Shown one piece after another: positions 1 through 60,422 of a stretch of DNA of 60,422 nucleotides. Made by a program: the position numbers and the translations under genes. The notes under the pieces were generated by a model that saw only the letters and a program-made list of their open reading frames with translations, made no database searches and had not been told where the DNA came from. The first letter of the stretch is position 1. Every line of letters begins with the position of its first letter. The stretch comes from Thermoplasmataceae archaeon (lineage in GTDB: Archaea > Thermoplasmatota > Thermoplasmata > Thermoplasmatales > Thermoplasmataceae). The stretch covers positions 1 to 60,422 of the forward strand of contig JAVYSB010000001.1 of NCBI GenBank assembly GCA_038729425.1, read 5' to 3'.

Positions 1-1
1 G

Positions 2-505
2 AAGATGGTCAGGAATGATCGCATAGCGGTCGTAATAAAGAATCACTACACATCGCTGAACGTCCCTGTCACACCCGAAAGAGAAAAAATGTCCATGGTT
101 CCAGAGGGATCGAAGGTGATAGAGAACCCCGTTGGTTCCGCCCCCGGCGTCGTGCTTGATATTGACAAATGCAGAATCATATTGCTTCCTGGAGTCCCAA
201 CAGAGATGGAAGCGCTCCTCTCACTGGCGAGAGATGAGTATATTTCAGACCGTTCATACTGCGAAAATTCCTCTGTTTTTGAGAGCATGATGGAGAGCAC
301 GCTAGCGCCTGAGATTACCAGGATAATGCGGAAGTACGATGGTAGAGTTTACATAAAGTCCCATCCGCTCAACACGGAGGGAACACTCCCAAGGATTGAG
401 GTCGAGGTGTCCGCATATTCTGATAATATGGATAATTGCACCAGGCTGGTTAAGGAAGTGATGGCTGAAATAAGTAAATCGGCAGATGCTCTCAGGGGCA
501 AGTGA
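2..505 (+). CDS. CinA/MoaB-like molybdopterin-binding domain protein, 3' part
   Basis: C-terminal part of a protein of the CinA N-terminal / molybdopterin-binding (MoCF) family. The window opens inside the gene: the frame is already open before the first ATG at base 5, so the true start lies outside. The segment with GVVLDIDKCRIILLPGVP followed by TEMEALL is the typical family signature, where the loop after the Pro-Gly-Val-Pro contributes to the nucleotide or pterin pocket. The protein ends at residue 168 of the visible part without the separate CinA C-terminal NMN-deamidase domain, so it is the short, MoCF-only archaeal type. Substrate cannot be read from sequence; pyrophosphatase action on ADP-ribose-like nucleotides is known for CinA relatives. 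It converges on the minus-strand ATPase gene with a 55-base gap. Confidence 0.8.
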   Translation, partial: KMVRNDRIAVVIKNHYTSLNVPVTPEREKMSMVPEGSKVIENPVGSAPGVVLDIDKCRIILLPGVPTEMEALLSLARDEYISDRSYCENSSVFESMMESTLAPEITRIMRKYDGRVYIKSHPLNTEGTLPRIEVEVSAYSDNMDNCTRLVKEVMAEISKSADALRGK

Positions 506-560
506 TATTCTTTTTCCCGAGATCATGATCTATTTTAAGAACCTGGGCTTAAAGCGGAAC

Positions 561-2540
561 CTATCCTGTTTCAAAAATATCCTGCATTAGAATTAAGGGC
601 TTGTTTGCAATTTTCCCAAGGAAATCAAAAATTTTCCGTCCGTCAGTGAAATCCCCCTTACTAATATCTTCGGTGCTAAGGAAAGGCAATCTGCTTTTGA
701 CCATTTCCCGGTAAAGCAACAACTTGAGCTCACCATGCTTCTCTTCCGCCAGCGAATCCATGAAGCTCCCATGACCGTTAAAGCTGGACATTGAGAACCG
801 CTTAAGTTTCTTCCCGTAAAAATACCTGATTTCCTCTCCGTCTACTGCAATAAGATATATCCGCTCTAGATAATCGGATATGTCCCTAAAGTAGATTGTG
901 TCATTTCCTCGATATACTGGCACTTCCATGACAAGATTTCCCCTCCACCTTGAGGTGAACCCCGTGACCAGGAGGTTGAACAGCTTGGTAGCATCTTCCG
1001 CATAACAAATAAAAACAATCTTCCTGTTTGGATAGCTTTTGATCTTGTGAAAGATCCTGTAGACATTCTCTAGGTCGGAACATTCGGCTTCCAGTATATA
1101 TTCTGTAGCGTTGAATGTGAACAGTCCATCCGGCAGCATGCCATTGACCTTCTTCCCTGTGGCCAGCAAGACATTCTTTCCAGCAAGGTATTTTCCGAAT
1201 CGATATATAAGATGATCATGCCTGCTTGTTACAGGTTCCAAGTTATCATCTGCCTCAATGTGAGAACCGAATTCTAAAATGCTCCTGTCCACTGCTTCAT
1301 CAAACTCTGTCTCCGCGGTCTCCTTTATCATGCCTGGCCTGAAACTCATTGGCCCGGAGAGTCCTGTATCTCCCTGCGACCATATTACGGTATCGTGGAC
1401 CCTCTGGTTCTTGATCACGTAGGAAAGTGTTCTGTCTTTCCTGCCGAGGCTGACTGTCCCTGACAGTAATCTTGAGTCTTCATCGGACACGTTGAAAATC
1501 ACAAAATTCCTCACGTTTGAAAGAATAGAATTTCTCCTCAACTCCGTGAAAGAGGTTAGAGACTGCGTCACCAGGATAAGCCTTAGACCGTACTTTCTCC
1601 CTTCTCCCAGTAGTTTTTCAATGATGCTGGATTCAACAAGCTGGCATTCATCCACAATAACGTATGTCTCAACCGGTTTCCGAAGAGATAAATATTCAGA
1701 CCAGAACCTTTGCAGGAAAATTGAAGTGATTATCCGTGACGTGTCCTCAGGCATTGAATTCTTGGAGATTTCAATAACGAAAGCGTGGTTCCCTTTTTCT
1801 ATGGCTTCTCTCAGATTCAGTGAATCTCTTCTGGACGATATCAAAGGGGATACCGACCTGCTGGATATTAAGGGCACAAGTTTATTCAGTGCGCTGGAGA
1901 CATATTCATTCCAGTTCCGCCAATCTTTCATCTGCATCAAGATAAAATCCCGCGTGGAAGCGTCCTGGGTCCTTTCCAATAGCAGGCGTAACTGGGAAGG
2001 ATTTTCCAAGAGCCTTGCCAAGTCCCTGAGGGTTGAGTCTCTTTCCTGCCTTACCATCTCTGTGAGCAGGGTTCTGAATATGAATCCAAGTCTGGGCCCC
2101 CACGTGTTGCTAGACACCGATGATTCCCTGGAAAATAGTTCCCTGACCCACCCAAGGCTGTTTTCCGGATCAGTGCCTGTGGATGACGTGTTTATACCAT
2201 TAAGCTGTATACAGTACTCCTTGCCGTCAAGGGTCTTGGTTCTTGGAGAGATATAAACGAGTTTCTTCATTTTGTTCCCGCCGACAAAGTTTCTTGCAAG
2301 CTTACCGTGAGGGTCAAGTAAAATTATGTTGCAGTCTTTTCTTTTGCTGATCTCATGAGCCATTTGTCCTACAAACACAGATTTACCGGTACCAGTTTTG
2401 CCAGCTATGATCATATGCCCCATGAGATCTTCCACGGGGATCGACACAGGACTTCCGTCAAGCAAGGATCCCATCATAATACCTTTATCAGAGTGGTAAT
2501 GATTGGTATTCATTGATATCCAGGGGACATAATTATACAT
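561..2540 (-). CDS. HerA/VirD4-like DUF87 ATPase with nuclease-like C-terminal domain
   Basis: A 659-residue P-loop ATPase of the HerA/FtsK superfamily. Walker A is GKTGTGKS at residues 47-54, followed by the LLDPHGK element near 74-80 that is common in HerA/VirD4 proteins. Walker B is VIVDE at 294-298, and the sensor-like ILVTQS lies near 322-327. After about residue 440 comes a separate domain whose PDG (470-472) plus IL-EAE (482-486) spacing resembles a PD-(D/E)xK nuclease fold, but with Glu where the catalytic Lys should be. Homologous ATPases pump DNA or proteins. The gene starts 40 bases after flaJ in the same direction, so it is probably the last gene of the archaellum operon. A role in archaellum assembly is inference only; it may simply be cotranscribed. 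Confidence 0.8.
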   Translation of the reverse strand: MYNYVPWISMNTNHYHSDKGIMMGSLLDGSPVSIPVEDLMGHMIIAGKTGTGKSVFVGQMAHEISKRKDCNIILLDPHGKLARNFVGGNKMKKLVYISPRTKTLDGKEYCIQLNGINTSSTGTDPENSLGWVRELFSRESSVSSNTWGPRLGFIFRTLLTEMVRQERDSTLRDLARLLENPSQLRLLLERTQDASTRDFILMQMKDWRNWNEYVSSALNKLVPLISSRSVSPLISSRRDSLNLREAIEKGNHAFVIEISKNSMPEDTSRIITSIFLQRFWSEYLSLRKPVETYVIVDECQLVESSIIEKLLGEGRKYGLRLILVTQSLTSFTELRRNSILSNVRNFVIFNVSDEDSRLLSGTVSLGRKDRTLSYVIKNQRVHDTVIWSQGDTGLSGPMSFRPGMIKETAETEFDEAVDRSILEFGSHIEADDNLEPVTSRHDHLIYRFGKYLAGKNVLLATGKKVNGMLPDGLFTFNATEYILEAECSDLENVYRIFHKIKSYPNRKIVFICYAEDATKLFNLLVTGFTSRWRGNLVMEVPVYRGNDTIYFRDISDYLERIYLIAVDGEEIRYFYGKKLKRFSMSSFNGHGSFMDSLAEEKHGELKLLLYREMVKSRLPFLSTEDISKGDFTDGRKIFDFLGKIANKPLILMQDIFETG

Positions 2541-2580
2541 ACCCGCTGGAATCGTTTACAAAAATAAATTATTTCCATGA

Positions 2581-4236
2581 TCAGAACGACGACCCGAGGA
2601 GAAGAGAGGTTAATTGCAGCGTTCCCCAGACGATAACGGAGATGATCCACATCATGATGACCACGTAGTGGATTCCATGACTCTTCTTACCGCCATCGGC
2701 TATTTTCATAGCCATTCCAGATATGAATGCATGAAGGAAGAGTATGGCGAAGAGGAAGACTTCTATGCTGATGATTGTCGCCGTCGGCGGGCTGAAGAAT
2801 ATACCGTAAGCTGAGAGTGAACTGATCTGGAACTGCTTGAACACCTTATCAATGATTTCCAATATGCCGAATGATATGGCAAGGGAGAAAGCAAGTCCAC
2901 CAGTGAGGCCGAATACTATGCCGGTGAACGTGTTGACTGCCAGTCTCCTTCTCCTCCTTAGCCTCGTGATCTTATCCACATTCTCGCTCACGATGTTTCC
3001 GGAGGCTGAGGCATCCGCCCCAAGTTCCACGCTCTCCACAAAGGATTCCGTGAACAGCTCAATAAGGTGAGATCCAGTATCCGCGCTGAAATTCCTCCAC
3101 GCAACTAAATTGTCAATTCTGTAAACCAGCCTTTTGTAAAGGTTCTTTACATCTCTTGTCAGAATACCGAAATCATGGACGATCATTGATTTCATCGCAT
3201 CAATGATCATGTTTCCCCTAGCAGAAGCCGAACCTGATAAGGAACGCATGAAGCTCCCGAACATGTCATCCTTCTTTCCTATGGTTTTCTCAAGCCTAGA
3301 ACCAACGATGCTTGGCCAAGCCAGCGGCGTGACCACAAGGGTTGCGCTGAAGTAGAAAGGTATCATATCTACAAGCCTGGTGAAGTAAAGCACTGCGGCA
3401 ACAGCCACAGAAAAAACTCCTGCAATAATGATCCTCTTCCGCTGCACCAGTTCCTCTTTAGTCTTTATGCCGGTACCGTGCCATATGGGATCGTTTGGGA
3501 GAACCATCTTAATTGCATAGACCAGCATGAATTCTCCTAGGGCTATGGTTATTAGGCTGAAACCCAAAAGGAGGAGAATGTTAACCGGCACGAGAACAGG
3601 CATGATAAGTATGAATGCTATCAGGAACGCAAAAGCAAGCAGCAATGAAACGTAAAGGTCCTTGTAAAGGTCAAATGTCGCCAGTGATGAAAGATACGCG
3701 GATTCGAAATTGCTCATGACCGCATCGGTTTCAAGGTTCACGAATTCCGTGAAATCCTGACCACTTTCCAGAGCCTGCCCAAACCTGTCAAGGAAGTCCG
3801 CGAAAAGGTCACTCGGCGTCTTCCTTGCAATGACATTGGCCGCTTCGGAAAGGCCCCGCCGCCAATTGGTGACAAGGTTCACGATTTTCTTGAGTTCGTC
3901 CTTTATTATTCCTATTTTTTCCTTCCTTGAAAGGATGTTCAGCACTTCAATTCTGTTCGACCCACTGGTTGAAAGCGTGGAAAGCGCCGTAACAAAAAAC
4001 GGTATATTGGCGTTGATGTTTGCCCTCTTTGAGTCGCGCTCAATGATTGGCCTCAGGACCAGTCCAACCATAGCGAGAATGAATGTGATGCTTATGACAA
4101 TCATGTCCATGGAATTTGTGATAATGTAAAGACCAAGGGAAACCCCAGCGGCTGCAGAAGAGGCCAATATCATGTAGACATCGTTTCGCCTGAACTCGAT
4201 GTTCGAGAATTTCCCTAGCCTTATCACTTCTTCCAT
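2581..4236 (-). CDS. flaJ: archaellum assembly membrane protein FlaJ (ArlJ)
   Basis: The polytopic platform protein of the archaellum motor, homologous to TadC/PilC of type IV pilus systems. It is 551 residues, the usual FlaJ length. Hydrophobic segments occur near the N-terminus (about 25-65), in the middle (about 205-250 and 270-315) and at the C-terminus (about 435-545). They alternate with charged cytoplasmic loops, as expected for a protein with two T2SSF-type domains. It should sit in the membrane below the filament and couple to the FlaI ATPase. It starts 5 bases after the flaI stop codon, so the two are translated together. Confidence 0.93.
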   Translation of the reverse strand: MEEVIRLGKFSNIEFRRNDVYMILASSAAAGVSLGLYIITNSMDMIVISITFILAMVGLVLRPIIERDSKRANINANIPFFVTALSTLSTSGSNRIEVLNILSRKEKIGIIKDELKKIVNLVTNWRRGLSEAANVIARKTPSDLFADFLDRFGQALESGQDFTEFVNLETDAVMSNFESAYLSSLATFDLYKDLYVSLLLAFAFLIAFILIMPVLVPVNILLLLGFSLITIALGEFMLVYAIKMVLPNDPIWHGTGIKTKEELVQRKRIIIAGVFSVAVAAVLYFTRLVDMIPFYFSATLVVTPLAWPSIVGSRLEKTIGKKDDMFGSFMRSLSGSASARGNMIIDAMKSMIVHDFGILTRDVKNLYKRLVYRIDNLVAWRNFSADTGSHLIELFTESFVESVELGADASASGNIVSENVDKITRLRRRRRLAVNTFTGIVFGLTGGLAFSLAISFGILEIIDKVFKQFQISSLSAYGIFFSPPTATIISIEVFLFAILFLHAFISGMAMKIADGGKKSHGIHYVVIMMWIISVIVWGTLQLTSLLLGSSF

Positions 4237-4241
4237 TCAGT

Positions 4242-5861
4242 TCACCCGTATACAGGCAGCCCTACATCTCCAGTCTGATAGAATTTCTTGACGAGGTCAA
4301 AAACCTGGAAATAAGCATTTATGTTGTTTTTCGCCATGTAATCTATTATTCTCGCTCTTTTGTTGAGCTCATCATAGATCAGTTTCGGATCCTCCAGGCC
4401 GGAGGTAACCGCGATTCTCTTTTCCAGAATATAACTGTTGTTCATTCCCCTGAAAGTGTGAGTATCAGTGGTTGGGTCCCATTGGAAAACCTGCTTTGTA
4501 GAAACACCGCCCAGTTCCTCATAGTAACCCTCAATCTCGTTGATACTGGTAGTTCTTCTCAGAAACCTTCCGTTAACATATACTGCCTGCTGGATCATGG
4601 CAATATTAAGGTTATCCATGAACGTAACAGGTATGTTGATCGGATCGCCGGTGAACCTCTGAATCATCTTCCTCACCGAGGCTGCATGGAACGTTGAAAT
4701 GACGGGGTGCCCTGTCTGCATTGCCTGAAAAGCCATTGATCCTTCCGCCCCTCGTATTTCCCCCACTATGATGTAGTTAGGCCTCGATCTAAGGGCGGTT
4801 CTCAGCAAATCGAAAAGCGTTACCCTGCTGTCAGCTGCCCCCCTCTCTCTTGTTACAAGCTGCTGCCACGCTTCCTGAGGAGCCCTGATTTCAGGGGTGT
4901 CCTCCGCACTAAACACCTTCAGTTCCGGCCTGATAAAGGGAATTATTGCATTAACTACTGTGGTCTTCCCGCTAGCGGTTTCGCCGCATACAAAGACGCT
5001 TTGTCCGTATTCAAGAGCGAGCCAAACGTAAGCGGCTTCCTCTGCGCTGAGTGTATTGTACTGTACCAGCTGAATGATGCTTATGGGTATATCCGAGAAT
5101 TTCCTTATGGTAAAGCTTGGACCCCTGGCTGACACGTCCATACTGTATATTACAGATAGCCTAGAGCCGTCTGGCAGTGTGGCGTCCACAATAGGAACCT
5201 TGTCGCTAACAGGCCTTCCAACCCTTTCGCTTATTCTCTTTGCAAAGAGCATTAACCTATTGTTGTCCCCAAAGGTTACGGTAGTTGTTATGTTTCCGAA
5301 GATCTTGTGGACAATATATACCCCATCCGCGCCGATGCCGCTGATATCCTCTATGTTGGAATCCCGTATGAGCGGTTCTATGGGACCAAGCCCAATAACC
5401 TCCCTCTTGATGTTGTAGAGCAACTTCTCGTAAAGACCCTTCACGACCGTGACGGAACCGCCTTTTTCCTTGTTTGATGATCCGATGCTCACGATCTTAG
5501 AGTAAATCTTGTCGATGTTTGCCTCAAGTATATCCTGGCTTTCAGGAGCAGGGTAATCTGCAGCATGTTCTAGAATAATACTCATGGTTTTTTCCATGAC
5601 ATCGTGCTCCTCATCGGTCAGCGTCGGCTCTATTGGCTTGTAGATTATTGAGTTCTTTTCCTTAAGTACATGTATAAAAATAGGGTCACCAACTGGGTAG
5701 ATGATATCGATTGTTGTTCTTGACCTCAGTTTGTTGTCTGGAACAGGTATGAACTCTGGCACCCTGCCCGTGCTGCGCCTGTAGTTCACCAAATATTCCG
5801 CAAGATGCGGATTTCGATTCAGGGCATCCTGTATTGTATCTGATGTAACCTCATCCGCCAT
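4242..5861 (-). CDS. flaI: archaellum motor/secretion ATPase FlaI (ArlI)
   Basis: A 539-residue secretion-superfamily ATPase that assembles the archaellum filament and powers its rotation in known archaea. The N-terminal domain is acidic and variable. The RecA-like domain carries Walker A in GETASGKTTVVNA, an Asp box in FSAEDTPE, and a Walker B/His box region with NYIIVGEIRGAEG and STFHA, all classical for VirB11/GspE/FlaI enzymes. It acts as a hexamer on the cytoplasmic face with FlaH and FlaJ. The ATG follows an AGGTGAGA ribosome site 18 bases downstream of the flaH stop. Confidence 0.95.
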   Translation of the reverse strand: MADEVTSDTIQDALNRNPHLAEYLVNYRRSTGRVPEFIPVPDNKLRSRTTIDIIYPVGDPIFIHVLKEKNSIIYKPIEPTLTDEEHDVMEKTMSIILEHAADYPAPESQDILEANIDKIYSKIVSIGSSNKEKGGSVTVVKGLYEKLLYNIKREVIGLGPIEPLIRDSNIEDISGIGADGVYIVHKIFGNITTTVTFGDNNRLMLFAKRISERVGRPVSDKVPIVDATLPDGSRLSVIYSMDVSARGPSFTIRKFSDIPISIIQLVQYNTLSAEEAAYVWLALEYGQSVFVCGETASGKTTVVNAIIPFIRPELKVFSAEDTPEIRAPQEAWQQLVTRERGAADSRVTLFDLLRTALRSRPNYIIVGEIRGAEGSMAFQAMQTGHPVISTFHAASVRKMIQRFTGDPINIPVTFMDNLNIAMIQQAVYVNGRFLRRTTSINEIEGYYEELGGVSTKQVFQWDPTTDTHTFRGMNNSYILEKRIAVTSGLEDPKLIYDELNKRARIIDYMAKNNINAYFQVFDLVKKFYQTGDVGLPVYG

Positions 5862-5879
5862 TAGATCTCACCTTCATCA

Positions 5880-6551
5880 TCACGACACACTTGATATCTC
5901 CACAACAAGACCGCGTTTTGGCTCGATCCTGAAGGGAATGGACTGCTGGAAATTCTTCATTGCCATGGGAAACTTCATCAGATCGATGTAATGCTTCCTC
6001 TCGCCGGCTAGATCCTTTGATCGCATGTGTATTATTGTAGTGGAAAGCTGGTTCACCTTGTTCATAGCCTTGGAGTCGAGTTCTTCAGGATTCAGGGTTA
6101 TTATTACTATACGGCCCTCGGAAAATTTCCTGAGTCTCTCCAGGAATGCTGCAACGTCGAAATCCTTGAACATGGCCGGCGAAAGGGAATCGATTATGAG
6201 AACCTGCTTCTCCTTTACCTTGTCAAGACTCAGCAAGTCGTCCAGATCTGCCCGTTTGCTCCTCCTAAGTATGAAGACAGACGTAATGAACAGTAATTTG
6301 TCCGTAAGTATTTCTTTGAACATGTTATATCCGAGAGTATCTGCCTCGGATGTAAATTCCCTGACAGGAAACTGGGATGAGACATAACATATGTTGGACC
6401 CATTTTTCAATATTCCATAAGCCATCCTTATGGCCATAAGGGTCTTCCCCTCGCCAGTGCCACCAAGAATCGTGGCTATCTGACCTACATACAGACCACC
6501 CCCCATTCTCCGATCAAGCTCATCGCCTTCAATCTTGAAACTTAGATACAT
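5880..6551 (-). CDS. flaH: archaellum ATP-binding protein FlaH (ArlH)
   Basis: A 223-residue KaiC/RecA-fold protein that forms a nucleotide-binding ring around FlaI in the archaellum motor. The P-loop is visible as GGTGEGKT near residues 29-36, and a Walker-B-like VLIIDSLSP lies near 136-144. FlaH proteins bind ATP but are generally reported to hydrolyse it poorly; a regulatory role over FlaI is known in the family. The gene lies between flaG (4-base gap) and flaI, which is the conserved order. Confidence 0.93.
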   Translation of the reverse strand: MYLSFKIEGDELDRRMGGGLYVGQIATILGGTGEGKTLMAIRMAYGILKNGSNICYVSSQFPVREFTSEADTLGYNMFKEILTDKLLFITSVFILRRSKRADLDDLLSLDKVKEKQVLIIDSLSPAMFKDFDVAAFLERLRKFSEGRIVIITLNPEELDSKAMNKVNQLSTTIIHMRSKDLAGERKHYIDLMKFPMAMKNFQQSIPFRIEPKRGLVVEISSVS

Positions 6552-6555
6552 ATCT

Positions 6556-7005
6556 TCATCCTACCTGGAATTGCATTGACTTGGTAAGCCCGTTGCTGAG
6601 CGTAACCGAAATGGTGTAATAACCCGGAGCTAATACCACATTCACAATTATGGTTCCCACTTGGCCCGGGGTCAGTTGTGCCGAATTTCCCGGTGCAATA
6701 TATTTAACCAGGGGGCCGCTGTAGAGCGTTCCATTGATTACAGTCGACACCGATGAATTAGTGAAATAGAACGCGTCCGAACCTGTGTTCTTCACGTAGA
6801 AATTGTAGCCGTTTGAAAACGGTATGTTTGACGGATCGTTTATTATCTCGAAATTGGATTGGATCATGGACGATACGCCCTGGGAGGAACTGCTCATGCT
6901 CTGGGTCATATGCAGGGCCTGACCGCCAAGTACACCCACGACAGATGCCGCTATAACCATTGTGGCTATGAAGAATATCATCTCTGAAGCTGCTCCCGAT
7001 GCCAT
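6556..7005 (-). CDS. flaG: archaellum stator-type protein FlaG (ArlG)
   Basis: A 149-residue protein with one N-terminal membrane helix beginning SEMIFFIATMVIAASVVGVL and a beta-rich extracellular domain. This is the FlaG pattern. FlaG and FlaF form pseudoperiplasmic filaments that anchor the motor to the S-layer or cell surface. The ATG overlaps the flaF stop by one base (TAATG) and is preceded by a perfect GGAGGTGAT ribosome site at 7012-7020, one of the strongest in the window. Confidence 0.9.
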   Translation of the reverse strand: MASGAASEMIFFIATMVIAASVVGVLGGQALHMTQSMSSSSQGVSSMIQSNFEIINDPSNIPFSNGYNFYVKNTGSDAFYFTNSSVSTVINGTLYSGPLVKYIAPGNSAQLTPGQVGTIIVNVVLAPGYYTISVTLSNGLTKSMQFQVG

Positions 7006-7424
7006 TACGAAATCACCTCCATGAACTTTTGATATCCAGTATTGAATATTATTTCAACCGGCATAAGCCTGGCTGTTGATACGTGGAATGTGATGCTGGA
7101 GTTTCCAAGCGGAAACAGATACACAGTTGGTGACGTGAATGAGGAAATCGTACCGTTAACCAGCAATGTAGTTGTATTGAGATCTAACGGCACACTTCCA
7201 GTATTTGTCATATTTATCGTTACATTATATGCTGACCCGGATTCCACGTAATATCCGGTTATATTAACTTTGGAATTCAGCAGATTGTATTCCTGCTGAG
7301 TCTGAGTATTCTGAGCAGAGCCCAGTTGAGTGTTATTTTGCATGAATTCTCCGTATACTATACCAAAAAAAATAAGGGAGGAACTGAGCAAAATTGCCAC
7401 AGCTGCCACGTAACTAAATCCCAT
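7005..7424 (-). CDS. flaF: archaellum stator protein FlaF (ArlF)
   Basis: A 139-residue protein whose N-terminus MGFSYVAAVAILLSSSLIFF matches the FlaF family: a short lead and one membrane helix, followed by an immunoglobulin-like extracellular beta-sandwich rich in Asn and Thr with several N-glycosylation sequons (for example NITG, NVTI, NMTN). FlaF binds the S-layer and holds the stator in known archaea. The ATG lies inside the last codons of flaD/E (11-base overlap), consistent with translational coupling. Confidence 0.9.
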   Translation of the reverse strand: MGFSYVAAVAILLSSSLIFFGIVYGEFMQNNTQLGSAQNTQTQQEYNLLNSKVNITGYYVESGSAYNVTINMTNTGSVPLDLNTTTLLVNGTISSFTSPTVYLFPLGNSSITFHVSTARLMPVEIIFNTGYQKFMEVIS

Positions 7425-8118
7425 ATAGTTCGTCGACCCCTTTCTTCAACATCCTGAAGTCCCGTTCGAGAGACTCGATCATGTCGCGCGTTATCTCCTC
7501 GCCATTCAGCTTTTCAATGAATAGCATGTTGATTATGTGATCCTGTATTGTAGGTTTCACTTTGTATTCCTGTGGCGGTGATATGATGCTGGTCATCTTG
7601 ATGTACTTGAACATATCCTGCTTAACTTCCGAGGAGATCCATCCGATGCTCTCGTAATAGTCGAGAACATCCATGGAATTCTCCTGGCCATAGTTATCAA
7701 GCAGGAATTCAAGCCATCTCATTGCCACCATCATCGAGATGATGTCATCGCCGATCCTTTCGACCTTTGGAGTTCGGATTCTCTTCCAGGGCTGAACCTT
7801 GCCTTCCGGTTTCCTCTCAGGCTCGTCGACAGGCTCTCCCGCATCCTCTGGTTTCTTTACCAGGGACTGGTTAAGCGCTTTCTCCATGCTGTTGAGTTCC
7901 TTGAAGATGGCATCAACCTTTCCGAGCAGACTTCCCTCCTTGCTCTGTGCATATTTTGACTTCAGGTTGTCAAATAGCGAATCGATTTCTGTCTTGCCGA
8001 ATTTAGCGTCGGATGTGAGGATTCTCTGTCTCAGTTCTTCCAGAACAAAATGCGGTATGGACTTGTCTGCAGAGTCTATTTTTGTCTGCAGGTATCCTTT
8101 CAAGGCGTCATTGATCAC
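7414..8118 (-). CDS. archaellum cytoplasmic ring protein FlaD/E
   Basis: A 234-residue FlaD/FlaE-type protein. The C-terminal half, from about residue 115, carries the conserved FlaD/E domain (WKRIRTPKVERIGDD, then AMRWLEFLLDNYG and the IGWIS segment). The N-terminal half is a charged, helical linker. In euryarchaea FlaC, FlaD and FlaE form a cytoplasmic ring that links the motor to the chemotaxis signal through CheF. The start is GTG, preceded by GGAGGAGA with a 5-base spacer, and it overlaps the end of flaC by 11 bases. Confidence 0.88.
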   Translation of the reverse strand: MINDALKGYLQTKIDSADKSIPHFVLEELRQRILTSDAKFGKTEIDSLFDNLKSKYAQSKEGSLLGKVDAIFKELNSMEKALNQSLVKKPEDAGEPVDEPERKPEGKVQPWKRIRTPKVERIGDDIISMMVAMRWLEFLLDNYGQENSMDVLDYYESIGWISSEVKQDMFKYIKMTSIISPPQEYKVKPTIQDHIINMLFIEKLNGEEITRDMIESLERDFRMLKKGVDELYGI

Positions 8119-8593
8119 TTGTCTCTCCTCCGCTTGTTTCCGAGATTATTGCGTCCAGGTTCGGAGTTCCGTAGAGCTCTCCCAGATCATCTATAGCCGA
8201 TGTGATTTTTCTATTCATCTCATCCATGTCTTCCCTCATTTTATCCGTGATAGCCTTTATCTCTTCCGGAGTAGTATCCATAAAAGGATTAAAGTCTTTT
8301 GAGACCATCTCGTATAGCGAGACAACCAGTTTGACATTCTCCTTCATGGCCTCCAGTTCAGTACGAATTTCACCGATATTCCTTTTGAGACTGTCGGTGG
8401 TCGTATTCAGCTTTCCCAGATCGTTTTCGAGATTGGCTATTCTCTGGTTCACACTCTCTACGAACTTGTCGTTCTCAGATTGGACCTGGCCCGCATCTGC
8501 TCCTGGGATTTGCTGGGGTTGGTTTTTGTAGATAGTTTCGTTGGTGGCTGTGGTCTCCTTTTTCCCCCGTTTCATCTTGTCAAGAAGACCCAT
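8108..8593 (-). CDS. flaC: archaellum coiled-coil protein FlaC-like
   Basis: A 161-residue acidic protein with a basic N-terminal stretch (LLDKMKRGKK) and long heptad-like helices between residues 45 and 140. It occupies the flaC position between the archaellin gene and flaD/E and has the size and coiled-coil character of FlaC. FlaC contributes to the cytoplasmic ring that receives the chemotaxis signal. The family assignment rests on gene order and overall character more than on sharp motifs. Confidence 0.78.
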   Translation of the reverse strand: MGLLDKMKRGKKETTATNETIYKNQPQQIPGADAGQVQSENDKFVESVNQRIANLENDLGKLNTTTDSLKRNIGEIRTELEAMKENVKLVVSLYEMVSKDFNPFMDTTPEEIKAITDKMREDMDEMNRKITSAIDDLGELYGTPNLDAIISETSGGETSDQ

Positions 8594-8626
8594 TTGATAT
8601 CACTGTTCCCAGAATGATACAATCCC

Positions 8627-9373
8627 TTACTGGAGTTGTACCACTCTCGTTGTGTAAGCTATCGGAGACGTGAAAGAGATCGTCGAAGTTGCTCCTACCT
8701 GCGGAACTATAGTTCCAGTTACCTGCTGACCTTGCGAAATTCCATTGTCAACTGTCGTTTTGCTGAAATTGCCAGTGTGAAATACCGCTGATACGTTTAT
8801 GAGTATTGCTGCTTCGTCACCAGTTGTGAGAACCGGATATGCTGCTGTTATGGAGTTTCCAGGGTTAGTTATTCCGAGAATTCCAAAGTGCGATGATCCA
8901 GTAGCTGCCGCAAGATTCTTGAAGTAGGTAGTGTTGAAAACATTCTGTGTTCCGCTAAATACGTTGTTGTATGCCTTGGAGTTGTACGTCAGCGATGCTG
9001 AGAAATTCTCATAGGTCAGCGTTATAGTTGCATTTCCAAGGTTAATTGGCGCGCTTCCTGAGTTTGGCGTGACATATATTGCCATGTACTCTATAACTCC
9101 AGCCTCTGGCTGAGACGAATTGTTGTCCATTCCATATATGGCCTTTATGCTTAGCCCGCTCGATACCTGCTGTGTGGTCTGGGTTCCTGTGGTCTGGGCC
9201 CTCGTCTGAAGCAATCCGGCCGTATTAATGAGCACAGCTGCGGCAACTGCGGCAACAAGAACCATCGCGATGAACACGATGAGAGTTCCTATTCCCGTGT
9301 CTGCTTTGCTGTTCACTTTCAGGCTGAACGCCTTTCTGAGTGCCTTTACACCTCTTATTATGGTTCTATTCAC
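8627..9373 (-). CDS. flaB: archaellin FlaB, the filament subunit
   Basis: A 248-residue major archaellin. The class III signal peptide ends in NSKA at residues 21-24, followed by [18 protein letters not shown] and a continuous hydrophobic helix to about residue 55. This is almost identical to archaellins of other euryarchaea. By alignment, the prepilin peptidase should cut after A24. The rest is a Ser/Thr/Asn-rich outer domain with several N-glycosylation sequons (NNSS, NATI, NFSA, NTTY). The start is GTG with GAGGTG 5 bases upstream. Only one archaellin gene is present, and no FlaK/PibD peptidase gene lies in the window. Confidence 0.95.
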
Positions 9374-9473
9374 TTAGACACCTCATCCAATTCAAGGCGT
9401 CTTCATCTATTATCGGTTTTTTGCAGAATGTGCTATATCTGCGTACATTCACAATGATGTAACCAGCTGTGTA

Positions 9474-9484
9474 TGTATTTATTG
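9474..9484 (-). promoter_or_regulatory. possible promoter of the archaellum operon
   Basis: Read on the minus strand, an AATAAATA-like TATA box lies about 100 bases before the flaB GTG. A second weaker candidate (GATATAG, near 9432-9438) is closer. The 112-base gap is the only place where an operon promoter can be, since the upstream gene ends at 9486. Which box is used is not certain. Confidence 0.3.
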
Positions 9485-9485
9485 T

Positions 9486-10004
9486 TCATGAACTTCGCAT
9501 CTCTCCGCTGATCCTGTCCACGCCCCCGGCAAGATACCTGTCCCTGATTGCCTGGTACGACCTTCCGTTTGCTATTGCGTATTCGAGCAAGGAATCGGAT
9601 ATGCGTTTCTCCTCAGCCGGGATTCCTGCAAGAAGGGAATTTTCGTGTGACTCAAAATTTTCCTTTACCACAGAACCGGCTGCAACAACCGTGCCAGACC
9701 TTATATGTGCGCCGTTGAGAATCACCGAGGCCATTCCAATTATGACGTTGTCGTCCACAGTGGCTCCATGTACAACCGCATTGTGCCCGATGGATACGTT
9801 CTTTCCAATTGCAGTGGGATTCCCTGAATCTGTGTGTATGGTAACATTGTCCTGGACGTTTGAATCCTGTCCTATCCATATTGTATTCATGTCACCTCTG
9901 ATGACTGCACTGTCAAAAACTGAAACCCCGTCAGAGATTTCCACATCACCGAGAATCACAGCTGTGGGAGCGATGTAAACATTCTTTCCTATCTTTATGG
10001 TCAT
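9486..10004 (-). CDS. gamma-carbonic-anhydrase-like left-handed beta-helix protein
   Basis: A protein built of hexapeptide repeats from MTIKIGKNVYIAPTAVILG onward, with the RGDMN-IWIG segment and His residues in NVTIHTD, IGHNAVVHG and the following turns. These three His positions match the zinc or iron ligands of gamma-class carbonic anhydrases and YrdA/PaaY relatives. Trimer formation is expected from the family. The reading frame extends upstream to 10037, but I chose the ATG at 10004: the first repeat starts there and a near-perfect inverted repeat covers the upstream ATG. Carbonic anhydrase activity is plausible but not proven; many relatives are only acyl-thioester or unknown-function proteins. 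Confidence 0.85.
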   Translation of the reverse strand: MTIKIGKNVYIAPTAVILGDVEISDGVSVFDSAVIRGDMNTIWIGQDSNVQDNVTIHTDSGNPTAIGKNVSIGHNAVVHGATVDDNVIIGMASVILNGAHIRSGTVVAAGSVVKENFESHENSLLAGIPAEEKRISDSLLEYAIANGRSYQAIRDRYLAGGVDRISGEMRSS

Positions 10005-10027
10005 TGAGTGGGATGTTATCCACGTTA

Positions 10028-10044
10028 AAAACGTCATACGTTTT
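10028..10044. promoter_or_regulatory. inverted repeat AAAACGT-CAT-ACGTTTT
   Basis: A perfect 7-base inverted repeat with a 3-base spacer lies just upstream of the chosen start of the gamma-carbonic-anhydrase-like gene. Its ACGT core is shared with the two ATACGTAT sites 70 to 100 bases away, in front of the ribbon-helix-helix gene. Candidate operator; the protein that binds it is inferred only. Confidence 0.35.
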
Positions 10045-10077
10045 GATCCCTGCCAATGAAGGTGGACATGCCAAAAA

Positions 10078-10088
10078 GGTTTATAAGC
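10078..10088. promoter_or_regulatory. bidirectional TATA region between divergent genes
   Basis: The sequence AGGTTTATAAG reads as a TATA-like box on both strands. On the plus strand it would serve the ribbon-helix-helix gene; on the minus strand it would serve the gamma-carbonic-anhydrase-like gene. Confidence 0.4.
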
Positions 10089-10110
10089 CCTAAAGAAGTG
10101 TCAGACAAGT

Positions 10111-10136
10111 ATACGTATCCATGACATAATACGTAT
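10111..10136. promoter_or_regulatory. two ATACGTAT palindromes, likely operator
   Basis: Two identical 8-base palindromes, at 10111-10118 and 10129-10136, are spaced 18 bases start to start. They sit between the plus-strand TATA box and the start of the ribbon-helix-helix gene. Ribbon-helix-helix proteins typically bind such short tandem palindromes and repress themselves. A third copy occurs at 21641-21648, in front of the Nep1 gene. Confidence 0.45.
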
Positions 10137-10150
10137 GACCCGGTGGAATG

Positions 10151-10471
10151 ATGTCTGTACCCTACAGGATCACAGTGAGGATTTCGGAGGACGTGATGCG
10201 GAAGCTTGAAGACATGGTAGAAAACTTCCAGTATGAAAGCGTTTCCGATATCATAAGGCTCGCGATAAATGAGTTTATTGAGAAGAATGAGGGTAAGGGA
10301 GGATCAAGCAAGGTTGACCTTGTTCTGCCAAAGAAAGTTCTGGAAGATCTGGAACGAGATGTAGATACAGGAAATGCTATTTCCCTCGAAGATCTCATAA
10401 GAATTGTACTGAGAGACTATACACTCAAGAAGGTCAATAAGGAGATAGACGAAATCTCTGGCAAAAACTGA
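10151..10471 (+). CDS. tandem ribbon-helix-helix transcriptional regulator
   Basis: A 106-residue protein with two successive ribbon-helix-helix (CopG/MetJ-like) units. Unit one is YRITVRISEDVMRKLEDMV plus the helix SVSDIIRLAINEFIEK. Unit two is KVDLVLPKKVLEDLERDV plus SLEDLIRIVLRDYTLKK. Each has a beta strand followed by two helices, so one chain could form the dimer-like DNA-binding fold that usually needs two. The second ATG (10151) is preferred because GGTGG lies 5 bases before it. ATACGTAT palindromes directly upstream suggest autoregulation. Its regulon is unknown; nearby promoters (gamma-carbonic-anhydrase-like gene, pheT) are candidates. Confidence 0.75.
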   Translation: MSVPYRITVRISEDVMRKLEDMVENFQYESVSDIIRLAINEFIEKNEGKGGSSKVDLVLPKKVLEDLERDVDTGNAISLEDLIRIVLRDYTLKKVNKEIDEISGKN

Positions 10472-10485
10472 TTGAGTACAAAGAC

Positions 10486-10496
10486 TTTTAAATATT
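10486..10496 (+). promoter_or_regulatory. pheT promoter TATA box
   Basis: TTTTAAATATT ends 22 bases before the pheT ATG, so transcription should start within a few bases of the start codon and the message would be nearly leaderless. Confidence 0.55.
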
Positions 10497-10517
10497 GCAC
10501 ATCGATCTGTCTGTTGA

Positions 10518-12152
10518 ATGGTAGTAATCAGGGATACCAGGGAGTTTCTGCAGAGAACCTTTGGGGATCAGTTTCTGAGCCGTCTGGAAAGGTTTTCCCG
10601 TGTAATAGGATTCTCCTTGGATTCGGATGACGATTACGTTAAGGTTGAATTCAACCCGGACAGGCCTGATCTCTTTTCCTTCTATTCACTGTCAAAATCC
10701 ATGGACATTTTCTATGGAAAGGAAGAACCAGCCGGACTGGCGTTGAAGCATAATGAAATATCTGTACATATAACCAGTGATGCGCTCAGCATAAGACCAT
10801 TTTTTCTCTGTTTTGTGGCTGAAGGGCCTGAACTCGGCGAGAGACTCCAACGAATTATAGAATATCAGGAACGGCTTCATGATACGCTGGGTAGGGAGAG
10901 AAAGAACATTTCAGCGGGAATACACTCTCTGGAAGAAAGTCAGAGAGAACTTACTTACAGTCTCGAGCTAACAACGAAAATCAGAATGAAGACCTTTGAC
11001 GGAGAGCTTGAAGGCACCGCACTCGACATACTGCAGAATCACCTGACCGGCAAAAAGTATTCGTCACTGCTGCCTTCCATGGATAGGATTAACGCAATAA
11101 AGGACTCCTCAGGCGAAGTGCTTTCAATTCCTCCAATAGCCAACAGCTACAGGTCTAGGATTACAGAGAGGTCGTCAAGGATGTTCATCGATGTGGAGGG
11201 CATGCAGGAATTATCTGCAATCCAGGCGCTCTTGCTCCTTGCATACGAGTTCAGGTCAATGGGATACGCCATTTCAATACCGTCAATAACGGGCATTTCC
11301 ACGGAAACACTGTCCAGATTGAGGGGTGAGAACCTCAGAACTATTTCTGTCAGGCGCAGTGAAATAAAAAGGGTATTGGGGTACGACCTTAATGATGGCG
11401 AGATAGAAAGTTCTCTGAAGAGAATGGGTTTCACGTTTCAGGAAACGGGAGATGAGTATCATGTCAAAGTTCCAGGCAACAGGATAGACGTCATGGGAGC
11501 AGTGGACATCATTGAGGACATTGCCAAGGGCGTCGGATATGACAGTATACCGTACGGGGTAATACCACCACAAACATTGGGTGTCCGGGATCATGGTGAC
11601 GGATTCCTTGACACGATCAGGGAGGTCCTTACAGGATCAGGGTATCAGGAGGTCAAGAGTTATGTCATTGGGTCGCAGCTGCCGTATGGAATCCTGAAAT
11701 ATGAAGGGGGAGTGAGAATCTTCAATCCGAAAAGCTCTGATTTTTCCATGGTAAGGGATCGCCTGTTCCCCGGAATGATGGAAATAATAAAACAGAACCG
11801 GAACAGACCCCTTCCACAAAAGATTTTTGAGGTCGGAGACGTCGTATCAAATGGTACTCAGAAGGCACATGTTTGCATCATGCTTCACGACAGCCGCGCA
11901 ACGTTCTCGTCAGCAAAGCAAATACTGGAATACTTTACAAGCAGGTTTTCCGAGAAAAAAATTAAAATTGAACATGGACACCGAGATGGCCTAGTAGACG
12001 GGAGAACCGGGACTATTTTTATGTCTGGAACCGAGATAGGCTACATTGGCGAGATGCATCCGGAATTGCTTGATCTGTATCGCGTAGAAACACCAGTATC
12101 CCTTGCGGAGCTGGATCTTTCGGTGTTCAAGAATATTATAGAGGCGGTTTAG
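10518..12152 (+). CDS. pheT: phenylalanine-tRNA ligase beta subunit
   Basis: The archaeal/eukaryal-type beta subunit of phenylalanyl-tRNA synthetase, 544 residues. Visible landmarks are the N-terminal NPDRPDLFSF segment, the B3/B4 editing domain in the first half, the B5 domain (IRTISVRRSEIKRVLGYDL, then VPGNRIDVMGAVDIIEDIAKGVGYDSI) and the synthetase-like C-terminal domain ending in GEMHPELLD. The alpha subunit gene pheS is not in the window, so the two subunit genes are separated here. The last four bases overlap the stop of the opposed HTH-SBP gene. Confidence 0.95.
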   Translation: MVVIRDTREFLQRTFGDQFLSRLERFSRVIGFSLDSDDDYVKVEFNPDRPDLFSFYSLSKSMDIFYGKEEPAGLALKHNEISVHITSDALSIRPFFLCFVAEGPELGERLQRIIEYQERLHDTLGRERKNISAGIHSLEESQRELTYSLELTTKIRMKTFDGELEGTALDILQNHLTGKKYSSLLPSMDRINAIKDSSGEVLSIPPIANSYRSRITERSSRMFIDVEGMQELSAIQALLLLAYEFRSMGYAISIPSITGISTETLSRLRGENLRTISVRRSEIKRVLGYDLNDGEIESSLKRMGFTFQETGDEYHVKVPGNRIDVMGAVDIIEDIAKGVGYDSIPYGVIPPQTLGVRDHGDGFLDTIREVLTGSGYQEVKSYVIGSQLPYGILKYEGGVRIFNPKSSDFSMVRDRLFPGMMEIIKQNRNRPLPQKIFEVGDVVSNGTQKAHVCIMLHDSRATFSSAKQILEYFTSRFSEKKIKIEHGHRDGLVDGRTGTIFMSGTEIGYIGEMHPELLDLYRVETPVSLAELDLSVFKNIIEAV

Positions 12153-13144
12153 ATCAGCATATAATCAATCATCATCGGTGAAACTGGTATCCTGAGCAGA
12201 TCCATGTAACTTACTATCTGGTTCCTGTCAATTCTTTTGCACTTGTGATAACTTTTCATGGATTCCACGAGTGTCTCTCCCGACAGAACCAGCTTGAGAC
12301 TAAAAAGCTTGATGGCTTTCTGCACATATTCAGACATTGCTTCACCACCGGAATCGTACAATTTATCTATTTCTGAGATTATTTTCTTTATGCTCTCGTC
12401 GGTGGAATTTCTTATGGAAGAAACACAGCATGGCATATCGCCGAGAACGTTTTCATAGGTTGCAATCTCCTCAAATCGCTTCTGGTTCCTGAGTATGGTG
12501 CAGTATGGCTCCCAAATAGTTATATATCCGTAAACGCCACGCCTGATATTGTCCAGAGCCACATCAGGATCAGTGTATATTTCAAGGTTCTCGTCCAGTT
12601 TGCCCCGGAACGCCATGGATAAGAGAATCATGGTAGAGGTATCTGATGTTCCAAGTTTCTGGCTTTCAGTGTTACCATTCCTAAAAATGGACGACCCGCC
12701 GGAAGCGATGGAAGTCGCAATTTTGGTTTTTCTAGTTACAACTGAGTACATAATCTGGGTATACAGCGGGGCGAGGGCAATTTCAATGCTTCCTGCAATT
12801 AGGCTATCCAGGACATCAGAGGAAGAGTTGAAAAATCTTAGGATCGGTTCTAGTTTGTGGGATTCGCAGACGTTTAGCGCAGCAGCAGTATAGTGGATAT
12901 ATTCACTTGATCTCAGTAGCCCGATGCGTATCTTGTCTTGAATCGGGAAAGGGAAGAACTCTGCAGACCATATTTTTCTGATTAGTTTTCCCTCTCTTCT
13001 TGAAATAATTTTTTCGCTGGCTTCCATATCGGAAAGAGTCTCGGAAACATGTGCCCGTGAAAACCCGAACAATGACTCAATTTCGCTCTGCAGGATACCA
13101 TCTTCCCGCCTCTTATTGAGTTCTGCTGTCAGTATGTCTTTCAA
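12149..13144 (-). CDS. winged-helix regulator fused to a periplasmic-binding-protein-like domain
   Basis: A 331-residue protein. Residues 1-60 form a MarR-like winged helix (GILQSEIESLFGFSRAHVSETLSDM, then IISRREGKLIRKI). Residues 70-330 resemble the NMT1/nitrate-taurine type solute-binding fold: KIRIGLLRSSEYIHYTAAAL, SLIAGSIEIALAPLYTQ and GYITIWEPYC. There is no signal peptide, so it should act inside the cell as a ligand-sensing regulator, comparable in logic to LysR proteins but with a different domain origin. The start is TTG, 17 bases after a CATAATTA box, so the message may be leaderless. It is divergent from an AAA-associated-domain gene. Ligand unknown. Confidence 0.72.
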   Translation of the reverse strand: MKDILTAELNKRREDGILQSEIESLFGFSRAHVSETLSDMEASEKIISRREGKLIRKIWSAEFFPFPIQDKIRIGLLRSSEYIHYTAAALNVCESHKLEPILRFFNSSSDVLDSLIAGSIEIALAPLYTQIMYSVVTRKTKIATSIASGGSSIFRNGNTESQKLGTSDTSTMILLSMAFRGKLDENLEIYTDPDVALDNIRRGVYGYITIWEPYCTILRNQKRFEEIATYENVLGDMPCCVSSIRNSTDESIKKIISEIDKLYDSGGEAMSEYVQKAIKLFSLKLVLSGETLVESMKSYHKCKRIDRNQIVSYMDLLRIPVSPMMIDYMLI

Positions 13145-13162
13145 GTCCGTTCTAGATCGGTC

Positions 13163-13180
13163 TAATTATGCCACTAGTGG
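13163..13180 (-). promoter_or_regulatory. TATA box and CCACTAGTGG palindrome upstream of HTH-SBP gene
   Basis: On the minus strand a CATAATTA box (13163-13170) is directly preceded by the 10-base palindrome CCACTAGTGG (13171-13180), in the position of the BRE element. Further TGCCAC/TACCAC half-sites occur at 13253-13258 and 13313-13318 in the same intergenic region. Together they look like operators for autoregulation and for control of the divergent gene. Confidence 0.4.
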
Positions 13181-13396
13181 TAAATTAACTTTTCATTTAT
13201 TTCTCCTAAACAGTTGTTTACATGTGCGGAACAGAGAAATCGCGATAATTTTGTGGTAAAACGAAAAGAGATTATTCTAATCAGAATGGTCTTCATGCTT
13301 TTTTAAGTTTTATGCCACAATTTGCTCTCAACCCAAAAACACAGTGCAGACAGAAATTATTAAAACCTTTAACTCATTAAGTTTAGAATATCTGTT

Positions 13397-13867
13397 ATGC
13401 ACAGTATTGAAACGCAAAACACCGGTGACATCGTTGGCCTCCTAGAGATATTGGAAGATGTTGGAAAAGCCGTAGATATTGCAGAATTAGATGATATGCT
13501 TGACGAAGAGAGAACAACTCTCATGAATCTTCTTGGGGATGCCGAAGCACTTGAACTTATCGACGTCACCAGCGGAGACGTCAAGGTTACGGAACTTGGA
13601 AGAAGGTTTCTGAAGTCCGGCATTAACGATCGGAGGGAGATACTGAAGGAACAACTCCCGAACCTGGAACCGTTCCATTCACTGATGCAGCTTTGCAGAA
13701 AGGATGATAAAAGCAGAATTTCAAAGGATGACCTGTTTGAATTCATCGGAAATAGGTTTCCTTCCGACGATAATGAAAAGACCTTTGGACTTATAATAAC
13801 GTGGGGCCGCTACTCAAGACTCATCGAATATGACAGCGATACTGAAGAGATTGTGCTGTTGAGTTGA
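13397..13867 (+). CDS. stand-alone AAA-associated C-terminal domain protein
   Basis: A 156-residue acidic cytosolic protein. It resembles the AAA_assoc_C domain normally found at the C-terminus of nitrate/sulfonate-type ABC transporter ATPases: GDIVGLLEILEDVGKAVDIAELDDML, then EALELIDV, VKVTELGRRFL and a final aromatic-rich segment. Here it has no ATPase domain attached. Its divergent neighbour carries the matching solute-binding-like domain, so the pair may be a regulatory offshoot of a transporter system. A TATTAAAA-like box near 13356-13364 precedes the ATG by about 32 bases. The domain match is from memory. Confidence 0.6.
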   Translation: MHSIETQNTGDIVGLLEILEDVGKAVDIAELDDMLDEERTTLMNLLGDAEALELIDVTSGDVKVTELGRRFLKSGINDRREILKEQLPNLEPFHSLMQLCRKDDKSRISKDDLFEFIGNRFPSDDNEKTFGLIITWGRYSRLIEYDSDTEEIVLLS

Positions 13868-13909
13868 GTGCTATATTAACAAAGTCAAGCCGAGCAGTAC
13901 CTGAATTAG

Positions 13910-13918
13910 TTTTTTATA
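13910..13918 (+). promoter_or_regulatory. aglB promoter TATA box
   Basis: TTTTTTATA lies about 37 bases before the AglB ATG, giving a predicted leader of roughly 10 bases. Confidence 0.45.
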
Positions 13919-13954
13919 CGAAGATTCTATTAGAGCTTCCTAGGTAGCATTTAG

Positions 13955-16900
13955 ATGGAATTGTCGTACGCGGAATCCTCCTCGGGGAATCAGAGATTCA
14001 TCAGAAAATACCCTGAAGTAGTAGTTATCACAGTGCTTGTTGGTATCTATCTATTTCTTGCGAACTATTATGCTTGGTCATCCACTTTCCAGAACTTCTT
14101 CTTCACTACATCCGGTGGCAGTGACCCATACTTTAACTGGATCACAATACAGCACTTCCTGCAGACAGGCCACTGGCTTATGTTTGAACCATCTCTAAAT
14201 TATCCTATTGGAACAACAAACCCGAGAAACCCGTTCTTCCAGGTCATGACTGTGTTCATAGCTGTTCTTATGTCTCCTTTCATGAACATTCAGAACGCGG
14301 CATTTTTCACGTTCGAGGAGCTTGATGCCTTCTTCGGGGCACTCCTTATCATCCCTGTTTATTTGATGGGAAAGGAAGTTTTCGGAAAGAAAGGAGGATT
14401 TGTGGCTTCCATACTTTACCTGCTGATGCCAAGCAATGTCAGTACTGGTTACCTTTCCGACGGCAGAATTCATACCCCAGAACTGTTTTTTGTTCTCTTC
14501 TTTATTTATTTCTTCCAGCGGGCAATTGTATCCATTGACAAGGATAAGATAGTTGAAAAGTTATTCCCGCCGACCAGAATCCTTACATCAATTCGTAGTT
14601 TCTACAATAGAAATCGGCTAGCCACTATTTATGCAATGTTATCTGGAACCTCCCTGGCTGCTCTGATGATGTCATGGCAGGGATATGCATATGCAGTCGT
14701 CATTTTGCTGCTGTATGTACTCGTTCAATATGTTTATAATCTTTTCATTAAAAGACCAAGCGATTACCTGGTTTACCTGAGTGCCATTAGCATCCTCCTT
14801 GGATTCTTTCTAGGGGCATATTATTATCTGGGAATCGGCAACTATTCCGTATGGTTCACTCCGGTGCTTCTGCTTGGCATACTTGTAATCGTGATGGGAT
14901 TTGTTTTTGTTGCCATAAGAGGAAGACCATGGATAATTTCAGTTCCGATCATCGCGATCCTTGGAGCTATACTACTGGGAGCACTTGCCATATTTGATGC
15001 CCACGCTTTTAATACCCTTCTCAGCGGAGACGGATATTTCATAAAGACCAAGGTCTATCAGACCATAGCAGAGGCCGCATCCTTACCTTTGGGAGAGTAT
15101 ATTTCATCGTTTGGCGCGTTTGAGTTCATCCTCGGAGTCACGGGCTTGGCGTATGCTGTATACTTGTTTATCAAGGAAAAGAAAGACTCCATGTTCTTCT
15201 TCCTCGTTTTCTCACTGGTTTCAATATATATGAGTTTTGAAGCTGCAAGATTCAACATCACTGCGGCTCCGGCCTATGCAATTCTTGGAGCTGGACTTTT
15301 GATGTACTTCGCTCACCTGGTCAAGCTTTATGATATGAAGAAGAGATCAGGCGCGCCCTTGGCAAGTGTTGGAAAATCCCTGAGGGGAAATATAAGCTGG
15401 GTTCATACTGTGTTTGTAGTTATCATCGTTCTGATGGTGATTTCCTCCGGGCTGGGTCTAATATCCTCTGCTATTCCTTCGAACACAGCGGCAAAGTACA
15501 ATCAGGAAATATATAATGTAATCCCCTCTTCACTTCAACCGGCCAATTTTTCTGCGAACCAGTTATACTATGTGGGTGCGACTGGAAACTTGATATCGAA
15601 TTCCACCCAGCCCCTGGCTCTTTCTTATTCATGGCTGGCTACCCAGGACGCTAATCTGCCACTGCAGGATAAACCTGCATATGTTTCATGGTGGGATTAT
15701 GGTTTTCAGGAACTGCAACAGGGTCTGCATCCAACAGTAGCTGATGACTTTCAGCAAGGTTACGAGGTGGCAGGACAGATCCTGTTAGCGCAAAACCAGA
15801 GCCAGATTCTAGCGCTCTTCATCGCAAGAACAATACAGGTGGAATTTGACAGTTCTCAGCATTCCTTCAATACGCCTGTGAACAATGTTCTGGTCGGATT
15901 TTTCGGTTCTTCTGAGGTTTCGCTCCTGGCCAGCATTTATCAGAACCCCCTGGCATACAAAGCTTGGATAATGAGCAAACCTTCAGTGTATGGGGATTAT
16001 TCCAGTTCTATCACTTCGACCAATGCATATTTCGCACTTGTTACTGGGCAACTTGCATCTCAATACTCATTAAACACACTTGTGGATGCTTATACTGCAT
16101 TGAGCCAGGTTACTGGCATAAGTATCAAGTACATACAGGTGCCTAACACGCTTTTCCCATCTTCCATCAATAATACTGGCACGTTTTATGCACCTGCGTA
16201 TCTGACGGACACACCAGCCTATGTTAGCTCAGGTGGTGCTATTGTACCGACCAACTATTACAATATACTGGTGCAGACAACAAATGGGACATACACGCTG
16301 AATAATGTTCCCACAGCGGCAAATGTTACCGGCGAGTCGCTACAGTACACTTCTGCCTTCTACAATACTACGATTTATCGCATGCAGATCGGATACCCAG
16401 GATCTGCCGTTGGCCTTTCAAGTGGAATCCCGGGACTGGCTGCCGGTGCGACAAACTATACAATAATGCCGGCTTGGGACATGAGCAATTTTGAGATCGT
16501 GTACGAATTGATACCGTGGAATCCCTATACCGACTACGCTGCACACCCAAACGCATGGCAGGACATCCCCCTGCAGCAGGCTTATTACGATCTGGTGAAA
16601 GGAATCGGCACCCCAGTGATTTTTCCTTCCGCAACACAGATGGTTTCCACTGCTAATCCCATAATGGCTTACTATCCTGGAGCTATAATAACCGGCAGAG
16701 TAACAACCCCCGGAGGCCAGGGAGTCGGCGGGATCAATGTCACCCTCTTTGATCAGTATGGGATACCGCATGATGTTGTCCATACTAATTCCGCCGGGTA
16801 CTATAATATCACAGCGGTTCCTGGAAACGATACAGTTGTATTCAGCACGGGTACTCTGAACACGCTGTATCTTTATGGAAAAAATGTCCTCAAGACCACG

Positions 16901-19900
16901 AATATATACATTTCCACACAGCAAGCCGAAAGGACCGCACTTGGCATAAACATGACAACTGGCCTGCCCAATTATTACGTAACTGAAAATTACCAAGTTT
17001 CTGCTTCCAAAGTTTCGGGAACTGCGTTTTACAATTATCAGACAGTCAAAAATGCAAATGCAACTATTCCTGGAGATTTTATTTCAAAACGCATTATGAC
17101 TGGTACGGTCTTTCTTGTTAACTCAACATATGGCGTAAACGTTTCTTTACCCTTAGTTAATGGAGTCTATAGCTCATCCGACGTGTTGCCATACAGTTAT
17201 GAGTTGTCGATATTCACGGATGGAACTTATTATGCCAACCTCCTGCAAGGCGATGTTGTGGTTGGCGCAAATGTAGCGTTTCCTTTACTAATTTCCTTCG
17301 ACAGTATTTTTGTAAATACCACCACTGCCTCTGGCCTTTCCGGAGGATATATAGTTAAGGCTTCGGATGGAACAACAATATATTCCAACACAACCGGCGG
17401 TTCTGGGCATGCTAATTTATGGGTACAGCCGGGTACTTACACAATACAGGCTTATAAGGGCAGTTCGCAGACAGGGGTTTCCACAACGACGTTCACGGGA
17501 TGGGGGCAGAATTATTCCGTCAATCTATCTGCAACGCTTAGCGGCATAGTCTCTGGAACATTATCCGGAGCGCCCTCAGGCACTATTCTTTATCTCTACC
17601 CAAATGGTCAGATATCGTCAACTTATAGCACCATTATCGGACCCGGAGGTGCTTTTTCAACGGAGGTTCCATATGGAGTGTATACACTTTATGCTTCATC
17701 CAGCGGCAATTCCTTCACTAAAACAATCACCGTACAATCAAATTTTACTTTGACTGGTTCCATGAGCCTTGCGTTCCCGATCACGGTTTCAACCTACCTG
17801 CCAGGCATTACAGCTTACAGCGGGAGCTACGAATTTATGGGGAGCTCTGCTTTCTTCACATATTCCTATTCCGGGCCAACGCCGTACACAATACTTCTTC
17901 CGGAAGGGATGTATGGAATATCAAGTCTTACTGTCTACCTCGGTAGCATCAAAGAAGGCTTCCAGAATGTGTATCTTGTTGGCGCCAGAAATGTATCCAT
18001 CACCCAGCAATACACCAATACGGCAACAATTACGCTGTCAGATTCAAGCAACTCCGGTGTTATGGTGGGCTCAGGTATCTCAATCCTTAATTCATCAGGT
18101 AACCCCGTATATTTCAGCAAGGTATCAAATGGCCAGGCAACAGTATATTATCTAAACGGATCAAAGGATCTGACGACGTATGCTATGAGTTCACTTTACA
18201 CCTCTACCACAATGTCTCTTTCCAGCAATACGCAATCATATTCCATGACACCAGTGACAGTCGGCATTACAATATCATTTGTGAATAACTCAATTAAACT
18301 GAGAGGATCAACCAACTTGGTTCTCAAGGGTACAAATACTTATTATCTATCCGGAAGCGAAACAGGAATATCGGCTTCCGTCTTTCCCGGGATATATGTT
18401 GCATCTGCCAGTAATTCAACTGCAACATTAAATCTCAGCGATCCCGTGATAGTGGTGCCGAATAAAGTAACACAATCTGTAACATTACTCGCCGCTCCAT
18501 ACGCTAACTTAAGCATAAACGCTACCAGCTATGAGATTTTCAACTCGTTAGGGACTGTTGTCAACAACAGTAAGCCACTCCCGGCTGGCAATTACTTGGT
18601 ATACGCTTACTTGAATTCTTCAGTTTCCCCGGAAGTTTCGTGGAAGTCTTACTATCTCACCTCTAACATGAATGTTACACCATCACTACAGAGTGCAGAT
18701 ATGATATCGCTGGAGAATTCCCTTGGGATCTCTGCTGGAAACTATACGCTATCAATCAGTGGTGGAGTTGCGAACGTTTCTACTACTTCCATATTGCTCC
18801 CTGCAGGCGTTTACAATGTAAAATATTATGACACCATTACAAACGCAACCGGCTCTTATATTGTTTCTGGCAGTGGATCGTTCAACACATATTATACGAA
18901 TAAATTCAACGTGATAGTGACTTCAACAAAAATCAATACCATGCTAACTGGAACTGTTACCTTCAACGGGAAGGCAATGCAAAATACAGTGATACAAATC
19001 CTCTCTACTGAGGGTACGGTTGTAGCCAGAACTGCCACCAATACGTACGGTATATTCAGTGTATCTATACCAACTGGCAGCTGGGCCATTTACGCACTGA
19101 ACAATGCATCGAGTACAGGCTATTATGGTGGAGTTACAATACCTGCATTTTCCGGGACTTATTACGATAATTTCAGCCTGAAGCCTGCATATGCTATTTC
19201 CGTGATCGTAACCGTCGGTTCCAAGATCTACAACACAAATGTTCAGGTCACACTATACCCGAACAGCATAAATGTTAACAGTTCAAAGGCGAATTTGCTC
19301 CTTCCGCAAGGAAACTATTCGTTTTCCGCAAATATAAGCCAGAACGCTCTCGCATATAACGGTAGCCTTCTTTCTGTATCATATTCCGTTAACAACACTA
19401 TATACGTGAATTCAAACATGTCAATCACTCTGGCCCTTAGCCAGGTCGTGACAGGAAAAATAACGATAATACAGAACGGTACTTATCCAAACCTTGTTAC
19501 CGGAAGTAATGTAACCAACAGTACAGAGGTTTATTTCAATGTCACCAATGGCCAGAATGTTCAGCAGTCGGTCACGCTGACTTCGGGAAGCAATCAATGG
19601 CACATTCTTTTCAATCAGTCCTACCTTAATCTCGCACCTGGTCAGAAAGTGGCTGTTTCCGCACTTGTCTATGCGCTTAACAACCCTCCATCCGGTATCA
19701 ATGCTGTTCCAGTCAACTTGACATACTCCGGCAGTACTGCATCTGGATCATTCGACGTGAACGTTGCTCCGAGGGTCGGATTTACTGCTACCCTGAATTC
19801 TCCATTTGGATTGCCGCAGGATGGTAAGCTAATCTATAATATTACTTTGGAGAATACCGGGAATACAGCAATTGCGATCAACGGATCTATAGTCGATAAG

Positions 19901-20278
19901 AATACCATCAACTTATATGACTGGAACGCAGCGGTCGTGTATAATGGCAAGGTTTCTACTACATTTAACCTTCCATATGGGCAGAGCATTAGCCTGTCTA
20001 TGATACTTACTCCAAACGGTACTGCATATGCAGAAGGTGCTCCTATAAAATTGGCTTTCACTACTATGTCATATGGAAACAACATAACTGTTCCCCTGTC
20101 ATTTACTGTGGAATATCCATATGCCAGCATCTCTCCGTTTCCACAGGGACAGGGGATAATCTCTAATTATACTGGGAACCCTCTGTCAACTGTAGTGACT
20201 GGATTACTCGTCATAGCGGTCACAGTGATTGGAGGAATTGCGATTGCAGTGTACCGTGGTAGGAGGTTCAGGAGATGA
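13955..20278 (+). CDS. aglB: AglB oligosaccharyltransferase with giant surface-type C-terminal extension
   Basis: A 2107-residue STT3/AglB protein that should transfer lipid-linked glycan to Asn of secreted proteins. The first ~510 residues are multi-pass membrane. The first acidic motif is SDPYF around D57, the second is SDGRIHTPE at 168-176, and the catalytic-pocket WWDYG is at 579-583. AglB proteins are usually about 600-1000 residues. Here a ~1200-residue tail follows, made of repeated carboxypeptidase-regulatory/Ig-like beta modules (for example ITGRVTTPGGQGVGG near 908 and LTGTVTFNGKAMQ near 1663), very rich in Ser, Thr, Asn and Tyr and in N-glycosylation sequons. It ends in a membrane helix (TGLLVIAVTVIGGIAIAV) and a basic tail. 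No frameshift or internal start suggests an assembly join. The next gene overlaps by 4 bases. Confidence 0.92.
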   Translation: MELSYAESSSGNQRFIRKYPEVVVITVLVGIYLFLANYYAWSSTFQNFFFTTSGGSDPYFNWITIQHFLQTGHWLMFEPSLNYPIGTTNPRNPFFQVMTVFIAVLMSPFMNIQNAAFFTFEELDAFFGALLIIPVYLMGKEVFGKKGGFVASILYLLMPSNVSTGYLSDGRIHTPELFFVLFFIYFFQRAIVSIDKDKIVEKLFPPTRILTSIRSFYNRNRLATIYAMLSGTSLAALMMSWQGYAYAVVILLLYVLVQYVYNLFIKRPSDYLVYLSAISILLGFFLGAYYYLGIGNYSVWFTPVLLLGILVIVMGFVFVAIRGRPWIISVPIIAILGAILLGALAIFDAHAFNTLLSGDGYFIKTKVYQTIAEAASLPLGEYISSFGAFEFILGVTGLAYAVYLFIKEKKDSMFFFLVFSLVSIYMSFEAARFNITAAPAYAILGAGLLMYFAHLVKLYDMKKRSGAPLASVGKSLRGNISWVHTVFVVIIVLMVISSGLGLISSAIPSNTAAKYNQEIYNVIPSSLQPANFSANQLYYVGATGNLISNSTQPLALSYSWLATQDANLPLQDKPAYVSWWDYGFQELQQGLHPTVADDFQQGYEVAGQILLAQNQSQILALFIARTIQVEFDSSQHSFNTPVNNVLVGFFGSSEVSLLASIYQNPLAYKAWIMSKPSVYGDYSSSITSTNAYFALVTGQLASQYSLNTLVDAYTALSQVTGISIKYIQVPNTLFPSSINNTGTFYAPAYLTDTPAYVSSGGAIVPTNYYNILVQTTNGTYTLNNVPTAANVTGESLQYTSAFYNTTIYRMQIGYPGSAVGLSSGIPGLAAGATNYTIMPAWDMSNFEIVYELIPWNPYTDYAAHPNAWQDIPLQQAYYDLVKGIGTPVIFPSATQMVSTANPIMAYYPGAIITGRVTTPGGQGVGGINVTLFDQYGIPHDVVHTNSAGYYNITAVPGNDTVVFSTGTLNTLYLYGKNVLKTTNIYISTQQAERTALGINMTTGLPNYYVTENYQVSASKVSGTAFYNYQTVKNANATIPGDFISKRIMTGTVFLVNSTYGVNVSLPLVNGVYSSSDVLPYSYELSIFTDGTYYANLLQGDVVVGANVAFPLLISFDSIFVNTTTASGLSGGYIVKASDGTTIYSNTTGGSGHANLWVQPGTYTIQAYKGSSQTGVSTTTFTGWGQNYSVNLSATLSGIVSGTLSGAPSGTILYLYPNGQISSTYSTIIGPGGAFSTEVPYGVYTLYASSSGNSFTKTITVQSNFTLTGSMSLAFPITVSTYLPGITAYSGSYEFMGSSAFFTYSYSGPTPYTILLPEGMYGISSLTVYLGSIKEGFQNVYLVGARNVSITQQYTNTATITLSDSSNSGVMVGSGISILNSSGNPVYFSKVSNGQATVYYLNGSKDLTTYAMSSLYTSTTMSLSSNTQSYSMTPVTVGITISFVNNSIKLRGSTNLVLKGTNTYYLSGSETGISASVFPGIYVASASNSTATLNLSDPVIVVPNKVTQSVTLLAAPYANLSINATSYEIFNSLGTVVNNSKPLPAGNYLVYAYLNSSVSPEVSWKSYYLTSNMNVTPSLQSADMISLENSLGISAGNYTLSISGGVANVSTTSILLPAGVYNVKYYDTITNATGSYIVSGSGSFNTYYTNKFNVIVTSTKINTMLTGTVTFNGKAMQNTVIQILSTEGTVVARTATNTYGIFSVSIPTGSWAIYALNNASSTGYYGGVTIPAFSGTYYDNFSLKPAYAISVIVTVGSKIYNTNVQVTLYPNSINVNSSKANLLLPQGNYSFSANISQNALAYNGSLLSVSYSVNNTIYVNSNMSITLALSQVVTGKITIIQNGTYPNLVTGSNVTNSTEVYFNVTNGQNVQQSVTLTSGSNQWHILFNQSYLNLAPGQKVAVSALVYALNNPPSGINAVPVNLTYSGSTASGSFDVNVAPRVGFTATLNSPFGLPQDGKLIYNITLENTGNTAIAINGSIVDKNTINLYDWNAAVVYNGKVSTTFNLPYGQSISLSMILTPNGTAYAEGAPIKLAFTTMSYGNNITVPLSFTVEYPYASISPFPQGQGIISNYTGNPLSTVVTGLLVIAVTVIGGIAIAVYRGRRFRR

Positions 20279-21042
20279 AGGCGTTCCCCATACTAATAAT
20301 GGCCTTATTAGTGACTCTGCCTGCTTTTGCTTTGATTTCTTCTGCATCTTCTCCGGTGATTGACGTTGTAAATGTTGAGTATCCACAGAACGTATATGTT
20401 GGACAAACCTTTACCGTGTATGTAAATAATTCAGCTGGCTTTACAAACTACAGTACAGTGATATACTTTGCAGGGGATAACCTCACGGGCTTTTCCCCAA
20501 CCAATACATTCGAAAACTTTGGTGGAACAAATTTCGATGCATCGGTTAATGTGACTGCCCCTCTTCAGGCACAGACAATATACATGTTTGTAAGAACAAG
20601 TGCCATGTACGGCCACCAGTATGAGAACTTCTCACAGACGTTTGAAGTAAACGTATATAATACAGTGTCTCTTAGCGCAGTAGTGTCAAACAGCAATGCA
20701 TTTGCCGTAAGCAACGTCACGGTGACATTTGATCTGAACGGGAATGTTTATGGAACAAAAACTGTGAACCTCCAACCCAGTTCATCCCAGGTTGTTTCAG
20801 TCAAGCTTTTCAACTACATATTATCTGACGGCAAATACACCCTTACTGTGACTGTGAACAATCCCATGATCAAGGTCAATGGCAACACAGGAACCAGCTC
20901 GACAACGTTCTTCGTTGGAACGCCTGCAAATTACAACTGGATTTATTACATTGCAATTGGTGTCTTTATCTTCATGGCATTCGTCGTGTTCGCCTCTGGA
21001 AGGAGACCAAATAGGCCCAGCAGGCCAAAATGGAGAAGGTAG
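20275..21042 (+). CDS. secreted Ig-like surface protein with C-terminal membrane anchor
   Basis: A 255-residue protein with a signal peptide (MKAFPILIMALLVTLPAFAL) and two CARDB/Ig-like beta domains. The second contains SLSAVVSNSNAFAVSNVTV and a DGKYTLTVTV segment. There is one membrane helix near the C-terminus (WIYYIAIGVFIFMAFVVF) and a basic R/P tail. N-glycosylation sequons are frequent. The ATG overlaps the aglB stop as ATGA, so it is translationally coupled and may be a partner of the AglB tail at the cell surface. Specific function unknown. Confidence 0.75.
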   Translation: MKAFPILIMALLVTLPAFALISSASSPVIDVVNVEYPQNVYVGQTFTVYVNNSAGFTNYSTVIYFAGDNLTGFSPTNTFENFGGTNFDASVNVTAPLQAQTIYMFVRTSAMYGHQYENFSQTFEVNVYNTVSLSAVVSNSNAFAVSNVTVTFDLNGNVYGTKTVNLQPSSSQVVSVKLFNYILSDGKYTLTVTVNNPMIKVNGNTGTSSTTFFVGTPANYNWIYYIAIGVFIFMAFVVFASGRRPNRPSRPKWRR

Positions 21043-21047
21043 GTAAA

Positions 21048-21560
21048 TTAGTCTTTCAGGTTCCTCATTATTTCCATAAATTTCTTTCTGTGAGTTTCAG
21101 CGGACTTCATCGCCTGCGTAACTGCTTCTTCCGGAGTAGAGACAGAAATAAATCTGCCTTCCTGCTTCTTTCTTGGCACGATCTCAGTGGAATTCAGAGA
21201 GATGACATCCTTTCCCTCGCTTATGGAAAAAGCAGCCTCTGAAAGCGTACCGGCGGACCCATCAATGGCGATGATAGCCTCTCCTGCCCTCGACACAAGG
21301 AAATTCCTGGCGTATCCCATGCCAGTCGGTACGGATACGGTCAAGTGGGAATTCCCTTCAACGGGGCTGTACCCGGGAAGAATTCCCACCACAATTCCAC
21401 CTTTGGTCCTGACACCTTCAGCGACACATTCCATTACCCCGGATAGCCCGCCGCAAAACACAACTGCCGTGTTCTCAGCAAGCAATTCGCCAACCCTGTG
21501 TGCAATGAGGCAGTTTTCATCTGTAATGTTACTTCCGCCTATAACGGATATATTATACAC
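21048..21560 (-). CDS. LOG/TIGR00725-like Rossmann protein
   Basis: A 170-residue protein of the LOG (lysine decarboxylase-like, TIGR00725) family. It shows the nucleotide-binding pattern VIGGSNI near the N-terminus, VVFCGGLSGVMECVAEG, GILPG, and the late GSAGTLSEAA segment. Related proteins are phosphoribohydrolases acting on nucleotide 5'-monophosphates or molybdenum-cofactor carriers; the canonical PGGxGTxxE of active LOG enzymes reads GSAGTLSE here, so the enzymatic role is open. It converges on the preceding gene with a 5-base gap. Confidence 0.82.
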   Translation of the reverse strand: MYNISVIGGSNITDENCLIAHRVGELLAENTAVVFCGGLSGVMECVAEGVRTKGGIVVGILPGYSPVEGNSHLTVSVPTGMGYARNFLVSRAGEAIIAIDGSAGTLSEAAFSISEGKDVISLNSTEIVPRKKQEGRFISVSTPEEAVTQAMKSAETHRKKFMEIMRNLKD

Positions 21561-21623
21561 AAGAGGAAGAGTACTTGTAACTCATTAAAGCTTACTTCTC
21601 ATATCAATGTGCCTGATCCTGTG

Positions 21624-21648
21624 CATAAATATAGAGATCGATACGTAT
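21624..21648 (+). promoter_or_regulatory. Nep1 promoter with ATACGTAT site
   Basis: A CATAAATATA TATA box at 21624-21633 is followed at 21641-21648 by ATACGTAT, the same palindrome that occurs twice before the ribbon-helix-helix gene at 10 kb. The site would lie near the transcription start, where a bound repressor could act. Confidence 0.4.
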
Positions 21649-21665
21649 AATTCCGGTGACGGATT

Positions 21666-22385
21666 GTGGTATGCGTGCTCACCATCGTCATAGCAGATGC
21701 TGAACTTGAAACCGTCCCCATTGAGATGAGGGAGGACTACTCCATACAGAAGATTTCAAGAGAAAGGAAGAAACGCCCTGAGAACATGATTCTCGATTCC
21801 AATTTTATGCACGCCTCCATCGAGAGATATTTTCCTGGAGAATCAAGACGCAGAGGCAGACCCGACATCATTCATATACTTATGTTGGTCGCCCTAGAGT
21901 CCATACTGAACAAGATCGGCAGCCTGAGGATAATGATACATACAAGAAATAACCTGATAATAGATGTTTCCCCGGAAACGAGAATCCCGAGAGCCTACAA
22001 CAGGTTCATCGGGCTATTTGAGAAACTATTTTCAGAGAGAAAAATAGTTGCTGATGGCAAGGCCCTCCTATCGATCCGGGATGGCACCGTTCATGACGCA
22101 TTAGGAAAATCCGCGCAACATGTTGTGGTACTTGCACCTGGTGGAGAGATATCCAGCGTCAGCGAGGTGGTTAGAGAACCCGGCGACCTAGTGGTTGTGA
22201 TAGGTGGTTTCTCTGAAGGCAATTATAAGTCAGATCTTGGTCAATATGGAAGGCGTACAATTTTCAGGGAAGAACTGACCATCTGGTCTGTGGCGATGGA
22301 AGTCATAACGGAGTATGAAAGGAAAAACGACTTCATGAAAGGTTATTCTCTGGATCGCCTGCCGCGAGGAAGCAGAGAAATCTGA
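21666..22385 (+). CDS. nep1: rRNA small-subunit pseudouridine methyltransferase Nep1
   Basis: Nep1/Emg1 of the SPOUT superfamily, which methylates N1 of a pseudouridine in helix 35 of 16S rRNA. The hallmark segments are ILDSNFMHASI, RRGRPDIIHILMLVALES (substrate-binding Arg cluster), LIIDVSPETRIPRAYNRF, and the SPOUT knot region with VVVIGGFSEG. It is 239 residues, the usual archaeal length. The start is GTG at 21666 with GGTGAC 5 bases upstream. It precedes the S15 gene, in keeping with a ribosome-biogenesis neighbourhood. Confidence 0.95.
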   Translation: MVCVLTIVIADAELETVPIEMREDYSIQKISRERKKRPENMILDSNFMHASIERYFPGESRRRGRPDIIHILMLVALESILNKIGSLRIMIHTRNNLIIDVSPETRIPRAYNRFIGLFEKLFSERKIVADGKALLSIRDGTVHDALGKSAQHVVVLAPGGEISSVSEVVREPGDLVVVIGGFSEGNYKSDLGQYGRRTIFREELTIWSVAMEVITEYERKNDFMKGYSLDRLPRGSREI

Positions 22386-22458
22386 CGTCAAAGGGTCATT
22401 CTGGTCATAATATTGATTAATACCTTTGTTATGAAGTTAAAACCAGGAGATACTGTTA

Positions 22459-22896
22459 ATGGCACGAATGCATACAAGGAAGCGTGGAAAATCCGGATCG
22501 AACAGGGTTTATGGTCAGGGAAGACCCGCATGGTTAAGCGTAAGCGATGAAGAAATATCTAAGTCTATTCTAGATTTGAACAAGCAGGGACTTTCGAATT
22601 CATTGATAGGGATAAGACTGAGGGATCAATACGGCGTCCCCGGATCTAAGCCTATCCTTGGCAAGAAGATTGGCTCCGTATTGAGGGAAAATGGGATAAA
22701 ACCTGACCTTCCCGAGGATCTGAGCCATCTTATAAACAGGTACAAGAACGTGAGGAAACATACAGAGTCCAACAGGAAAGATATGAGCAACATAAGGGGA
22801 GAGATGCTCATAATGTCAAAAATGCTTAGACTTGTGAGGTATTACAAGCGCAAGGGCAGCATTGCACCTGAATGGAACCTCAGTAAAGTGCTGTAA
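22459..22896 (+). CDS. rps15: small ribosomal subunit protein uS15
   Basis: The archaeal/eukaryal form of ribosomal protein S15 (S13e type), 145 residues. It has the extra N-terminal arm ([28 protein letters not shown]) and the core 16S-binding helices ending in [12 protein letters not shown]. It binds the central domain of 16S rRNA. CAGGAGATAC just before the ATG provides a ribosome site. The downstream RecJ-like gene follows after 5 bases, a pairing conserved in many archaea. Confidence 0.97.
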
Positions 22897-22901
22897 GAAA
22901 G

Positions 22902-24245
22902 ATGCTAAAGGACATAATTGACCAGAAATTGTATGAACTTCTTTACCGGGGTTCTACCCTGATAAGGAATTCTGATTATGTTCGTGTCATTGCTCATTAT
23001 GACGGTGATGGGACTAGCGCGGCGATGGTTATCTGTGCAGCCCTGAAAAGACTGAACATAAAGTTTCACCTGGGATATATAAAGAACCTTGATGGCGAGA
23101 ATTTCAGGAGAAGGATAGAGGAAGACCCAGACCGCCTGGCCATAATAGTTGATGCAGGATCAGATCAGGCACAATATGTCCCGGACATTGAAAAACTCAT
23201 TATTCTGGACCATCATTTTTACAACAAGTCCACCATAAAGGGCCTCAACATTAATGCCAGAGATTTTGGCATAGACGGAACCCGCGAAGCGTGCGGTTCA
23301 ACGATGGCTTTTCTCATGGCTCTTGTACTGGACGAGGGGAACAGGGATCTCTACCCATTTTTCATTTCAGGGGCCATAGCCGATAAACAGGATATTGGGG
23401 GACTCAGGGGAATTAATGAAACCCTTGGCCGGGAGTACGGAAAAGATTATGAAACGGTTCATACCCTCAACCTGGAGGGCGGTAAAGTCAAGGATGCCAT
23501 TACGTATTCCACTGATCCATTCTTCAGTGATCTTACCGGAAACCCCGAAAACGTGAACGGACTTCTTTCAAGACTCGGAATAGATCCAGAGTCAAGTGTC
23601 TATGATCTTCAGGATAACGATAAAAGCACCCTGTCAAATGCCCTGGCGGCAAAGCTGATTAGCCAGAACGTCGGTCTGGAAGCCATGAAGTACCTTGAAA
23701 ACGATATAGTGAGGTTCAACGAGATTGGGTATTCATCAAAAGAGATCAGCAGCATAGTTGATGGCAACAGCAAGATAGGGAAGAACTCTATTCCTGTTCA
23801 GTATTTCCTAGGTGACGAATCCGTGAAAGATGAGATGATATCAAACTGGAGGATATCTAGGACAAAGCTCATTGAATACACCTACAGGGTATTGAAAGAC
23901 ATATATGAACAGGACAGCATAAGGTACTTCTATGCCCCTGAAGGTGAAATGACGGGTTCCATAAGCGGAATACTCTCGCTTTACCTGCTTAAACAGGACA
24001 AACCGTTGATCGGCTTCAATGCTGGATCTGAAAACACTAAGGTATCCTCCCGCGGAACAAGGAAGCTCGTGCAGATGGGGCTCAACCTATCAGTGGTAAT
24101 GCGAGAGGCAGCCACGCAGGTTGGTGGAAGCGGAGGCGGTCACGATATAGCTGCTGGAGCCGTAATACCTAGAGGAAAAGAAAAACAGTTCGTCGAGATT
24201 GCAAACGATCTTGTGAAGGGACAGCTTTCTGGGGCTACTACCTGA
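22902..24245 (+). CDS. archaeal RecJ-like DHH single-strand exonuclease (GAN type)
   Basis: A 447-residue DHH/DHHA1 phosphoesterase. Motif I is AHYDGDG (residues 31-37), motif II includes VDAGSD (83-88), the signature DHH is at 103-105, and the C-terminal DHHA1 motif is GGSGGGHDIAAGA. Archaeal relatives are RecJ-like exonucleases; in Thermococcales the homologue GAN joins the GINS-CMG replisome. It therefore probably works in replication or repair on single strands. It sits directly after the S15 gene. Confidence 0.9.
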   Translation: MLKDIIDQKLYELLYRGSTLIRNSDYVRVIAHYDGDGTSAAMVICAALKRLNIKFHLGYIKNLDGENFRRRIEEDPDRLAIIVDAGSDQAQYVPDIEKLIILDHHFYNKSTIKGLNINARDFGIDGTREACGSTMAFLMALVLDEGNRDLYPFFISGAIADKQDIGGLRGINETLGREYGKDYETVHTLNLEGGKVKDAITYSTDPFFSDLTGNPENVNGLLSRLGIDPESSVYDLQDNDKSTLSNALAAKLISQNVGLEAMKYLENDIVRFNEIGYSSKEISSIVDGNSKIGKNSIPVQYFLGDESVKDEMISNWRISRTKLIEYTYRVLKDIYEQDSIRYFYAPEGEMTGSISGILSLYLLKQDKPLIGFNAGSENTKVSSRGTRKLVQMGLNLSVVMREAATQVGGSGGGHDIAAGAVIPRGKEKQFVEIANDLVKGQLSGATT

Positions 24246-24255
24246 AGACACAAAA

Positions 24256-24264
24256 CATTTAAAT
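24256..24264 (+). promoter_or_regulatory. TATA box of RuvC/YqgF-like gene
   Basis: CATTTAAAT lies 22 to 30 bases before the ATG at 24286, predicting a leaderless transcript separate from the upstream RecJ-like gene. Confidence 0.5.
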
Positions 24265-24285
24265 CATATGCGCATAGGCAACTGA

Positions 24286-24948
24286 ATGGGTCGGATAGGA
24301 ATATTTACCCAGGACTTCAAGTTTTATCACGACGTAATCTTTCGCCTGAAGGAGTGGGATTTGCCGTTTGTGAGCATTGAGGACCCTGAAAGAATTCCGC
24401 CAGACGTTGTTGTTGTCCTGAGTTCAGAAGGCGATTTGAGCATTCCGAAACAGGTCAAGTCTGTGGAGGCAAAGCACGCTATACGAATGGCCCTCCCACG
24501 ATTGCTTAACAGGTATCATTTTGAAAGGGTGATCATTGGCATTGATCCGGGGCCGAAACCCGGCATAGCCGTCACAGCAGATGGCGTTTTGATGGAGGCA
24601 TTTGAATGCCCCGACATCAAGAGCATTGGCAGGGAGGTATCTGATATTGCTGAATTCTATGCCTACCGAAACATATCAATAAAAATGGGTAACGGGGACA
24701 GGCCAAACCGTATGGAGATTATGGATACTTTAGGGGGCACAAACATCGGAGTGACTGTGGTGGATGAATCTAACACAAGCGTACCGCACAGGATACATGA
24801 CAATGCGCTTTCCGCAGCCAGAATAGCCTTCATAGAGGGAAACAGTTATCCGATGGAAATTCCAAGAAAATTCAGCAGAAAAGATGTCTTCGAGAAAGAA
24901 TTTGTAACCATTCAGAAACTAGCCCTTTCCAGCCAGAGCGGATCCTGA
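24286..24948 (+). CDS. RuvC/YqgF-like RNase-H-fold protein
   Basis: A 220-residue protein whose second half looks like a RuvC/YqgF nuclease core. It has IIGIDPGPKPGIAV (D87, first catalytic Asp), VVDESNTS (D160-E161, matching the D-E-R-x-T motif of YqgF) and HDNALSAARIA (D172, matching the final Asp helix). The N-terminal 80 residues are a small alpha/beta lead domain. All three acidic positions of an active RNase-H-fold nuclease are present. It is next to a RecJ/GAN-type nuclease, so a role in recombination or RNA processing is plausible. I do not recognise a named family. The last 30 bases overlap the 3' end of thiI on the other strand. Confidence 0.65.
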   Translation: MGRIGIFTQDFKFYHDVIFRLKEWDLPFVSIEDPERIPPDVVVVLSSEGDLSIPKQVKSVEAKHAIRMALPRLLNRYHFERVIIGIDPGPKPGIAVTADGVLMEAFECPDIKSIGREVSDIAEFYAYRNISIKMGNGDRPNRMEIMDTLGGTNIGVTVVDESNTSVPHRIHDNALSAARIAFIEGNSYPMEIPRKFSRKDVFEKEFVTIQKLALSSQSGS

Positions 24949-26370
24949 TAATTTCCTGATGGATGTTTCGTTGGAATAGAAAGCGTTTCCACCCAGAGAT
25001 TTTATCTTTGAAGCGGCATTGGCACTCTGTAGGCCTTTCTTGCAATAAACTATGTAAACTCTGTCCTTTCCGTGCTTGGAGAATATTTCCCCAATATCAC
25101 CCAGACTTGCACTGATCGCTCCAGGGTAATGCCACTGATCATAGCTTGCTGCACTTCTAAGGTCAATAACAATGGAATTGGGCTGTATACCCTTCACAGT
25201 ATCGGCGGTATCCATGATCGAGGCCTTGTACTTTTCTATTTCCGAGAAACGCAATGAGAACCTGTTCCTCACAAGGTTTTCTGTTAAGTCGAGGCCTCTC
25301 ATATCATCTTCAAGCGTGTCCGCGCGAATCTTCGTGATCGGCCTGTCCGCAAACAACGAGCAGAATTCGCCCAGGTCTGAGTCAGGGAGTGTATCTATTC
25401 TTCTAGCAATGTCCACGATCTCATCCTTGTCCATGCCGATCAGCGGTCTGAATATTGGAATGTCCATGCCATGGCTAAGAGCAGCGAGATTCTCTGCAGT
25501 TTGTGAAGAAACCTGCCCAAGGGATTCTCCTGTAACAATGCCCAGGTGGCCATATTCCTGCGCCAGGCCCTGAGCTATCAAGTAAAGAACCTTCTTGAAC
25601 TCAACATTCTGATAGTGGTACCGGTCTTCATTTGACAACTTTTCTATCAGAGGCCTGCCGTCGATTATGTGCAACATGGGATCATACCCGACACACCATC
25701 TTCCAAGGAGTTTTGTAGCAGAATTCAGAAATGCAACAGTATCCACGGGATGAGCCAGCGAAATGAAAACTATGTCGCATGGTGAGCCGCGTTTCATCAT
25801 CATCCAAGTGGCCACAGGTGAATCGATGCCTCCTGACATCAAACTGATGAGCTTTCCCTGTGAACCAAGAGGCAGTCCCCCCGGTCCCCTTATTATCCTG
25901 TCATAAAGAAATAGAAGCGAATCCCTGATTTCTAGACCGATCTCTATATCGGGGTTGTGGAGATCAACCCCCGCTGAATAATCATATAGAGCGGACCCCA
26001 CTGCCCTGTCGATGTCCATCGAGGTGAAATTTTGATTTCCACTCCTCCTGGATCTTACAGCGAATTTCTTACCCCTGACGGCATCAGAAAAGTGTGACTT
26101 TGCAATTTCAACAATTTCCTCGAACTTTTCAGCCCGATATTCTATGCACCGGGAAAATGACTTCACCCCCATTGTAGATTCAATGGCCAGTTCAGCTTTC
26201 CCGTCTTCTCTATCTGGATAGATCAGGATTCTTCCGGATTCCTTCTTTACTGTGCCTCCAATGCCGTGGTTTTTGAGGCTCTTCAAAACGTTTCTGGCAA
26301 GGAGATTCTCCATCTCATTTCTTGCCTTTCTTCCCTTCAGGCCTATCTCGGAATACCTGATGATGTACAC
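24919..26370 (-). CDS. thiI: tRNA 4-thiouridine synthase ThiI with rhodanese domain
   Basis: A 483-residue sulfurtransferase. Domains in order: ferredoxin-like start (RYSEIGLKGR), THUMP domain to about 165, PP-loop ATPase with SGGIDS at 179-184, and a C-terminal rhodanese domain from about 395 with its active Cys in VYCKKG (C443). The partner Cys, C337 in GEFCS, is also present, so both sulfur-relay cysteines known from E. coli ThiI are retained. It makes s4U at position 8 of tRNA and may feed sulfur to thiazole. The start is GTG, fixed by the conserved N-terminus. It follows the HemQ-like gene by 32 bases. Confidence 0.95.
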   Translation of the reverse strand: MYIIRYSEIGLKGRKARNEMENLLARNVLKSLKNHGIGGTVKKESGRILIYPDREDGKAELAIESTMGVKSFSRCIEYRAEKFEEIVEIAKSHFSDAVRGKKFAVRSRRSGNQNFTSMDIDRAVGSALYDYSAGVDLHNPDIEIGLEIRDSLLFLYDRIIRGPGGLPLGSQGKLISLMSGGIDSPVATWMMMKRGSPCDIVFISLAHPVDTVAFLNSATKLLGRWCVGYDPMLHIIDGRPLIEKLSNEDRYHYQNVEFKKVLYLIAQGLAQEYGHLGIVTGESLGQVSSQTAENLAALSHGMDIPIFRPLIGMDKDEIVDIARRIDTLPDSDLGEFCSLFADRPITKIRADTLEDDMRGLDLTENLVRNRFSLRFSEIEKYKASIMDTADTVKGIQPNSIVIDLRSAASYDQWHYPGAISASLGDIGEIFSKHGKDRVYIVYCKKGLQSANAASKIKSLGGNAFYSNETSIRKLSGSALAGKG

Positions 26371-26402
26371 GATCAGGTAATTTTATACTGAATTAAAAGG
26401 GT

Positions 26403-27107
26403 TTATGAGGATTCACGTTTCTGATCGTTAAGAAGCAATGCACCTGCCGCCTTGTGTATCCCAACAAGTATGGGAGTCTCATTTATAATCCACTTCCTGG
26501 CTTTGGCCTCCCTGAGCTTCTTAGTTGCATGTGACCATGCGGCCAGTGAGTCTGTTTCATAGATTACTACAAACTCCTGATCGCCGAGTCCATATGAATA
26601 GGTAGTGTAGGATCTCACGGATCTTCCTTCAGGGTCAGCAAGAGCCATCCCTATGTGTTCCGCCATGATTTTCTTCCTCTCTTCGTAGTCTATGAGATAC
26701 CACTCAGGTTCCTTGCTCATCGGATAGGCGACAAAATACTTCATAGGATCCTGACGCAGTGTATCGTCAAGAGCAAGCCCTGGCTTGAGATAGGGAGAAT
26801 CTTCGTACAGTGATATCATGCTATAATTTGCCTTTAGGTAGCCTGTAAACTTGTCATTAAGCGTATACTTTATGGACTCCAGGGTTTCTGGACTGTGGGA
26901 GGAGCACCAGAAAATAATGTCGCCATCATATCTCATCGATCGATAGGAGAGGAAGTTCGTAGTTTCCTTTGAGAAGCTGCTGATAATGTCGGCCACACCA
27001 GTGGAGAGAGAGGACCTCTTCTCCATGGTCAGGGTAAAGAATGGGGACCTGAACCTGTAGGAAATTACCATCATATAAATTTCTTCAGCCAATTTGATCT
27101 GTTCCAC
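26403..27107 (-). CDS. chlorite-dismutase-family (HemQ-like) haem protein
   Basis: A 234-residue member of the Cld/HemQ family. The C-terminal half carries the recognisable series YFVAYPMSKEPEWYLIDYEERKKIM, AEHIGMA (His that aligns with the proximal haem ligand), YSYGLGDQEFVVIYETD and ETPILVGI. In bacteria HemQ decarboxylates coproheme to haem b; Thermoplasma has a structurally studied relative. The segment where bacterial HemQ carries a conserved polar distal residue reads SYTTYSYG, so activity may differ. The start is GTG at 27107; an internal ATG pair at residues 12-13 is an alternative. Confidence 0.85.
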   Translation of the reverse strand: MEQIKLAEEIYMMVISYRFRSPFFTLTMEKRSSLSTGVADIISSFSKETTNFLSYRSMRYDGDIIFWCSSHSPETLESIKYTLNDKFTGYLKANYSMISLYEDSPYLKPGLALDDTLRQDPMKYFVAYPMSKEPEWYLIDYEERKKIMAEHIGMALADPEGRSVRSYTTYSYGLGDQEFVVIYETDSLAAWSHATKKLREAKARKWIINETPILVGIHKAAGALLLNDQKRESS

Positions 27108-27186
27108 ATTGCCAGTTATTAGTTAGATTTTTCCATTACAGCACTGCACTGTCAGAAAAATAATATAGCAGTATAACTGCCAGTGT

Positions 27187-27240
27187 GATCAAATTCTGCC
27201 CTTTTCAAGCGGAGAAGTATCTCTTTGGCAGAACCTGATC
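27187..27240. other. two-tier hairpin, possible structured RNA
   Basis: Arms 27187-27200 and 27227-27240 match in 12 of 14 positions (GATCAAATTCTGCC against GGCAGAACCTGATC). The loop contains a second perfect hairpin GAGA-AGTA-TCTC at 27212-27223. A separate perfect hairpin GCAGT-ATA-ACTGC precedes it at 27168-27180. It could be part of a transcript 5' end or a small RNA; nothing identifies it. Confidence 0.25.
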
Positions 27241-27772
27241 ATTTTGACGACATAGATATTTTAATCTATCATTCCCCGGTTAATAATCCCACCAACCTCT
27301 CCTATCAGATGATTGATCAGAGAAATGGATTCTGTTGGATAAACGGCTACGAGCGCCCGGCAGTAAAATAACTCACGCAACTGTTGGCGGAATTGAGTGA
27401 TCCCTGGTAACGTTGCCGTAAACCAATAGACAGAACGGCCCTGAAAATGAGAACAAGAGGCTTTTCATTCACACGCGTTGCTGCGCCCCGATACCATCGC
27501 GTTATGACTCTTGTATTCTCTCAATGCAGATTTGCGCTTATTTTCATTCACTTCACTATCAAATTTGCCGCGATAAATTGGTCTACACCGCGCCATGTCG
27601 CCGTAATAGGAAGCACCATATGAGCGAAGGACAGGTTTGAATTAAGATCAACCATATGGCGAAAAGTACCTTCCAGTCGAGCTATAGAATTGTGTTAATA
27701 TGATATTAGAATCATTACTCAGTAAACATACATATCTGTGCATGCCAAGCCAGTATTTATCAACGAAAAACC

Positions 27773-27780
27773 TTTTTATT
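27773..27780 (+). promoter_or_regulatory. promoter of the tyrosine-degradation operon
   Basis: TTTTTATT lies about 23 bases before the HPPD ATG, predicting a leaderless message for the four-gene operon. Confidence 0.5.
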
Positions 27781-27799
27781 CACCCATTCATGTATAATC

Positions 27800-28885
27800 A
27801 TGTCTTCCGAAAGGATTCTTGACTCCATCGACGCTGTCGAGTTTTACGTGGGATCTGCAAAACAATGGGCTTACTTTCACAGAAATGCCATGGGATTTGA
27901 CCTCCTCGGCTATGCCGGCCCGGAAACCGGCGTCCGGGATCGTGTGTCATACCTCCTTGGCCAGGGATCCGTTAAACTCAAGCTGACAAGCTTCCTTGAT
28001 CAGAATTCTCCCATTGCAGAACACGTGAGAAAACACGGAGATGGCGTGAAGGACATCTCCCTCAAGGCAGACAACATCGACGAAACAGCAAAAGAAGTTG
28101 GGAAGCGAAATGTGGTGAAGCTGGGAAAGGTGGAGACCATAAAAACAAATTCTGGAAAGATCAGGAAAGCCATCGCTCCCACCTACGGAGAAACTGTCCA
28201 TACGATAACGGATTATTCAGAGTATGATGATATCCTTCCTCCCGATTTTCAGGAGGTGGAAAGCGACTCAAAGTCTGTTGGAATAAAACGCATAGACCAT
28301 GTTGTCGGGAACGTCCAAGAGAGATATATGGAAAACTGGGTAAAGTACTACATAGATGGCTTTGGTTTCCGGCAGCTCATAAGCTTCGACGACAAGCAGA
28401 TAAGCACACAGTATTCGGCTCTAAAATCAAAGGTGGTAGAATACAACAACAGAAAGATCATATTCCCCATAAATGAGCCCGCGTATGGCCTTAAAAAGTC
28501 GCAGATACAGGAGTATCTGGATTATTACAATTCTCCAGGAGTTCAGCACATAGCCCTGGAAACAGACGATATAATAAGGACTGTCTCAGACCTGAAGAGC
28601 AGAGGCATAGAGTTCCTCTACACCCCAGATTCCTATTATGAGGATCTGAAAGAGAGAGTGGGTCCCATAAGCGAAGATATGGAAAAACTCAGAAATCTGA
28701 GGATCCTGGTTGACAGGGATGAAAATGGATACCTCCTACAGATATTTACCAAGCCTATGGGAGACAGGCCCACGTTCTTCTATGAAATCATACAGAGAAA
28801 GGGAGCAATCTCATTCGGAAACGGGAATTTCAAGGCACTTTTTGAGTCAATTGAACTTGAGCAGCAGAAAAGAGGGAATCTCTGA
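27800..28885 (+). CDS. hpd: 4-hydroxyphenylpyruvate dioxygenase
   Basis: A 361-residue HPPD, which converts 4-hydroxyphenylpyruvate (from tyrosine transamination) to homogentisate with O2 and Fe(II). It has two glyoxalase-like halves. The three iron ligands are visible: H167 in RIDHVVG, H250 in GVQHIALET and E329 in TFFYEIIQR. The C-terminal FGNGNFKALFESIE is the family's closing segment. First gene of the operon; the next gene starts 3 bases after the stop. Confidence 0.96.
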   Translation: MSSERILDSIDAVEFYVGSAKQWAYFHRNAMGFDLLGYAGPETGVRDRVSYLLGQGSVKLKLTSFLDQNSPIAEHVRKHGDGVKDISLKADNIDETAKEVGKRNVVKLGKVETIKTNSGKIRKAIAPTYGETVHTITDYSEYDDILPPDFQEVESDSKSVGIKRIDHVVGNVQERYMENWVKYYIDGFGFRQLISFDDKQISTQYSALKSKVVEYNNRKIIFPINEPAYGLKKSQIQEYLDYYNSPGVQHIALETDDIIRTVSDLKSRGIEFLYTPDSYYEDLKERVGPISEDMEKLRNLRILVDRDENGYLLQIFTKPMGDRPTFFYEIIQRKGAISFGNGNFKALFESIELEQQKRGNL

Positions 28886-28888
28886 AGC

Positions 28889-29773
28889 ATGAAAATTGCC
28901 AGGGTCCTGCACAGAAATGAACCGACGGTAGTTCTCGTTGAGAATGGGAAAGCTTACCCAGTACACAGTATGCTAGGTATGGCACCTGAAAGAGTCGAGA
29001 GAGAATTCTACAATCTTCCATCATTGCTTGTAGACCATATCCCGCGGGAAGCGGCAGGTGACTTCAGCACAATGGACAAGCTCATCCCGCTGCCCGATGT
29101 ACGGTCAATAAGAGATTTTTATGCCTTCGAGACACATGTAAGAGAGGCAAGGAAAAAACGAGGGCTTGACATGGTACCCGAATGGTACAAATTTCCCGTA
29201 TTTTATTTCTCAAACACCTCGAATCTCTACCCGTCTGGAGGCACCGTACCTATCCCTTCTTACACCAGGGAAATGGACTTTGAACTTGAGATTGCGGTGG
29301 TGATAGGCAGAGATGGAAAAAACATTCAGGCAAAAGATGCCTGGCATTACGTTTTCGGTTTAACCGTCGCCAACGACTGGAGCGCAAGAGATATTCAACG
29401 GGAGGAGATGAAAGTTGGCCTCGGACCTGCCAAGGCAAAGGACTTTGCAACCAGCCTGGGACCTCTTATCGTTACCGCTGACGAAATTTTACAGAGAAAG
29501 CAGAGGGATGGAAAGATAAACCTGAAAATGACTGCTTCGGTGAATGGTTCAACATATTCGTCCGCAAACCTCAATAGCATATTTTGGGATATAGAGAAAT
29601 TGATTGAATGGGCATCGCTTGAATCGAGGCTGAGAGTGGGAGATGTGATAATGACAGGCACGGTTGGTACTGGATGTATCCTGGAATCTGGGGATCACCC
29701 TTGGCTGAAGAGCGGTGACGTTATCATACTTTCTGCTGATCTCATTGGTCAGCTTGAAAACGTAGTGGTTTAG
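28889..29773 (+). CDS. fumarylacetoacetate hydrolase family protein
   Basis: A 294-residue FAH-fold hydrolase. Metal-site residues are visible: RDFYAFETH (D76), MDFELEIAVVIG (E132 and E134) and NDWSARDIQ (D163). GTGCILE and WLKSGDV follow near the end. In the operon with HPPD and homogentisate dioxygenase its natural role is splitting fumarylacetoacetate, or directly maleylacetoacetate, into acetoacetate plus a four-carbon acid. FAH-family members are broad, so the substrate is inferred from context. Confidence 0.9.
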   Translation: MKIARVLHRNEPTVVLVENGKAYPVHSMLGMAPERVEREFYNLPSLLVDHIPREAAGDFSTMDKLIPLPDVRSIRDFYAFETHVREARKKRGLDMVPEWYKFPVFYFSNTSNLYPSGGTVPIPSYTREMDFELEIAVVIGRDGKNIQAKDAWHYVFGLTVANDWSARDIQREEMKVGLGPAKAKDFATSLGPLIVTADEILQRKQRDGKINLKMTASVNGSTYSSANLNSIFWDIEKLIEWASLESRLRVGDVIMTGTVGTGCILESGDHPWLKSGDVIILSADLIGQLENVVV

Positions 29774-29784
29774 GAGGTAATAGA

Positions 29785-30927
29785 GTGGTGTATTATGTAA
29801 GGCAGGGGGAAATGCCGGAAAGCAGACATACCTATGAGAAGAGGGAAAAGTTGCTAAGAGAAGAGCTGTTTGGCGAGGAAAGTTTCGAAGGGCCGTTTTC
29901 GCTCCTATATCATACCGGGGAGCCAACTAGAGTGGCTTCTGTAAGCAGATCAGAAAAGAAACAGATCGTTTCCGGCACAGAGGAATACAAGCATAGACAC
30001 ATTGAGTCGGAGAAGTGCGAAAGATCTGGGGACTTTATTGACAGTAGGACTTATCTTTTGTACAACAGCAGAATGTCTATGGGTATCCTGAAGCCGGAGT
30101 CCCGGACACAAAGGCTATTCAGGAGCGCCTTGCATGATCAGCTTTTCTACATACACTCAGGTATAGCAACCCTTCACTCCATGCTTGGTTCTCTTGACGT
30201 CCTAAAGGGAGATTATCTGTACATTCCAAAGGGGACTACATACAGGTTGGACAGCAGTAGTGATTTTGAATCGTTCTTCATTGAGTCGAGAGACATGATC
30301 TCAATGCCTACCAGATACCTTAACGGTTATGGGCAGTTGAAAGAAGGCGCTCCATATTATGACAGGGATATTAGAGTGCCAAAAATAGAGAAGCCATCTT
30401 CCGATAGGGGGAATTTTGAAGTATGGGTTGATTATGGAGACCACTACCTAGTCGAGAAACGAGACACAAGCCCGTTCGATGTGGTAGGTTGGGATGGGTA
30501 CCTGTATCCATATGCAATAAACGTTAGCCAGATTTCACCCATCGTTGGAAAACTTCATCAGCCCCCACCCGTCCACGAAACGTTCAGCGGAAAGTCGTTC
30601 ATGATCGGAACGTTCCTTCCCAGGAAGTTCGATTTCCATCCTAGGGCCATACCAATATCTTATTACCACAGCAACATAGATACGGACGAGGTTCTGTTTT
30701 ACTCGACCGGAAACTTCATGAGCAGGACAGGGATCAATCCCGGGTCGATAACTTTGCACGTTAGAGGATTGATACATGGACCGCAACCCGGATCAATAGA
30801 AAAAGCCATTGGAGTGGAATCTACAGACGAAGTGGCTGTGATGGTTGAAGCTTATGATCCTCTTCAGCTTACGGCTGATGCCGAGAATATTGAGGACAAA
30901 GAATATATGAAGTCCTGGTATAAATGA
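29785..30927 (+). CDS. hmgA: homogentisate 1,2-dioxygenase
   Basis: A 380-residue cupin-type dioxygenase that opens the homogentisate ring to maleylacetoacetate using Fe(II) and O2. The metal-site series is visible: YYHSNIDTDEVLFY (H295 and E302) and RGLIHGPQPG (H331), with the upstream PVHETFSG and FLPRKFDFHP segments. It is shorter than the roughly 440-residue human enzyme but matches the compact microbial form. The start is GTG with a GGAGGT ribosome site at 29773-29778. The stop overlaps the next gene as ATGA. Confidence 0.93.
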   Translation: MVYYVRQGEMPESRHTYEKREKLLREELFGEESFEGPFSLLYHTGEPTRVASVSRSEKKQIVSGTEEYKHRHIESEKCERSGDFIDSRTYLLYNSRMSMGILKPESRTQRLFRSALHDQLFYIHSGIATLHSMLGSLDVLKGDYLYIPKGTTYRLDSSSDFESFFIESRDMISMPTRYLNGYGQLKEGAPYYDRDIRVPKIEKPSSDRGNFEVWVDYGDHYLVEKRDTSPFDVVGWDGYLYPYAINVSQISPIVGKLHQPPPVHETFSGKSFMIGTFLPRKFDFHPRAIPISYYHSNIDTDEVLFYSTGNFMSRTGINPGSITLHVRGLIHGPQPGSIEKAIGVESTDEVAVMVEAYDPLQLTADAENIEDKEYMKSWYK

Positions 30928-31961
30928 TATACACCTACAACTATATCCCAATAAGGTCGGTGGCCTATGGAAAGGACAGCATACTGAAAATTAACGATTT
31001 CATAAAGGAGGCTGGGGGTTCAAGGGCAATTGTGGTAACTTCTCCTTCGGTGTCCAAGACGAGATTTTATGCTGCTGTACTGAAACGTGTTAACATCCCT
31101 TTTTCCGAATACAGGGAAATGACACAACACACTCCAAAGGAGAAGATCAACAAACTTGTTGAGATGCTTAAGAGAACAAACGCTGACCTGATCATATCTG
31201 TCGGCGGGGGAAGCGTAATTGACGCCTCGAAAGCTGCAAAACACTTTTCAAAGAAGAAGGAGCTTGTTCAAATTGCAATACCTACTACACTCTCATCGGC
31301 TGAATTTTCCCACATTGCCGGGTACACGCAGAATAACTCTAAGAAAGGCATAAGAGAAAAATACTTGACTCCGCAGTACATTATTCTTGATCCAACCGGG
31401 CCTGAGGAAACTCCTGAATGGTTGTGGAGATCTACCGGCATTCGCGCTCTGGATCATGCCGTTGAGACTCTTATATCGGAAAAGATTGGAGAGATTGCAA
31501 TAACGTTTTCCCTCATAGCCATAAAGAAACTCTTCGAGAACCTGAGCGGAAAAAGCGAGCAGAACTTTATGGAATGCCAGCTTGCATCCTGGTACTCATA
31601 TTTTGATGTTTATGATGCTTCAATGGGGCTTAGCCACCGTATAGGAAAAGTCATAGGCGCACGATACAAAATCCCACATGGAATAACATCCTGCATAACG
31701 CTACCTGCCGTGATGAGATTTTATGCCAGGACAAAGTGGAGAGAACTGTCCCTGATATCAATAAACCTAAGAGGTCAAGGGAAGGAATCCGAGGAAACGG
31801 CGATGCTTTCCGCAGATATGGTAGAATATTTCATCAAAGGTCTTGGCTTCAACAGCAAGCTTTCAGACTACGGGGTTACGGAGGAGGAACTGCCTACAAT
31901 AATGACCGAACTCAAGGATGACAATCCGGAGGTCAGAAAGCTATTACGCAGCCTCATGTAA
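30924..31961 (+). CDS. iron-alcohol-dehydrogenase-fold, maleylacetate-reductase-like enzyme
   Basis: A 345-residue group III dehydrogenase. The NAD(P) loop is SVGGGSVIDASKA (93-104), followed by IPTTLSSAEFSHIAGYT, which resembles maleylacetate reductases more than metal alcohol dehydrogenases. Of the four classical metal ligands, H178, H238 and H252 are present with the right spacing (238 to 252 = 14). The first ligand Asp is replaced by Arg (R174 in TGIRALDHAVE). Maleylacetate reductases also lack that Asp. The ATG overlaps the hmgA stop, so it belongs to the homogentisate operon. It may reduce a ring-cleavage product such as maleylacetoacetate. Substrate is inference. Confidence 0.78.
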   Translation: MIYTYNYIPIRSVAYGKDSILKINDFIKEAGGSRAIVVTSPSVSKTRFYAAVLKRVNIPFSEYREMTQHTPKEKINKLVEMLKRTNADLIISVGGGSVIDASKAAKHFSKKKELVQIAIPTTLSSAEFSHIAGYTQNNSKKGIREKYLTPQYIILDPTGPEETPEWLWRSTGIRALDHAVETLISEKIGEIAITFSLIAIKKLFENLSGKSEQNFMECQLASWYSYFDVYDASMGLSHRIGKVIGARYKIPHGITSCITLPAVMRFYARTKWRELSLISINLRGQGKESEETAMLSADMVEYFIKGLGFNSKLSDYGVTEEELPTIMTELKDDNPEVRKLLRSLM

Positions 31962-32378
31962 TCACAGGATGTAAAGTTCTTTCAGGCCGCTTCCTTCGCT
32001 ACGTTTCCTGCCAAGTTTCACGGTTCCTAACACATGGATCTCTACTTCAAGAAGCGGGGCTACGACTGCTGAAAAAAGGTGCCCACCGTGAACTGAATGA
32101 TCCCTTACGGCAAATGAAGTGTGAATGTGGAATCTCGGGTCATTTGAGGCAATGGAGCCGTGGAATGATACTATCTCAGCGCTTTCTTTATATGTGGTCT
32201 TTTCATATTCCCTCCCGTTGAAATATCCAACCACTATGTCATGAAGCGTTCCTATTCCCCACTGGATGGTGGCCGATCCTATTTCATATGTACTGACTGC
32301 TTTCTCCAGAGCCTGAAAAACGTCTTCCCCACTCTCAATTTTCAATATAACGCTGTCATTCTCACGTGCATGCATCAT
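31962..32378 (-). CDS. PPC (DUF296) domain protein
   Basis: A 138-residue single-domain PPC/DUF296 protein. The family pattern is seen in LKIESGEDVFQALEKAV, GSATIQWGIGTL, EIVSFHGSIA, FHIHTSFAVRDHSVHGGHLFSAVV and EVEIHVLG. The His cluster HIHTS-HGGHL is the conserved putative metal site. Plant relatives bind AT-rich DNA; prokaryotic ones are trimers of unknown role. Its stop meets the stop of the operon gene on the other strand with no gap. A CTTTTATC box at about 32398-32407 precedes the start. Confidence 0.85.
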   Translation of the reverse strand: MMHARENDSVILKIESGEDVFQALEKAVSTYEIGSATIQWGIGTLHDIVVGYFNGREYEKTTYKESAEIVSFHGSIASNDPRFHIHTSFAVRDHSVHGGHLFSAVVAPLLEVEIHVLGTVKLGRKRSEGSGLKELYIL

Positions 32379-32438
32379 GGCACTTCATTCCGGCAAATGA
32401 TAAAAGGTTGATACAGAAAATTTTTGGTTTTTATTGTT

Positions 32439-33146
32439 TCAGGCATTCGATCTGTTATTCTTATCCCCAAGCCCGATCCAGAACCTTTCCTCAAGTCTCA
32501 GTATTCCGTCCGCTCCGGTCATGAATTTCTTCTGGGCCACTGGATCATCCTTGTGAGCTCCGAGGACATCCTCCATCGCCTCCTCATGGTGCTCTTCCAG
32601 TTCCCTGTGAAATGTGAAGTAGTCTATATCCATGCCTGCATATTCAGGATGTTTCTGTTTCCATACCTTGAAGCCCGCCAGAATCTTGTCCCACATTGGT
32701 ATCGCCATGTTCTCGAGACCAAACTCTGCGCCGAGAGCTTCGAAGTGGTCGCTCCCGAAATACTTTCGCATGCCGTCGAGCCATGCCTTTGTTGACGGGA
32801 CCTGTTTCCTGACCATGATTTCCCTAGGTTCCATTCCTATGCTTCTGAGATATTTCCTGTACAGAAGTTCATGCCTCTTTGTCGGATCCATGTCACCGAG
32901 TTCCGACACGAGGATCGTGGTCAGGTTCTTCGCGTCGTTCTCATCTGGCGTATTAACAAGAAGTACTGAAAGTATTGATACCCACTCGCGAGTAAAATGA
33001 TAGAACTCTTGTGAAAAACGCTTGAATTCAGAAACCGTAATGTCGCCTCTCGCAAAACGGTCTATGAATTCGTTGTTTATTGCGCTGTGCCTCTTAACAA
33101 AACCGTACATCTCTCCATAAAAGTCATTGGACACTTCTTGAGTCAT
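32439..33146 (-). CDS. haem-oxygenase-like diiron enzyme candidate (CADD/TenA fold)
   Basis: A 235-residue all-helical protein of the iron-containing redox / HDO group. Ligand-type residues appear in order: E82 in SELGD, H92 in KRHELL, E145 in GLENMAIP, and the last helix H180-x3-E184-x2-H187 in DYFTFHRELEEHHEE. This matches the H-x3-D/E-x2-H helix of CADD-like diiron enzymes. Such enzymes perform oxidative cleavages, for example in p-aminobenzoate formation or fatty acid and amino acid oxidation. The substrate here is unknown. A second haem-oxygenase-fold gene is at 43.2 kb. Confidence 0.72.
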   Translation of the reverse strand: MTQEVSNDFYGEMYGFVKRHSAINNEFIDRFARGDITVSEFKRFSQEFYHFTREWVSILSVLLVNTPDENDAKNLTTILVSELGDMDPTKRHELLYRKYLRSIGMEPREIMVRKQVPSTKAWLDGMRKYFGSDHFEALGAEFGLENMAIPMWDKILAGFKVWKQKHPEYAGMDIDYFTFHRELEEHHEEAMEDVLGAHKDDPVAQKKFMTGADGILRLEERFWIGLGDKNNRSNA

Positions 33147-33288
33147 ATTATTCCCTGTATTACATGATAATATCTCTATAAAATCTTTCTGATTGCCGAT
33201 GCGGAGTAGCAGTCAGATACCTCTGAGTTCTGAGATGTCAGATCACTATGGAAAAGGCAGAGAAACAATACTTCAAAGCTAGGAGAGA

Positions 33289-33298
33289 TTATTATATT
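33289..33298 (+). promoter_or_regulatory. TATA box of GT2 gene
   Basis: TTATTATATT lies about 35 bases before the ATG of the glycosyltransferase gene. Confidence 0.4.
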
Positions 33299-33329
33299 GG
33301 AGATATTTCTGCCTGATCGTAGGTAGTTG

Positions 33330-34412
33330 ATGATGTTTTCGCTGTACGAATTTGCATTTTATGCCTTCACAGGCTTTCTTTCACTGACCTTTCTTGGTCT
33401 GCTCCTGATCTCCATTGGCAACCGTAATAGGAACATTGAAGTTCCCGGAAATGCAGGGCTGAGAACACTGGTCATAATTCCCTGCCGCGGCCTTGACTTC
33501 TCGCTCAGGGAAAATATCGCATCCATAATGGATCAGAACTACGACAGATTCAGTTGTGTTGCAGTGGTCGATGAAATGGAAGATCCGGCAATTCCAGTTC
33601 TAAAGGAAACCGGCATCCCTGTCATTAAATCCGAATTTATTTGCAAAGGATGCAGCGGAAAGGTCAGGGCGATTTCCACAGCCATTTCTAAACTCACCGA
33701 CTATGATGCTTATGTCATTGCTGATTCTGACATCCTGGTTGGAAGAGAGTGGTTGAGGCACCTTGTATTTCCATTGTCTCGTGGGGAATATGGCCTTGTC
33801 ACGGCTTTCCCTTATTTCAAGCCGGTTGGCGGATTCTGGTCAAAGGTGAAAATGGTTTGGGGGTTTGTGGGCGTTGGTATGATGGAATCCGAAATTACAA
33901 GATTTGGCTGGGGAGGATCCCTTGCGTTTCTCAAGAATCTAATAGCCTCCGAAAATGACATGCGTGAATTCAGTTCGTCTATTTCCGATGACATAGCGCT
34001 TACAAAGCTTGTCAAGAGATCTGGGAAGAAAATATTCTATTCAAGATTGGCACAGCCAGTCATAAACTCTACCGATAATTTCAGCGTGTTTCTAGAGTGG
34101 GCAAACAGGCAGACTGCCCTTTCAGAGTCTTCCTCGCCAAGAGTGTTCCAGTACGGCGTCTTGTTCTTCGGATCTACAGATTTCCTGCTGATTAGCTCAG
34201 TAGTGATGTCTCTCCTCGTATCACCGTTATTTCTCGTCTTCCTTCTTCCTTCAGTCATAACTGCATTTAAGAATGCGAGGAGAAGCAGGGAAAACAGGTT
34301 GTTTGCCTTCCTGATGAGCTTCGGAATCCCTTACCTGTATCTGTACAACCTTATTGCAGCAAAAAAAATGAAAAAGATTACGTGGAGAGGACGGGAGTAT
34401 CCAATAAAATGA
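33330..34412 (+). CDS. membrane GT2 family glycosyltransferase
   Basis: A 360-residue glycosyltransferase of the GT-A type. One N-terminal membrane helix (about 5-27) is followed by the catalytic domain with TLVIIPCRGLD, the DxD-type VIADSDILVG, ISDDIALTKLV, and the Q/RxxRW-like segment FLEWANRQT. Two C-terminal membrane segments follow (about 275-315). The topology resembles ceramide glucosyltransferase/HpnI enzymes that add sugars to membrane lipids on the cytoplasmic face. It may serve glycolipid or dolichol-glycan synthesis for AglB. I set the start at the ATG 33330 after GTAGGTAG rather than the TTG before it. Confidence 0.85.
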   Translation: MMFSLYEFAFYAFTGFLSLTFLGLLLISIGNRNRNIEVPGNAGLRTLVIIPCRGLDFSLRENIASIMDQNYDRFSCVAVVDEMEDPAIPVLKETGIPVIKSEFICKGCSGKVRAISTAISKLTDYDAYVIADSDILVGREWLRHLVFPLSRGEYGLVTAFPYFKPVGGFWSKVKMVWGFVGVGMMESEITRFGWGGSLAFLKNLIASENDMREFSSSISDDIALTKLVKRSGKKIFYSRLAQPVINSTDNFSVFLEWANRQTALSESSSPRVFQYGVLFFGSTDFLLISSVVMSLLVSPLFLVFLLPSVITAFKNARRSRENRLFAFLMSFGIPYLYLYNLIAAKKMKKITWRGREYPIK

Positions 34413-34439
34413 GTGAATAACCACCGATCACGGCAAATA

Positions 34440-36902
34440 TCATGGATTTTTCTGTTGTGGAGGCATTTCCTCATGCATTTTCCTGACCGCTTTCCATCTT
34501 CTGTACGCTCGTACCTCGATATATACATCTAGAAAGAGTATAAGCAGGGCTATGAGCTCGAATAGGTAAAAGCCAGGTGTGATCTGATGGAAGATTACGC
34601 TGAACGGAGATGAATTTCCAAGGAAGGAAAACGCTCCAGCTTCCACTGCCACCAGTGCCTGCAGGAAGTTCGGGGGTGCAACGGCTATGGTTCCAGGACT
34701 GCCGGTAACGTTGAAACGTATTCCACTTGAAGTGTAATTGATGTTCGGAGCCGCGATGGCATAAGATCCGAAATTCTTCAGGGAAACTTGATACGTCAGG
34801 TTGAGGGAAGCTCCTGGGGCTAGTGAGGGAGCAGTCACATATGAGTACCCACCAGTCAGGTTCATGTATCCCCTATACATGGAAATAGTGCTGTTTTCAC
34901 TCAGGCTCAGTTGAGTCAGTGTGTCCGTATCCCTATTGGTCAAAATGGTGCTGATCCTGTAGAGCCCCTTTCCAATACTTGCAGCTTCAATCACCATACT
35001 TATATTTGCGGGGAAAACCGCGTTGGTGGACAGGCTTATTGATCCCATATCAAGGTAATACGGCACAGTCATATGCACCGCGCTGAAGTTGATTCCATTC
35101 ATCCTGAAAGGGTCAGTAAAATTTCTAATGGTGGTATATGTAGTGAAATTATACCCACTAACATTGTTGCCTGCAATTGACTCTATCTGGGGGTATCCAA
35201 CCGTGAGGCCATACACTATATTGTTGGACGTGAAATTTACGGAATCCGCATAGTTGAAAATTTTTGAGTATTGTATTGTCTTCGGTGAGGCTGAGGAATG
35301 AAATACGTCAGCTTTATAGAATATGCCTCCGGCGAACACTATCCTGTCTAAAGTAAGAGTTCCGTTGAGACCGTTGAATCCAAACTGTGACAGCAAGGAT
35401 GAGTTGAACAGTGATGGATTGACAACCCCCGCGACCATGATTAGCCCATTCATACTGGTTGAAGTCCTCTGAGGAATGAGATAACCGCTGCTCATGCCAT
35501 TTTCAAACATAGTGAGGGGACCACTCTGATTCATTGCACCTGTTATGGGGGAAATAACACTATTCAGGCTGCCTGGCCACGCCATCTCACCGGCGTACAC
35601 ATAGAGCGACCCTGAGAAACCTGGAAGACTGGAATTAGAACTCACGTTAAGGCTGATTAGAAGCTTTGCGCCAGACCCACCAGACTCTGATATTATTCCT
35701 GAGGCTGCCTGGCTTGCCAGAGACGATGATTGCGTGGTCGATCCGTTGAATCCTTCCACTACCACTATCCCGGGCACAAGGTTTAGAATGCTCGCAAGGG
35801 TCGATGTGCCAGCAAGGCTAGATGTCCCATTTACAAACGAATCCGAAGCAAACGAACTGATTACCTGTGAAAGATTGTAAGTATACAGAACCACGGTAAA
35901 ATATGAATGGCTGGCCGCACCGGTATTATACCAGCTGGAACTTCCACTGGCATTAACGCCACCTGCCATTACATAGACATTGTAGACACCGCCATACTTT
36001 CCCACGACACCTGCGGCATAATAAGCGGCGTTAAACGACTTCTGAACGTCTGGTGTAAATGAACCTATGGAAGAGTTTGCACTGTATGGTGCTAGGGACA
36101 TTGCCTGTGAAATTGATATGCCAGTAGCATGGGATGGCGTTGACTGCGCTGTCCCGCTCTGTGCAATTGGGAGCGGATACTGTCCATTTCCATCTGTGAA
36201 TACGAATACGCCACTGACGAGAACCACCATTACTATCAATAGTGAAGCCGCTTTGGCAAAACTCCTCCTAGGCAGTATAAAGCTTCTGATAACCCTGCCG
36301 AGGATATAGGAAGCTACCAGGAAAACTATGAAATTTATGAGCATGTATATCAGGAAGTTGTTTGTTATTGCGCTTATTATACCGTTTGTGCTTATTGACC
36401 CTGTACCCGCGGGATTGCTTCCAAGGATGTTTGCGTATGAAGAGAAAATGAGAACTAGGTTACCTATGAGCGGTTCATTTTCAAGAGAGTAAAGGTTCGT
36501 TCCCGCTGGTGGATTGGCAAGTATTCCCCCGAACGAACTAAGAGAGGAACCTCCAAAAATGTTTCCTGAGAGTACGCCCTGTCCAAAGGCGATTGCCAGT
36601 GCGGACAGAACAAGAAACCCTAGAATGGAAAGATATACCGTGAATGCTGTTCCCACAGCTTTTCCTCCTTTACGCGCTCCAACCGCAACCATTAATGCGA
36701 TGAACAGCCACGCGAGAATAAGGACAGGATATGCAAGTGGATTTCCAAGTAACAGGAAAAGGATGGGCAGGAGAAACATAATCGGCGTTCCAAAAAAGGG
36801 GCCTAACCAGTTGATCAGCGGAGCGTAATAGATCGACAGGACATAATATGAGACAAGAAGAGCCCCTGAGACGCCAAGGATGTATCCCGTTAACTTTCCC
36901 AT
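34440..36902 (-). CDS. large membrane-anchored surface protein, unknown family
   Basis: About 820 residues. The N-terminal third holds at least five hydrophobic helices (for example LTGYILGVSGALLVSYYVL and IMFLLPILFLLLGN), with another near residues 205-255. The middle is a ~530-residue extracellular region very rich in Ser, Asn, Gly and Tyr, with dozens of possible N-glycosylation sequons. The end is a membrane helix (LFELIALLILFLDVYIEV) and a basic, Pro-rich tail. I set the start at ATG 36902 because a TATA box lies 29-38 bases before it; the frame itself extends to 36965. No catalytic motif seen. It converges on the glycosyltransferase gene. Confidence 0.75.
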   Translation of the reverse strand: MGKLTGYILGVSGALLVSYYVLSIYYAPLINWLGPFFGTPIMFLLPILFLLLGNPLAYPVLILAWLFIALMVAVGARKGGKAVGTAFTVYLSILGFLVLSALAIAFGQGVLSGNIFGGSSLSSFGGILANPPAGTNLYSLENEPLIGNLVLIFSSYANILGSNPAGTGSISTNGIISAITNNFLIYMLINFIVFLVASYILGRVIRSFILPRRSFAKAASLLIVMVVLVSGVFVFTDGNGQYPLPIAQSGTAQSTPSHATGISISQAMSLAPYSANSSIGSFTPDVQKSFNAAYYAAGVVGKYGGVYNVYVMAGGVNASGSSSWYNTGAASHSYFTVVLYTYNLSQVISSFASDSFVNGTSSLAGTSTLASILNLVPGIVVVEGFNGSTTQSSSLASQAASGIISESGGSGAKLLISLNVSSNSSLPGFSGSLYVYAGEMAWPGSLNSVISPITGAMNQSGPLTMFENGMSSGYLIPQRTSTSMNGLIMVAGVVNPSLFNSSLLSQFGFNGLNGTLTLDRIVFAGGIFYKADVFHSSASPKTIQYSKIFNYADSVNFTSNNIVYGLTVGYPQIESIAGNNVSGYNFTTYTTIRNFTDPFRMNGINFSAVHMTVPYYLDMGSISLSTNAVFPANISMVIEAASIGKGLYRISTILTNRDTDTLTQLSLSENSTISMYRGYMNLTGGYSYVTAPSLAPGASLNLTYQVSLKNFGSYAIAAPNINYTSSGIRFNVTGSPGTIAVAPPNFLQALVAVEAGAFSFLGNSSPFSVIFHQITPGFYLFELIALLILFLDVYIEVRAYRRWKAVRKMHEEMPPQQKNP

Positions 36903-36930
36903 ACAAATATAACGAGATACAGCAGATAAA

Positions 36931-36940
36931 GTTTTATATG
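36931..36940 (-). promoter_or_regulatory. TATA box of the large surface protein gene
   Basis: Minus-strand CATATAAAAC lies 29-38 bases before the ATG at 36902. It supports that internal start over the longer frame. Confidence 0.5.
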
Positions 36941-37166
36941 AAGAAAATTGTGCCTGTTTCACCAATGCTAACCCTGTGAACTGCAGTTCCGGCAGTGATA
37001 AACTTATCGAGTGTATTTTGAAATGTTTAAAGAGCGTTAGGAATTAGCAAATTTTCCCAAATTATTCCCATATTCAACAGATGTCGCTGAACTTAGTCTC
37101 ACAATGTGTTGCAATGAATAAATCTGGCACAGCAGAATTTGAGAAAGGTGGTGCCTTAAACTCTTG

Positions 37167-37177
37167 AAATATTTATT
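37167..37177 (+). promoter_or_regulatory. TATA box of glmM
   Basis: AAATATTTATT is centred about 30 bases before ATG 37202 but only 18 bases before ATG 37190. This favours 37202 as the start of a leaderless message. Confidence 0.5.
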
Positions 37178-37201
37178 ACAGGTATCGTTATGCTTATTGA
37201 T

Positions 37202-38566
37202 ATGTCCGGCAATGATGCACGTCCAAGACTTTTCGGAACAAATGGCATAAGGGGAACGCCAAACAAGGACCTCAACGTGGAGTTCTGCGAAAAAATTGGA
37301 AAATCAATAGGAACGTATGTCAATTCCGCCGAGATAGTCATAGGAAAGGATACCAGAATAAGCGGAGACATGATTCTATCTGCCGTTTCAGCGGGAGTCA
37401 TGTCAACTGGTACAGATATCCTTGATCTGGGTATAGTTCCAACACCCGCACTGCAGTATTTCTGTAAGAAGAAAGGAATGTACGGGATCGTGATCACTGC
37501 CTCGCACAATCCTCCGCATTTCAATGGCATTAAGTGCATTCACAGAGACGGAACAGAGATGCCCAGTGAAGGTGAGGAAGGTATCGAGCAGCTATATTAT
37601 GATAACGACTTCACCAGTGCCGACTGGAAATCTATCGGACGGTACAGAAGATATTCTGGTGCCGTCGAGGAGTATATCAAGGGAGTTATGTCGATGGTAG
37701 ACGTTGAACTCATAAGGAGTAAGGCATTCAGAGTCGCTGTGGACACCGGAAATGGGGCTTCTTATGAAAGCACACCGGATCTTCTGAAGCATCTTGGGTG
37801 TTCTGTTGTTTCCCTTAACGCCAATCCTGATGGGACGTTCAGCGCCAGGCACTCCGAGCCGAAACCTGAGAATCTTGGATCGATCATGACCATAATGAAG
37901 GGAGGTGGATTCGCCGTTGGTTTCGCTCATGATGGAGATGCCGACAGGGCGGTAGTACTGGACGAATCCGGAGAATTCATTGATGGAGACAGAACCCTTG
38001 CACTGATCACCAAGAACTCGATCAAGAATGGGGACATTGCAGTCACCCCGATCAGCAGTTCTGATGCTATCGGTGACGTTTGCCGTGAAGCAGGAGCGAG
38101 GCTTATTAGAACGAGGGTTGGAGCACCTATTGTTTCTAGAACAATGATAGAGAATGGAGCAAAGATTGGCGGGGAGGAAAACGGTGGAATAATCTATGGT
38201 CCTCACCAGTACTGCAGGGACGGCGCAATGGCAGTCGCGCTCTTTCTGGAACTGATGGCCAAGACCAACAAAACACCTTCAGATCTATTGAAGCAGATAC
38301 CTGAGTATCACCTCATCAAGAGAAGCGTCGATCTCAAGAGACCATGGACAGATGTCAGGAATGCCCTAATTGCAAAGCTGAGTGAAGAGGTCACCGATCT
38401 TATGGATGGGATAAAGGTCATAAGAAAAGATGGCTGGGTCCTTATTCGCCCATCTGGAACTGAACCCATAGTGAGGGTATACTCTCAGTCAAAGAACCCG
38501 AATGCTGCCTCGGACCTTGAGAACGAATTCGTTGATATCGTTAAATCGGTCAACTCAGGTAAGTGA
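37202..38566 (+). CDS. glmM: phosphoglucosamine mutase / phosphomannomutase family enzyme
   Basis: An alpha-D-phosphohexomutase of about 454 residues. It has the start motif RLFGTNGIRG, the phosphoserine loop ITASHNPP, the metal loop AHDGDADRAV, the sugar-specificity region ENGGIIYG, and the phosphate-binding RPSGTEPIVRVYS. GEENGG is the GlmM/ManB-type specificity loop, so it should interconvert glucosamine-6-P and -1-P, or mannose-6-P and -1-P, supplying sugar nucleotides for surface glycans. The start was moved from 37190 to 37202 on promoter spacing. The last 12 bases overlap the opposed CDP-alcohol transferase gene. Confidence 0.92.
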   Translation: MSGNDARPRLFGTNGIRGTPNKDLNVEFCEKIGKSIGTYVNSAEIVIGKDTRISGDMILSAVSAGVMSTGTDILDLGIVPTPALQYFCKKKGMYGIVITASHNPPHFNGIKCIHRDGTEMPSEGEEGIEQLYYDNDFTSADWKSIGRYRRYSGAVEEYIKGVMSMVDVELIRSKAFRVAVDTGNGASYESTPDLLKHLGCSVVSLNANPDGTFSARHSEPKPENLGSIMTIMKGGGFAVGFAHDGDADRAVVLDESGEFIDGDRTLALITKNSIKNGDIAVTPISSSDAIGDVCREAGARLIRTRVGAPIVSRTMIENGAKIGGEENGGIIYGPHQYCRDGAMAVALFLELMAKTNKTPSDLLKQIPEYHLIKRSVDLKRPWTDVRNALIAKLSEEVTDLMDGIKVIRKDGWVLIRPSGTEPIVRVYSQSKNPNAASDLENEFVDIVKSVNSGK

Positions 38567-39166
38567 TTTGTAGGCATCCCTGAACCGCATCACTGCCGTT
38601 ATGTTTCCACCTATGGCAAACCAAATGAGTAGTATGGTAGAAACGTCAACTCGCACTCCATAGTAATTATGTGACCATAAGATGAGAATCTGAAGCATAA
38701 TTGCGACCAGTATGAAGACAAGCCTGTCGGCTCGCCCAAGTATGCCAGAATAATTCCTCTTAAGCCCGAGAGCCTGGGATTGTGTACCCATGTAACTCGT
38801 GAGCATAACACCTATAATGGCTGCTAGGCCAATCGGAACGCTTCCAAATCTAGAGAACGTTATTCCCGTTATGATGAATACATCCGCATACCTGTCAAAG
38901 ACGTGATCCAGGAGGTCCCCTCTTTTGGAGGATAAGTTTCTGAGCCTCGCCACCCTTCCGTCAAGCGCATCGAAAAGAGAGGACAGTAGGAGAGCTATGA
39001 ATGCAGCTATGAGGAAATAGGTAGACGAAAGATAGTAGAAAATTCCAGTAAGAGCAGCTAAAACTAGGGCAAGATACGAGATGAGATCAGGGCTTGTTTT
39101 GCTGAATCTCTCTGCTATTGGAAGCAAATAAGGGTCTACTCGCGAACGCATGGAATCGAGAACCAT
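38555..39166 (-). CDS. CDP-alcohol phosphatidyltransferase family membrane enzyme
   Basis: A 203-residue polytopic enzyme with the complete CDP-alcohol transferase signature DALDGRVARLR, then GDLLDHVFDRYAD (pattern D-x2-D-G-x2-A-R-x8-G-x3-D-x3-D). Members join CDP-archaeol with a polar head group; archaetidylinositol-phosphate and archaetidylglycerol-phosphate synthases are the archaeal examples. About six hydrophobic stretches are visible. It is the last gene of a five-gene minus-strand operon. Head-group specificity cannot be read. Confidence 0.9.
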   Translation of the reverse strand: MVLDSMRSRVDPYLLPIAERFSKTSPDLISYLALVLAALTGIFYYLSSTYFLIAAFIALLLSSLFDALDGRVARLRNLSSKRGDLLDHVFDRYADVFIITGITFSRFGSVPIGLAAIIGVMLTSYMGTQSQALGLKRNYSGILGRADRLVFILVAIMLQILILWSHNYYGVRVDVSTILLIWFAIGGNITAVMRFRDAYKSLT

Positions 39167-39182
39167 AGTGGTTCAGCAGGAA

Positions 39183-39638
39183 TTAGGATTTATTATTTAT
39201 CCTGAGGTTCCTTATGGTCTGTGTTACCAAATTCGCAGCCTGTTCTGGAGAAATATCTGAGGTATCAACCCTGAAGATTTTTCCGGAGGGGAGCAGATCA
39301 AGTGATTCATAGTAGATCGTATCTGCCAGAAGGGAATCGATATTTGTCTCAATTTTTTCATTAAGATATCCCCGCGCTGAAAGCCTCTCCCTGATTATAT
39401 CCTCACGGGCAGTAAGTATTATAACGGCTTCACAGCCTAGCAAGTGAGCGTAATGTCCTTCTAAAACGTCAACTTGAGGCATTCTTGACCTCATCTTATC
39501 GATGTCGACTGCACCGTTGCTTATGCAATCCAGATCTTCTGCAACCCTGTTCGCGGACCTGCAATCCATACCCTTGGAGACGAGTAAAGAACAGATGGTC
39601 GTTTTTCCAGAGCCTGGAACCCCTGATATGCAAATCAT
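39183..39638 (-). CDS. archaeal adenylate kinase AK6/Fap7-like
   Basis: A 151-residue P-loop kinase. Walker A is GVPGSGKTT at residues 6-14, with VDVLEGHYAHLLGCEAVIILTA in the middle and RLSARGY as the lid-like Arg segment. It matches the Fap7/AK6 family, which acts as an adenylate kinase and, in eukaryotes and archaea, assists late small-subunit ribosome maturation with uS11. The ATG overlaps the tiaS stop (4 bases). Confidence 0.88.
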   Translation of the reverse strand: MICISGVPGSGKTTICSLLVSKGMDCRSANRVAEDLDCISNGAVDIDKMRSRMPQVDVLEGHYAHLLGCEAVIILTAREDIIRERLSARGYLNEKIETNIDSLLADTIYYESLDLLPSGKIFRVDTSDISPEQAANLVTQTIRNLRINNKS

Positions 39639-40939
39639 TGTGCAGGTTCCTCTTTCATATTTTCAAGTTCAAATGGCTTCGAAAGATGCCTGCGCGCCAT
39701 TACGGGAACATCATAGAATCCTGCTGACAGTTTTCTCTTGGTCTCCCTGTATTCAGCGTATCTTTTCTTCTTCCCACACATGGGGCATCGGAAATCACTT
39801 TCACCTTTGCTCTTCATCTGTGCACCGCATTCATTGCAGTAAGGCAATACTCTGGAGAATTGCCTTGATACCTCTAGTACCTGCATCTTTTCCACATGAA
39901 TAGCTCCATCCACATATGAACCAAAGACACGAACACGATCTCCAGATCGCAGCTGAGAAAAAATCCGTCGGAAGGACTTAGTTGGTTCAAAGGCGCAAAT
40001 CCTCGCTTCAAGATTACGATTCATAATGTTGGCGAAGTAGTGTCCCCCATCGATCACCCATGGATTTCCTGAAACTTCCCCCTCCAGACTATAAGACCCA
40101 AGTTCCCTCAGCACCAGCGGATCAAAGAGTATATGATCGTCAGTTCCCTGATTCGTTACATATAGGATTTTTCCCTCACTCTGTAGACCAAACTTACGGT
40201 CCATTATTTCCGTTTCTTCTAGCAGACCCTCATAACCTGTCGATCTTATGCCATACATCACAGGTGTTCTCTCTCTTGGGAATATTGCAGCATAACCATT
40301 CTCCCTGTCTATATTGTTGAAAGTGCCTGGCAGAGAGTCCGCATATTCCGCTGCTTCAACTTTAGTTCTGTTATCCAGCACATTATGTGGAGCCCTGTAT
40401 GATATGCATTCATAGGTCAGGGAATGCATAGGCCATGATATTGCAGCTGCCGACCCGATAATACCTCTTCCATTCTTCCTCTTTACCCATGTTGCGCCAT
40501 GTTCCCTGAGGAATTCCTCCACCTCACCCATGGTGACTTCCCGGATAAGAGCCTCAGAATAGAGCCACGGTGGAAACTGCCTCCCCGAAATTACCACACC
40601 TGGATTTGTTTCCGGATCATCATATCTGGCCAGGATATCCATAAGACCAAGTATTTCTTCGAGGATTTCTCCCGGATCTGAAACATCAACTGCATCCTCG
40701 TACGAAACAATATCCTTTCCATGATAAGTTCCAATTTTACTGGGGTTTCCTCTCCCTCCGGTTCCAATGCGCACCATCAGCGCCCCGTTTCCCCTGGTCT
40801 TGTACCTTATGTTTGGGTTCAGCCTAACAAGCCTCGGGAACCCCACTATGGAATACCTTGTTTCAGACAGGAATCTTGCCATTAGATAAGTGGTGCACAT
40901 GCCGTCCTTTGAGTCAGTATCGTCAAAAGCCAGATACAA
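39635..40939 (-). CDS. tiaS: tRNA(Ile2) 2-agmatinylcytidine synthetase TiaS
   Basis: A 434-residue archaeal enzyme that makes agmatidine at C34 of tRNA-Ile(CAU), essential for AUA decoding. Landmarks: the N-terminal FDDTDSKDGMCTTY ATP-binding motif, YKTRGNGALMVRI, the TiaS-specific kinase-like domain with NVLDNRT and NIDRENGY, an OB-fold near residues 290-375, and a C-terminal zinc ribbon (CNECG, then CPMCG). The start is TTG, placed directly after the uppS TAG. It is fixed by the conserved MYLAFDDTDS start, since no ATG or GTG is available. Confidence 0.95.
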   Translation of the reverse strand: MYLAFDDTDSKDGMCTTYLMARFLSETRYSIVGFPRLVRLNPNIRYKTRGNGALMVRIGTGGRGNPSKIGTYHGKDIVSYEDAVDVSDPGEILEEILGLMDILARYDDPETNPGVVISGRQFPPWLYSEALIREVTMGEVEEFLREHGATWVKRKNGRGIIGSAAAISWPMHSLTYECISYRAPHNVLDNRTKVEAAEYADSLPGTFNNIDRENGYAAIFPRERTPVMYGIRSTGYEGLLEETEIMDRKFGLQSEGKILYVTNQGTDDHILFDPLVLRELGSYSLEGEVSGNPWVIDGGHYFANIMNRNLEARICAFEPTKSFRRIFSQLRSGDRVRVFGSYVDGAIHVEKMQVLEVSRQFSRVLPYCNECGAQMKSKGESDFRCPMCGKKKRYAEYRETKRKLSAGFYDVPVMARRHLSKPFELENMKEEPAQ

Positions 40940-41716
40940 CTATTCTCCAAACCTCCGCTTTCGCATCTGATATGACCTTATGGCCCTTAAAAAATCGACT
41001 TTCCTTAATTCAGGCCAGTAAACATCACTGAAGTAGAGCTCGGAATAGGCGCTCTGCCACAGCAGGAAATTTGATACCCTCTCTTCACCGCTCGTCCTCA
41101 GGATCAGGTCTGGATCTGGCGTATTTCCGTCGTAAAGATATTGCCTGAACTTCTCTTCCGTGATATCTGAAGATTTTATACGTCCATTCATGCCGTCATC
41201 GAGCAATCTTCTTACTGCGTTGAGGATCTCTTCTCTTCCACCGTATCCTATGGCGAGGTTCAGCCTAAAATCCTTGTTTTTAGAAGTCTCCTGTTCTACT
41301 TTCTTGATTGTCTCTATGAGATATTCTGGAAGATAGACCTTTTCCCCAATGACCTTGACTCCAATGCGGTACTTCTGAACCCTCTCGTCTTTCATAAGGT
41401 CAAGAAGGCCCTGGTTTATCAGCTTGAAGAGAAATTTGACTTCCTTTTCGTCCCTGCGAAAATTCTCTGTGGAGAAAGCATACACGGTGACGATCTTTAT
41501 GCCAGCCTCCCGACACCAGTCGAGAACGTTTTCCAGCTTGTTCTTTCCCGCCACATGGCCCTCGTCGATGCTTATTCCAAAAGATCTCGCATATCTTCTG
41601 TTACCGTCAGTTATTATCCCGAGATGATTGGGAACCTTATCGCGGGAAATCTCCTGCAGAAGAGTTCTCTCATATATTTGACCTACGAAGTCTCCGAACT
41701 TAGAGGTTACGCCCAT
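40940..41716 (-). CDS. uppS: cis-prenyltransferase (polyprenyl diphosphate synthase)
   Basis: About 258 residues of the UppS/Rer2 family. Signature segments are VPNHLGIITDGNRRYAR (catalytic Asp in the first motif), GHVAGKNKLENVLDWC, VYAFSTENF, and the C-terminal PDLILRTSGEERVSNFLLWQSAYSE. It extends isoprenoid diphosphates with cis units to make the dolichol-type carrier used by AglB. I set the start at ATG 41716; the longer frame would begin with a TTG at 41737. Its stop is directly followed by the tiaS TTG. Confidence 0.93.
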   Translation of the reverse strand: MGVTSKFGDFVGQIYERTLLQEISRDKVPNHLGIITDGNRRYARSFGISIDEGHVAGKNKLENVLDWCREAGIKIVTVYAFSTENFRRDEKEVKFLFKLINQGLLDLMKDERVQKYRIGVKVIGEKVYLPEYLIETIKKVEQETSKNKDFRLNLAIGYGGREEILNAVRRLLDDGMNGRIKSSDITEEKFRQYLYDGNTPDPDLILRTSGEERVSNFLLWQSAYSELYFSDVYWPELRKVDFLRAIRSYQMRKRRFGE

Positions 41717-41774
41717 CTTTCTGCCAAGATATTGCAATACAGCGAATCAAATTTTCCTTCTTTTATTGTCGCCA

Positions 41775-43106
41775 TCATTTCTGATCTATATGGTCAAATC
41801 CGGTATATGGAACAAGCACATCAGGAATTCGGAATGCTTTTCCGTTGTCGTACTGGAAGTTCTCCATAATTGCTACAAGTATCCTCTTAGTAGCGACTGC
41901 TGTCCCGTTGAGCGTATGCACAAATTTGTTCCCGTCTCTGGTGCGATACTTTATCCCCAGCGATCTTGACTGGTAGTCAGTGTCGTTGGATATTGAAACG
42001 ATCTCCCTAAATTTCCCCTGTGCAGGAAACCATGCTTCCATGTCGTACTTCTTCTGGGCGAGATACCCCAGCTCTCCGGAACACACATTCACGACCCGGT
42101 ACGGCAATCTAAGGCTCTGGTATATATCTTCGCTGTTCGCGAGAATTTCAGCGAAATAATCCCAAGAATCCTCGGGCTTGCAGAAGATGAACTGCTCCAC
42201 CTTATTGAACTGGTGCACCCTGAATATTCCCTTGCTGTCTTTCCCATGTGCGCCCGCCTCTCTTCTGAAGCACTGGGAAGCGCCTGCAACCCTCTGTGGA
42301 AGCTCGTTTTCCTCGAGAGTTTCATTTTTCAGCATTGCCGCAATGGCGTGCTCAGACGTTGCTATCAGGTAGAGATCTTCCCCCTCTATCTTGTAAAGAG
42401 ATTCTTTGAAGGTTTCCACATCGGTAGCCCCAGCCATGGAATCAAAATTAATCATCAGCGGAGGCTCAACAACCGTGAACCCTCTGTCTGCCAGGAAATC
42501 TGTTGCATAATTTATCAGTGCCTGCTCCAGCTTGAACAGCCTGTTCTTGATAAAGAAGAATCTGGCCCCTGAAATCTTCCCGGCACGTTCCAGATCCACA
42601 ATGTCCAGATCCTTGATAATGTCAACGTGACTTACCGGTCGGCTGTCTGTGGTTTCATAATCACTGGAATTCCCGGAATCACGCAGGAACGTTGGAAGAT
42701 CTTCCTTATACACCGTGGCATGCCCAACATACTTCACGATCCTGTTGTTCTCATCCCCCTGGCATACGGGAACGTCATCATTTAGAAGATTCGGGATCAA
42801 CCGGAGGATAGTATCTCTCTCCTCGGATATCCTGCTCTGGTCAGCCTCAAGCACTGCAATCCTTGCGTTGAGATCTTTAACGGCTTCTCTTTCAGCCGAG
42901 ACATCCCCACTTGATTTTACTGCCTTAGAGATTGATTCCGTAATCTGGTTCTTGCTGTGTTTTATGTCGTTGATCTCCCTGAGTTTATCTCGCCACGATG
43001 AATCGAGTGTAAAGAACTTGTCCAGAATAGCGGTGTCGAAAAAGCGCTTTTTGCAGGAATCGTAAAACAGTTGAGGGTTCTCTCTCAGGAGTTTAACATC
43101 TATCAT
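41775..43106 (-). CDS. serS: serine-tRNA ligase (standard type)
   Basis: A 443-residue class II seryl-tRNA synthetase of the common, not the methanogen-specific, type. The N-terminal coiled coil spans about 30-110. Motif 2 is FRREAGAHGKDSKGIFRVHQFNKVEQ split as FRREAG and RVHQFNK, and motif 3 is GTAVATKRILVAIMEN. It is the first gene of the operon serS-uppS-tiaS-AK6-CDP-alcohol transferase. A TATA box 24-33 bases before the ATG predicts a leaderless message. Confidence 0.96.
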   Translation of the reverse strand: MIDVKLLRENPQLFYDSCKKRFFDTAILDKFFTLDSSWRDKLREINDIKHSKNQITESISKAVKSSGDVSAEREAVKDLNARIAVLEADQSRISEERDTILRLIPNLLNDDVPVCQGDENNRIVKYVGHATVYKEDLPTFLRDSGNSSDYETTDSRPVSHVDIIKDLDIVDLERAGKISGARFFFIKNRLFKLEQALINYATDFLADRGFTVVEPPLMINFDSMAGATDVETFKESLYKIEGEDLYLIATSEHAIAAMLKNETLEENELPQRVAGASQCFRREAGAHGKDSKGIFRVHQFNKVEQFIFCKPEDSWDYFAEILANSEDIYQSLRLPYRVVNVCSGELGYLAQKKYDMEAWFPAQGKFREIVSISNDTDYQSRSLGIKYRTRDGNKFVHTLNGTAVATKRILVAIMENFQYDNGKAFRIPDVLVPYTGFDHIDQK

Positions 43107-43129
43107 CTGAATGCCGATCGGTGCCTCTG

Positions 43130-43139
43130 TTATAAATTT
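43130..43139 (-). promoter_or_regulatory. TATA box of the serS operon
   Basis: Minus-strand AAATTTATAA is centred about 28 bases before the serS ATG at 43106. Confidence 0.55.
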
Positions 43140-43204
43140 TCACAGATCAACCGGCGTTCCTTCTGGAGATCATGTCCGCGCAATTCATGGCCGAAACTAG
43201 AAAA

Positions 43205-43216
43205 CGTATTTATACC
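43205..43216 (+). promoter_or_regulatory. TATA box of the C2H2 haem-oxygenase-fold gene
   Basis: CGTATTTATACC is centred about 25 bases before ATG 43236. It fixes that internal start and predicts a leaderless message. Confidence 0.5.
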
Positions 43217-43235
43217 GTATCTTGCTAGTTATCTT

Positions 43236-44135
43236 ATGCCCATATGTCCTGTATGCGACGCTGAATTCCCCATGAATAATTACGAAGATATGGCATATCA
43301 CTTCCACCAGTATGCTGAAAAGAGTGACTCCCTTCACGTTTCTTGGCTGAACAGGAATATAACCAAGAATAAGGCTCCCCACCTGGATCTTGCACAGAAG
43401 CTTGCCGGATACTATCATCTGAGTGATGGTGACCTGAAAAACTGGATAATTAGGGATTTTATCAGAAGATTCCGTGGTGACATGCCCCACCCATTCATTC
43501 TCTCCATGCAGGCATACAACCCAGATGTCATGAAAGGATATGTTGTGGAGCATCACCATTTTCTAAAGCAGTGGATAAAATCATGCTCCTACGTCATTGC
43601 CAAGACCGACTTTGAGGACGTTCAGTCTTACGAGCTGGATAACATAATGACAGAGCTTCATGGTTATGGAAGCGAAGAACCGTCACATCACGAGCTGCTC
43701 ATAAGGATGGGTGAGGCACTTGGCATGAGTAGGGAGTATATACTCTCTGAAAAACCGCTGAAAGCCACAGCCAGTGCCACCAGAACATGGGATCAGCTCG
43801 CAAGAAATGAGAGTTGGATCCGGGTAATGGCGGCGATGCATTCTCTAGAGCTAATAGCAAACAGGGACCTGGGCAGGTATGGGGCAAAATACCAGTATTT
43901 CAATCCCGATTTTCTCCTCATGAATAATATCCCCACCTCGGTGAAGAATTTTCTCAGGGAAGGGTATGAGGCGGACGTTTCTCATTCCTATATTGCGCTG
44001 GACCTTGTAGAAAAATACAGGAAGCCAGAAGACACAGAGGGCATACAGTACGCCTACCTGAAGTCCGTTGACGCTTTCAGCAGCTATCTAGAGGCAAGAC
44101 TTGAGAGGGGTGAGAGCTTTGGAAACAAACAATAA
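43236..44135 (+). CDS. C2H2 zinc-finger plus haem-oxygenase-fold protein
   Basis: A 299-residue protein. Residues 1-30 form a small zinc finger (C4 and C7 in CPVC, H22 and H24 in YHFHQ). Residues 75-270 are all-helical with TenA/PqqC/haem-oxygenase-like features: VVEHHHFLKQW, E140 in MTELHG, H151-H152, E205 in SLELIAN, and D247-x2-H250 in EADVSHSYIALDLVEKY. This is the ligand pattern of iron-containing redox enzymes. The chosen start drops 55 upstream codons of the open frame because they overlap the serS promoter and lack family-like sequence. The next gene overlaps its end. Confidence 0.7.
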   Translation: MPICPVCDAEFPMNNYEDMAYHFHQYAEKSDSLHVSWLNRNITKNKAPHLDLAQKLAGYYHLSDGDLKNWIIRDFIRRFRGDMPHPFILSMQAYNPDVMKGYVVEHHHFLKQWIKSCSYVIAKTDFEDVQSYELDNIMTELHGYGSEEPSHHELLIRMGEALGMSREYILSEKPLKATASATRTWDQLARNESWIRVMAAMHSLELIANRDLGRYGAKYQYFNPDFLLMNNIPTSVKNFLREGYEADVSHSYIALDLVEKYRKPEDTEGIQYAYLKSVDAFSSYLEARLERGESFGNKQ

Positions 44136-44412
44136 GGAAGGTTGCGCGCTCTGTGATGCCACATGGGGGGAGTATTACCGGGAGATTGACGGGGAGAAGA
44201 TGTTATTCTGCTGTAACATCTGCGCGGACATTTTCGGAAACATGGTGGCAGAGATAAAAAGGAGAACGGGGTGGAACAGCATTGATTACGTTGAACTTGT
44301 TGGGAATTATTCATCGGGTAGAAACTGTAAGGCCAGAAATGGTGGTTCTGAATACAAATACTATTTCAGAACGTACTCAGACGGAAGACTGATGAAATTT
44401 GAGGACAGATGA
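44101..44412 (+). CDS. Ta0938-family small cysteine-rich protein
   Basis: A protein of about 100 residues resembling Ta0938 of Thermoplasma acidophilum. Zinc-type Cys pairs are GCALCDA (near 15-18) and FCCNIC (near 37-41), followed by helix ADIFGNMVAEIKRR and a beta-rich end (EYKYYFRTYSDGRLMKFED). Function unknown. Possible starts are TTG 44101, GTG 44110 and TTG 44119; GAGGGGTG around 44103-44110 favours the last as a ribosome-site-driven start. The gene overlaps the preceding haem-oxygenase-fold gene by 17-35 bases, suggesting coupled translation. Confidence 0.7.
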   Translation: MRGVRALETNNKEGCALCDATWGEYYREIDGEKMLFCCNICADIFGNMVAEIKRRTGWNSIDYVELVGNYSSGRNCKARNGGSEYKYYFRTYSDGRLMKFEDR

Positions 44413-44448
44413 TTTATTCGAGTGGTGGAACGAATGCTGTGAAACAAC

Positions 44449-45108
44449 TTAATCTGTTTTGGACCAGCCAAGCGCGCCGTCATCATCCCTTCTGTCTGCC
44501 GTGAATGGCGTTACACTTCTCTCGTGTATTTCCACCTTGGGTCTTTTCCATGAAGGGGCCCCGGCGTTGTTATTGATGTAACCATAGTTGAAATTCTCCT
44601 CAGATATCTTCATTGAAGAAACGAATCCACCAACATAGCTGAATATGGTCAAAGTTGCGATCGCACTGGGCAGGATTACTGCTACGGTTTTCACAAAGCC
44701 ATAATAGGTGTTGAGGTCGGTCGCGACATTGGACACAATGAAGAGAGATGAGGATGAAGCAGTCACAACACCATTCCTGAGATATGCTGAAACGTCCCCA
44801 AGGGGACCGCTAGTGAACGGGGCAAGCGAAAGCATAGCAAATGTGATCAGGGCGTCCGCGATAAGGGCCGTCATGAGTGACTTACCCACTGAACCGGATT
44901 TTCTTCCAGCCAGATAACCCGCAATGCCTGGGCCCGCGACAGGAATCCACCAGAGAAGCATTGAAAACAAGAGCGCATAGGCGATACCCTTCGGCTGTGA
45001 ATAACTCAAGGATGTCTTTTTTTGCCTCTTTTTTTCTAGACGAAAGATGCTCTTCAGTCTCATTTTCTCAGTAATATCTTCCCAAACGGAACGCTTCCAT
45101 CCTGTCAT
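44449..45108 (-). CDS. small polytopic membrane protein, unknown function
   Basis: A 219-residue protein. A basic N-terminus (KSIFRLEKKRQKK) is followed by helices at about 42-70 (IAYALLFSMLLWWIPVAGPGIAGYLAG), 80-98 (LMTALIADALITFAML), 115-130 and 143-168, then a charged tail. The WIPVAGPGIAGYLAGRKSG turn resembles the glycine-rich DUF5518-like archaeal membrane proteins. No catalytic residues seen. It converges on the Ta0938-type gene. Confidence 0.6.
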   Translation of the reverse strand: MTGWKRSVWEDITEKMRLKSIFRLEKKRQKKTSLSYSQPKGIAYALLFSMLLWWIPVAGPGIAGYLAGRKSGSVGKSLMTALIADALITFAMLSLAPFTSGPLGDVSAYLRNGVVTASSSSLFIVSNVATDLNTYYGFVKTVAVILPSAIATLTIFSYVGGFVSSMKISEENFNYGYINNNAGAPSWKRPKVEIHERSVTPFTADRRDDDGALGWSKTD

Positions 45109-45177
45109 ACCGTGTCAGACATGACACGACGAAGGAGTATATGAATCTATCTTTCCCTAACGCTGGGATGTTCCCGA

Positions 45178-46392
45178 TCATGCACCGTACTTTTCAGCTC
45201 TGTCGGAAAGTTGCATAAGATATGGCATCACATCAACACTTCTGAGCCTCAGCGCAGAACTCTGAGCACTTATCTCATCAAACTGTATGACGTTGTCCGC
45301 AACGGTTCCGTCGGTGTAGAAGAGTATTGGAACTGGATCTCCGGAATGATCCTTAACAGAACACGGAGTGCTGTGGTCTCCGGTGACACATACAACTGTG
45401 TCCTGTGAGAGATGTTTCAGCTGACCGAGCGCAAGGTCAATCTTCTCTATCACGTCCCTTTTGAGTCCAGGGTCGCCATCATGTCCGGCTATGTCAGTTG
45501 CCTTTACGTTCACCAGAACATAATCATATTTCCTCAGCGCGTCAACGGCGCCCCTTATCTTTCCCTCATAATCGGTATCTACTCTTCCGGTTACACCGGG
45601 AACTTTAATTGGATCGATGCCTGCGAGTTTACATATCCCCGAAATCATTGGGATACCCACGACACAGGAACCCTTCATTCCAAACTTGTCCTGGAATAAT
45701 TCCAGTTTTGGAGCGATCCCAGCACCCCGGAGAAGGAGTTCATTGCCTGGTGGGAGACCCTGCCTTATCCTATCATGATTTACTTCATGTTCATCCAATA
45801 TTTTCCGGGATTCAACTATAAATTTGTTTATAACAGATGCTGTAAATTCCCCGTCATCTTTTGTTGCGCTCACGCTGGTAACCTTTCTTCCAGCTTCGTG
45901 CGGGTCTGAATCTGTCACGTTTGGGGAAAGACCTTCTCCATGCATTACAAGGGCAGCCCTATGCTCCACTCCTTCCTTTACGTGAAATTCAACGCCGTTT
46001 ATCTCCATATTAAGCGCCTTCGCCAGTTCAGCTGTACCGCTTGTGATCCTCCCCGCCCTCCTATCGAGTATGCGCATGGAATCGTCTCTTGATGCAAAAT
46101 TAGCACGGAATGCAATATCTCCTGCAAGAACGTCCATTCCAAGCCCCATGGCCTCGAATGGGCCCCTTCCCGTATATACGGATACAGGATCATATCCCAG
46201 GAGTGAGAGGTGAGAAGTGTCAGATCCAGCGCGGATCCCAGGAGAAATGGGATGTTGCAGGCCGTTTATTCCCTTGGTAGCCATGTAATTGAGATTAGGC
46301 CTGAAAGCAGCCTGCAGGGCTGTCATGTTTCCAAGTTCCCAGTTCGGTCTGTCTCCTAACCCATCAAGGATCACGAGCAATATCTTTTTCAT
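45178..46392 (-). CDS. apgM: cofactor-independent phosphoglycerate mutase, archaeal type
   Basis: A 404-residue ApgM of the alkaline-phosphatase superfamily, which interconverts 3- and 2-phosphoglycerate in glycolysis and gluconeogenesis. It has the start ILLVILDGLGDRP (first metal Asp), AGSDTSHLSLLGYDP (catalytic Ser region), GRGPFEAMGLGM, and the late metal ligands TDIAGHDGDPG and VTGDHSTPCSVKDHSGDPVP. Length and motifs are those of archaeal ApgM. Confidence 0.95.
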   Translation of the reverse strand: MKKILLVILDGLGDRPNWELGNMTALQAAFRPNLNYMATKGINGLQHPISPGIRAGSDTSHLSLLGYDPVSVYTGRGPFEAMGLGMDVLAGDIAFRANFASRDDSMRILDRRAGRITSGTAELAKALNMEINGVEFHVKEGVEHRAALVMHGEGLSPNVTDSDPHEAGRKVTSVSATKDDGEFTASVINKFIVESRKILDEHEVNHDRIRQGLPPGNELLLRGAGIAPKLELFQDKFGMKGSCVVGIPMISGICKLAGIDPIKVPGVTGRVDTDYEGKIRGAVDALRKYDYVLVNVKATDIAGHDGDPGLKRDVIEKIDLALGQLKHLSQDTVVCVTGDHSTPCSVKDHSGDPVPILFYTDGTVADNVIQFDEISAQSSALRLRSVDVMPYLMQLSDRAEKYGA

Positions 46393-46449
46393 GAAAATGT
46401 GATAGTAAATTCATTTATAATCACTGCGCAGGCTGAGGCTAAATATAGA

Positions 46450-46794
46450 TCATTTGACTATTTTTTTACCAGCCCTGTTCCATGAACGCATTCCCCCCTC
46501 AAGATGACTGACATTATTGATGCCGTTCCTGATAAGGGTGGCAGCAGCTGCCCTGCTTCTATGACCTGTGGCGCAGACAAGAACATAGTGCCTGTCCTTT
46601 TCTAGATCGCCCACAATGCTCTTGATTGTGCTCAATGGCTGGAGCTTGGTCCCTTCTATGTGCCCCCTCGAGTATTCCGCGTGGGTCCTGGTATCAAGGG
46701 CTATAACGTCATCCCGCTTCAGCTTCTGTTCAAACTCGTCCGGGGAGAGGTCCTGAAGCAGTTCCGGTTTCCTGAAAAAATCAAGAATACTCAT
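46450..46794 (-). CDS. single-domain rhodanese-like protein
   Basis: A 114-residue rhodanese domain. The active-site loop is LVCATGHRSR with the catalytic Cys. The lead ALDTRTHAEYSRGHIEGT and the end HLEGGMRSWNRAG are typical. It probably transfers or senses sulfane sulfur in the cytoplasm. It stands alone between apgM and ahcY with its own spacing. Confidence 0.9.
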   Translation of the reverse strand: MSILDFFRKPELLQDLSPDEFEQKLKRDDVIALDTRTHAEYSRGHIEGTKLQPLSTIKSIVGDLEKDRHYVLVCATGHRSRAAAATLIRNGINNVSHLEGGMRSWNRAGKKIVK

Positions 46795-46891
46795 TGCTGG
46801 CTAATATCATCGGCTATAAATCCATTGCTAAAAGCTTAGTGAATATGAAAAATAGGTGGGAAAAGTGCTTCAGTATTAGAAACCCGTTCGA

Positions 46892-48121
46892 TTATGTACC
46901 TTCTTCCCAAGAGTTTGCGTACCTTACCTGATCAGGAGTGAGGGAGTCAATCCTTACGCCAAGAGCCTGCAACTTGGCCTGGGCAACATATGAATCGATA
47001 CTCTCAGGTACAGGATACACCTTGTTTTCGAGATCCCTGTAGTGCTTGGACAGGTACTCTGCAACAAGCGCCTGGAGCGAAAAGCTCATGTCCATGATCT
47101 CTACTGGGTGACCCTGCCCGGATGACAGGTTGACAAGTCTTCCATCGGCGATCAGGTTCACTGTGTTTCCATTCTCAAGCTTGTATTTCTTGACGCTTTC
47201 CCTGACCGGTACCATCCCCATACTCCTTGATTCTAAGTCCTTCACCGTGATCTCGTTGTTGAAGTGACCTGCGTTAGCGAGTATGACGTCCTTCTTTGCA
47301 TTGAGCATGTGCTCATAGGTAACCACGTCTTTCATCCCAGTAGCAGTGATTACCATGTCCGCGCTCTTTATGGCATCCTCCATACGCTCAATGACAAAAC
47401 CTTCCATCATGGCTTCGTTAGCCTTCACAGGATCTATCTCGGTCACCGTGACCTTTGCACCCATGCCCTTCATCCTGAGCGCAATTCCCTTCCCGCAGTA
47501 TCCATAGCCGGCTACCACCACTTTCTTTCCAGCTATGATGACATTTGTTGCATTCATGATCCCGTCAAGTGTACTCTGGCCAGTTCCATATCTGTTGTCA
47601 AAAAGGTGCTTCATCTGTGCATCATTTACGTCGAACATTGGGAACTTAAGGGCTCCAGCCTTCTCCATTGCCTTAAGCCTTACAACCCCAGTGGTAGTTT
47701 CTTCGTTACCGCCAATAACATTGTCCAGCAGTTCTCTTCTTTCGCCATGAACAAGCTTCACAAGATCGCCACCATCGTCCACTATTATATCCGGACCGAT
47801 ATCCAGTGCCCTGTTCAGATATTCATAGTATTCCTTCTCATCTTCTCCTTTCCTGGCGAACACGTTCATGGAATAGTCTTTCTTCAGGGAATCCACAACA
47901 CTGTCATCAGAACTTAGGGGATTGCACGAAGCCATGTTGATCTCGGCGCCACCCTCTTTCAGTAAGAGGGCAAAAATGCCTGTTTTTGCCTCAACATGCA
48001 AGGCCATAGATATCTTGAGTCCCTTGAATGGTTTATCCTTTATAAATCTCGGACGTATCTGAGACGTCACATCCATATGCTCTCTTGCCCACTGGAGCCT
48101 TAAAAATCCCTTACTTTCCAT
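46892..48121 (-). CDS. ahcY: adenosylhomocysteinase
   Basis: A 409-residue S-adenosylhomocysteine hydrolase that recycles SAH to adenosine and homocysteine. Features: MALHVEAKTGIFALLL, VDDGGDLVKLVH, the substrate region ETTTGVVRLKAM, the NAD-binding VVVAGYGYCGKGIA, and SSGQGHPVEIMDMSF near the end. The open frame has a GTG at 48130, but GTAGGTGA there is the ribosome site. The real start is therefore ATG 48121, which overlaps the upstream reductase gene by 11 bases. Confidence 0.95.
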   Translation of the reverse strand: MESKGFLRLQWAREHMDVTSQIRPRFIKDKPFKGLKISMALHVEAKTGIFALLLKEGGAEINMASCNPLSSDDSVVDSLKKDYSMNVFARKGEDEKEYYEYLNRALDIGPDIIVDDGGDLVKLVHGERRELLDNVIGGNEETTTGVVRLKAMEKAGALKFPMFDVNDAQMKHLFDNRYGTGQSTLDGIMNATNVIIAGKKVVVAGYGYCGKGIALRMKGMGAKVTVTEIDPVKANEAMMEGFVIERMEDAIKSADMVITATGMKDVVTYEHMLNAKKDVILANAGHFNNEITVKDLESRSMGMVPVRESVKKYKLENGNTVNLIADGRLVNLSSGQGHPVEIMDMSFSLQALVAEYLSKHYRDLENKVYPVPESIDSYVAQAKLQALGVRIDSLTPDQVRYANSWEEGT

Positions 48122-48743
48122 TGAGTTCACCTACAAATTTTTTGCAATCCATTCTGTACAGCACTCCATTCCCAATAATTGTTTTCTCCAGCACCGTATC
48201 CTTAATGTCTCTCAGGCTTCGGAAGAGTGGCAGTCCATCGCTGATGATCACGTTTCCCTGATATACAAAGAACTCGTCGCACAACCCTGCATTAAGGATT
48301 TCCTCGATGACTGTCTGGCCACCTTCTATGAGCAGTTTCTTTACCCCAAGTGACCATATTTCAGAAAGTATATTCTCCGGGGTAAGCCATTGATCCGGCT
48401 TGACTATTGTCCTTGCGTTGTCGGGTTTCCTTTCACTGACCGAGGTGAAAATGATCGTTTCCACTGATCCGTCAAAAACATTGGATCCCCATGGTACTCT
48501 CATTCTACGGTCGAGAATGATCCGCTTAGGGCCCCTCTGCCTGTCGGATTTCAGCGTGAGAAACGGATTATCGTTAATTATTGTGTTGGCACCAACCAAG
48601 ATCGCGTCCACGGACTGCCTTATGCGATCCACCCGAATTATGTCAGCCTTGCAGGAAATGGACACTGGCCTACCTCCTCTCCCAGCGATCATGCCATTGA
48701 GGCTTTGTGCCACGTTTATCGTTACATGAGGTCTTCCTGCCAT
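48111..48743 (-). CDS. 2,5-diamino-6-ribosylaminopyrimidinone 5'-phosphate reductase
   Basis: A 210-residue RibD-C/DHFR-fold reductase of archaeal riboflavin synthesis. It reduces the ribosyl side chain to ribityl using NAD(P)H. Features: VTINVAQSLNGMIAG, DAILVGANTIINDNPFLT, KRIILDRRMRVP, KKLLIEGGQTVIEEIL and the late IISDGLPLF. A TGTATAATAA box on the other side of the start (48763-48772) is about 24 bases upstream on the minus strand, so the message may be leaderless. Confidence 0.9.
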   Translation of the reverse strand: MAGRPHVTINVAQSLNGMIAGRGGRPVSISCKADIIRVDRIRQSVDAILVGANTIINDNPFLTLKSDRQRGPKRIILDRRMRVPWGSNVFDGSVETIIFTSVSERKPDNARTIVKPDQWLTPENILSEIWSLGVKKLLIEGGQTVIEEILNAGLCDEFFVYQGNVIISDGLPLFRSLRDIKDTVLEKTIIGNGVLYRMDCKKFVGELNGK

Positions 48744-48762
48744 CAGACCAATTATGGCTTTT

Positions 48763-48772
48763 TGTATAATAA
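48763..48772 (-). promoter_or_regulatory. TATA box of the reductase-ahcY unit
   Basis: Minus-strand TTATTATACA lies 20-29 bases before the reductase ATG. It is the likely promoter for the reductase and ahcY together. Confidence 0.5.
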
Positions 48773-48809
48773 TGGTTCCCTGTTTATTGAAATCTTTACA
48801 GACATGGAA

Positions 48810-48821
48810 TTATATTTTAAA
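48810..48821 (+). promoter_or_regulatory. TATA box of hel308
   Basis: TTATATTTTAAA is centred 30 bases before ATG 48846 and only 15 before ATG 48831, so it supports 48846 as the start. Confidence 0.5.
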
Positions 48822-48845
48822 CGTGTAGCAATGTCAACTGTCAAG

Positions 48846-50906
48846 ATGAAAGTAAGTGATCTGGGATACCCACAAGAATTTCTTGAGGTTGCCGGCGGCG
48901 ATCTCGATCTCTATGAACATCAGGTCAAGGCCATTGAGAGCATAAGGGCCGGCAGGAACGTGCTTGTCTCGGTACCCACTGCCTCCGGAAAAACCCTAAT
49001 TGCGTACGCCGCAATCATGGAGAAGCAGAAGAAGGGGCTGAAATCACTGTACATTGTTCCATTGAAGTCCCTGGCATCAGAGAAATTTGATGATCTGAAG
49101 AAGCTTCGTAAACTCGGCTTTCGTGTCACAATTGCTGTAGGTGAAATGGATTCTTCGCCTGCGTTCATAAAGAACTACGACATAGTCGTTTGTACATCTG
49201 AGAAAGCAGATTCCATGATAAGACACGACCCTTCCATGCTTTACGACATAAGCCTCATAATTGCCGATGAGGTACATCTCATCGGTGACCCTGAGAGGGG
49301 GCCAAAACTGGAGATGGTCCTTTCCTCCTGCCTTTACCTTAATCCGGATATCTCCATCATATCGCTATCCGCCACCATTTCCAACGGGGAGGAGATCGCA
49401 AAATGGCTGAGAAGCGACCTGGTTAAAAGCGATTTCAGGCCAGTTCCGCTGAGATATGGCGTCATAAACGGTAACGAAATAGAATATTCCGATGGCAAGA
49501 TGGAAAAGGTCCGCGGGAAGGACTACCTTGAGGACATCATAAGCGAAGATGTGGAAAATGGCGGGCAGGTACTTGTTTTCGTCAATTCCAGAAGCAGGGC
49601 GGAGAACCTTGCGAAACAGCTATCCCAGGTGACTGGAAAGTACGTTTTCCTAGAGGATAGCCTGATGGATCTTGGCGATGACACAGACAGGTACCAGGAA
49701 ACTTTGAAGGGTTTACTAAGGAAAGGGGTATCATTTCACCATGCAGGTCTTTCCACCAAGGAGAGAGAAAGCGTTGAGAAACTGTTCAAGGAACGGTACA
49801 TAAAGGCACTTGTCGCGACCCCAACACTGGCTGCCGGCGTCAATCTCCCCGCAAGGACCGTTATCGTCAGGGATATGAGCAGGTTCAGTGGAGGATATAG
49901 CCAGTACATCAAGCGCATCGAGATTCTCCAGATGCTTGGAAGGGCCGGAAGGCCGAGATACGACACCGAGGGCAGGGCACTTCTGTATGCATCCACCAGC
50001 AATGCAGTAGACAAGGCCCATGAATACCTCTCTGGCGACCCTGAACCTATAATGTCAATTTTTGGGGAGAAACACGCTCTTCAGATGAACGTCCTCGCCC
50101 TAATAGCCACAGGCATTGCAAAGAACCTTGGAGAGGTGGAGAAATTCTTCGGAGAAACGTTCTACGGACAGCAGAACCGGATTTCAGATGTCTATCCAGA
50201 TCTAGAGAGAACTGTTGGCTTCCTAATTTCCGAGGATTTCATACGTGAGAGGCTGGGAACCTACGAAGCCACGACATTCGGAAAAACTGTTAGCGATCTT
50301 TATATTGAGCCAGCAACTGCAATTATACTGAGGGAATACTTTGAGAAGCCACATTCGATAGATCTTGCGCTTTTCTACATATGCCGCACGCCAGACATGG
50401 TCAATTTCTCTGCCAGATCGGCGGATGAACCCATGATATCGGAGTTCCTGGAAAGCATTGATTTCCTCGAGGCCGATGAGGAGACCTTCTCAGCCGCCAA
50501 GACAGCCATGGTTATGCGCCAGTGGATAGATGAAGTGCCTGTATTGGAAATTACTGAAAGATTCAACATAGGGCCTGGGGATGTGCAGAGCAAAATCGCC
50601 TCTGCCGACTGGATATCATACTCCCTCTCCAGGCTTGCTGAACTGTTCAAGCCCGAGATACGGGGAGACCTTGAAAGATTAAACATAAGGATCAAGGAAG
50701 GAATCAGGGAGGATGTAATTTCCCTCATCACCATACCAAACATCGGGCGCGTCAGGGCCAGGAGACTTCACAGGTCTGGGTATAGCAGTATTGAGATGGT
50801 TTCAAATGCGGATCCCGCCGACATTTCTAAGATCTTTGGGTTTTCATCGAAACTGGCAAATGATACAGTAAACCATGCAAGAAGAATTGCGGGAAGGAAA
50901 CAATGA
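48846..50906 (+). CDS. hel308: Hel308-type superfamily 2 DNA helicase
   Basis: About 686 residues of Hel308, a Ski2-like 3'-5' helicase that acts at stalled replication forks. Walker A is PTASGKT, motif II is ADEVH in LIIADEVHLIGDPERG, motif III is SLSATI, motif V includes TPTLAAGVNLPAR, and motif VI is QMLGRAGRPRYD. The C-terminal winged-helix, ratchet and helix-loop-helix domains follow (NIGRVRARRLHRSGYSS near the end). The start MKVSDLG is chosen on promoter spacing and family start. The stop overlaps trm5. Confidence 0.95.
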   Translation: MKVSDLGYPQEFLEVAGGDLDLYEHQVKAIESIRAGRNVLVSVPTASGKTLIAYAAIMEKQKKGLKSLYIVPLKSLASEKFDDLKKLRKLGFRVTIAVGEMDSSPAFIKNYDIVVCTSEKADSMIRHDPSMLYDISLIIADEVHLIGDPERGPKLEMVLSSCLYLNPDISIISLSATISNGEEIAKWLRSDLVKSDFRPVPLRYGVINGNEIEYSDGKMEKVRGKDYLEDIISEDVENGGQVLVFVNSRSRAENLAKQLSQVTGKYVFLEDSLMDLGDDTDRYQETLKGLLRKGVSFHHAGLSTKERESVEKLFKERYIKALVATPTLAAGVNLPARTVIVRDMSRFSGGYSQYIKRIEILQMLGRAGRPRYDTEGRALLYASTSNAVDKAHEYLSGDPEPIMSIFGEKHALQMNVLALIATGIAKNLGEVEKFFGETFYGQQNRISDVYPDLERTVGFLISEDFIRERLGTYEATTFGKTVSDLYIEPATAIILREYFEKPHSIDLALFYICRTPDMVNFSARSADEPMISEFLESIDFLEADEETFSAAKTAMVMRQWIDEVPVLEITERFNIGPGDVQSKIASADWISYSLSRLAELFKPEIRGDLERLNIRIKEGIREDVISLITIPNIGRVRARRLHRSGYSSIEMVSNADPADISKIFGFSSKLANDTVNHARRIAGRKQ

Positions 50907-51859
50907 CCATTCATGTCTGCGTGAAGAGTGAAAGTGCACAGAGATACATCAACGACCTGAAAAAAGCCAATATTATAAGCAGGAAATACAGGATACACAA
51001 TGCAGGTGGGAAAGTTTACATTCCAGTGAATGAGGGTTTAGAACTGCCAGATTCCATAAAGAAATTATGCGTGGACGTAGAAGGTATACCTCATGAAGTT
51101 CCCATGAAACCTGTGCCAGTTGTTGGATCATATGACGTGATCGGGCATATAGCGATCTTCAAGGGGAATGATCGGAATAAGTATCTGGACAGGGCAAGAG
51201 AGGTCCTGGAGACAAGAAGAATGATAACTACCGTTTACCTCGACCACGGCGTCAAGGGAGACAGCAGAACGCGCACGCTTGAACTTATGGCCGGGAAAGA
51301 TCTCCCGGAGGCTTTTTACCGTGAGAATGGTATAACGTTGAGGGTGAATGTAAAGGAGGCGTATTTTTCACCGAGACTCGCAACTGAGAGGCTACTTATC
51401 TCAAAGACTGTCAGGGAGAACGAAAAGGTGTGCGACATGTTTGCCGGGATCGGCCCTTTCTCTATTTCTATTGCGAAAAGGGTTAAGGCGGAAATAGTTG
51501 CCGTCGACTCAAACTGCAGGGCGATCGAGCTGCTGCAGGAAAACATCTTGCTAAACAGGATCATCGGATCAATAAAGCCCATTTGCGCTGATTCAGGGAA
51601 TGAAGTGCACAAACACGGTCTATTCGACAGAATAATAATGAATCTTCCTCACAGTGCTTTCAATTTCATCGACGAGGCAGTATCTTCCCTGAAGACCGGG
51701 GGAGTTGTCAATTATTATGAGATCAGCACGCTGGAGGGGATTATGGACAGAATGCAACTGTTTCGGGAGAAAGGGATGAAGCTCAACTGGAAAAGGGAGG
51801 TACATGGTTATTCAAAAAGTGAAAACCTCTATTCTATGGAATTTCTCAAAGTACTATAG
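50903..51859 (+). CDS. tRNA (guanine-37-N1) methyltransferase Trm5-type
   Basis: A 318-residue class I methyltransferase. The SAM site is VCDMFAGIGPFSISIAK, the acidic ribose-binding turn is IVAVDSN, and the catalytic-pocket motif is IIMNLPHSAFNFIDEA. The THUMP-like N-terminal module includes VPVVGSYDVIGHIAIF. NLPHSA fits Trm5 (m1G37) or the related Taw22 branch acting in wyosine synthesis. The ATG overlaps the hel308 stop as ATGA, so the helicase and the tRNA enzyme share an operon. Confidence 0.88.
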   Translation: MTIHVCVKSESAQRYINDLKKANIISRKYRIHNAGGKVYIPVNEGLELPDSIKKLCVDVEGIPHEVPMKPVPVVGSYDVIGHIAIFKGNDRNKYLDRAREVLETRRMITTVYLDHGVKGDSRTRTLELMAGKDLPEAFYRENGITLRVNVKEAYFSPRLATERLLISKTVRENEKVCDMFAGIGPFSISIAKRVKAEIVAVDSNCRAIELLQENILLNRIIGSIKPICADSGNEVHKHGLFDRIIMNLPHSAFNFIDEAVSSLKTGGVVNYYEISTLEGIMDRMQLFREKGMKLNWKREVHGYSKSENLYSMEFLKVL

Positions 51860-51864
51860 AAAAC

Positions 51865-53298
51865 TTATGCCCTTCCTGCAGTGACCTGATATGTCTTCCA
51901 TCTGTCAAGCAATGGCAGTTTGTCTTCGTGAATCGTGTCCATAAGGTTAAGGTATTCGAGCATTCCCAGAACTGATCTGTCCGCATCCCTTACAGCAGAA
52001 ATGAGATCCTTGTTCTCATTGGTGGAGTCACCTCCAGAGAAGAGACCGGGAACTGATGTCATTCCGTTGGCATCAATCATGATATGCCCCTGTGGGCTCA
52101 GTCTCAGATTTCTCAGGTACTCTGGATCCATGAAAGAGTAATCTGAATCCTGGCCAGTAGCTTCAATGACAAGATCTGCCTTCCTGGTATGGACCTTATC
52201 CTTGATCGGGACGGGTTTTGCCCTCCCAGTCTGCTCTATTATCATCTCGTTCTGCCAGTATTTTACCGCGACAACCTTTCCTTTTTCCTTAACATACTCA
52301 AACGGGGTAACTTCCCATTCGTAGTTAACAAATTCTTCCACAGATTCTTCAAGTTCCTCTTCCGCATTCATAGATGGGTATCCGGGCCTATCCTGTTCTC
52401 TCCTTCTGTACATTATGGTAACGTTTTTTGCGCCCAGGCGCATAGATGTCCTTGAGGAATCATTGGCTGTGAAGCCGCCGCCAATGACGACCACATTCTC
52501 CCCAACGTCAATGTGCTCCCCTAAACTCACCCGCTGGAGGAAATCCATTGCGTGCAAAACGTTGGGTGCATCTGATCCGGGAGTTCCGGTCATGTGCGGT
52601 TTATGTGTTCCAATTCCTAGGAACACCGCGTCATAGTTGCTCATGATTTCTGAGAACTTTATGTTCTTACCCACAGCAGTATTAAGGTGCACTTCAACAC
52701 CCTGTGAAAGTATGAAGTTGATTTCTTTGTCGAGGACAAATTGCGGCAGCCTATATCTCGGTATGCCTGTTTTCATGAATCCCCCAAGTACCGGAAGGGC
52801 TTCATATATAGTTACCCTAACACCTTGAAGAGAGAGGTAAAATGCGGCTGTAAGCCCTGCAGGGCCACCGCCAATGACGGCTACCCGCTTTCCAACAAAT
52901 TTCCTTCTAGGAATGTCGAGAATCTTGCCATAATCTTCGAACTTATCCGCTGCATACCTTTTCAGGTGCCTAATTGAAATTGGTCCTCCATCATCCTTGA
53001 GAACGCAGATATCCTCGCAAAGGTGAGTACATACCCGTCCAATGATGGCCGGGAATGGAAGGTTTTCGAAAACGATCCTCACTGTCTGGGCAGGATCGCC
53101 CACAGCAGTGCTTCGGATATAACCTCCAATATCAAGGCTTGCTGGACATGCCTGTGTGCAGATGTTACAGCCAATGCATCTGTTGGCTTCAGCAAATGCT
53201 TCATTATCCGTGTATTCCTTAACGGGCTCAAGATCGAATGATCTGACACGCTTTTCTGGATCTTCATGACTCTGTTTAACACGTTCGAAATTGAGCAC
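51865..53298 (-). CDS. GltD-like FAD/iron-sulfur NAD(P)H oxidoreductase
   Basis: A 477-residue flavoprotein of the GltD/NfnB/PreT family. The N-terminal ferredoxin-like region has cysteines in CIGCNICTQACP and CTHLCEDIC. The FAD site is AVIGGGPAGLTAAFY, followed by LGGFMKTGIPRYRLP. The second dinucleotide site is VVIGGGFTANDSS, then ATGQDSD and GLFSGGD for FAD. It could be the small subunit of glutamate synthase, but no large subunit gltB lies nearby, so the partner is unknown. It converges on trm5 with a 5-base gap. Confidence 0.88.
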   Translation of the reverse strand: MLNFERVKQSHEDPEKRVRSFDLEPVKEYTDNEAFAEANRCIGCNICTQACPASLDIGGYIRSTAVGDPAQTVRIVFENLPFPAIIGRVCTHLCEDICVLKDDGGPISIRHLKRYAADKFEDYGKILDIPRRKFVGKRVAVIGGGPAGLTAAFYLSLQGVRVTIYEALPVLGGFMKTGIPRYRLPQFVLDKEINFILSQGVEVHLNTAVGKNIKFSEIMSNYDAVFLGIGTHKPHMTGTPGSDAPNVLHAMDFLQRVSLGEHIDVGENVVVIGGGFTANDSSRTSMRLGAKNVTIMYRRREQDRPGYPSMNAEEELEESVEEFVNYEWEVTPFEYVKEKGKVVAVKYWQNEMIIEQTGRAKPVPIKDKVHTRKADLVIEATGQDSDYSFMDPEYLRNLRLSPQGHIMIDANGMTSVPGLFSGGDSTNENKDLISAVRDADRSVLGMLEYLNLMDTIHEDKLPLLDRWKTYQVTAGRA

Positions 53299-53718
53299 TT
53301 ACCTGACCCATACGAAATTATCTCTACAATTATAAATGTTATCCCGAATAGCTTTTCCTCAGGTTAGGTGAAATCAGCCGGAAAAGATATTTTTAGGGAG
53401 ACCTAATTTTGTGATCTCTGGAATTGCCAGCCCATTAGACATCCGGTTTTATACGGTTAGGGAGAGGATATGCCTCAATATCACAGTTGCGTTCTAGGTA
53501 CAGATGATTTTTCGCTTCTCCTGATTAACCAGTTTCTTAACGCATCCAATATTTGGCTTGGAGTGAGGGACCTATTTGCCAAACCCAGCTCAAACAGCCA
53601 ATGTGTGTTTCGTCAAGGAGGAGACTGTGTATTCTTATGATGACAGGCTTCCCGGATGATGAAACTGTCTGTGGTGTCGGATAAAGAAAAAAATAGTATT
53701 AGGCAGCAAAGTGCTGCT
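53299..53718. other. 420-base gene-poor region
   Basis: No recognised gene. It contains two copies of TTAGGGAG (53393-53400 and 53457-53464), a TTTTATA box at about 53446, and one possible 56-codon frame (53470-53640). The right side is T-poor and A-rich toward the minus-strand DUF1634 gene end. No tRNA or stable long hairpin was seen. Confidence 0.5.
53470..53640 (+). CDS. possible 56-residue small protein
   Basis: An ATG preceded by GGAGAGG opens a 56-codon frame with a hydrophobic middle (FSLLLINQFL) and three cysteines. A TTTTATA box lies about 20 bases upstream. There is no family recognition, and base composition does not separate it from chance. It is listed because it has both a ribosome-site-like motif and a promoter-like box in an otherwise empty region. 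Confidence 0.2.
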   Translation: MPQYHSCVLGTDDFSLLLINQFLNASNIWLGVRDLFAKPSSNSQCVFRQGGDCVFL

Positions 53719-54129
53719 TTAAGATAATACAAAATGCGGTACAACAAGCATGGCAAAAAACAACACAAATAATACAGCTGAAGATAAGATTATGTAAAGT
53801 GCGTTTCTTTCCCTCACAAACGATATAAGTGAAAAGAACACGACTGTTATGGGGGTAAATATAAGTACCCAAAGACCGAAAGAAACGAAATATGCACCAT
53901 TGAGATGATAAATCCCAGCAAATATGTTGTTAAGCGGGATCAGTTTGGAATATAAGGTAGTATTCGTAGGAGGAGGGGTTGAATAGTATGATATTTGCTG
54001 GATTGTGTACCCGTCGGCGCCACCTCTAACAAACATCAGAACGACGCCTGCAATTAGGGATGAAATACTCAGGAGAACCCCTGCTCTCAGTGTGGCACTT
54101 ATCAGCTTATATATATCGATCTCCTTCAT
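53719..54129 (-). CDS. DUF1634 membrane protein
   Basis: A 136-residue protein with three membrane helices: 12-35 (ATLRAGVLLSISSLIAGVVLMF), about 80-105 and about 110-135. The LISATLRAGVLLS start is the DUF1634 signature. This family is regularly encoded beside TauE/SafE permeases, as here, and is thought to be an accessory subunit. Its ATG overlaps the exporter stop codon, so the two are coupled. Confidence 0.85.
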   Translation of the reverse strand: MKEIDIYKLISATLRAGVLLSISSLIAGVVLMFVRGGADGYTIQQISYYSTPPPTNTTLYSKLIPLNNIFAGIYHLNGAYFVSFGLWVLIFTPITVVFFSLISFVRERNALYIILSSAVLFVLFFAMLVVPHFVLS

Positions 54130-55127
54130 TTCTGCTTCACCTCTTCAATCAACATAGCCTTATTTACCCGCCTCCGGTTGTGTATAAACAGAATTGTAAT
54201 GAATACAACTGCAAAGACAATAGCAATTGAAAACTCGGCAATAGGCGCCAAAGAAATTATATAATCTATGCTAAATCCCTTGAGAATCATTTCCACACCA
54301 AGGAAAGAAAGGAGTGCCAGGAAGATCCACCTGATGTTTTTATTGGTTATCTTTACAAGTACCTTTGCGCCAAAGTACGCCCCAATGACAACACCGATTG
54401 CCGTACCGGCTGCAATGAATATCTGAATATATCCAGAATACCAGTAAATAGAGCTCCCCGTAGCCGCGGTAATTCCAATCATGAAATTGCTGGTTGTCGT
54501 GGTCACTTTCATTGGAAGGTTCATGGCCCAATCCATCCCAAGAACCTTTAGGGCGCCACTTCCTATTCCCAGAAGCCCAGAAACTATGCCTGCAAATAAC
54601 ATTATGATTTCCCCTAGCCACCATCGAACTCCGTCGTAACTGACTTTTTTCTTTAGCCTTGAGTCGTAATATGTGCCCGAAAGATCGAACAATCTGGTAG
54701 TCCAGTCCGGTTTTATATTAGGGGGGAGCTCTGATTGTCCTCGTTTTACGGTCGGGATCAGCGAAACCAGCAAGACGATTCCGAAAATAATGTATATTAC
54801 CCATTCGAAATTGTGACCTGTCAGGTATACTGACAAAAGTGATCCTATTACTGCGCCTGTCGTCGTTGCGACTTCGAGGCCAACGCCTATTTTGATATTG
54901 GCAATTTTCTCTTTAGTGTACGAACTCGCAGAACCGGCCGAGGTTGCAATGGTAGAGATAAGGCTGGCACCAGTGGCAAAAATAATAGGTACTCCATAGA
55001 AAATAGTAAGCAATGGAACAAGAACTGTACCGCCACCAAGACCGGTTAATGATCCTATGAAACCTGCAAGAATGCCTCCAATGACGATAGACAAGAATTT
55101 GCCGATTATAGCCAATGTCGCAAACAT
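54126..55127 (-). CDS. TauE/SafE family anion permease
   Basis: About 333 residues with eight or more hydrophobic segments. The first repeat GGILAGFIGSLTGLGGGTVLVPLLTIF and the later GIVSGLLGIGSGALKVLGM carry the paired Gly-rich motifs of TauE/SafE permeases, which export sulfite, sulfoacetate or related organosulfur anions. The frame extends to a GTG at 55136. I chose ATG 55127: a minus-strand TATA box lies 25 bases before it, and the AGGTG around the GTG looks like a ribosome site. Substrate not determined. Confidence 0.88.
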   Translation of the reverse strand: MFATLAIIGKFLSIVIGGILAGFIGSLTGLGGGTVLVPLLTIFYGVPIIFATGASLISTIATSAGSASSYTKEKIANIKIGVGLEVATTTGAVIGSLLSVYLTGHNFEWVIYIIFGIVLLVSLIPTVKRGQSELPPNIKPDWTTRLFDLSGTYYDSRLKKKVSYDGVRWWLGEIIMLFAGIVSGLLGIGSGALKVLGMDWAMNLPMKVTTTTSNFMIGITAATGSSIYWYSGYIQIFIAAGTAIGVVIGAYFGAKVLVKITNKNIRWIFLALLSFLGVEMILKGFSIDYIISLAPIAEFSIAIVFAVVFITILFIHNRRRVNKAMLIEEVKQK

Positions 55128-55147
55128 GACCGACACCTATTGAAAGA

Positions 55148-55179
55148 TATTATAAATTGAATTCGCTTAACGTTTAAGC
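55148..55179 (-). promoter_or_regulatory. promoter and palindrome of the TauE-DUF1634 operon
   Basis: A minus-strand ATTTATAATA box (55148-55157) is followed upstream by the perfect inverted repeat GCTTAA-CGT-TTAAGC (55165-55179). A repressor or activator site next to the TATA/BRE region is the simplest reading. Confidence 0.45.
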
Positions 55180-55485
55180 CGATCCAAGTTACGAATTTTA
55201 TATGAAAGGTTTGTAAGTCGTATGTATTATCCAGTTGAAGTGGACCTCTATTTCCTGCGTTATTTCTGGATAATTTGACCGCTGGTATTGTGTAAATGTA
55301 TCTTGGTAAACTATGTTGCTGACAATTTCACAAATCGCTTTATAATATGATTTATATCCTATCTTGAATTATTTCAAGTCCTTTTAATTGGTTTCATATT
55401 AGTGACTTAAATTAATGGGGTTTCATGCTATTGGTGTAGAGTTAATATCTTTGCAGTATTGAAACGGAGATCCTTATCCGCATAG
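55180..55485. other. AT-rich intergenic region, no gene seen
   Basis: About 300 bases between the divergent TauE and SPFH operons. It is AT-rich with several TATA-like runs (TTTATAATATGATTTATATCC around 55341-55362) and no convincing coding frame, tRNA or long hairpin. It probably holds regulatory sequence only. Confidence 0.45.
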
Positions 55486-55494
55486 TTATTTATG
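55486..55494 (+). promoter_or_regulatory. TATA box of the SPFH/zinc-ribbon operon
   Basis: TTATTTATG lies 31 to 39 bases before ATG 55525, giving a short leader that contains GGATAGGGA as a possible ribosome site. Confidence 0.45.
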
Positions 55495-55524
55495 CTAAGG
55501 TAACATTTGTGGATAGGGATATTA

Positions 55525-56082
55525 ATGCAACCTGAAGAACCTAACCCGGATATCCCGCAGGAAGTGAAGGAGAACCGCGGGCTTTTAAAGAAGATACAGT
55601 TAATTATACCTGGATTCAGGGAATACAGAATTGGCGACGATTTAAGGGCTGCGGACGCATTGCTGCGGAAGCAGATCTCCAGTTCCCTCAATAGATCAAT
55701 TGCTGCTCTTCAGTCAGCTAGAAGCAGATTAGCATCAGATGGGGATTTCAACAACCTGACCTCCATTGCCTCTGCCCTTTCGAAACTTCAGCAGCTTGAT
55801 GGTGAAATACTCCATTCCGCACAGGGGTATACAGGAATTTCCCCGACGATAAGAATAGATGCCTCAAGACTCAATTCACTGTACAAGTACGATCTCGGAT
55901 TTCTAGACTACTCAGAAAAATTCGAGACTCTTTCTGGATCTCTACCCCTTAATGACTCGAATGCCCTCAAGCAGAGAATGGATGACATTTCCGGTCTCGC
56001 GGTGGAAGTGAAAAATAACTGGGAAAAGAGAATTGAAACTATTGAGAATATACTGATAAGCAGAGGTGGTGACAAGCAATGA
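55525..56082 (+). CDS. helical/coiled-coil protein of SPFH operon, uncharacterised family
   Basis: A 185-residue cytosolic, mostly helical protein. Landmarks are IIPGFREYR (28-35), a long helix ADALLRKQISSSLNRSIAALQ, SAQGYTGISPTIRID near 98-112, and LYKYDLGFLD near 119-128. I recall bacterial and archaeal proteins with the same PG(Y/F)R-Y, GY-G and LY-x-DL pattern encoded beside SPFH proteins, but not a name. It plays the part a PspA-like coiled-coil protein plays in comparable operons, though it is not clearly PspA. The start ATG was chosen over the TTG at 55507. It overlaps the SPFH gene by 4 bases. Confidence 0.65.
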   Translation: MQPEEPNPDIPQEVKENRGLLKKIQLIIPGFREYRIGDDLRAADALLRKQISSSLNRSIAALQSARSRLASDGDFNNLTSIASALSKLQQLDGEILHSAQGYTGISPTIRIDASRLNSLYKYDLGFLDYSEKFETLSGSLPLNDSNALKQRMDDISGLAVEVKNNWEKRIETIENILISRGGDKQ

Positions 56083-57245
56083 TCGGAAAGAAGTCTAAGA
56101 ATATTCCTGATAAGGGAGGAAGCGTTTTTGGTTCCACAACAATAGCTTGGGAAACTGAGTACAAGCAAGGAAGCATCATGTGGAAGGTCCCGCGCCTGAT
56201 CAGGCTTAACGACAACATAGTGGTACGCGAGGATGAAACTGCTGTTTTCTTCAGAGACGGAAAGGTACTGACATATTTCGATCAGCCAAACAGGTATGCC
56301 CTGACAGATTTCAATGCTCCTGTCGTTGGCGGACTCCTTAAATTTTTTGCCGGGGTACAGCAACAGGCTGAAGTTTACTATATTCAGAGAAGGATACTTG
56401 ACGGAAAGTTCGGCAGTACTCAGCCTTACCAGTTCACAGATGCCACATTCGGAGTGGTAAATCTTAAGGTATTCGGTGAGTACAGGTGGAAGATATCCAG
56501 CCCAGAGGTATTCATAAACCAGTTCGTAGGGACTTTCAACCTTGAAACCAGTGAAGAGGTTGAAACCAGGTTAAAGGAGCAGATGGTAATACTAATTTAC
56601 AGTGCAATTGGAAAGATGAAGGAGAAGGGGTTGAAGGTCACTGACATACCTGCAAACCTTCTAAATATTGAACAGGTGGTACTTGCAACTGCTCCGGATC
56701 AGTTCCAGCAATACGGATTAGAAATAAATAAGCTCTCTGGCCTGACCGTCAACCTGCCTGATGATGTGCAGAAGGCCATAGATAAAAGATCTGAGATGTC
56801 TGTGCTCGGCGTGAATTATCTGCAGCTGCAGGCTGGTGAGGCGATGGTTGACGCCGCAAAGAACCCTTCCGGTATGGCAGGTGCTGGCGCAGGCATTGGC
56901 ATAGGGCTCGGTGCTGGGGCTGGAATGGGGTACGCGATGAGCGGCCAGATGATGGGTGGTATGACCTCTGGAATGCAGCAACCCCAGATGAAGGCATGTC
57001 CAAAGTGTGGATCAATGATACCGGCAAATTCTACCTTCTGCCCGAATTGCGGTGCGTCTTTAGCGATACAGCAGAAGACAGGAATGATAAAGTGCCCGAA
57101 ATGTGGAACTGAATCTCCCGAGGGAACAAAATTCTGCCCGAATTGCGGATCCAGCTTGGAACCCCAGAAGATAAAGTGCCAGAATTGTGGGACCGAATCC
57201 CCTGTGGGAACAAAATTCTGCCCGAATTGCGGAAAACAACTGTGA
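56079..57245 (+). CDS. SPFH/band-7 protein with three C-terminal zinc ribbons (YdjI-like)
   Basis: A 388-residue protein. Residues about 20-235 form an SPFH/band-7-type domain of the virion-core-like YdjI group (TTIAWETEYKQGSIMWKVPRL, VREDETAVFF, FGEYRWKISSPEVFIN). A Gly/Met-rich stretch follows (265-300), then three four-Cys zinc ribbons of CPKCG...CPNCG type between about 307 and 388. There is no clear membrane helix, so it may be peripheral. Ribbons two and three share a 28-base identical DNA segment, a sign of recent internal duplication. Bacterial YdjI partners PspA at stressed membranes; that role is inferred here. Confidence 0.85.
   Translation: MIGKKSKNIPDKGGSVFGSTTIAWETEYKQGSIMWKVPRLIRLNDNIVVREDETAVFFRDGKVLTYFDQPNRYALTDFNAPVVGGLLKFFAGVQQQAEVYYIQRRILDGKFGSTQPYQFTDATFGVVNLKVFGEYRWKISSPEVFINQFVGTFNLETSEEVETRLKEQMVILIYSAIGKMKEKGLKVTDIPANLLNIEQVVLATAPDQFQQYGLEINKLSGLTVNLPDDVQKAIDKRSEMSVLGVNYLQLQAGEAMVDAAKNPSGMAGAGAGIGIGLGAGAGMGYAMSGQMMGGMTSGMQQPQMKACPKCGSMIPANSTFCPNCGASLAIQQKTGMIKCPKCGTESPEGTKFCPNCGSSLEPQKIKCQNCGTESPVGTKFCPNCGKQL
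57122..57233 (+). repeat. 84-base internal tandem duplication of a zinc ribbon
   Basis: The 28 bases beginning GGGAACAAAATTCTGCCC occur identically at 57122-57149 and 57206-57233, a period of 84 bases (28 codons). They encode GTKFCPNCG. A shorter match at 57038 marks the older first ribbon. Confidence 0.85.
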
Positions 57246-57255
57246 GGTGTAAAGA

Positions 57256-58263
57256 ATGTATTGTGAAAAATGTGGTGCTCAGATAGCTGATGATGCCTTG
57301 TTCTGCCCTAAATGTGGTGCGAAGACCAGTTTGGCTGTTTCAGGAAATGCTGGACAGAAAAGCCAGGACAGCAGACCTGTGATCGCTGCCCCGGAGATCC
57401 AGGCGATGAAATGCCCGAGCTGTGGTGCTCCAATTAAGCCTCAACTTGGTGAAATGATTATAACGTGCGAGTATTGCGGAGCAAGCGTCACGCTTAACTC
57501 TGACGGTTGGAGAAATGTCCAGAAACATTCCATGCTGCCGTTGAAGATAAATGATAAGGATAGTCTTACAAAACTCCTCCATGACTACATGGATCGGGGC
57601 ATCTTAAGGAGGCACCTCGAGGAAGAATCTCAGAGCGAGGGCATGAATCTTGCTTATATTCCATACTGGGTAGTACCGGTTTCTGCCAGGACACAATATA
57701 CGGCTGTCAGTGCAGCAGCGGAAGCTGGAACTCTCGCAGGTACAGCGCTTTTAATGGGACTCATGGGAGGTGCCATGGGGGGCCGTGGAAGAGGTGGATT
57801 CGGGATGGGACTCGTTGGTGGAACCATGGTTGGAGGTATGATGATGGGGGGTGGCGGTGCTAATACCATTCGCGCCTATACGCTTGACAACAACTATGAC
57901 TACCCTGTTGTGGCTGTGAAAGGACTCCTGAATTACCAACCTAAGGACTACTCTTTTGATCTTCAGACCCGAATCATTTTTGATGTCTCAAAAATCCCAA
58001 AGGGAATAAAGACACTGAACGGAGATGTTGGGCAGGAATCGGCTCAATATGAGGCAAAGACCTATGTGGACCAGCTTCAGAGCAGCAAAGCTCACGAGAA
58101 GCACCATATGATACAGAAAATTGTCACCCAAGATGATGTCGCTGAACCTGAGCTTCTGCATGTGCCCATATGGTTTGCGAAATTCACGCATAAGGGAAAG
58201 CAGATTTCACTTGTAATTGACGCAAGTAACGGGAAGGTCATCAACAGCATCGGACTTCAGTGA
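57256..58263 (+). CDS. double zinc-ribbon, glycine-rich protein of the SPFH operon (YdjG-like)
   Basis: A 335-residue protein. It has zinc ribbon one at residues 3-24 (CEKCG, CPKCG) and a TFIIB-like ribbon at about 54-76 (CPSCG, CEYCG). A mixed alpha/beta region with LPLKINDKDSLTKLLHDYM and YIPYWVVPVSA follows. Next is a Gly/Met-rich segment (about 165-205) that may insert in or lie on membrane, then a beta-rich end with LLHVPIWFAKFTHKGK. The YIPYWVV and HVPIWFA segments resemble the repeated module of bacterial YdjG-type proteins. Third and last gene of the module, 10 bases after the SPFH gene. Confidence 0.65.
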   Translation: MYCEKCGAQIADDALFCPKCGAKTSLAVSGNAGQKSQDSRPVIAAPEIQAMKCPSCGAPIKPQLGEMIITCEYCGASVTLNSDGWRNVQKHSMLPLKINDKDSLTKLLHDYMDRGILRRHLEEESQSEGMNLAYIPYWVVPVSARTQYTAVSAAAEAGTLAGTALLMGLMGGAMGGRGRGGFGMGLVGGTMVGGMMMGGGGANTIRAYTLDNNYDYPVVAVKGLLNYQPKDYSFDLQTRIIFDVSKIPKGIKTLNGDVGQESAQYEAKTYVDQLQSSKAHEKHHMIQKIVTQDDVAEPELLHVPIWFAKFTHKGKQISLVIDASNGKVINSIGLQ

Positions 58264-58307
58264 TTTGCTTAAATTCCAAGAATCCGCCCGAAATAATATT
58301 TCCCTAC

Positions 58308-58315
58308 TTTTTTTT
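58308..58315 (+). terminator. T8 tract, likely transcription terminator
   Basis: A run of eight T follows the SPFH operon stop by about 45 bases without a hairpin, as in archaeal T-rich terminators. Confidence 0.4.
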
Positions 58316-58541
58316 GACTGGACGCCTGGTTCTCTCTTTTTCCGAAATAAAATAGATAATAAAAAGCGAAGGTAAAATTGCAGATATTGATACTGAACGT
58401 AAAGTACTATTTTGTAGATTCCAAATGTAAAAAAACTGACTGGTCTGGGAATATAATGTTCCAAGAGGAATGGTTAGGACACGGATAGAGAGAATCGTTG
58501 CCGTATTCCCGTCTTTATATTGTTCAGACAGTTCAGGAGAG
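58316..58541. other. AT-rich intergenic region before pdxS
   Basis: About 225 bases with no coding frame of note. It carries an upstream TATA-like CTTTATATTG at 58513-58522, a possible second promoter for pdxS. Confidence 0.4.
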
Positions 58542-58553
58542 CTTTTATATTTT
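58542..58553 (+). promoter_or_regulatory. TATA box of pdxS
   Basis: CTTTTATATTTT lies 20 to 31 bases before the pdxS ATG, predicting a leaderless message. Confidence 0.55.
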
Positions 58554-58572
58554 CTAAGAATGCCTATTCATT

Positions 58573-59589
58573 ATGAACAGAGAGATCAATCTTTCTGAGT
58601 TGAAGTTCGGGGACGAACTTATTAAGAGAGGCTTCGCCAAGATGACGAAGGGCGGGGTTATAATGGACGTAACAAATGCCGCACAAGCTAAGATCGCTGA
58701 GGACGCAGGCGCCGTGGCTGTTATGGCACTGGAAAGAGTTCCTGCTGACATAAGAGCTGCAGGCGGAGTTGCGAGGATGGCGGACCCTACGAAGATCAAG
58801 GAGATAATGAATTCAGTTTCAATACCTGTGATGGCAAAGGTACGAATAGGACATCTTTCTGAGGGCAGGGTTCTCGAGGCACTTGGAGTAGATATGTTGG
58901 ATGAGAGTGAAGTCCTGACACCTGCCGACCCATTTTTCCATCTCTATAAGGTGGACTATAAGGTCCCCGTTGTATGTGGTGCAAGGACACTATCAGAGGC
59001 TGTCAGGAGAATTTTCGAAGGAGCAGCAATGATCCGGACTAAGGGGGAAGCAGGAACAGGTAACATCATCGAGGCAGTAAGACACATAAGAGTGGTTAAT
59101 GAGAGTATTAAGGTGCTGAAATCAATGGGCCAGAAGGACCTGGAAATTGTCGCTGACAATATGACCGATTCCTATAGAATTCTGAGAAGGCTGGTATCAC
59201 AGGATATTTTCAGAGATGAAAAGTCCCTATCGATGCATAACCTCTTCGCAGGAATGGGAGACGATAAGATCAGAGCTGAAATATTGAAAATCCTGAAGGA
59301 AATCAGAACCAGAGGAAGGCTCCCCGTGGTGAATTTCGCTGCAGGTGGCGTCGCAACTCCGTCGGATGGAGCCCTTATGATGCAGCTTGGTTCAGATGGG
59401 GTATTCGTGGGCAGCGGAATTTTCAAATCAAAGGAACCTGAGAAGATGGCCAGGGCCGTGGTTGAGGCTGTTGAAAACTATGAAGACTTTAAGCTCATAG
59501 GAAACGTCTCAGAGGGTCTCAGCGGAATGGCGGGCCTCGATATAGACTCCATACCTAAAGAGATGAAGCTCCAGGAACGTGGATGGTAG
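58573..59589 (+). CDS. pdxS: pyridoxal 5'-phosphate synthase subunit PdxS
   Basis: A 338-residue TIM-barrel subunit that builds PLP from ribose-5-P, glyceraldehyde-3-P and ammonia. Key residues are present: D32 in IMDV, K89 in MAKVRIGH (imine with the pentose) and K157 in [10 protein letters not shown] (swinging Lys). [19 protein letters not shown] is the phosphate-binding end. Bacterial PdxS is about 290 residues; the archaeal form has the ~40-residue insert seen near 170-220. The ammonia-supplying pdxT is not in the window. Confidence 0.96.
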
Positions 59590-60324
59590 GTACAGATTTC
59601 ATTATTATACTTCTTCATAATTCTAATACTGCTAGTTGTACTTTTCGTATTTTCTAGAATATTCAATGTCTATGATCTTAAGGGTAGCATAGCAGCTTTT
59701 GTTGTAGGATTTCTTGTAGCCGTACTGGGGTCTATCGAGTGGCTTATTCTGATGATAGTGTTTGCGGTCGTATCCCATTTTGCTACTATATCCTTCCTTG
59801 ACCTGAAGAAGGAAATCTCGGCCCAAGAAGGGAAAGAAGGTGAGAGACGGACATCTAACGTTGTCTATGCCGCACTTATTGGGCTAGGAATTGCGGTTGT
59901 TCACTTTGTAGACCCGATAAACGTACCTTACTTTATCCTGTTTACGGTGTCATTTGCGGTAATTGCGTCTGATACCTTTGCATCAGAAATAGGAATTATA
60001 GACAAAAAGGTATACATGATCACTACCTTCAAACCAACAGCAAGAGGTATAAATGGCGGAGTATCAGTGCTGGGGCAGATTGCAGCCCTGGCCGGATCAT
60101 TCATCATATCAGTCAGCTACAGCCTTATCGCACATGGAACAATTTTTCTCGAGCCAGTACTTGCAATTGGCATAGTAGGGTTTCTTGGCTGCCAGGTGGA
60201 CAGCCTCCTTGGTGCCCTGTTCGAAAACCGTGGAAAACTCACGAAAGGTGAGGTTAATATGTTTGCCTCGCTTTCAGCAGTAATAGTTACAGGGATCCTA
60301 TTGATAATATTTCCATCTATCTAA
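59583..60324 (+). CDS. DUF92 membrane protein with apparent +1 frameshift near its start
   Basis: A DUF92/TIGR00297 integral membrane protein. The main frame from ATG 59752 carries [27 protein letters not shown] and [12 protein letters not shown], typical of the family. The same frame stays open upstream to 59590 and reads a clear N-terminal part ([21 protein letters not shown], then [10 protein letters not shown]), but has no ATG, GTG or TTG there. A natural start does exist in the frame one base back: ATG 59583, overlapping the last codons of pdxS, reads [10 protein letters not shown] before running into TAG at 59655. Joining the two needs a +1 shift between about 59590 and 59654. It could be a mutation, programmed frameshift or sequence error. 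Related enzymes are CDP-/phytyl-phosphate-kinase-like, but the role here is open. Confidence 0.75.
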
Positions 60325-60422
60325 AATATCATTCTTTGGTTAAGCCGTTCCCTTTCTTCCAGAAGAGATTCCCTCAAGGAGATCATTCTTCTCTTCCTGA
60401 TGAGGGGATAGTCAAAAAGGAT
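60321..60422 (-). CDS. 3' end of an unidentified gene
   Basis: On the minus strand a frame enters from the window edge and ends in TAG at 60321-60323. It encodes about 33 residues with strongly charged, helical character (RRMISLRESLLEERERLNQRM). The stop overlaps the DUF92 stop by two bases, a convergent arrangement seen several times in this window. Family not recognisable from this fragment. Confidence 0.45.
   Translation of the reverse strand: MLFDYPLIRKRRMISLRESLLEERERLNQRMIF

Follow-up and report, generated by a model that had tools for sequence, protein, structure and literature searches.

The stretch of DNA analyzed here (the window; 60,422 nucleotides from a Thermoplasmataceae archaeon) contains three genes, referred to as A, B, and C, which lie on the forward strand in the order A–SPFH–zinc ribbon. 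The first-pass annotation described them as tightly coupled, and its coordinates, spacing, and domain assignments were all borne out: A and B overlap by four bases (ATGA), and C starts 10 bases past the stop codon of B. The features of the locus are as follows.

55486–55496, forward strand: TATA-like element TTATTTATGCT, ∼29–39 bases upstream of the ATG of A; putative promoter element.
55525–56082, forward strand: gene A, encoding a 185-aa helical-bundle protein, a distant relative of NF047596 (LIMLP_15305 family).
55573–55626, forward strand: amphipathic N-terminal segment of A, residues 17–34 (NRGLLKKIQLIIPGFREY); candidate site of membrane or partner contact.
56079–57245, forward strand: gene B, encoding a 388-aa protein with an SPFH (Band_7_1) domain, a Gly-rich linker, and three zinc ribbons.
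57256–58263, forward strand: gene C, encoding a 335-aa protein with two N-terminal zinc ribbons and a Gly-rich hydrophobic insert.
58306–58315 (approximate), forward strand: T-run ∼45 bases past C; putative terminator.

The TTATTTATGCT element occurs once in the window, where 0.08 matches would be expected, and is partly conserved, with an AT-rich block aligned to it upstream of A in most of seven relatives. The gene upstream of A (54126–55136) is divergently oriented, and the T-run 3′ of C is, judged by its sequence, a probable archaeal transcription terminator. Bounded by a divergent neighbor, the TATA-like element, and the T-run, A–B–C looks like a self-contained operon, and since A and B stand in this order in over 100 genomes, the arrangement is not the product of chance.

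Protein A has no match in Pfam. It is related to the NCBIfam model NF047596 (LIMLP_15305), which takes its name from a locus tag of Leptospira interrogans and with which it aligns over nearly its whole length (residues 17–171 to model positions 14–167; E = 7e-7), but its score of 29.3 bits falls far below the curated cut-off of 210 (the best relative reaches ∼73), which by the NCBI rule makes it a distant homolog lying outside the named equivalog. All 48 aligned relatives of A match this same model (best E = 2.3e-20) and match no other consistently. A is thus no oddity of one genome but belongs, as a remote member, to a larger family. By these profile matches, A belongs to a widespread, uncharacterized group of proteins that extends over many families of the phylum, the bacterial half of which is represented here by the NCBIfam model alone; the lineage-specific novelty implied for A at first reading is thus not upheld. 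A profile scan of genome contigs returned four Thermoplasmatota loci only, and no relatives of A were found in plasmids and phages by tblastn or in a scan of viral contigs.

Across the 48 relatives, Y34, D44, D123, and R169 are invariant and P29, G30, R41, R48, G101, and L119 nearly so; the pattern first picked out in the single sequence (PG-F/Y-R-x-Y, GY-G, and LY-x-DL) proves to be a family signature of the form PGF..Y, R..D..LR, GY.G, and LY.YD. The AlphaFold model (pLDDT 87, pTM 0.80) likewise agrees with the early description of A as all-helical, being a helical bundle with helices at residues 10–27, 37–71, 78–96, 113–138, and 145–181. Residues 17–34 (NRGLLKKIQLIIPGFREY) have the highest hydrophobic moment in the protein (0.52) and carry the conserved consensus RG-LKKIQL-IPGF among the 48 relatives. 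This segment may touch the membrane or B, and for membrane binding the case rests on this one amphipathic stretch. In one family (f7), A is fused to an N-terminal zinc ribbon of its own (L115:6269-7000, L146:5297-6217, and L198:2269-3000).

Protein B contains an SPFH domain (PF13421 Band_7_1, E = 8.9e-33, 114.1 bits compared with a gathering score of 24; PF01145 is at threshold) followed by three C-terminal zinc ribbons (PF13240, three stretches, E = 8.8e-22), and has no strong transmembrane segment (hydropathy maximum 1.16). Protein C has two N-terminal zinc ribbons (PF13240, two stretches, E = 1.7e-11), an α/β “PYW” region, a Gly-rich hydrophobic insert (approximately residues 155–205), and a second “PIW ... 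VIDASNGKV” region. The quality of its AlphaFold model is moderate (pLDDT 70, with low confidence at residues 27–48 and 155–202), and a fold search with this model gave nothing significant, the YpeB C-terminal domain appearing just at E = 5.9. In other families C often occurs as two paralogs (∼247 and ∼336 aa) plus another zinc-ribbon protein of ∼190 aa; the paralogs are genuinely related to the window protein (hhalign probability 99.4, E = 4.5e-21, with the window C left out of their profile). Most of these relatives end in C-terminal hydrophobic segments of transmembrane strength (hydropathy ∼1.8–2.7, many above 2), whereas the Gly-rich hydrophobic stretch of the window C is weaker (maximum 1.33) and this protein has no strong transmembrane segment, which leaves membrane anchoring in this organism uncertain.

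The linkage of A to B was surveyed with the NF047596 and PF13421 profiles over 390 genomes of the phylum, a divergent family (f36) being counted apart. Outside f36, a Band_7_1 gene lies immediately downstream of A, on the same strand, at 113 of 116 sites. Of the three exceptions, two (G156 and G343) lie at the end of a contig, and the other (G201, L109) has a C-family gene separating A from B. Counted by genome, again outside f36, 113 have both genes, two have A only (the contig-end cases), nine have B only, and 240 have neither; two of the nine (G076 and G386) do carry A by other searches, which leaves seven cases of the SPFH gene without A. The spacing from the A stop to the B start, scored in 43 pairs, runs from −4 to +16 bases. 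Within f36, a gene of 320–417 aa lies directly downstream of 23 of the 24 diverged A genes. Pfam detects only zinc ribbons in its products, and profile–profile comparison identifies them as remote SPFH proteins (hhalign probability 90.5, E = 1.4e-6; probability 23 with an earlier, poorer alignment). Genomes within a phylum are not independent samples, and the weight here is borne by the recurrence of the pair over many genus- and family-level groups. The A–B linkage is near-obligate, and the co-occurrence with SPFH genes in other genomes, whose absence the first-pass annotation had named as fatal to its proposal, is close to absolute. C is the zinc-ribbon partner of the module and its linkage is frequent: 32 of the 43 A–B pairs have a C-family gene in the same orientation no more than five genes away, with the gene calls of relatives taken from a simple ORF picker and the flanking genes therefore approximate. 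We found no published description of the A–SPFH linkage in the open-licence literature, so an earlier one may exist, and no experiments on any member of the module in the literature searched.

Several variants of the locus were also observed. The SPFH-like proteins downstream of A in f36 (L137-L140 and L167-L186) are highly diverged and contain an extended charged stretch of coiled-coil-like character; most of them also bear a zinc ribbon at the C terminus. One genome (G003) holds two A–SPFH modules (L124:6370-8978 and L125:6603-9013). In the second, A is short at 158 aa, the SPFH protein (287 aa) has no zinc ribbons, and a zinc-ribbon protein is encoded separately. A different SPFH subfamily (∼448 aa, two zinc ribbons) occurs without A at L193:5647-8273 and L192:5332-6672, the former followed by a C-family gene. 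The window genome itself has a second, ordinary Band_7 gene of the stomatin type (L001, contig C3:86745-87272), with A on another contig.

SPFH proteins are present in all domains of life and, to our knowledge, few of them have known obligate partners. Gene linkage of the kind seen here indicates a shared process without specifying which. Our preferred reading, to which we give somewhat better than even chances, is that A–B–C constitutes an SPFH membrane scaffold that works without PspA, with A as the helical protein dedicated to B. Like stomatins and flotillins, B would oligomerize through its SPFH domain, on the cytoplasmic side of the membrane and with its zinc ribbons serving as docking arms, and C, whose distant relatives have transmembrane segments, would anchor or recruit B there. 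The compact helical bundle of A, with its N-terminal amphipathic segment, would bind B and perhaps the membrane, and B might assemble or release A, much as YdjI governs PspA clustering in Bacillus subtilis. The likely task of such a complex would be to organize or protect the membrane, or to assemble membrane complexes; its physical existence, its membrane location, and a role in stress or assembly are what we infer from the arrangement and domain content of the genes.

The main rival differs in purpose: the module would be a chaperone-like or quality-control scaffold that assembles membrane protein complexes, its zinc ribbons recruiting substrates, rather than a system that responds to stress or damage. 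SPFH/band-7 proteins have repeatedly been proposed as assembly chaperones (PMC11237479), the multiple zinc ribbons and the paired C paralogs with their hydrophobic segments would fit a client-binding platform, and no stress-response regulator was seen linked to the module. In the listed loci, the flanking genes of which are without domain annotation, linkage to a client gene is not evident, and we regard this explanation as a serious one of distinctly lower probability.

A further possibility is that A is a very diverged PspA/ESCRT-III protein and that the operon is an archaeal PspA–YdjGHI system in the strict sense. The operon logic and the helical content are alike, and in a search of a viral fold library with A a phage PspA/IM30 protein ranked second, at the nonsignificant values of E = 0.066 and TM 0.35. 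Set against this, PF04012 (PspA/IM30) matches neither A nor any other protein of the window genome; the A profile picks up no PspA, Vipp1, or Snf7 sequence in the PDB at E ≤ 1; and the A model has no match among PDB folds below E = 0.001, CdvB reaching just E = 0.6 and TM 0.33. The fold of PspA is a long hairpin, unlike the helices of 35, 19, 26, and 37 residues predicted for A, and an ESCRT-III-like gene is present elsewhere in the genome (C6:82012). We conclude from sequence and modeled structure that A is not recognizably a PspA or ESCRT-III protein, its similarity falling short of that expected for the superfamily, and the first reading of A as no recognizable PspA agrees with sequence, profile, and predicted fold alike. 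An identification of A as PspA was accordingly rejected on the sequence, profile, and fold searches, and extreme divergence from such an ancestor seems improbable. Least likely is a defense or conflict system with a membrane SPFH effector, in favor of which counts a scattered occurrence in closely related genomes (59 of 117 in the order), but against which stand the lack of any PADLOC family for A, B, or C, a gene order that is stable across distant families, and the lack of plasmid or phage matches to A.

The PspA-independent scaffold remains the reading that we favor, and it carries some broader consequences. A helical protein that almost never occurs without an SPFH gene, in a phylum nearly free of PspA, offers a concrete handle on archaeal SPFH scaffolds. 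It also suggests that Bacillus, with its PspA–SPFH pair, exemplifies a more general pattern in which an SPFH oligomer is coupled to a helical client, and it gives the A family, which has no Pfam entry and owes its NCBIfam name merely to a Leptospira locus tag, a testable function. More tentatively, and in our estimate with somewhat less than even chances, A may found an uncharacterized class of dedicated SPFH partners that is unrelated to PspA and possibly both archaeal and bacterial, and which together with the zinc-ribbon protein C would form a PspA-independent membrane scaffold, the SPFH oligomer assembling, capping, or deploying A on the membrane.

Parts of the module recur in other settings. 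On a plasmid of Pseudorhodobacter turbinis (L157:4962-7173), a Band_7 gene is directly followed by a C-family gene (profile E = 7.7e-19), as B is followed by C, but this locus is without A and its C protein ends in a hydrophobic segment. A Novosphingobium plasmid (L159:4484-9936) carries a Band_7 gene clustered with two DUF4178 proteins, DUF350, and a polyamine aminopropyltransferase, an assemblage that resembles the polyamine-linked band-7 operons (PMC11237479). Within the archaea, the “Meth_adaptin” ESCRT loci encode an SPFH–coiled-coil–zinc-ribbon protein linked to Vps4 and ESCRT-III (PMC10936438). As in the window, these loci have an archaeal SPFH protein with a zinc ribbon, there tied to membrane-remodeling genes; unlike them, the window genome has its ESCRT-III/Vps4-like genes on another contig (C6), and the partner linked to its SPFH gene is A. 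That contig of G000 carries a probable minimal ESCRT system (L194:3971-5734), comprising a Snf7-like protein of 206 aa (weak PF03357) followed by a protein of 366 aa whose reading as Vps4-like rests on its sequence judged by eye; ESCRT-III/Vps4-like genes have been reported for Thermoplasmata (PMC10936438).

The closest comparison is with pspA–ydjG–ydjH–ydjI of B. subtilis. There, the SPFH protein YdjI has no membrane anchor of its own, depends on YdjG/H for its placement at the membrane, and is required for PspA foci (PMC8581546). Of the other two proteins, YdjG combines a pair of zinc ribbons with a YpeB-related domain, and YdjH is a TPM-domain protein (PMC11237479). Both loci combine, in one operon, an anchorless SPFH protein bearing zinc ribbons with a helical protein and a zinc-ribbon protein, and B has the C-terminal zinc ribbons expected of a YdjI-type SPFH protein. 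The helical protein of the window, however, is not PspA, the genes run in the order A–SPFH–zinc ribbon, and no YdjH-type protein is present, TPM (PF04536) having no matches in the window genome in a search that was positive in the controls, B. subtilis and others. For YdjG, two zinc ribbons, a YpeB-related NTF2-like domain, and a transmembrane segment would be expected; C, a candidate counterpart at most, has the two zinc ribbons but no strong transmembrane segment, and its fold match to the YpeB C-terminal domain, noted above, is nonsignificant. The likeness to the Bacillus system drawn in the first-pass annotation therefore stands for the SPFH/zinc-ribbon module, its co-inheritance, and its arrangement, and fails for PspA and TPM, which are absent from the genome. 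Nor can A be described as a subunit substituted for PspA, as the same annotation had proposed, because PspA is rare in the phylum with or without A (PF04012 in eight of 390 genomes, three of them above the cut-off) and a PspA-like gene coexists with A in two (G303 and G326). The accompanying argument from a wall-less acidophile lifestyle fares no better, since several near-complete genera of the same family (g4 and g15) lack the module and distant families have it, so that it does not obviously track that trait. The A–B–C module is not a member of the PSP system, and a likeness to it in mode of action is plausible.
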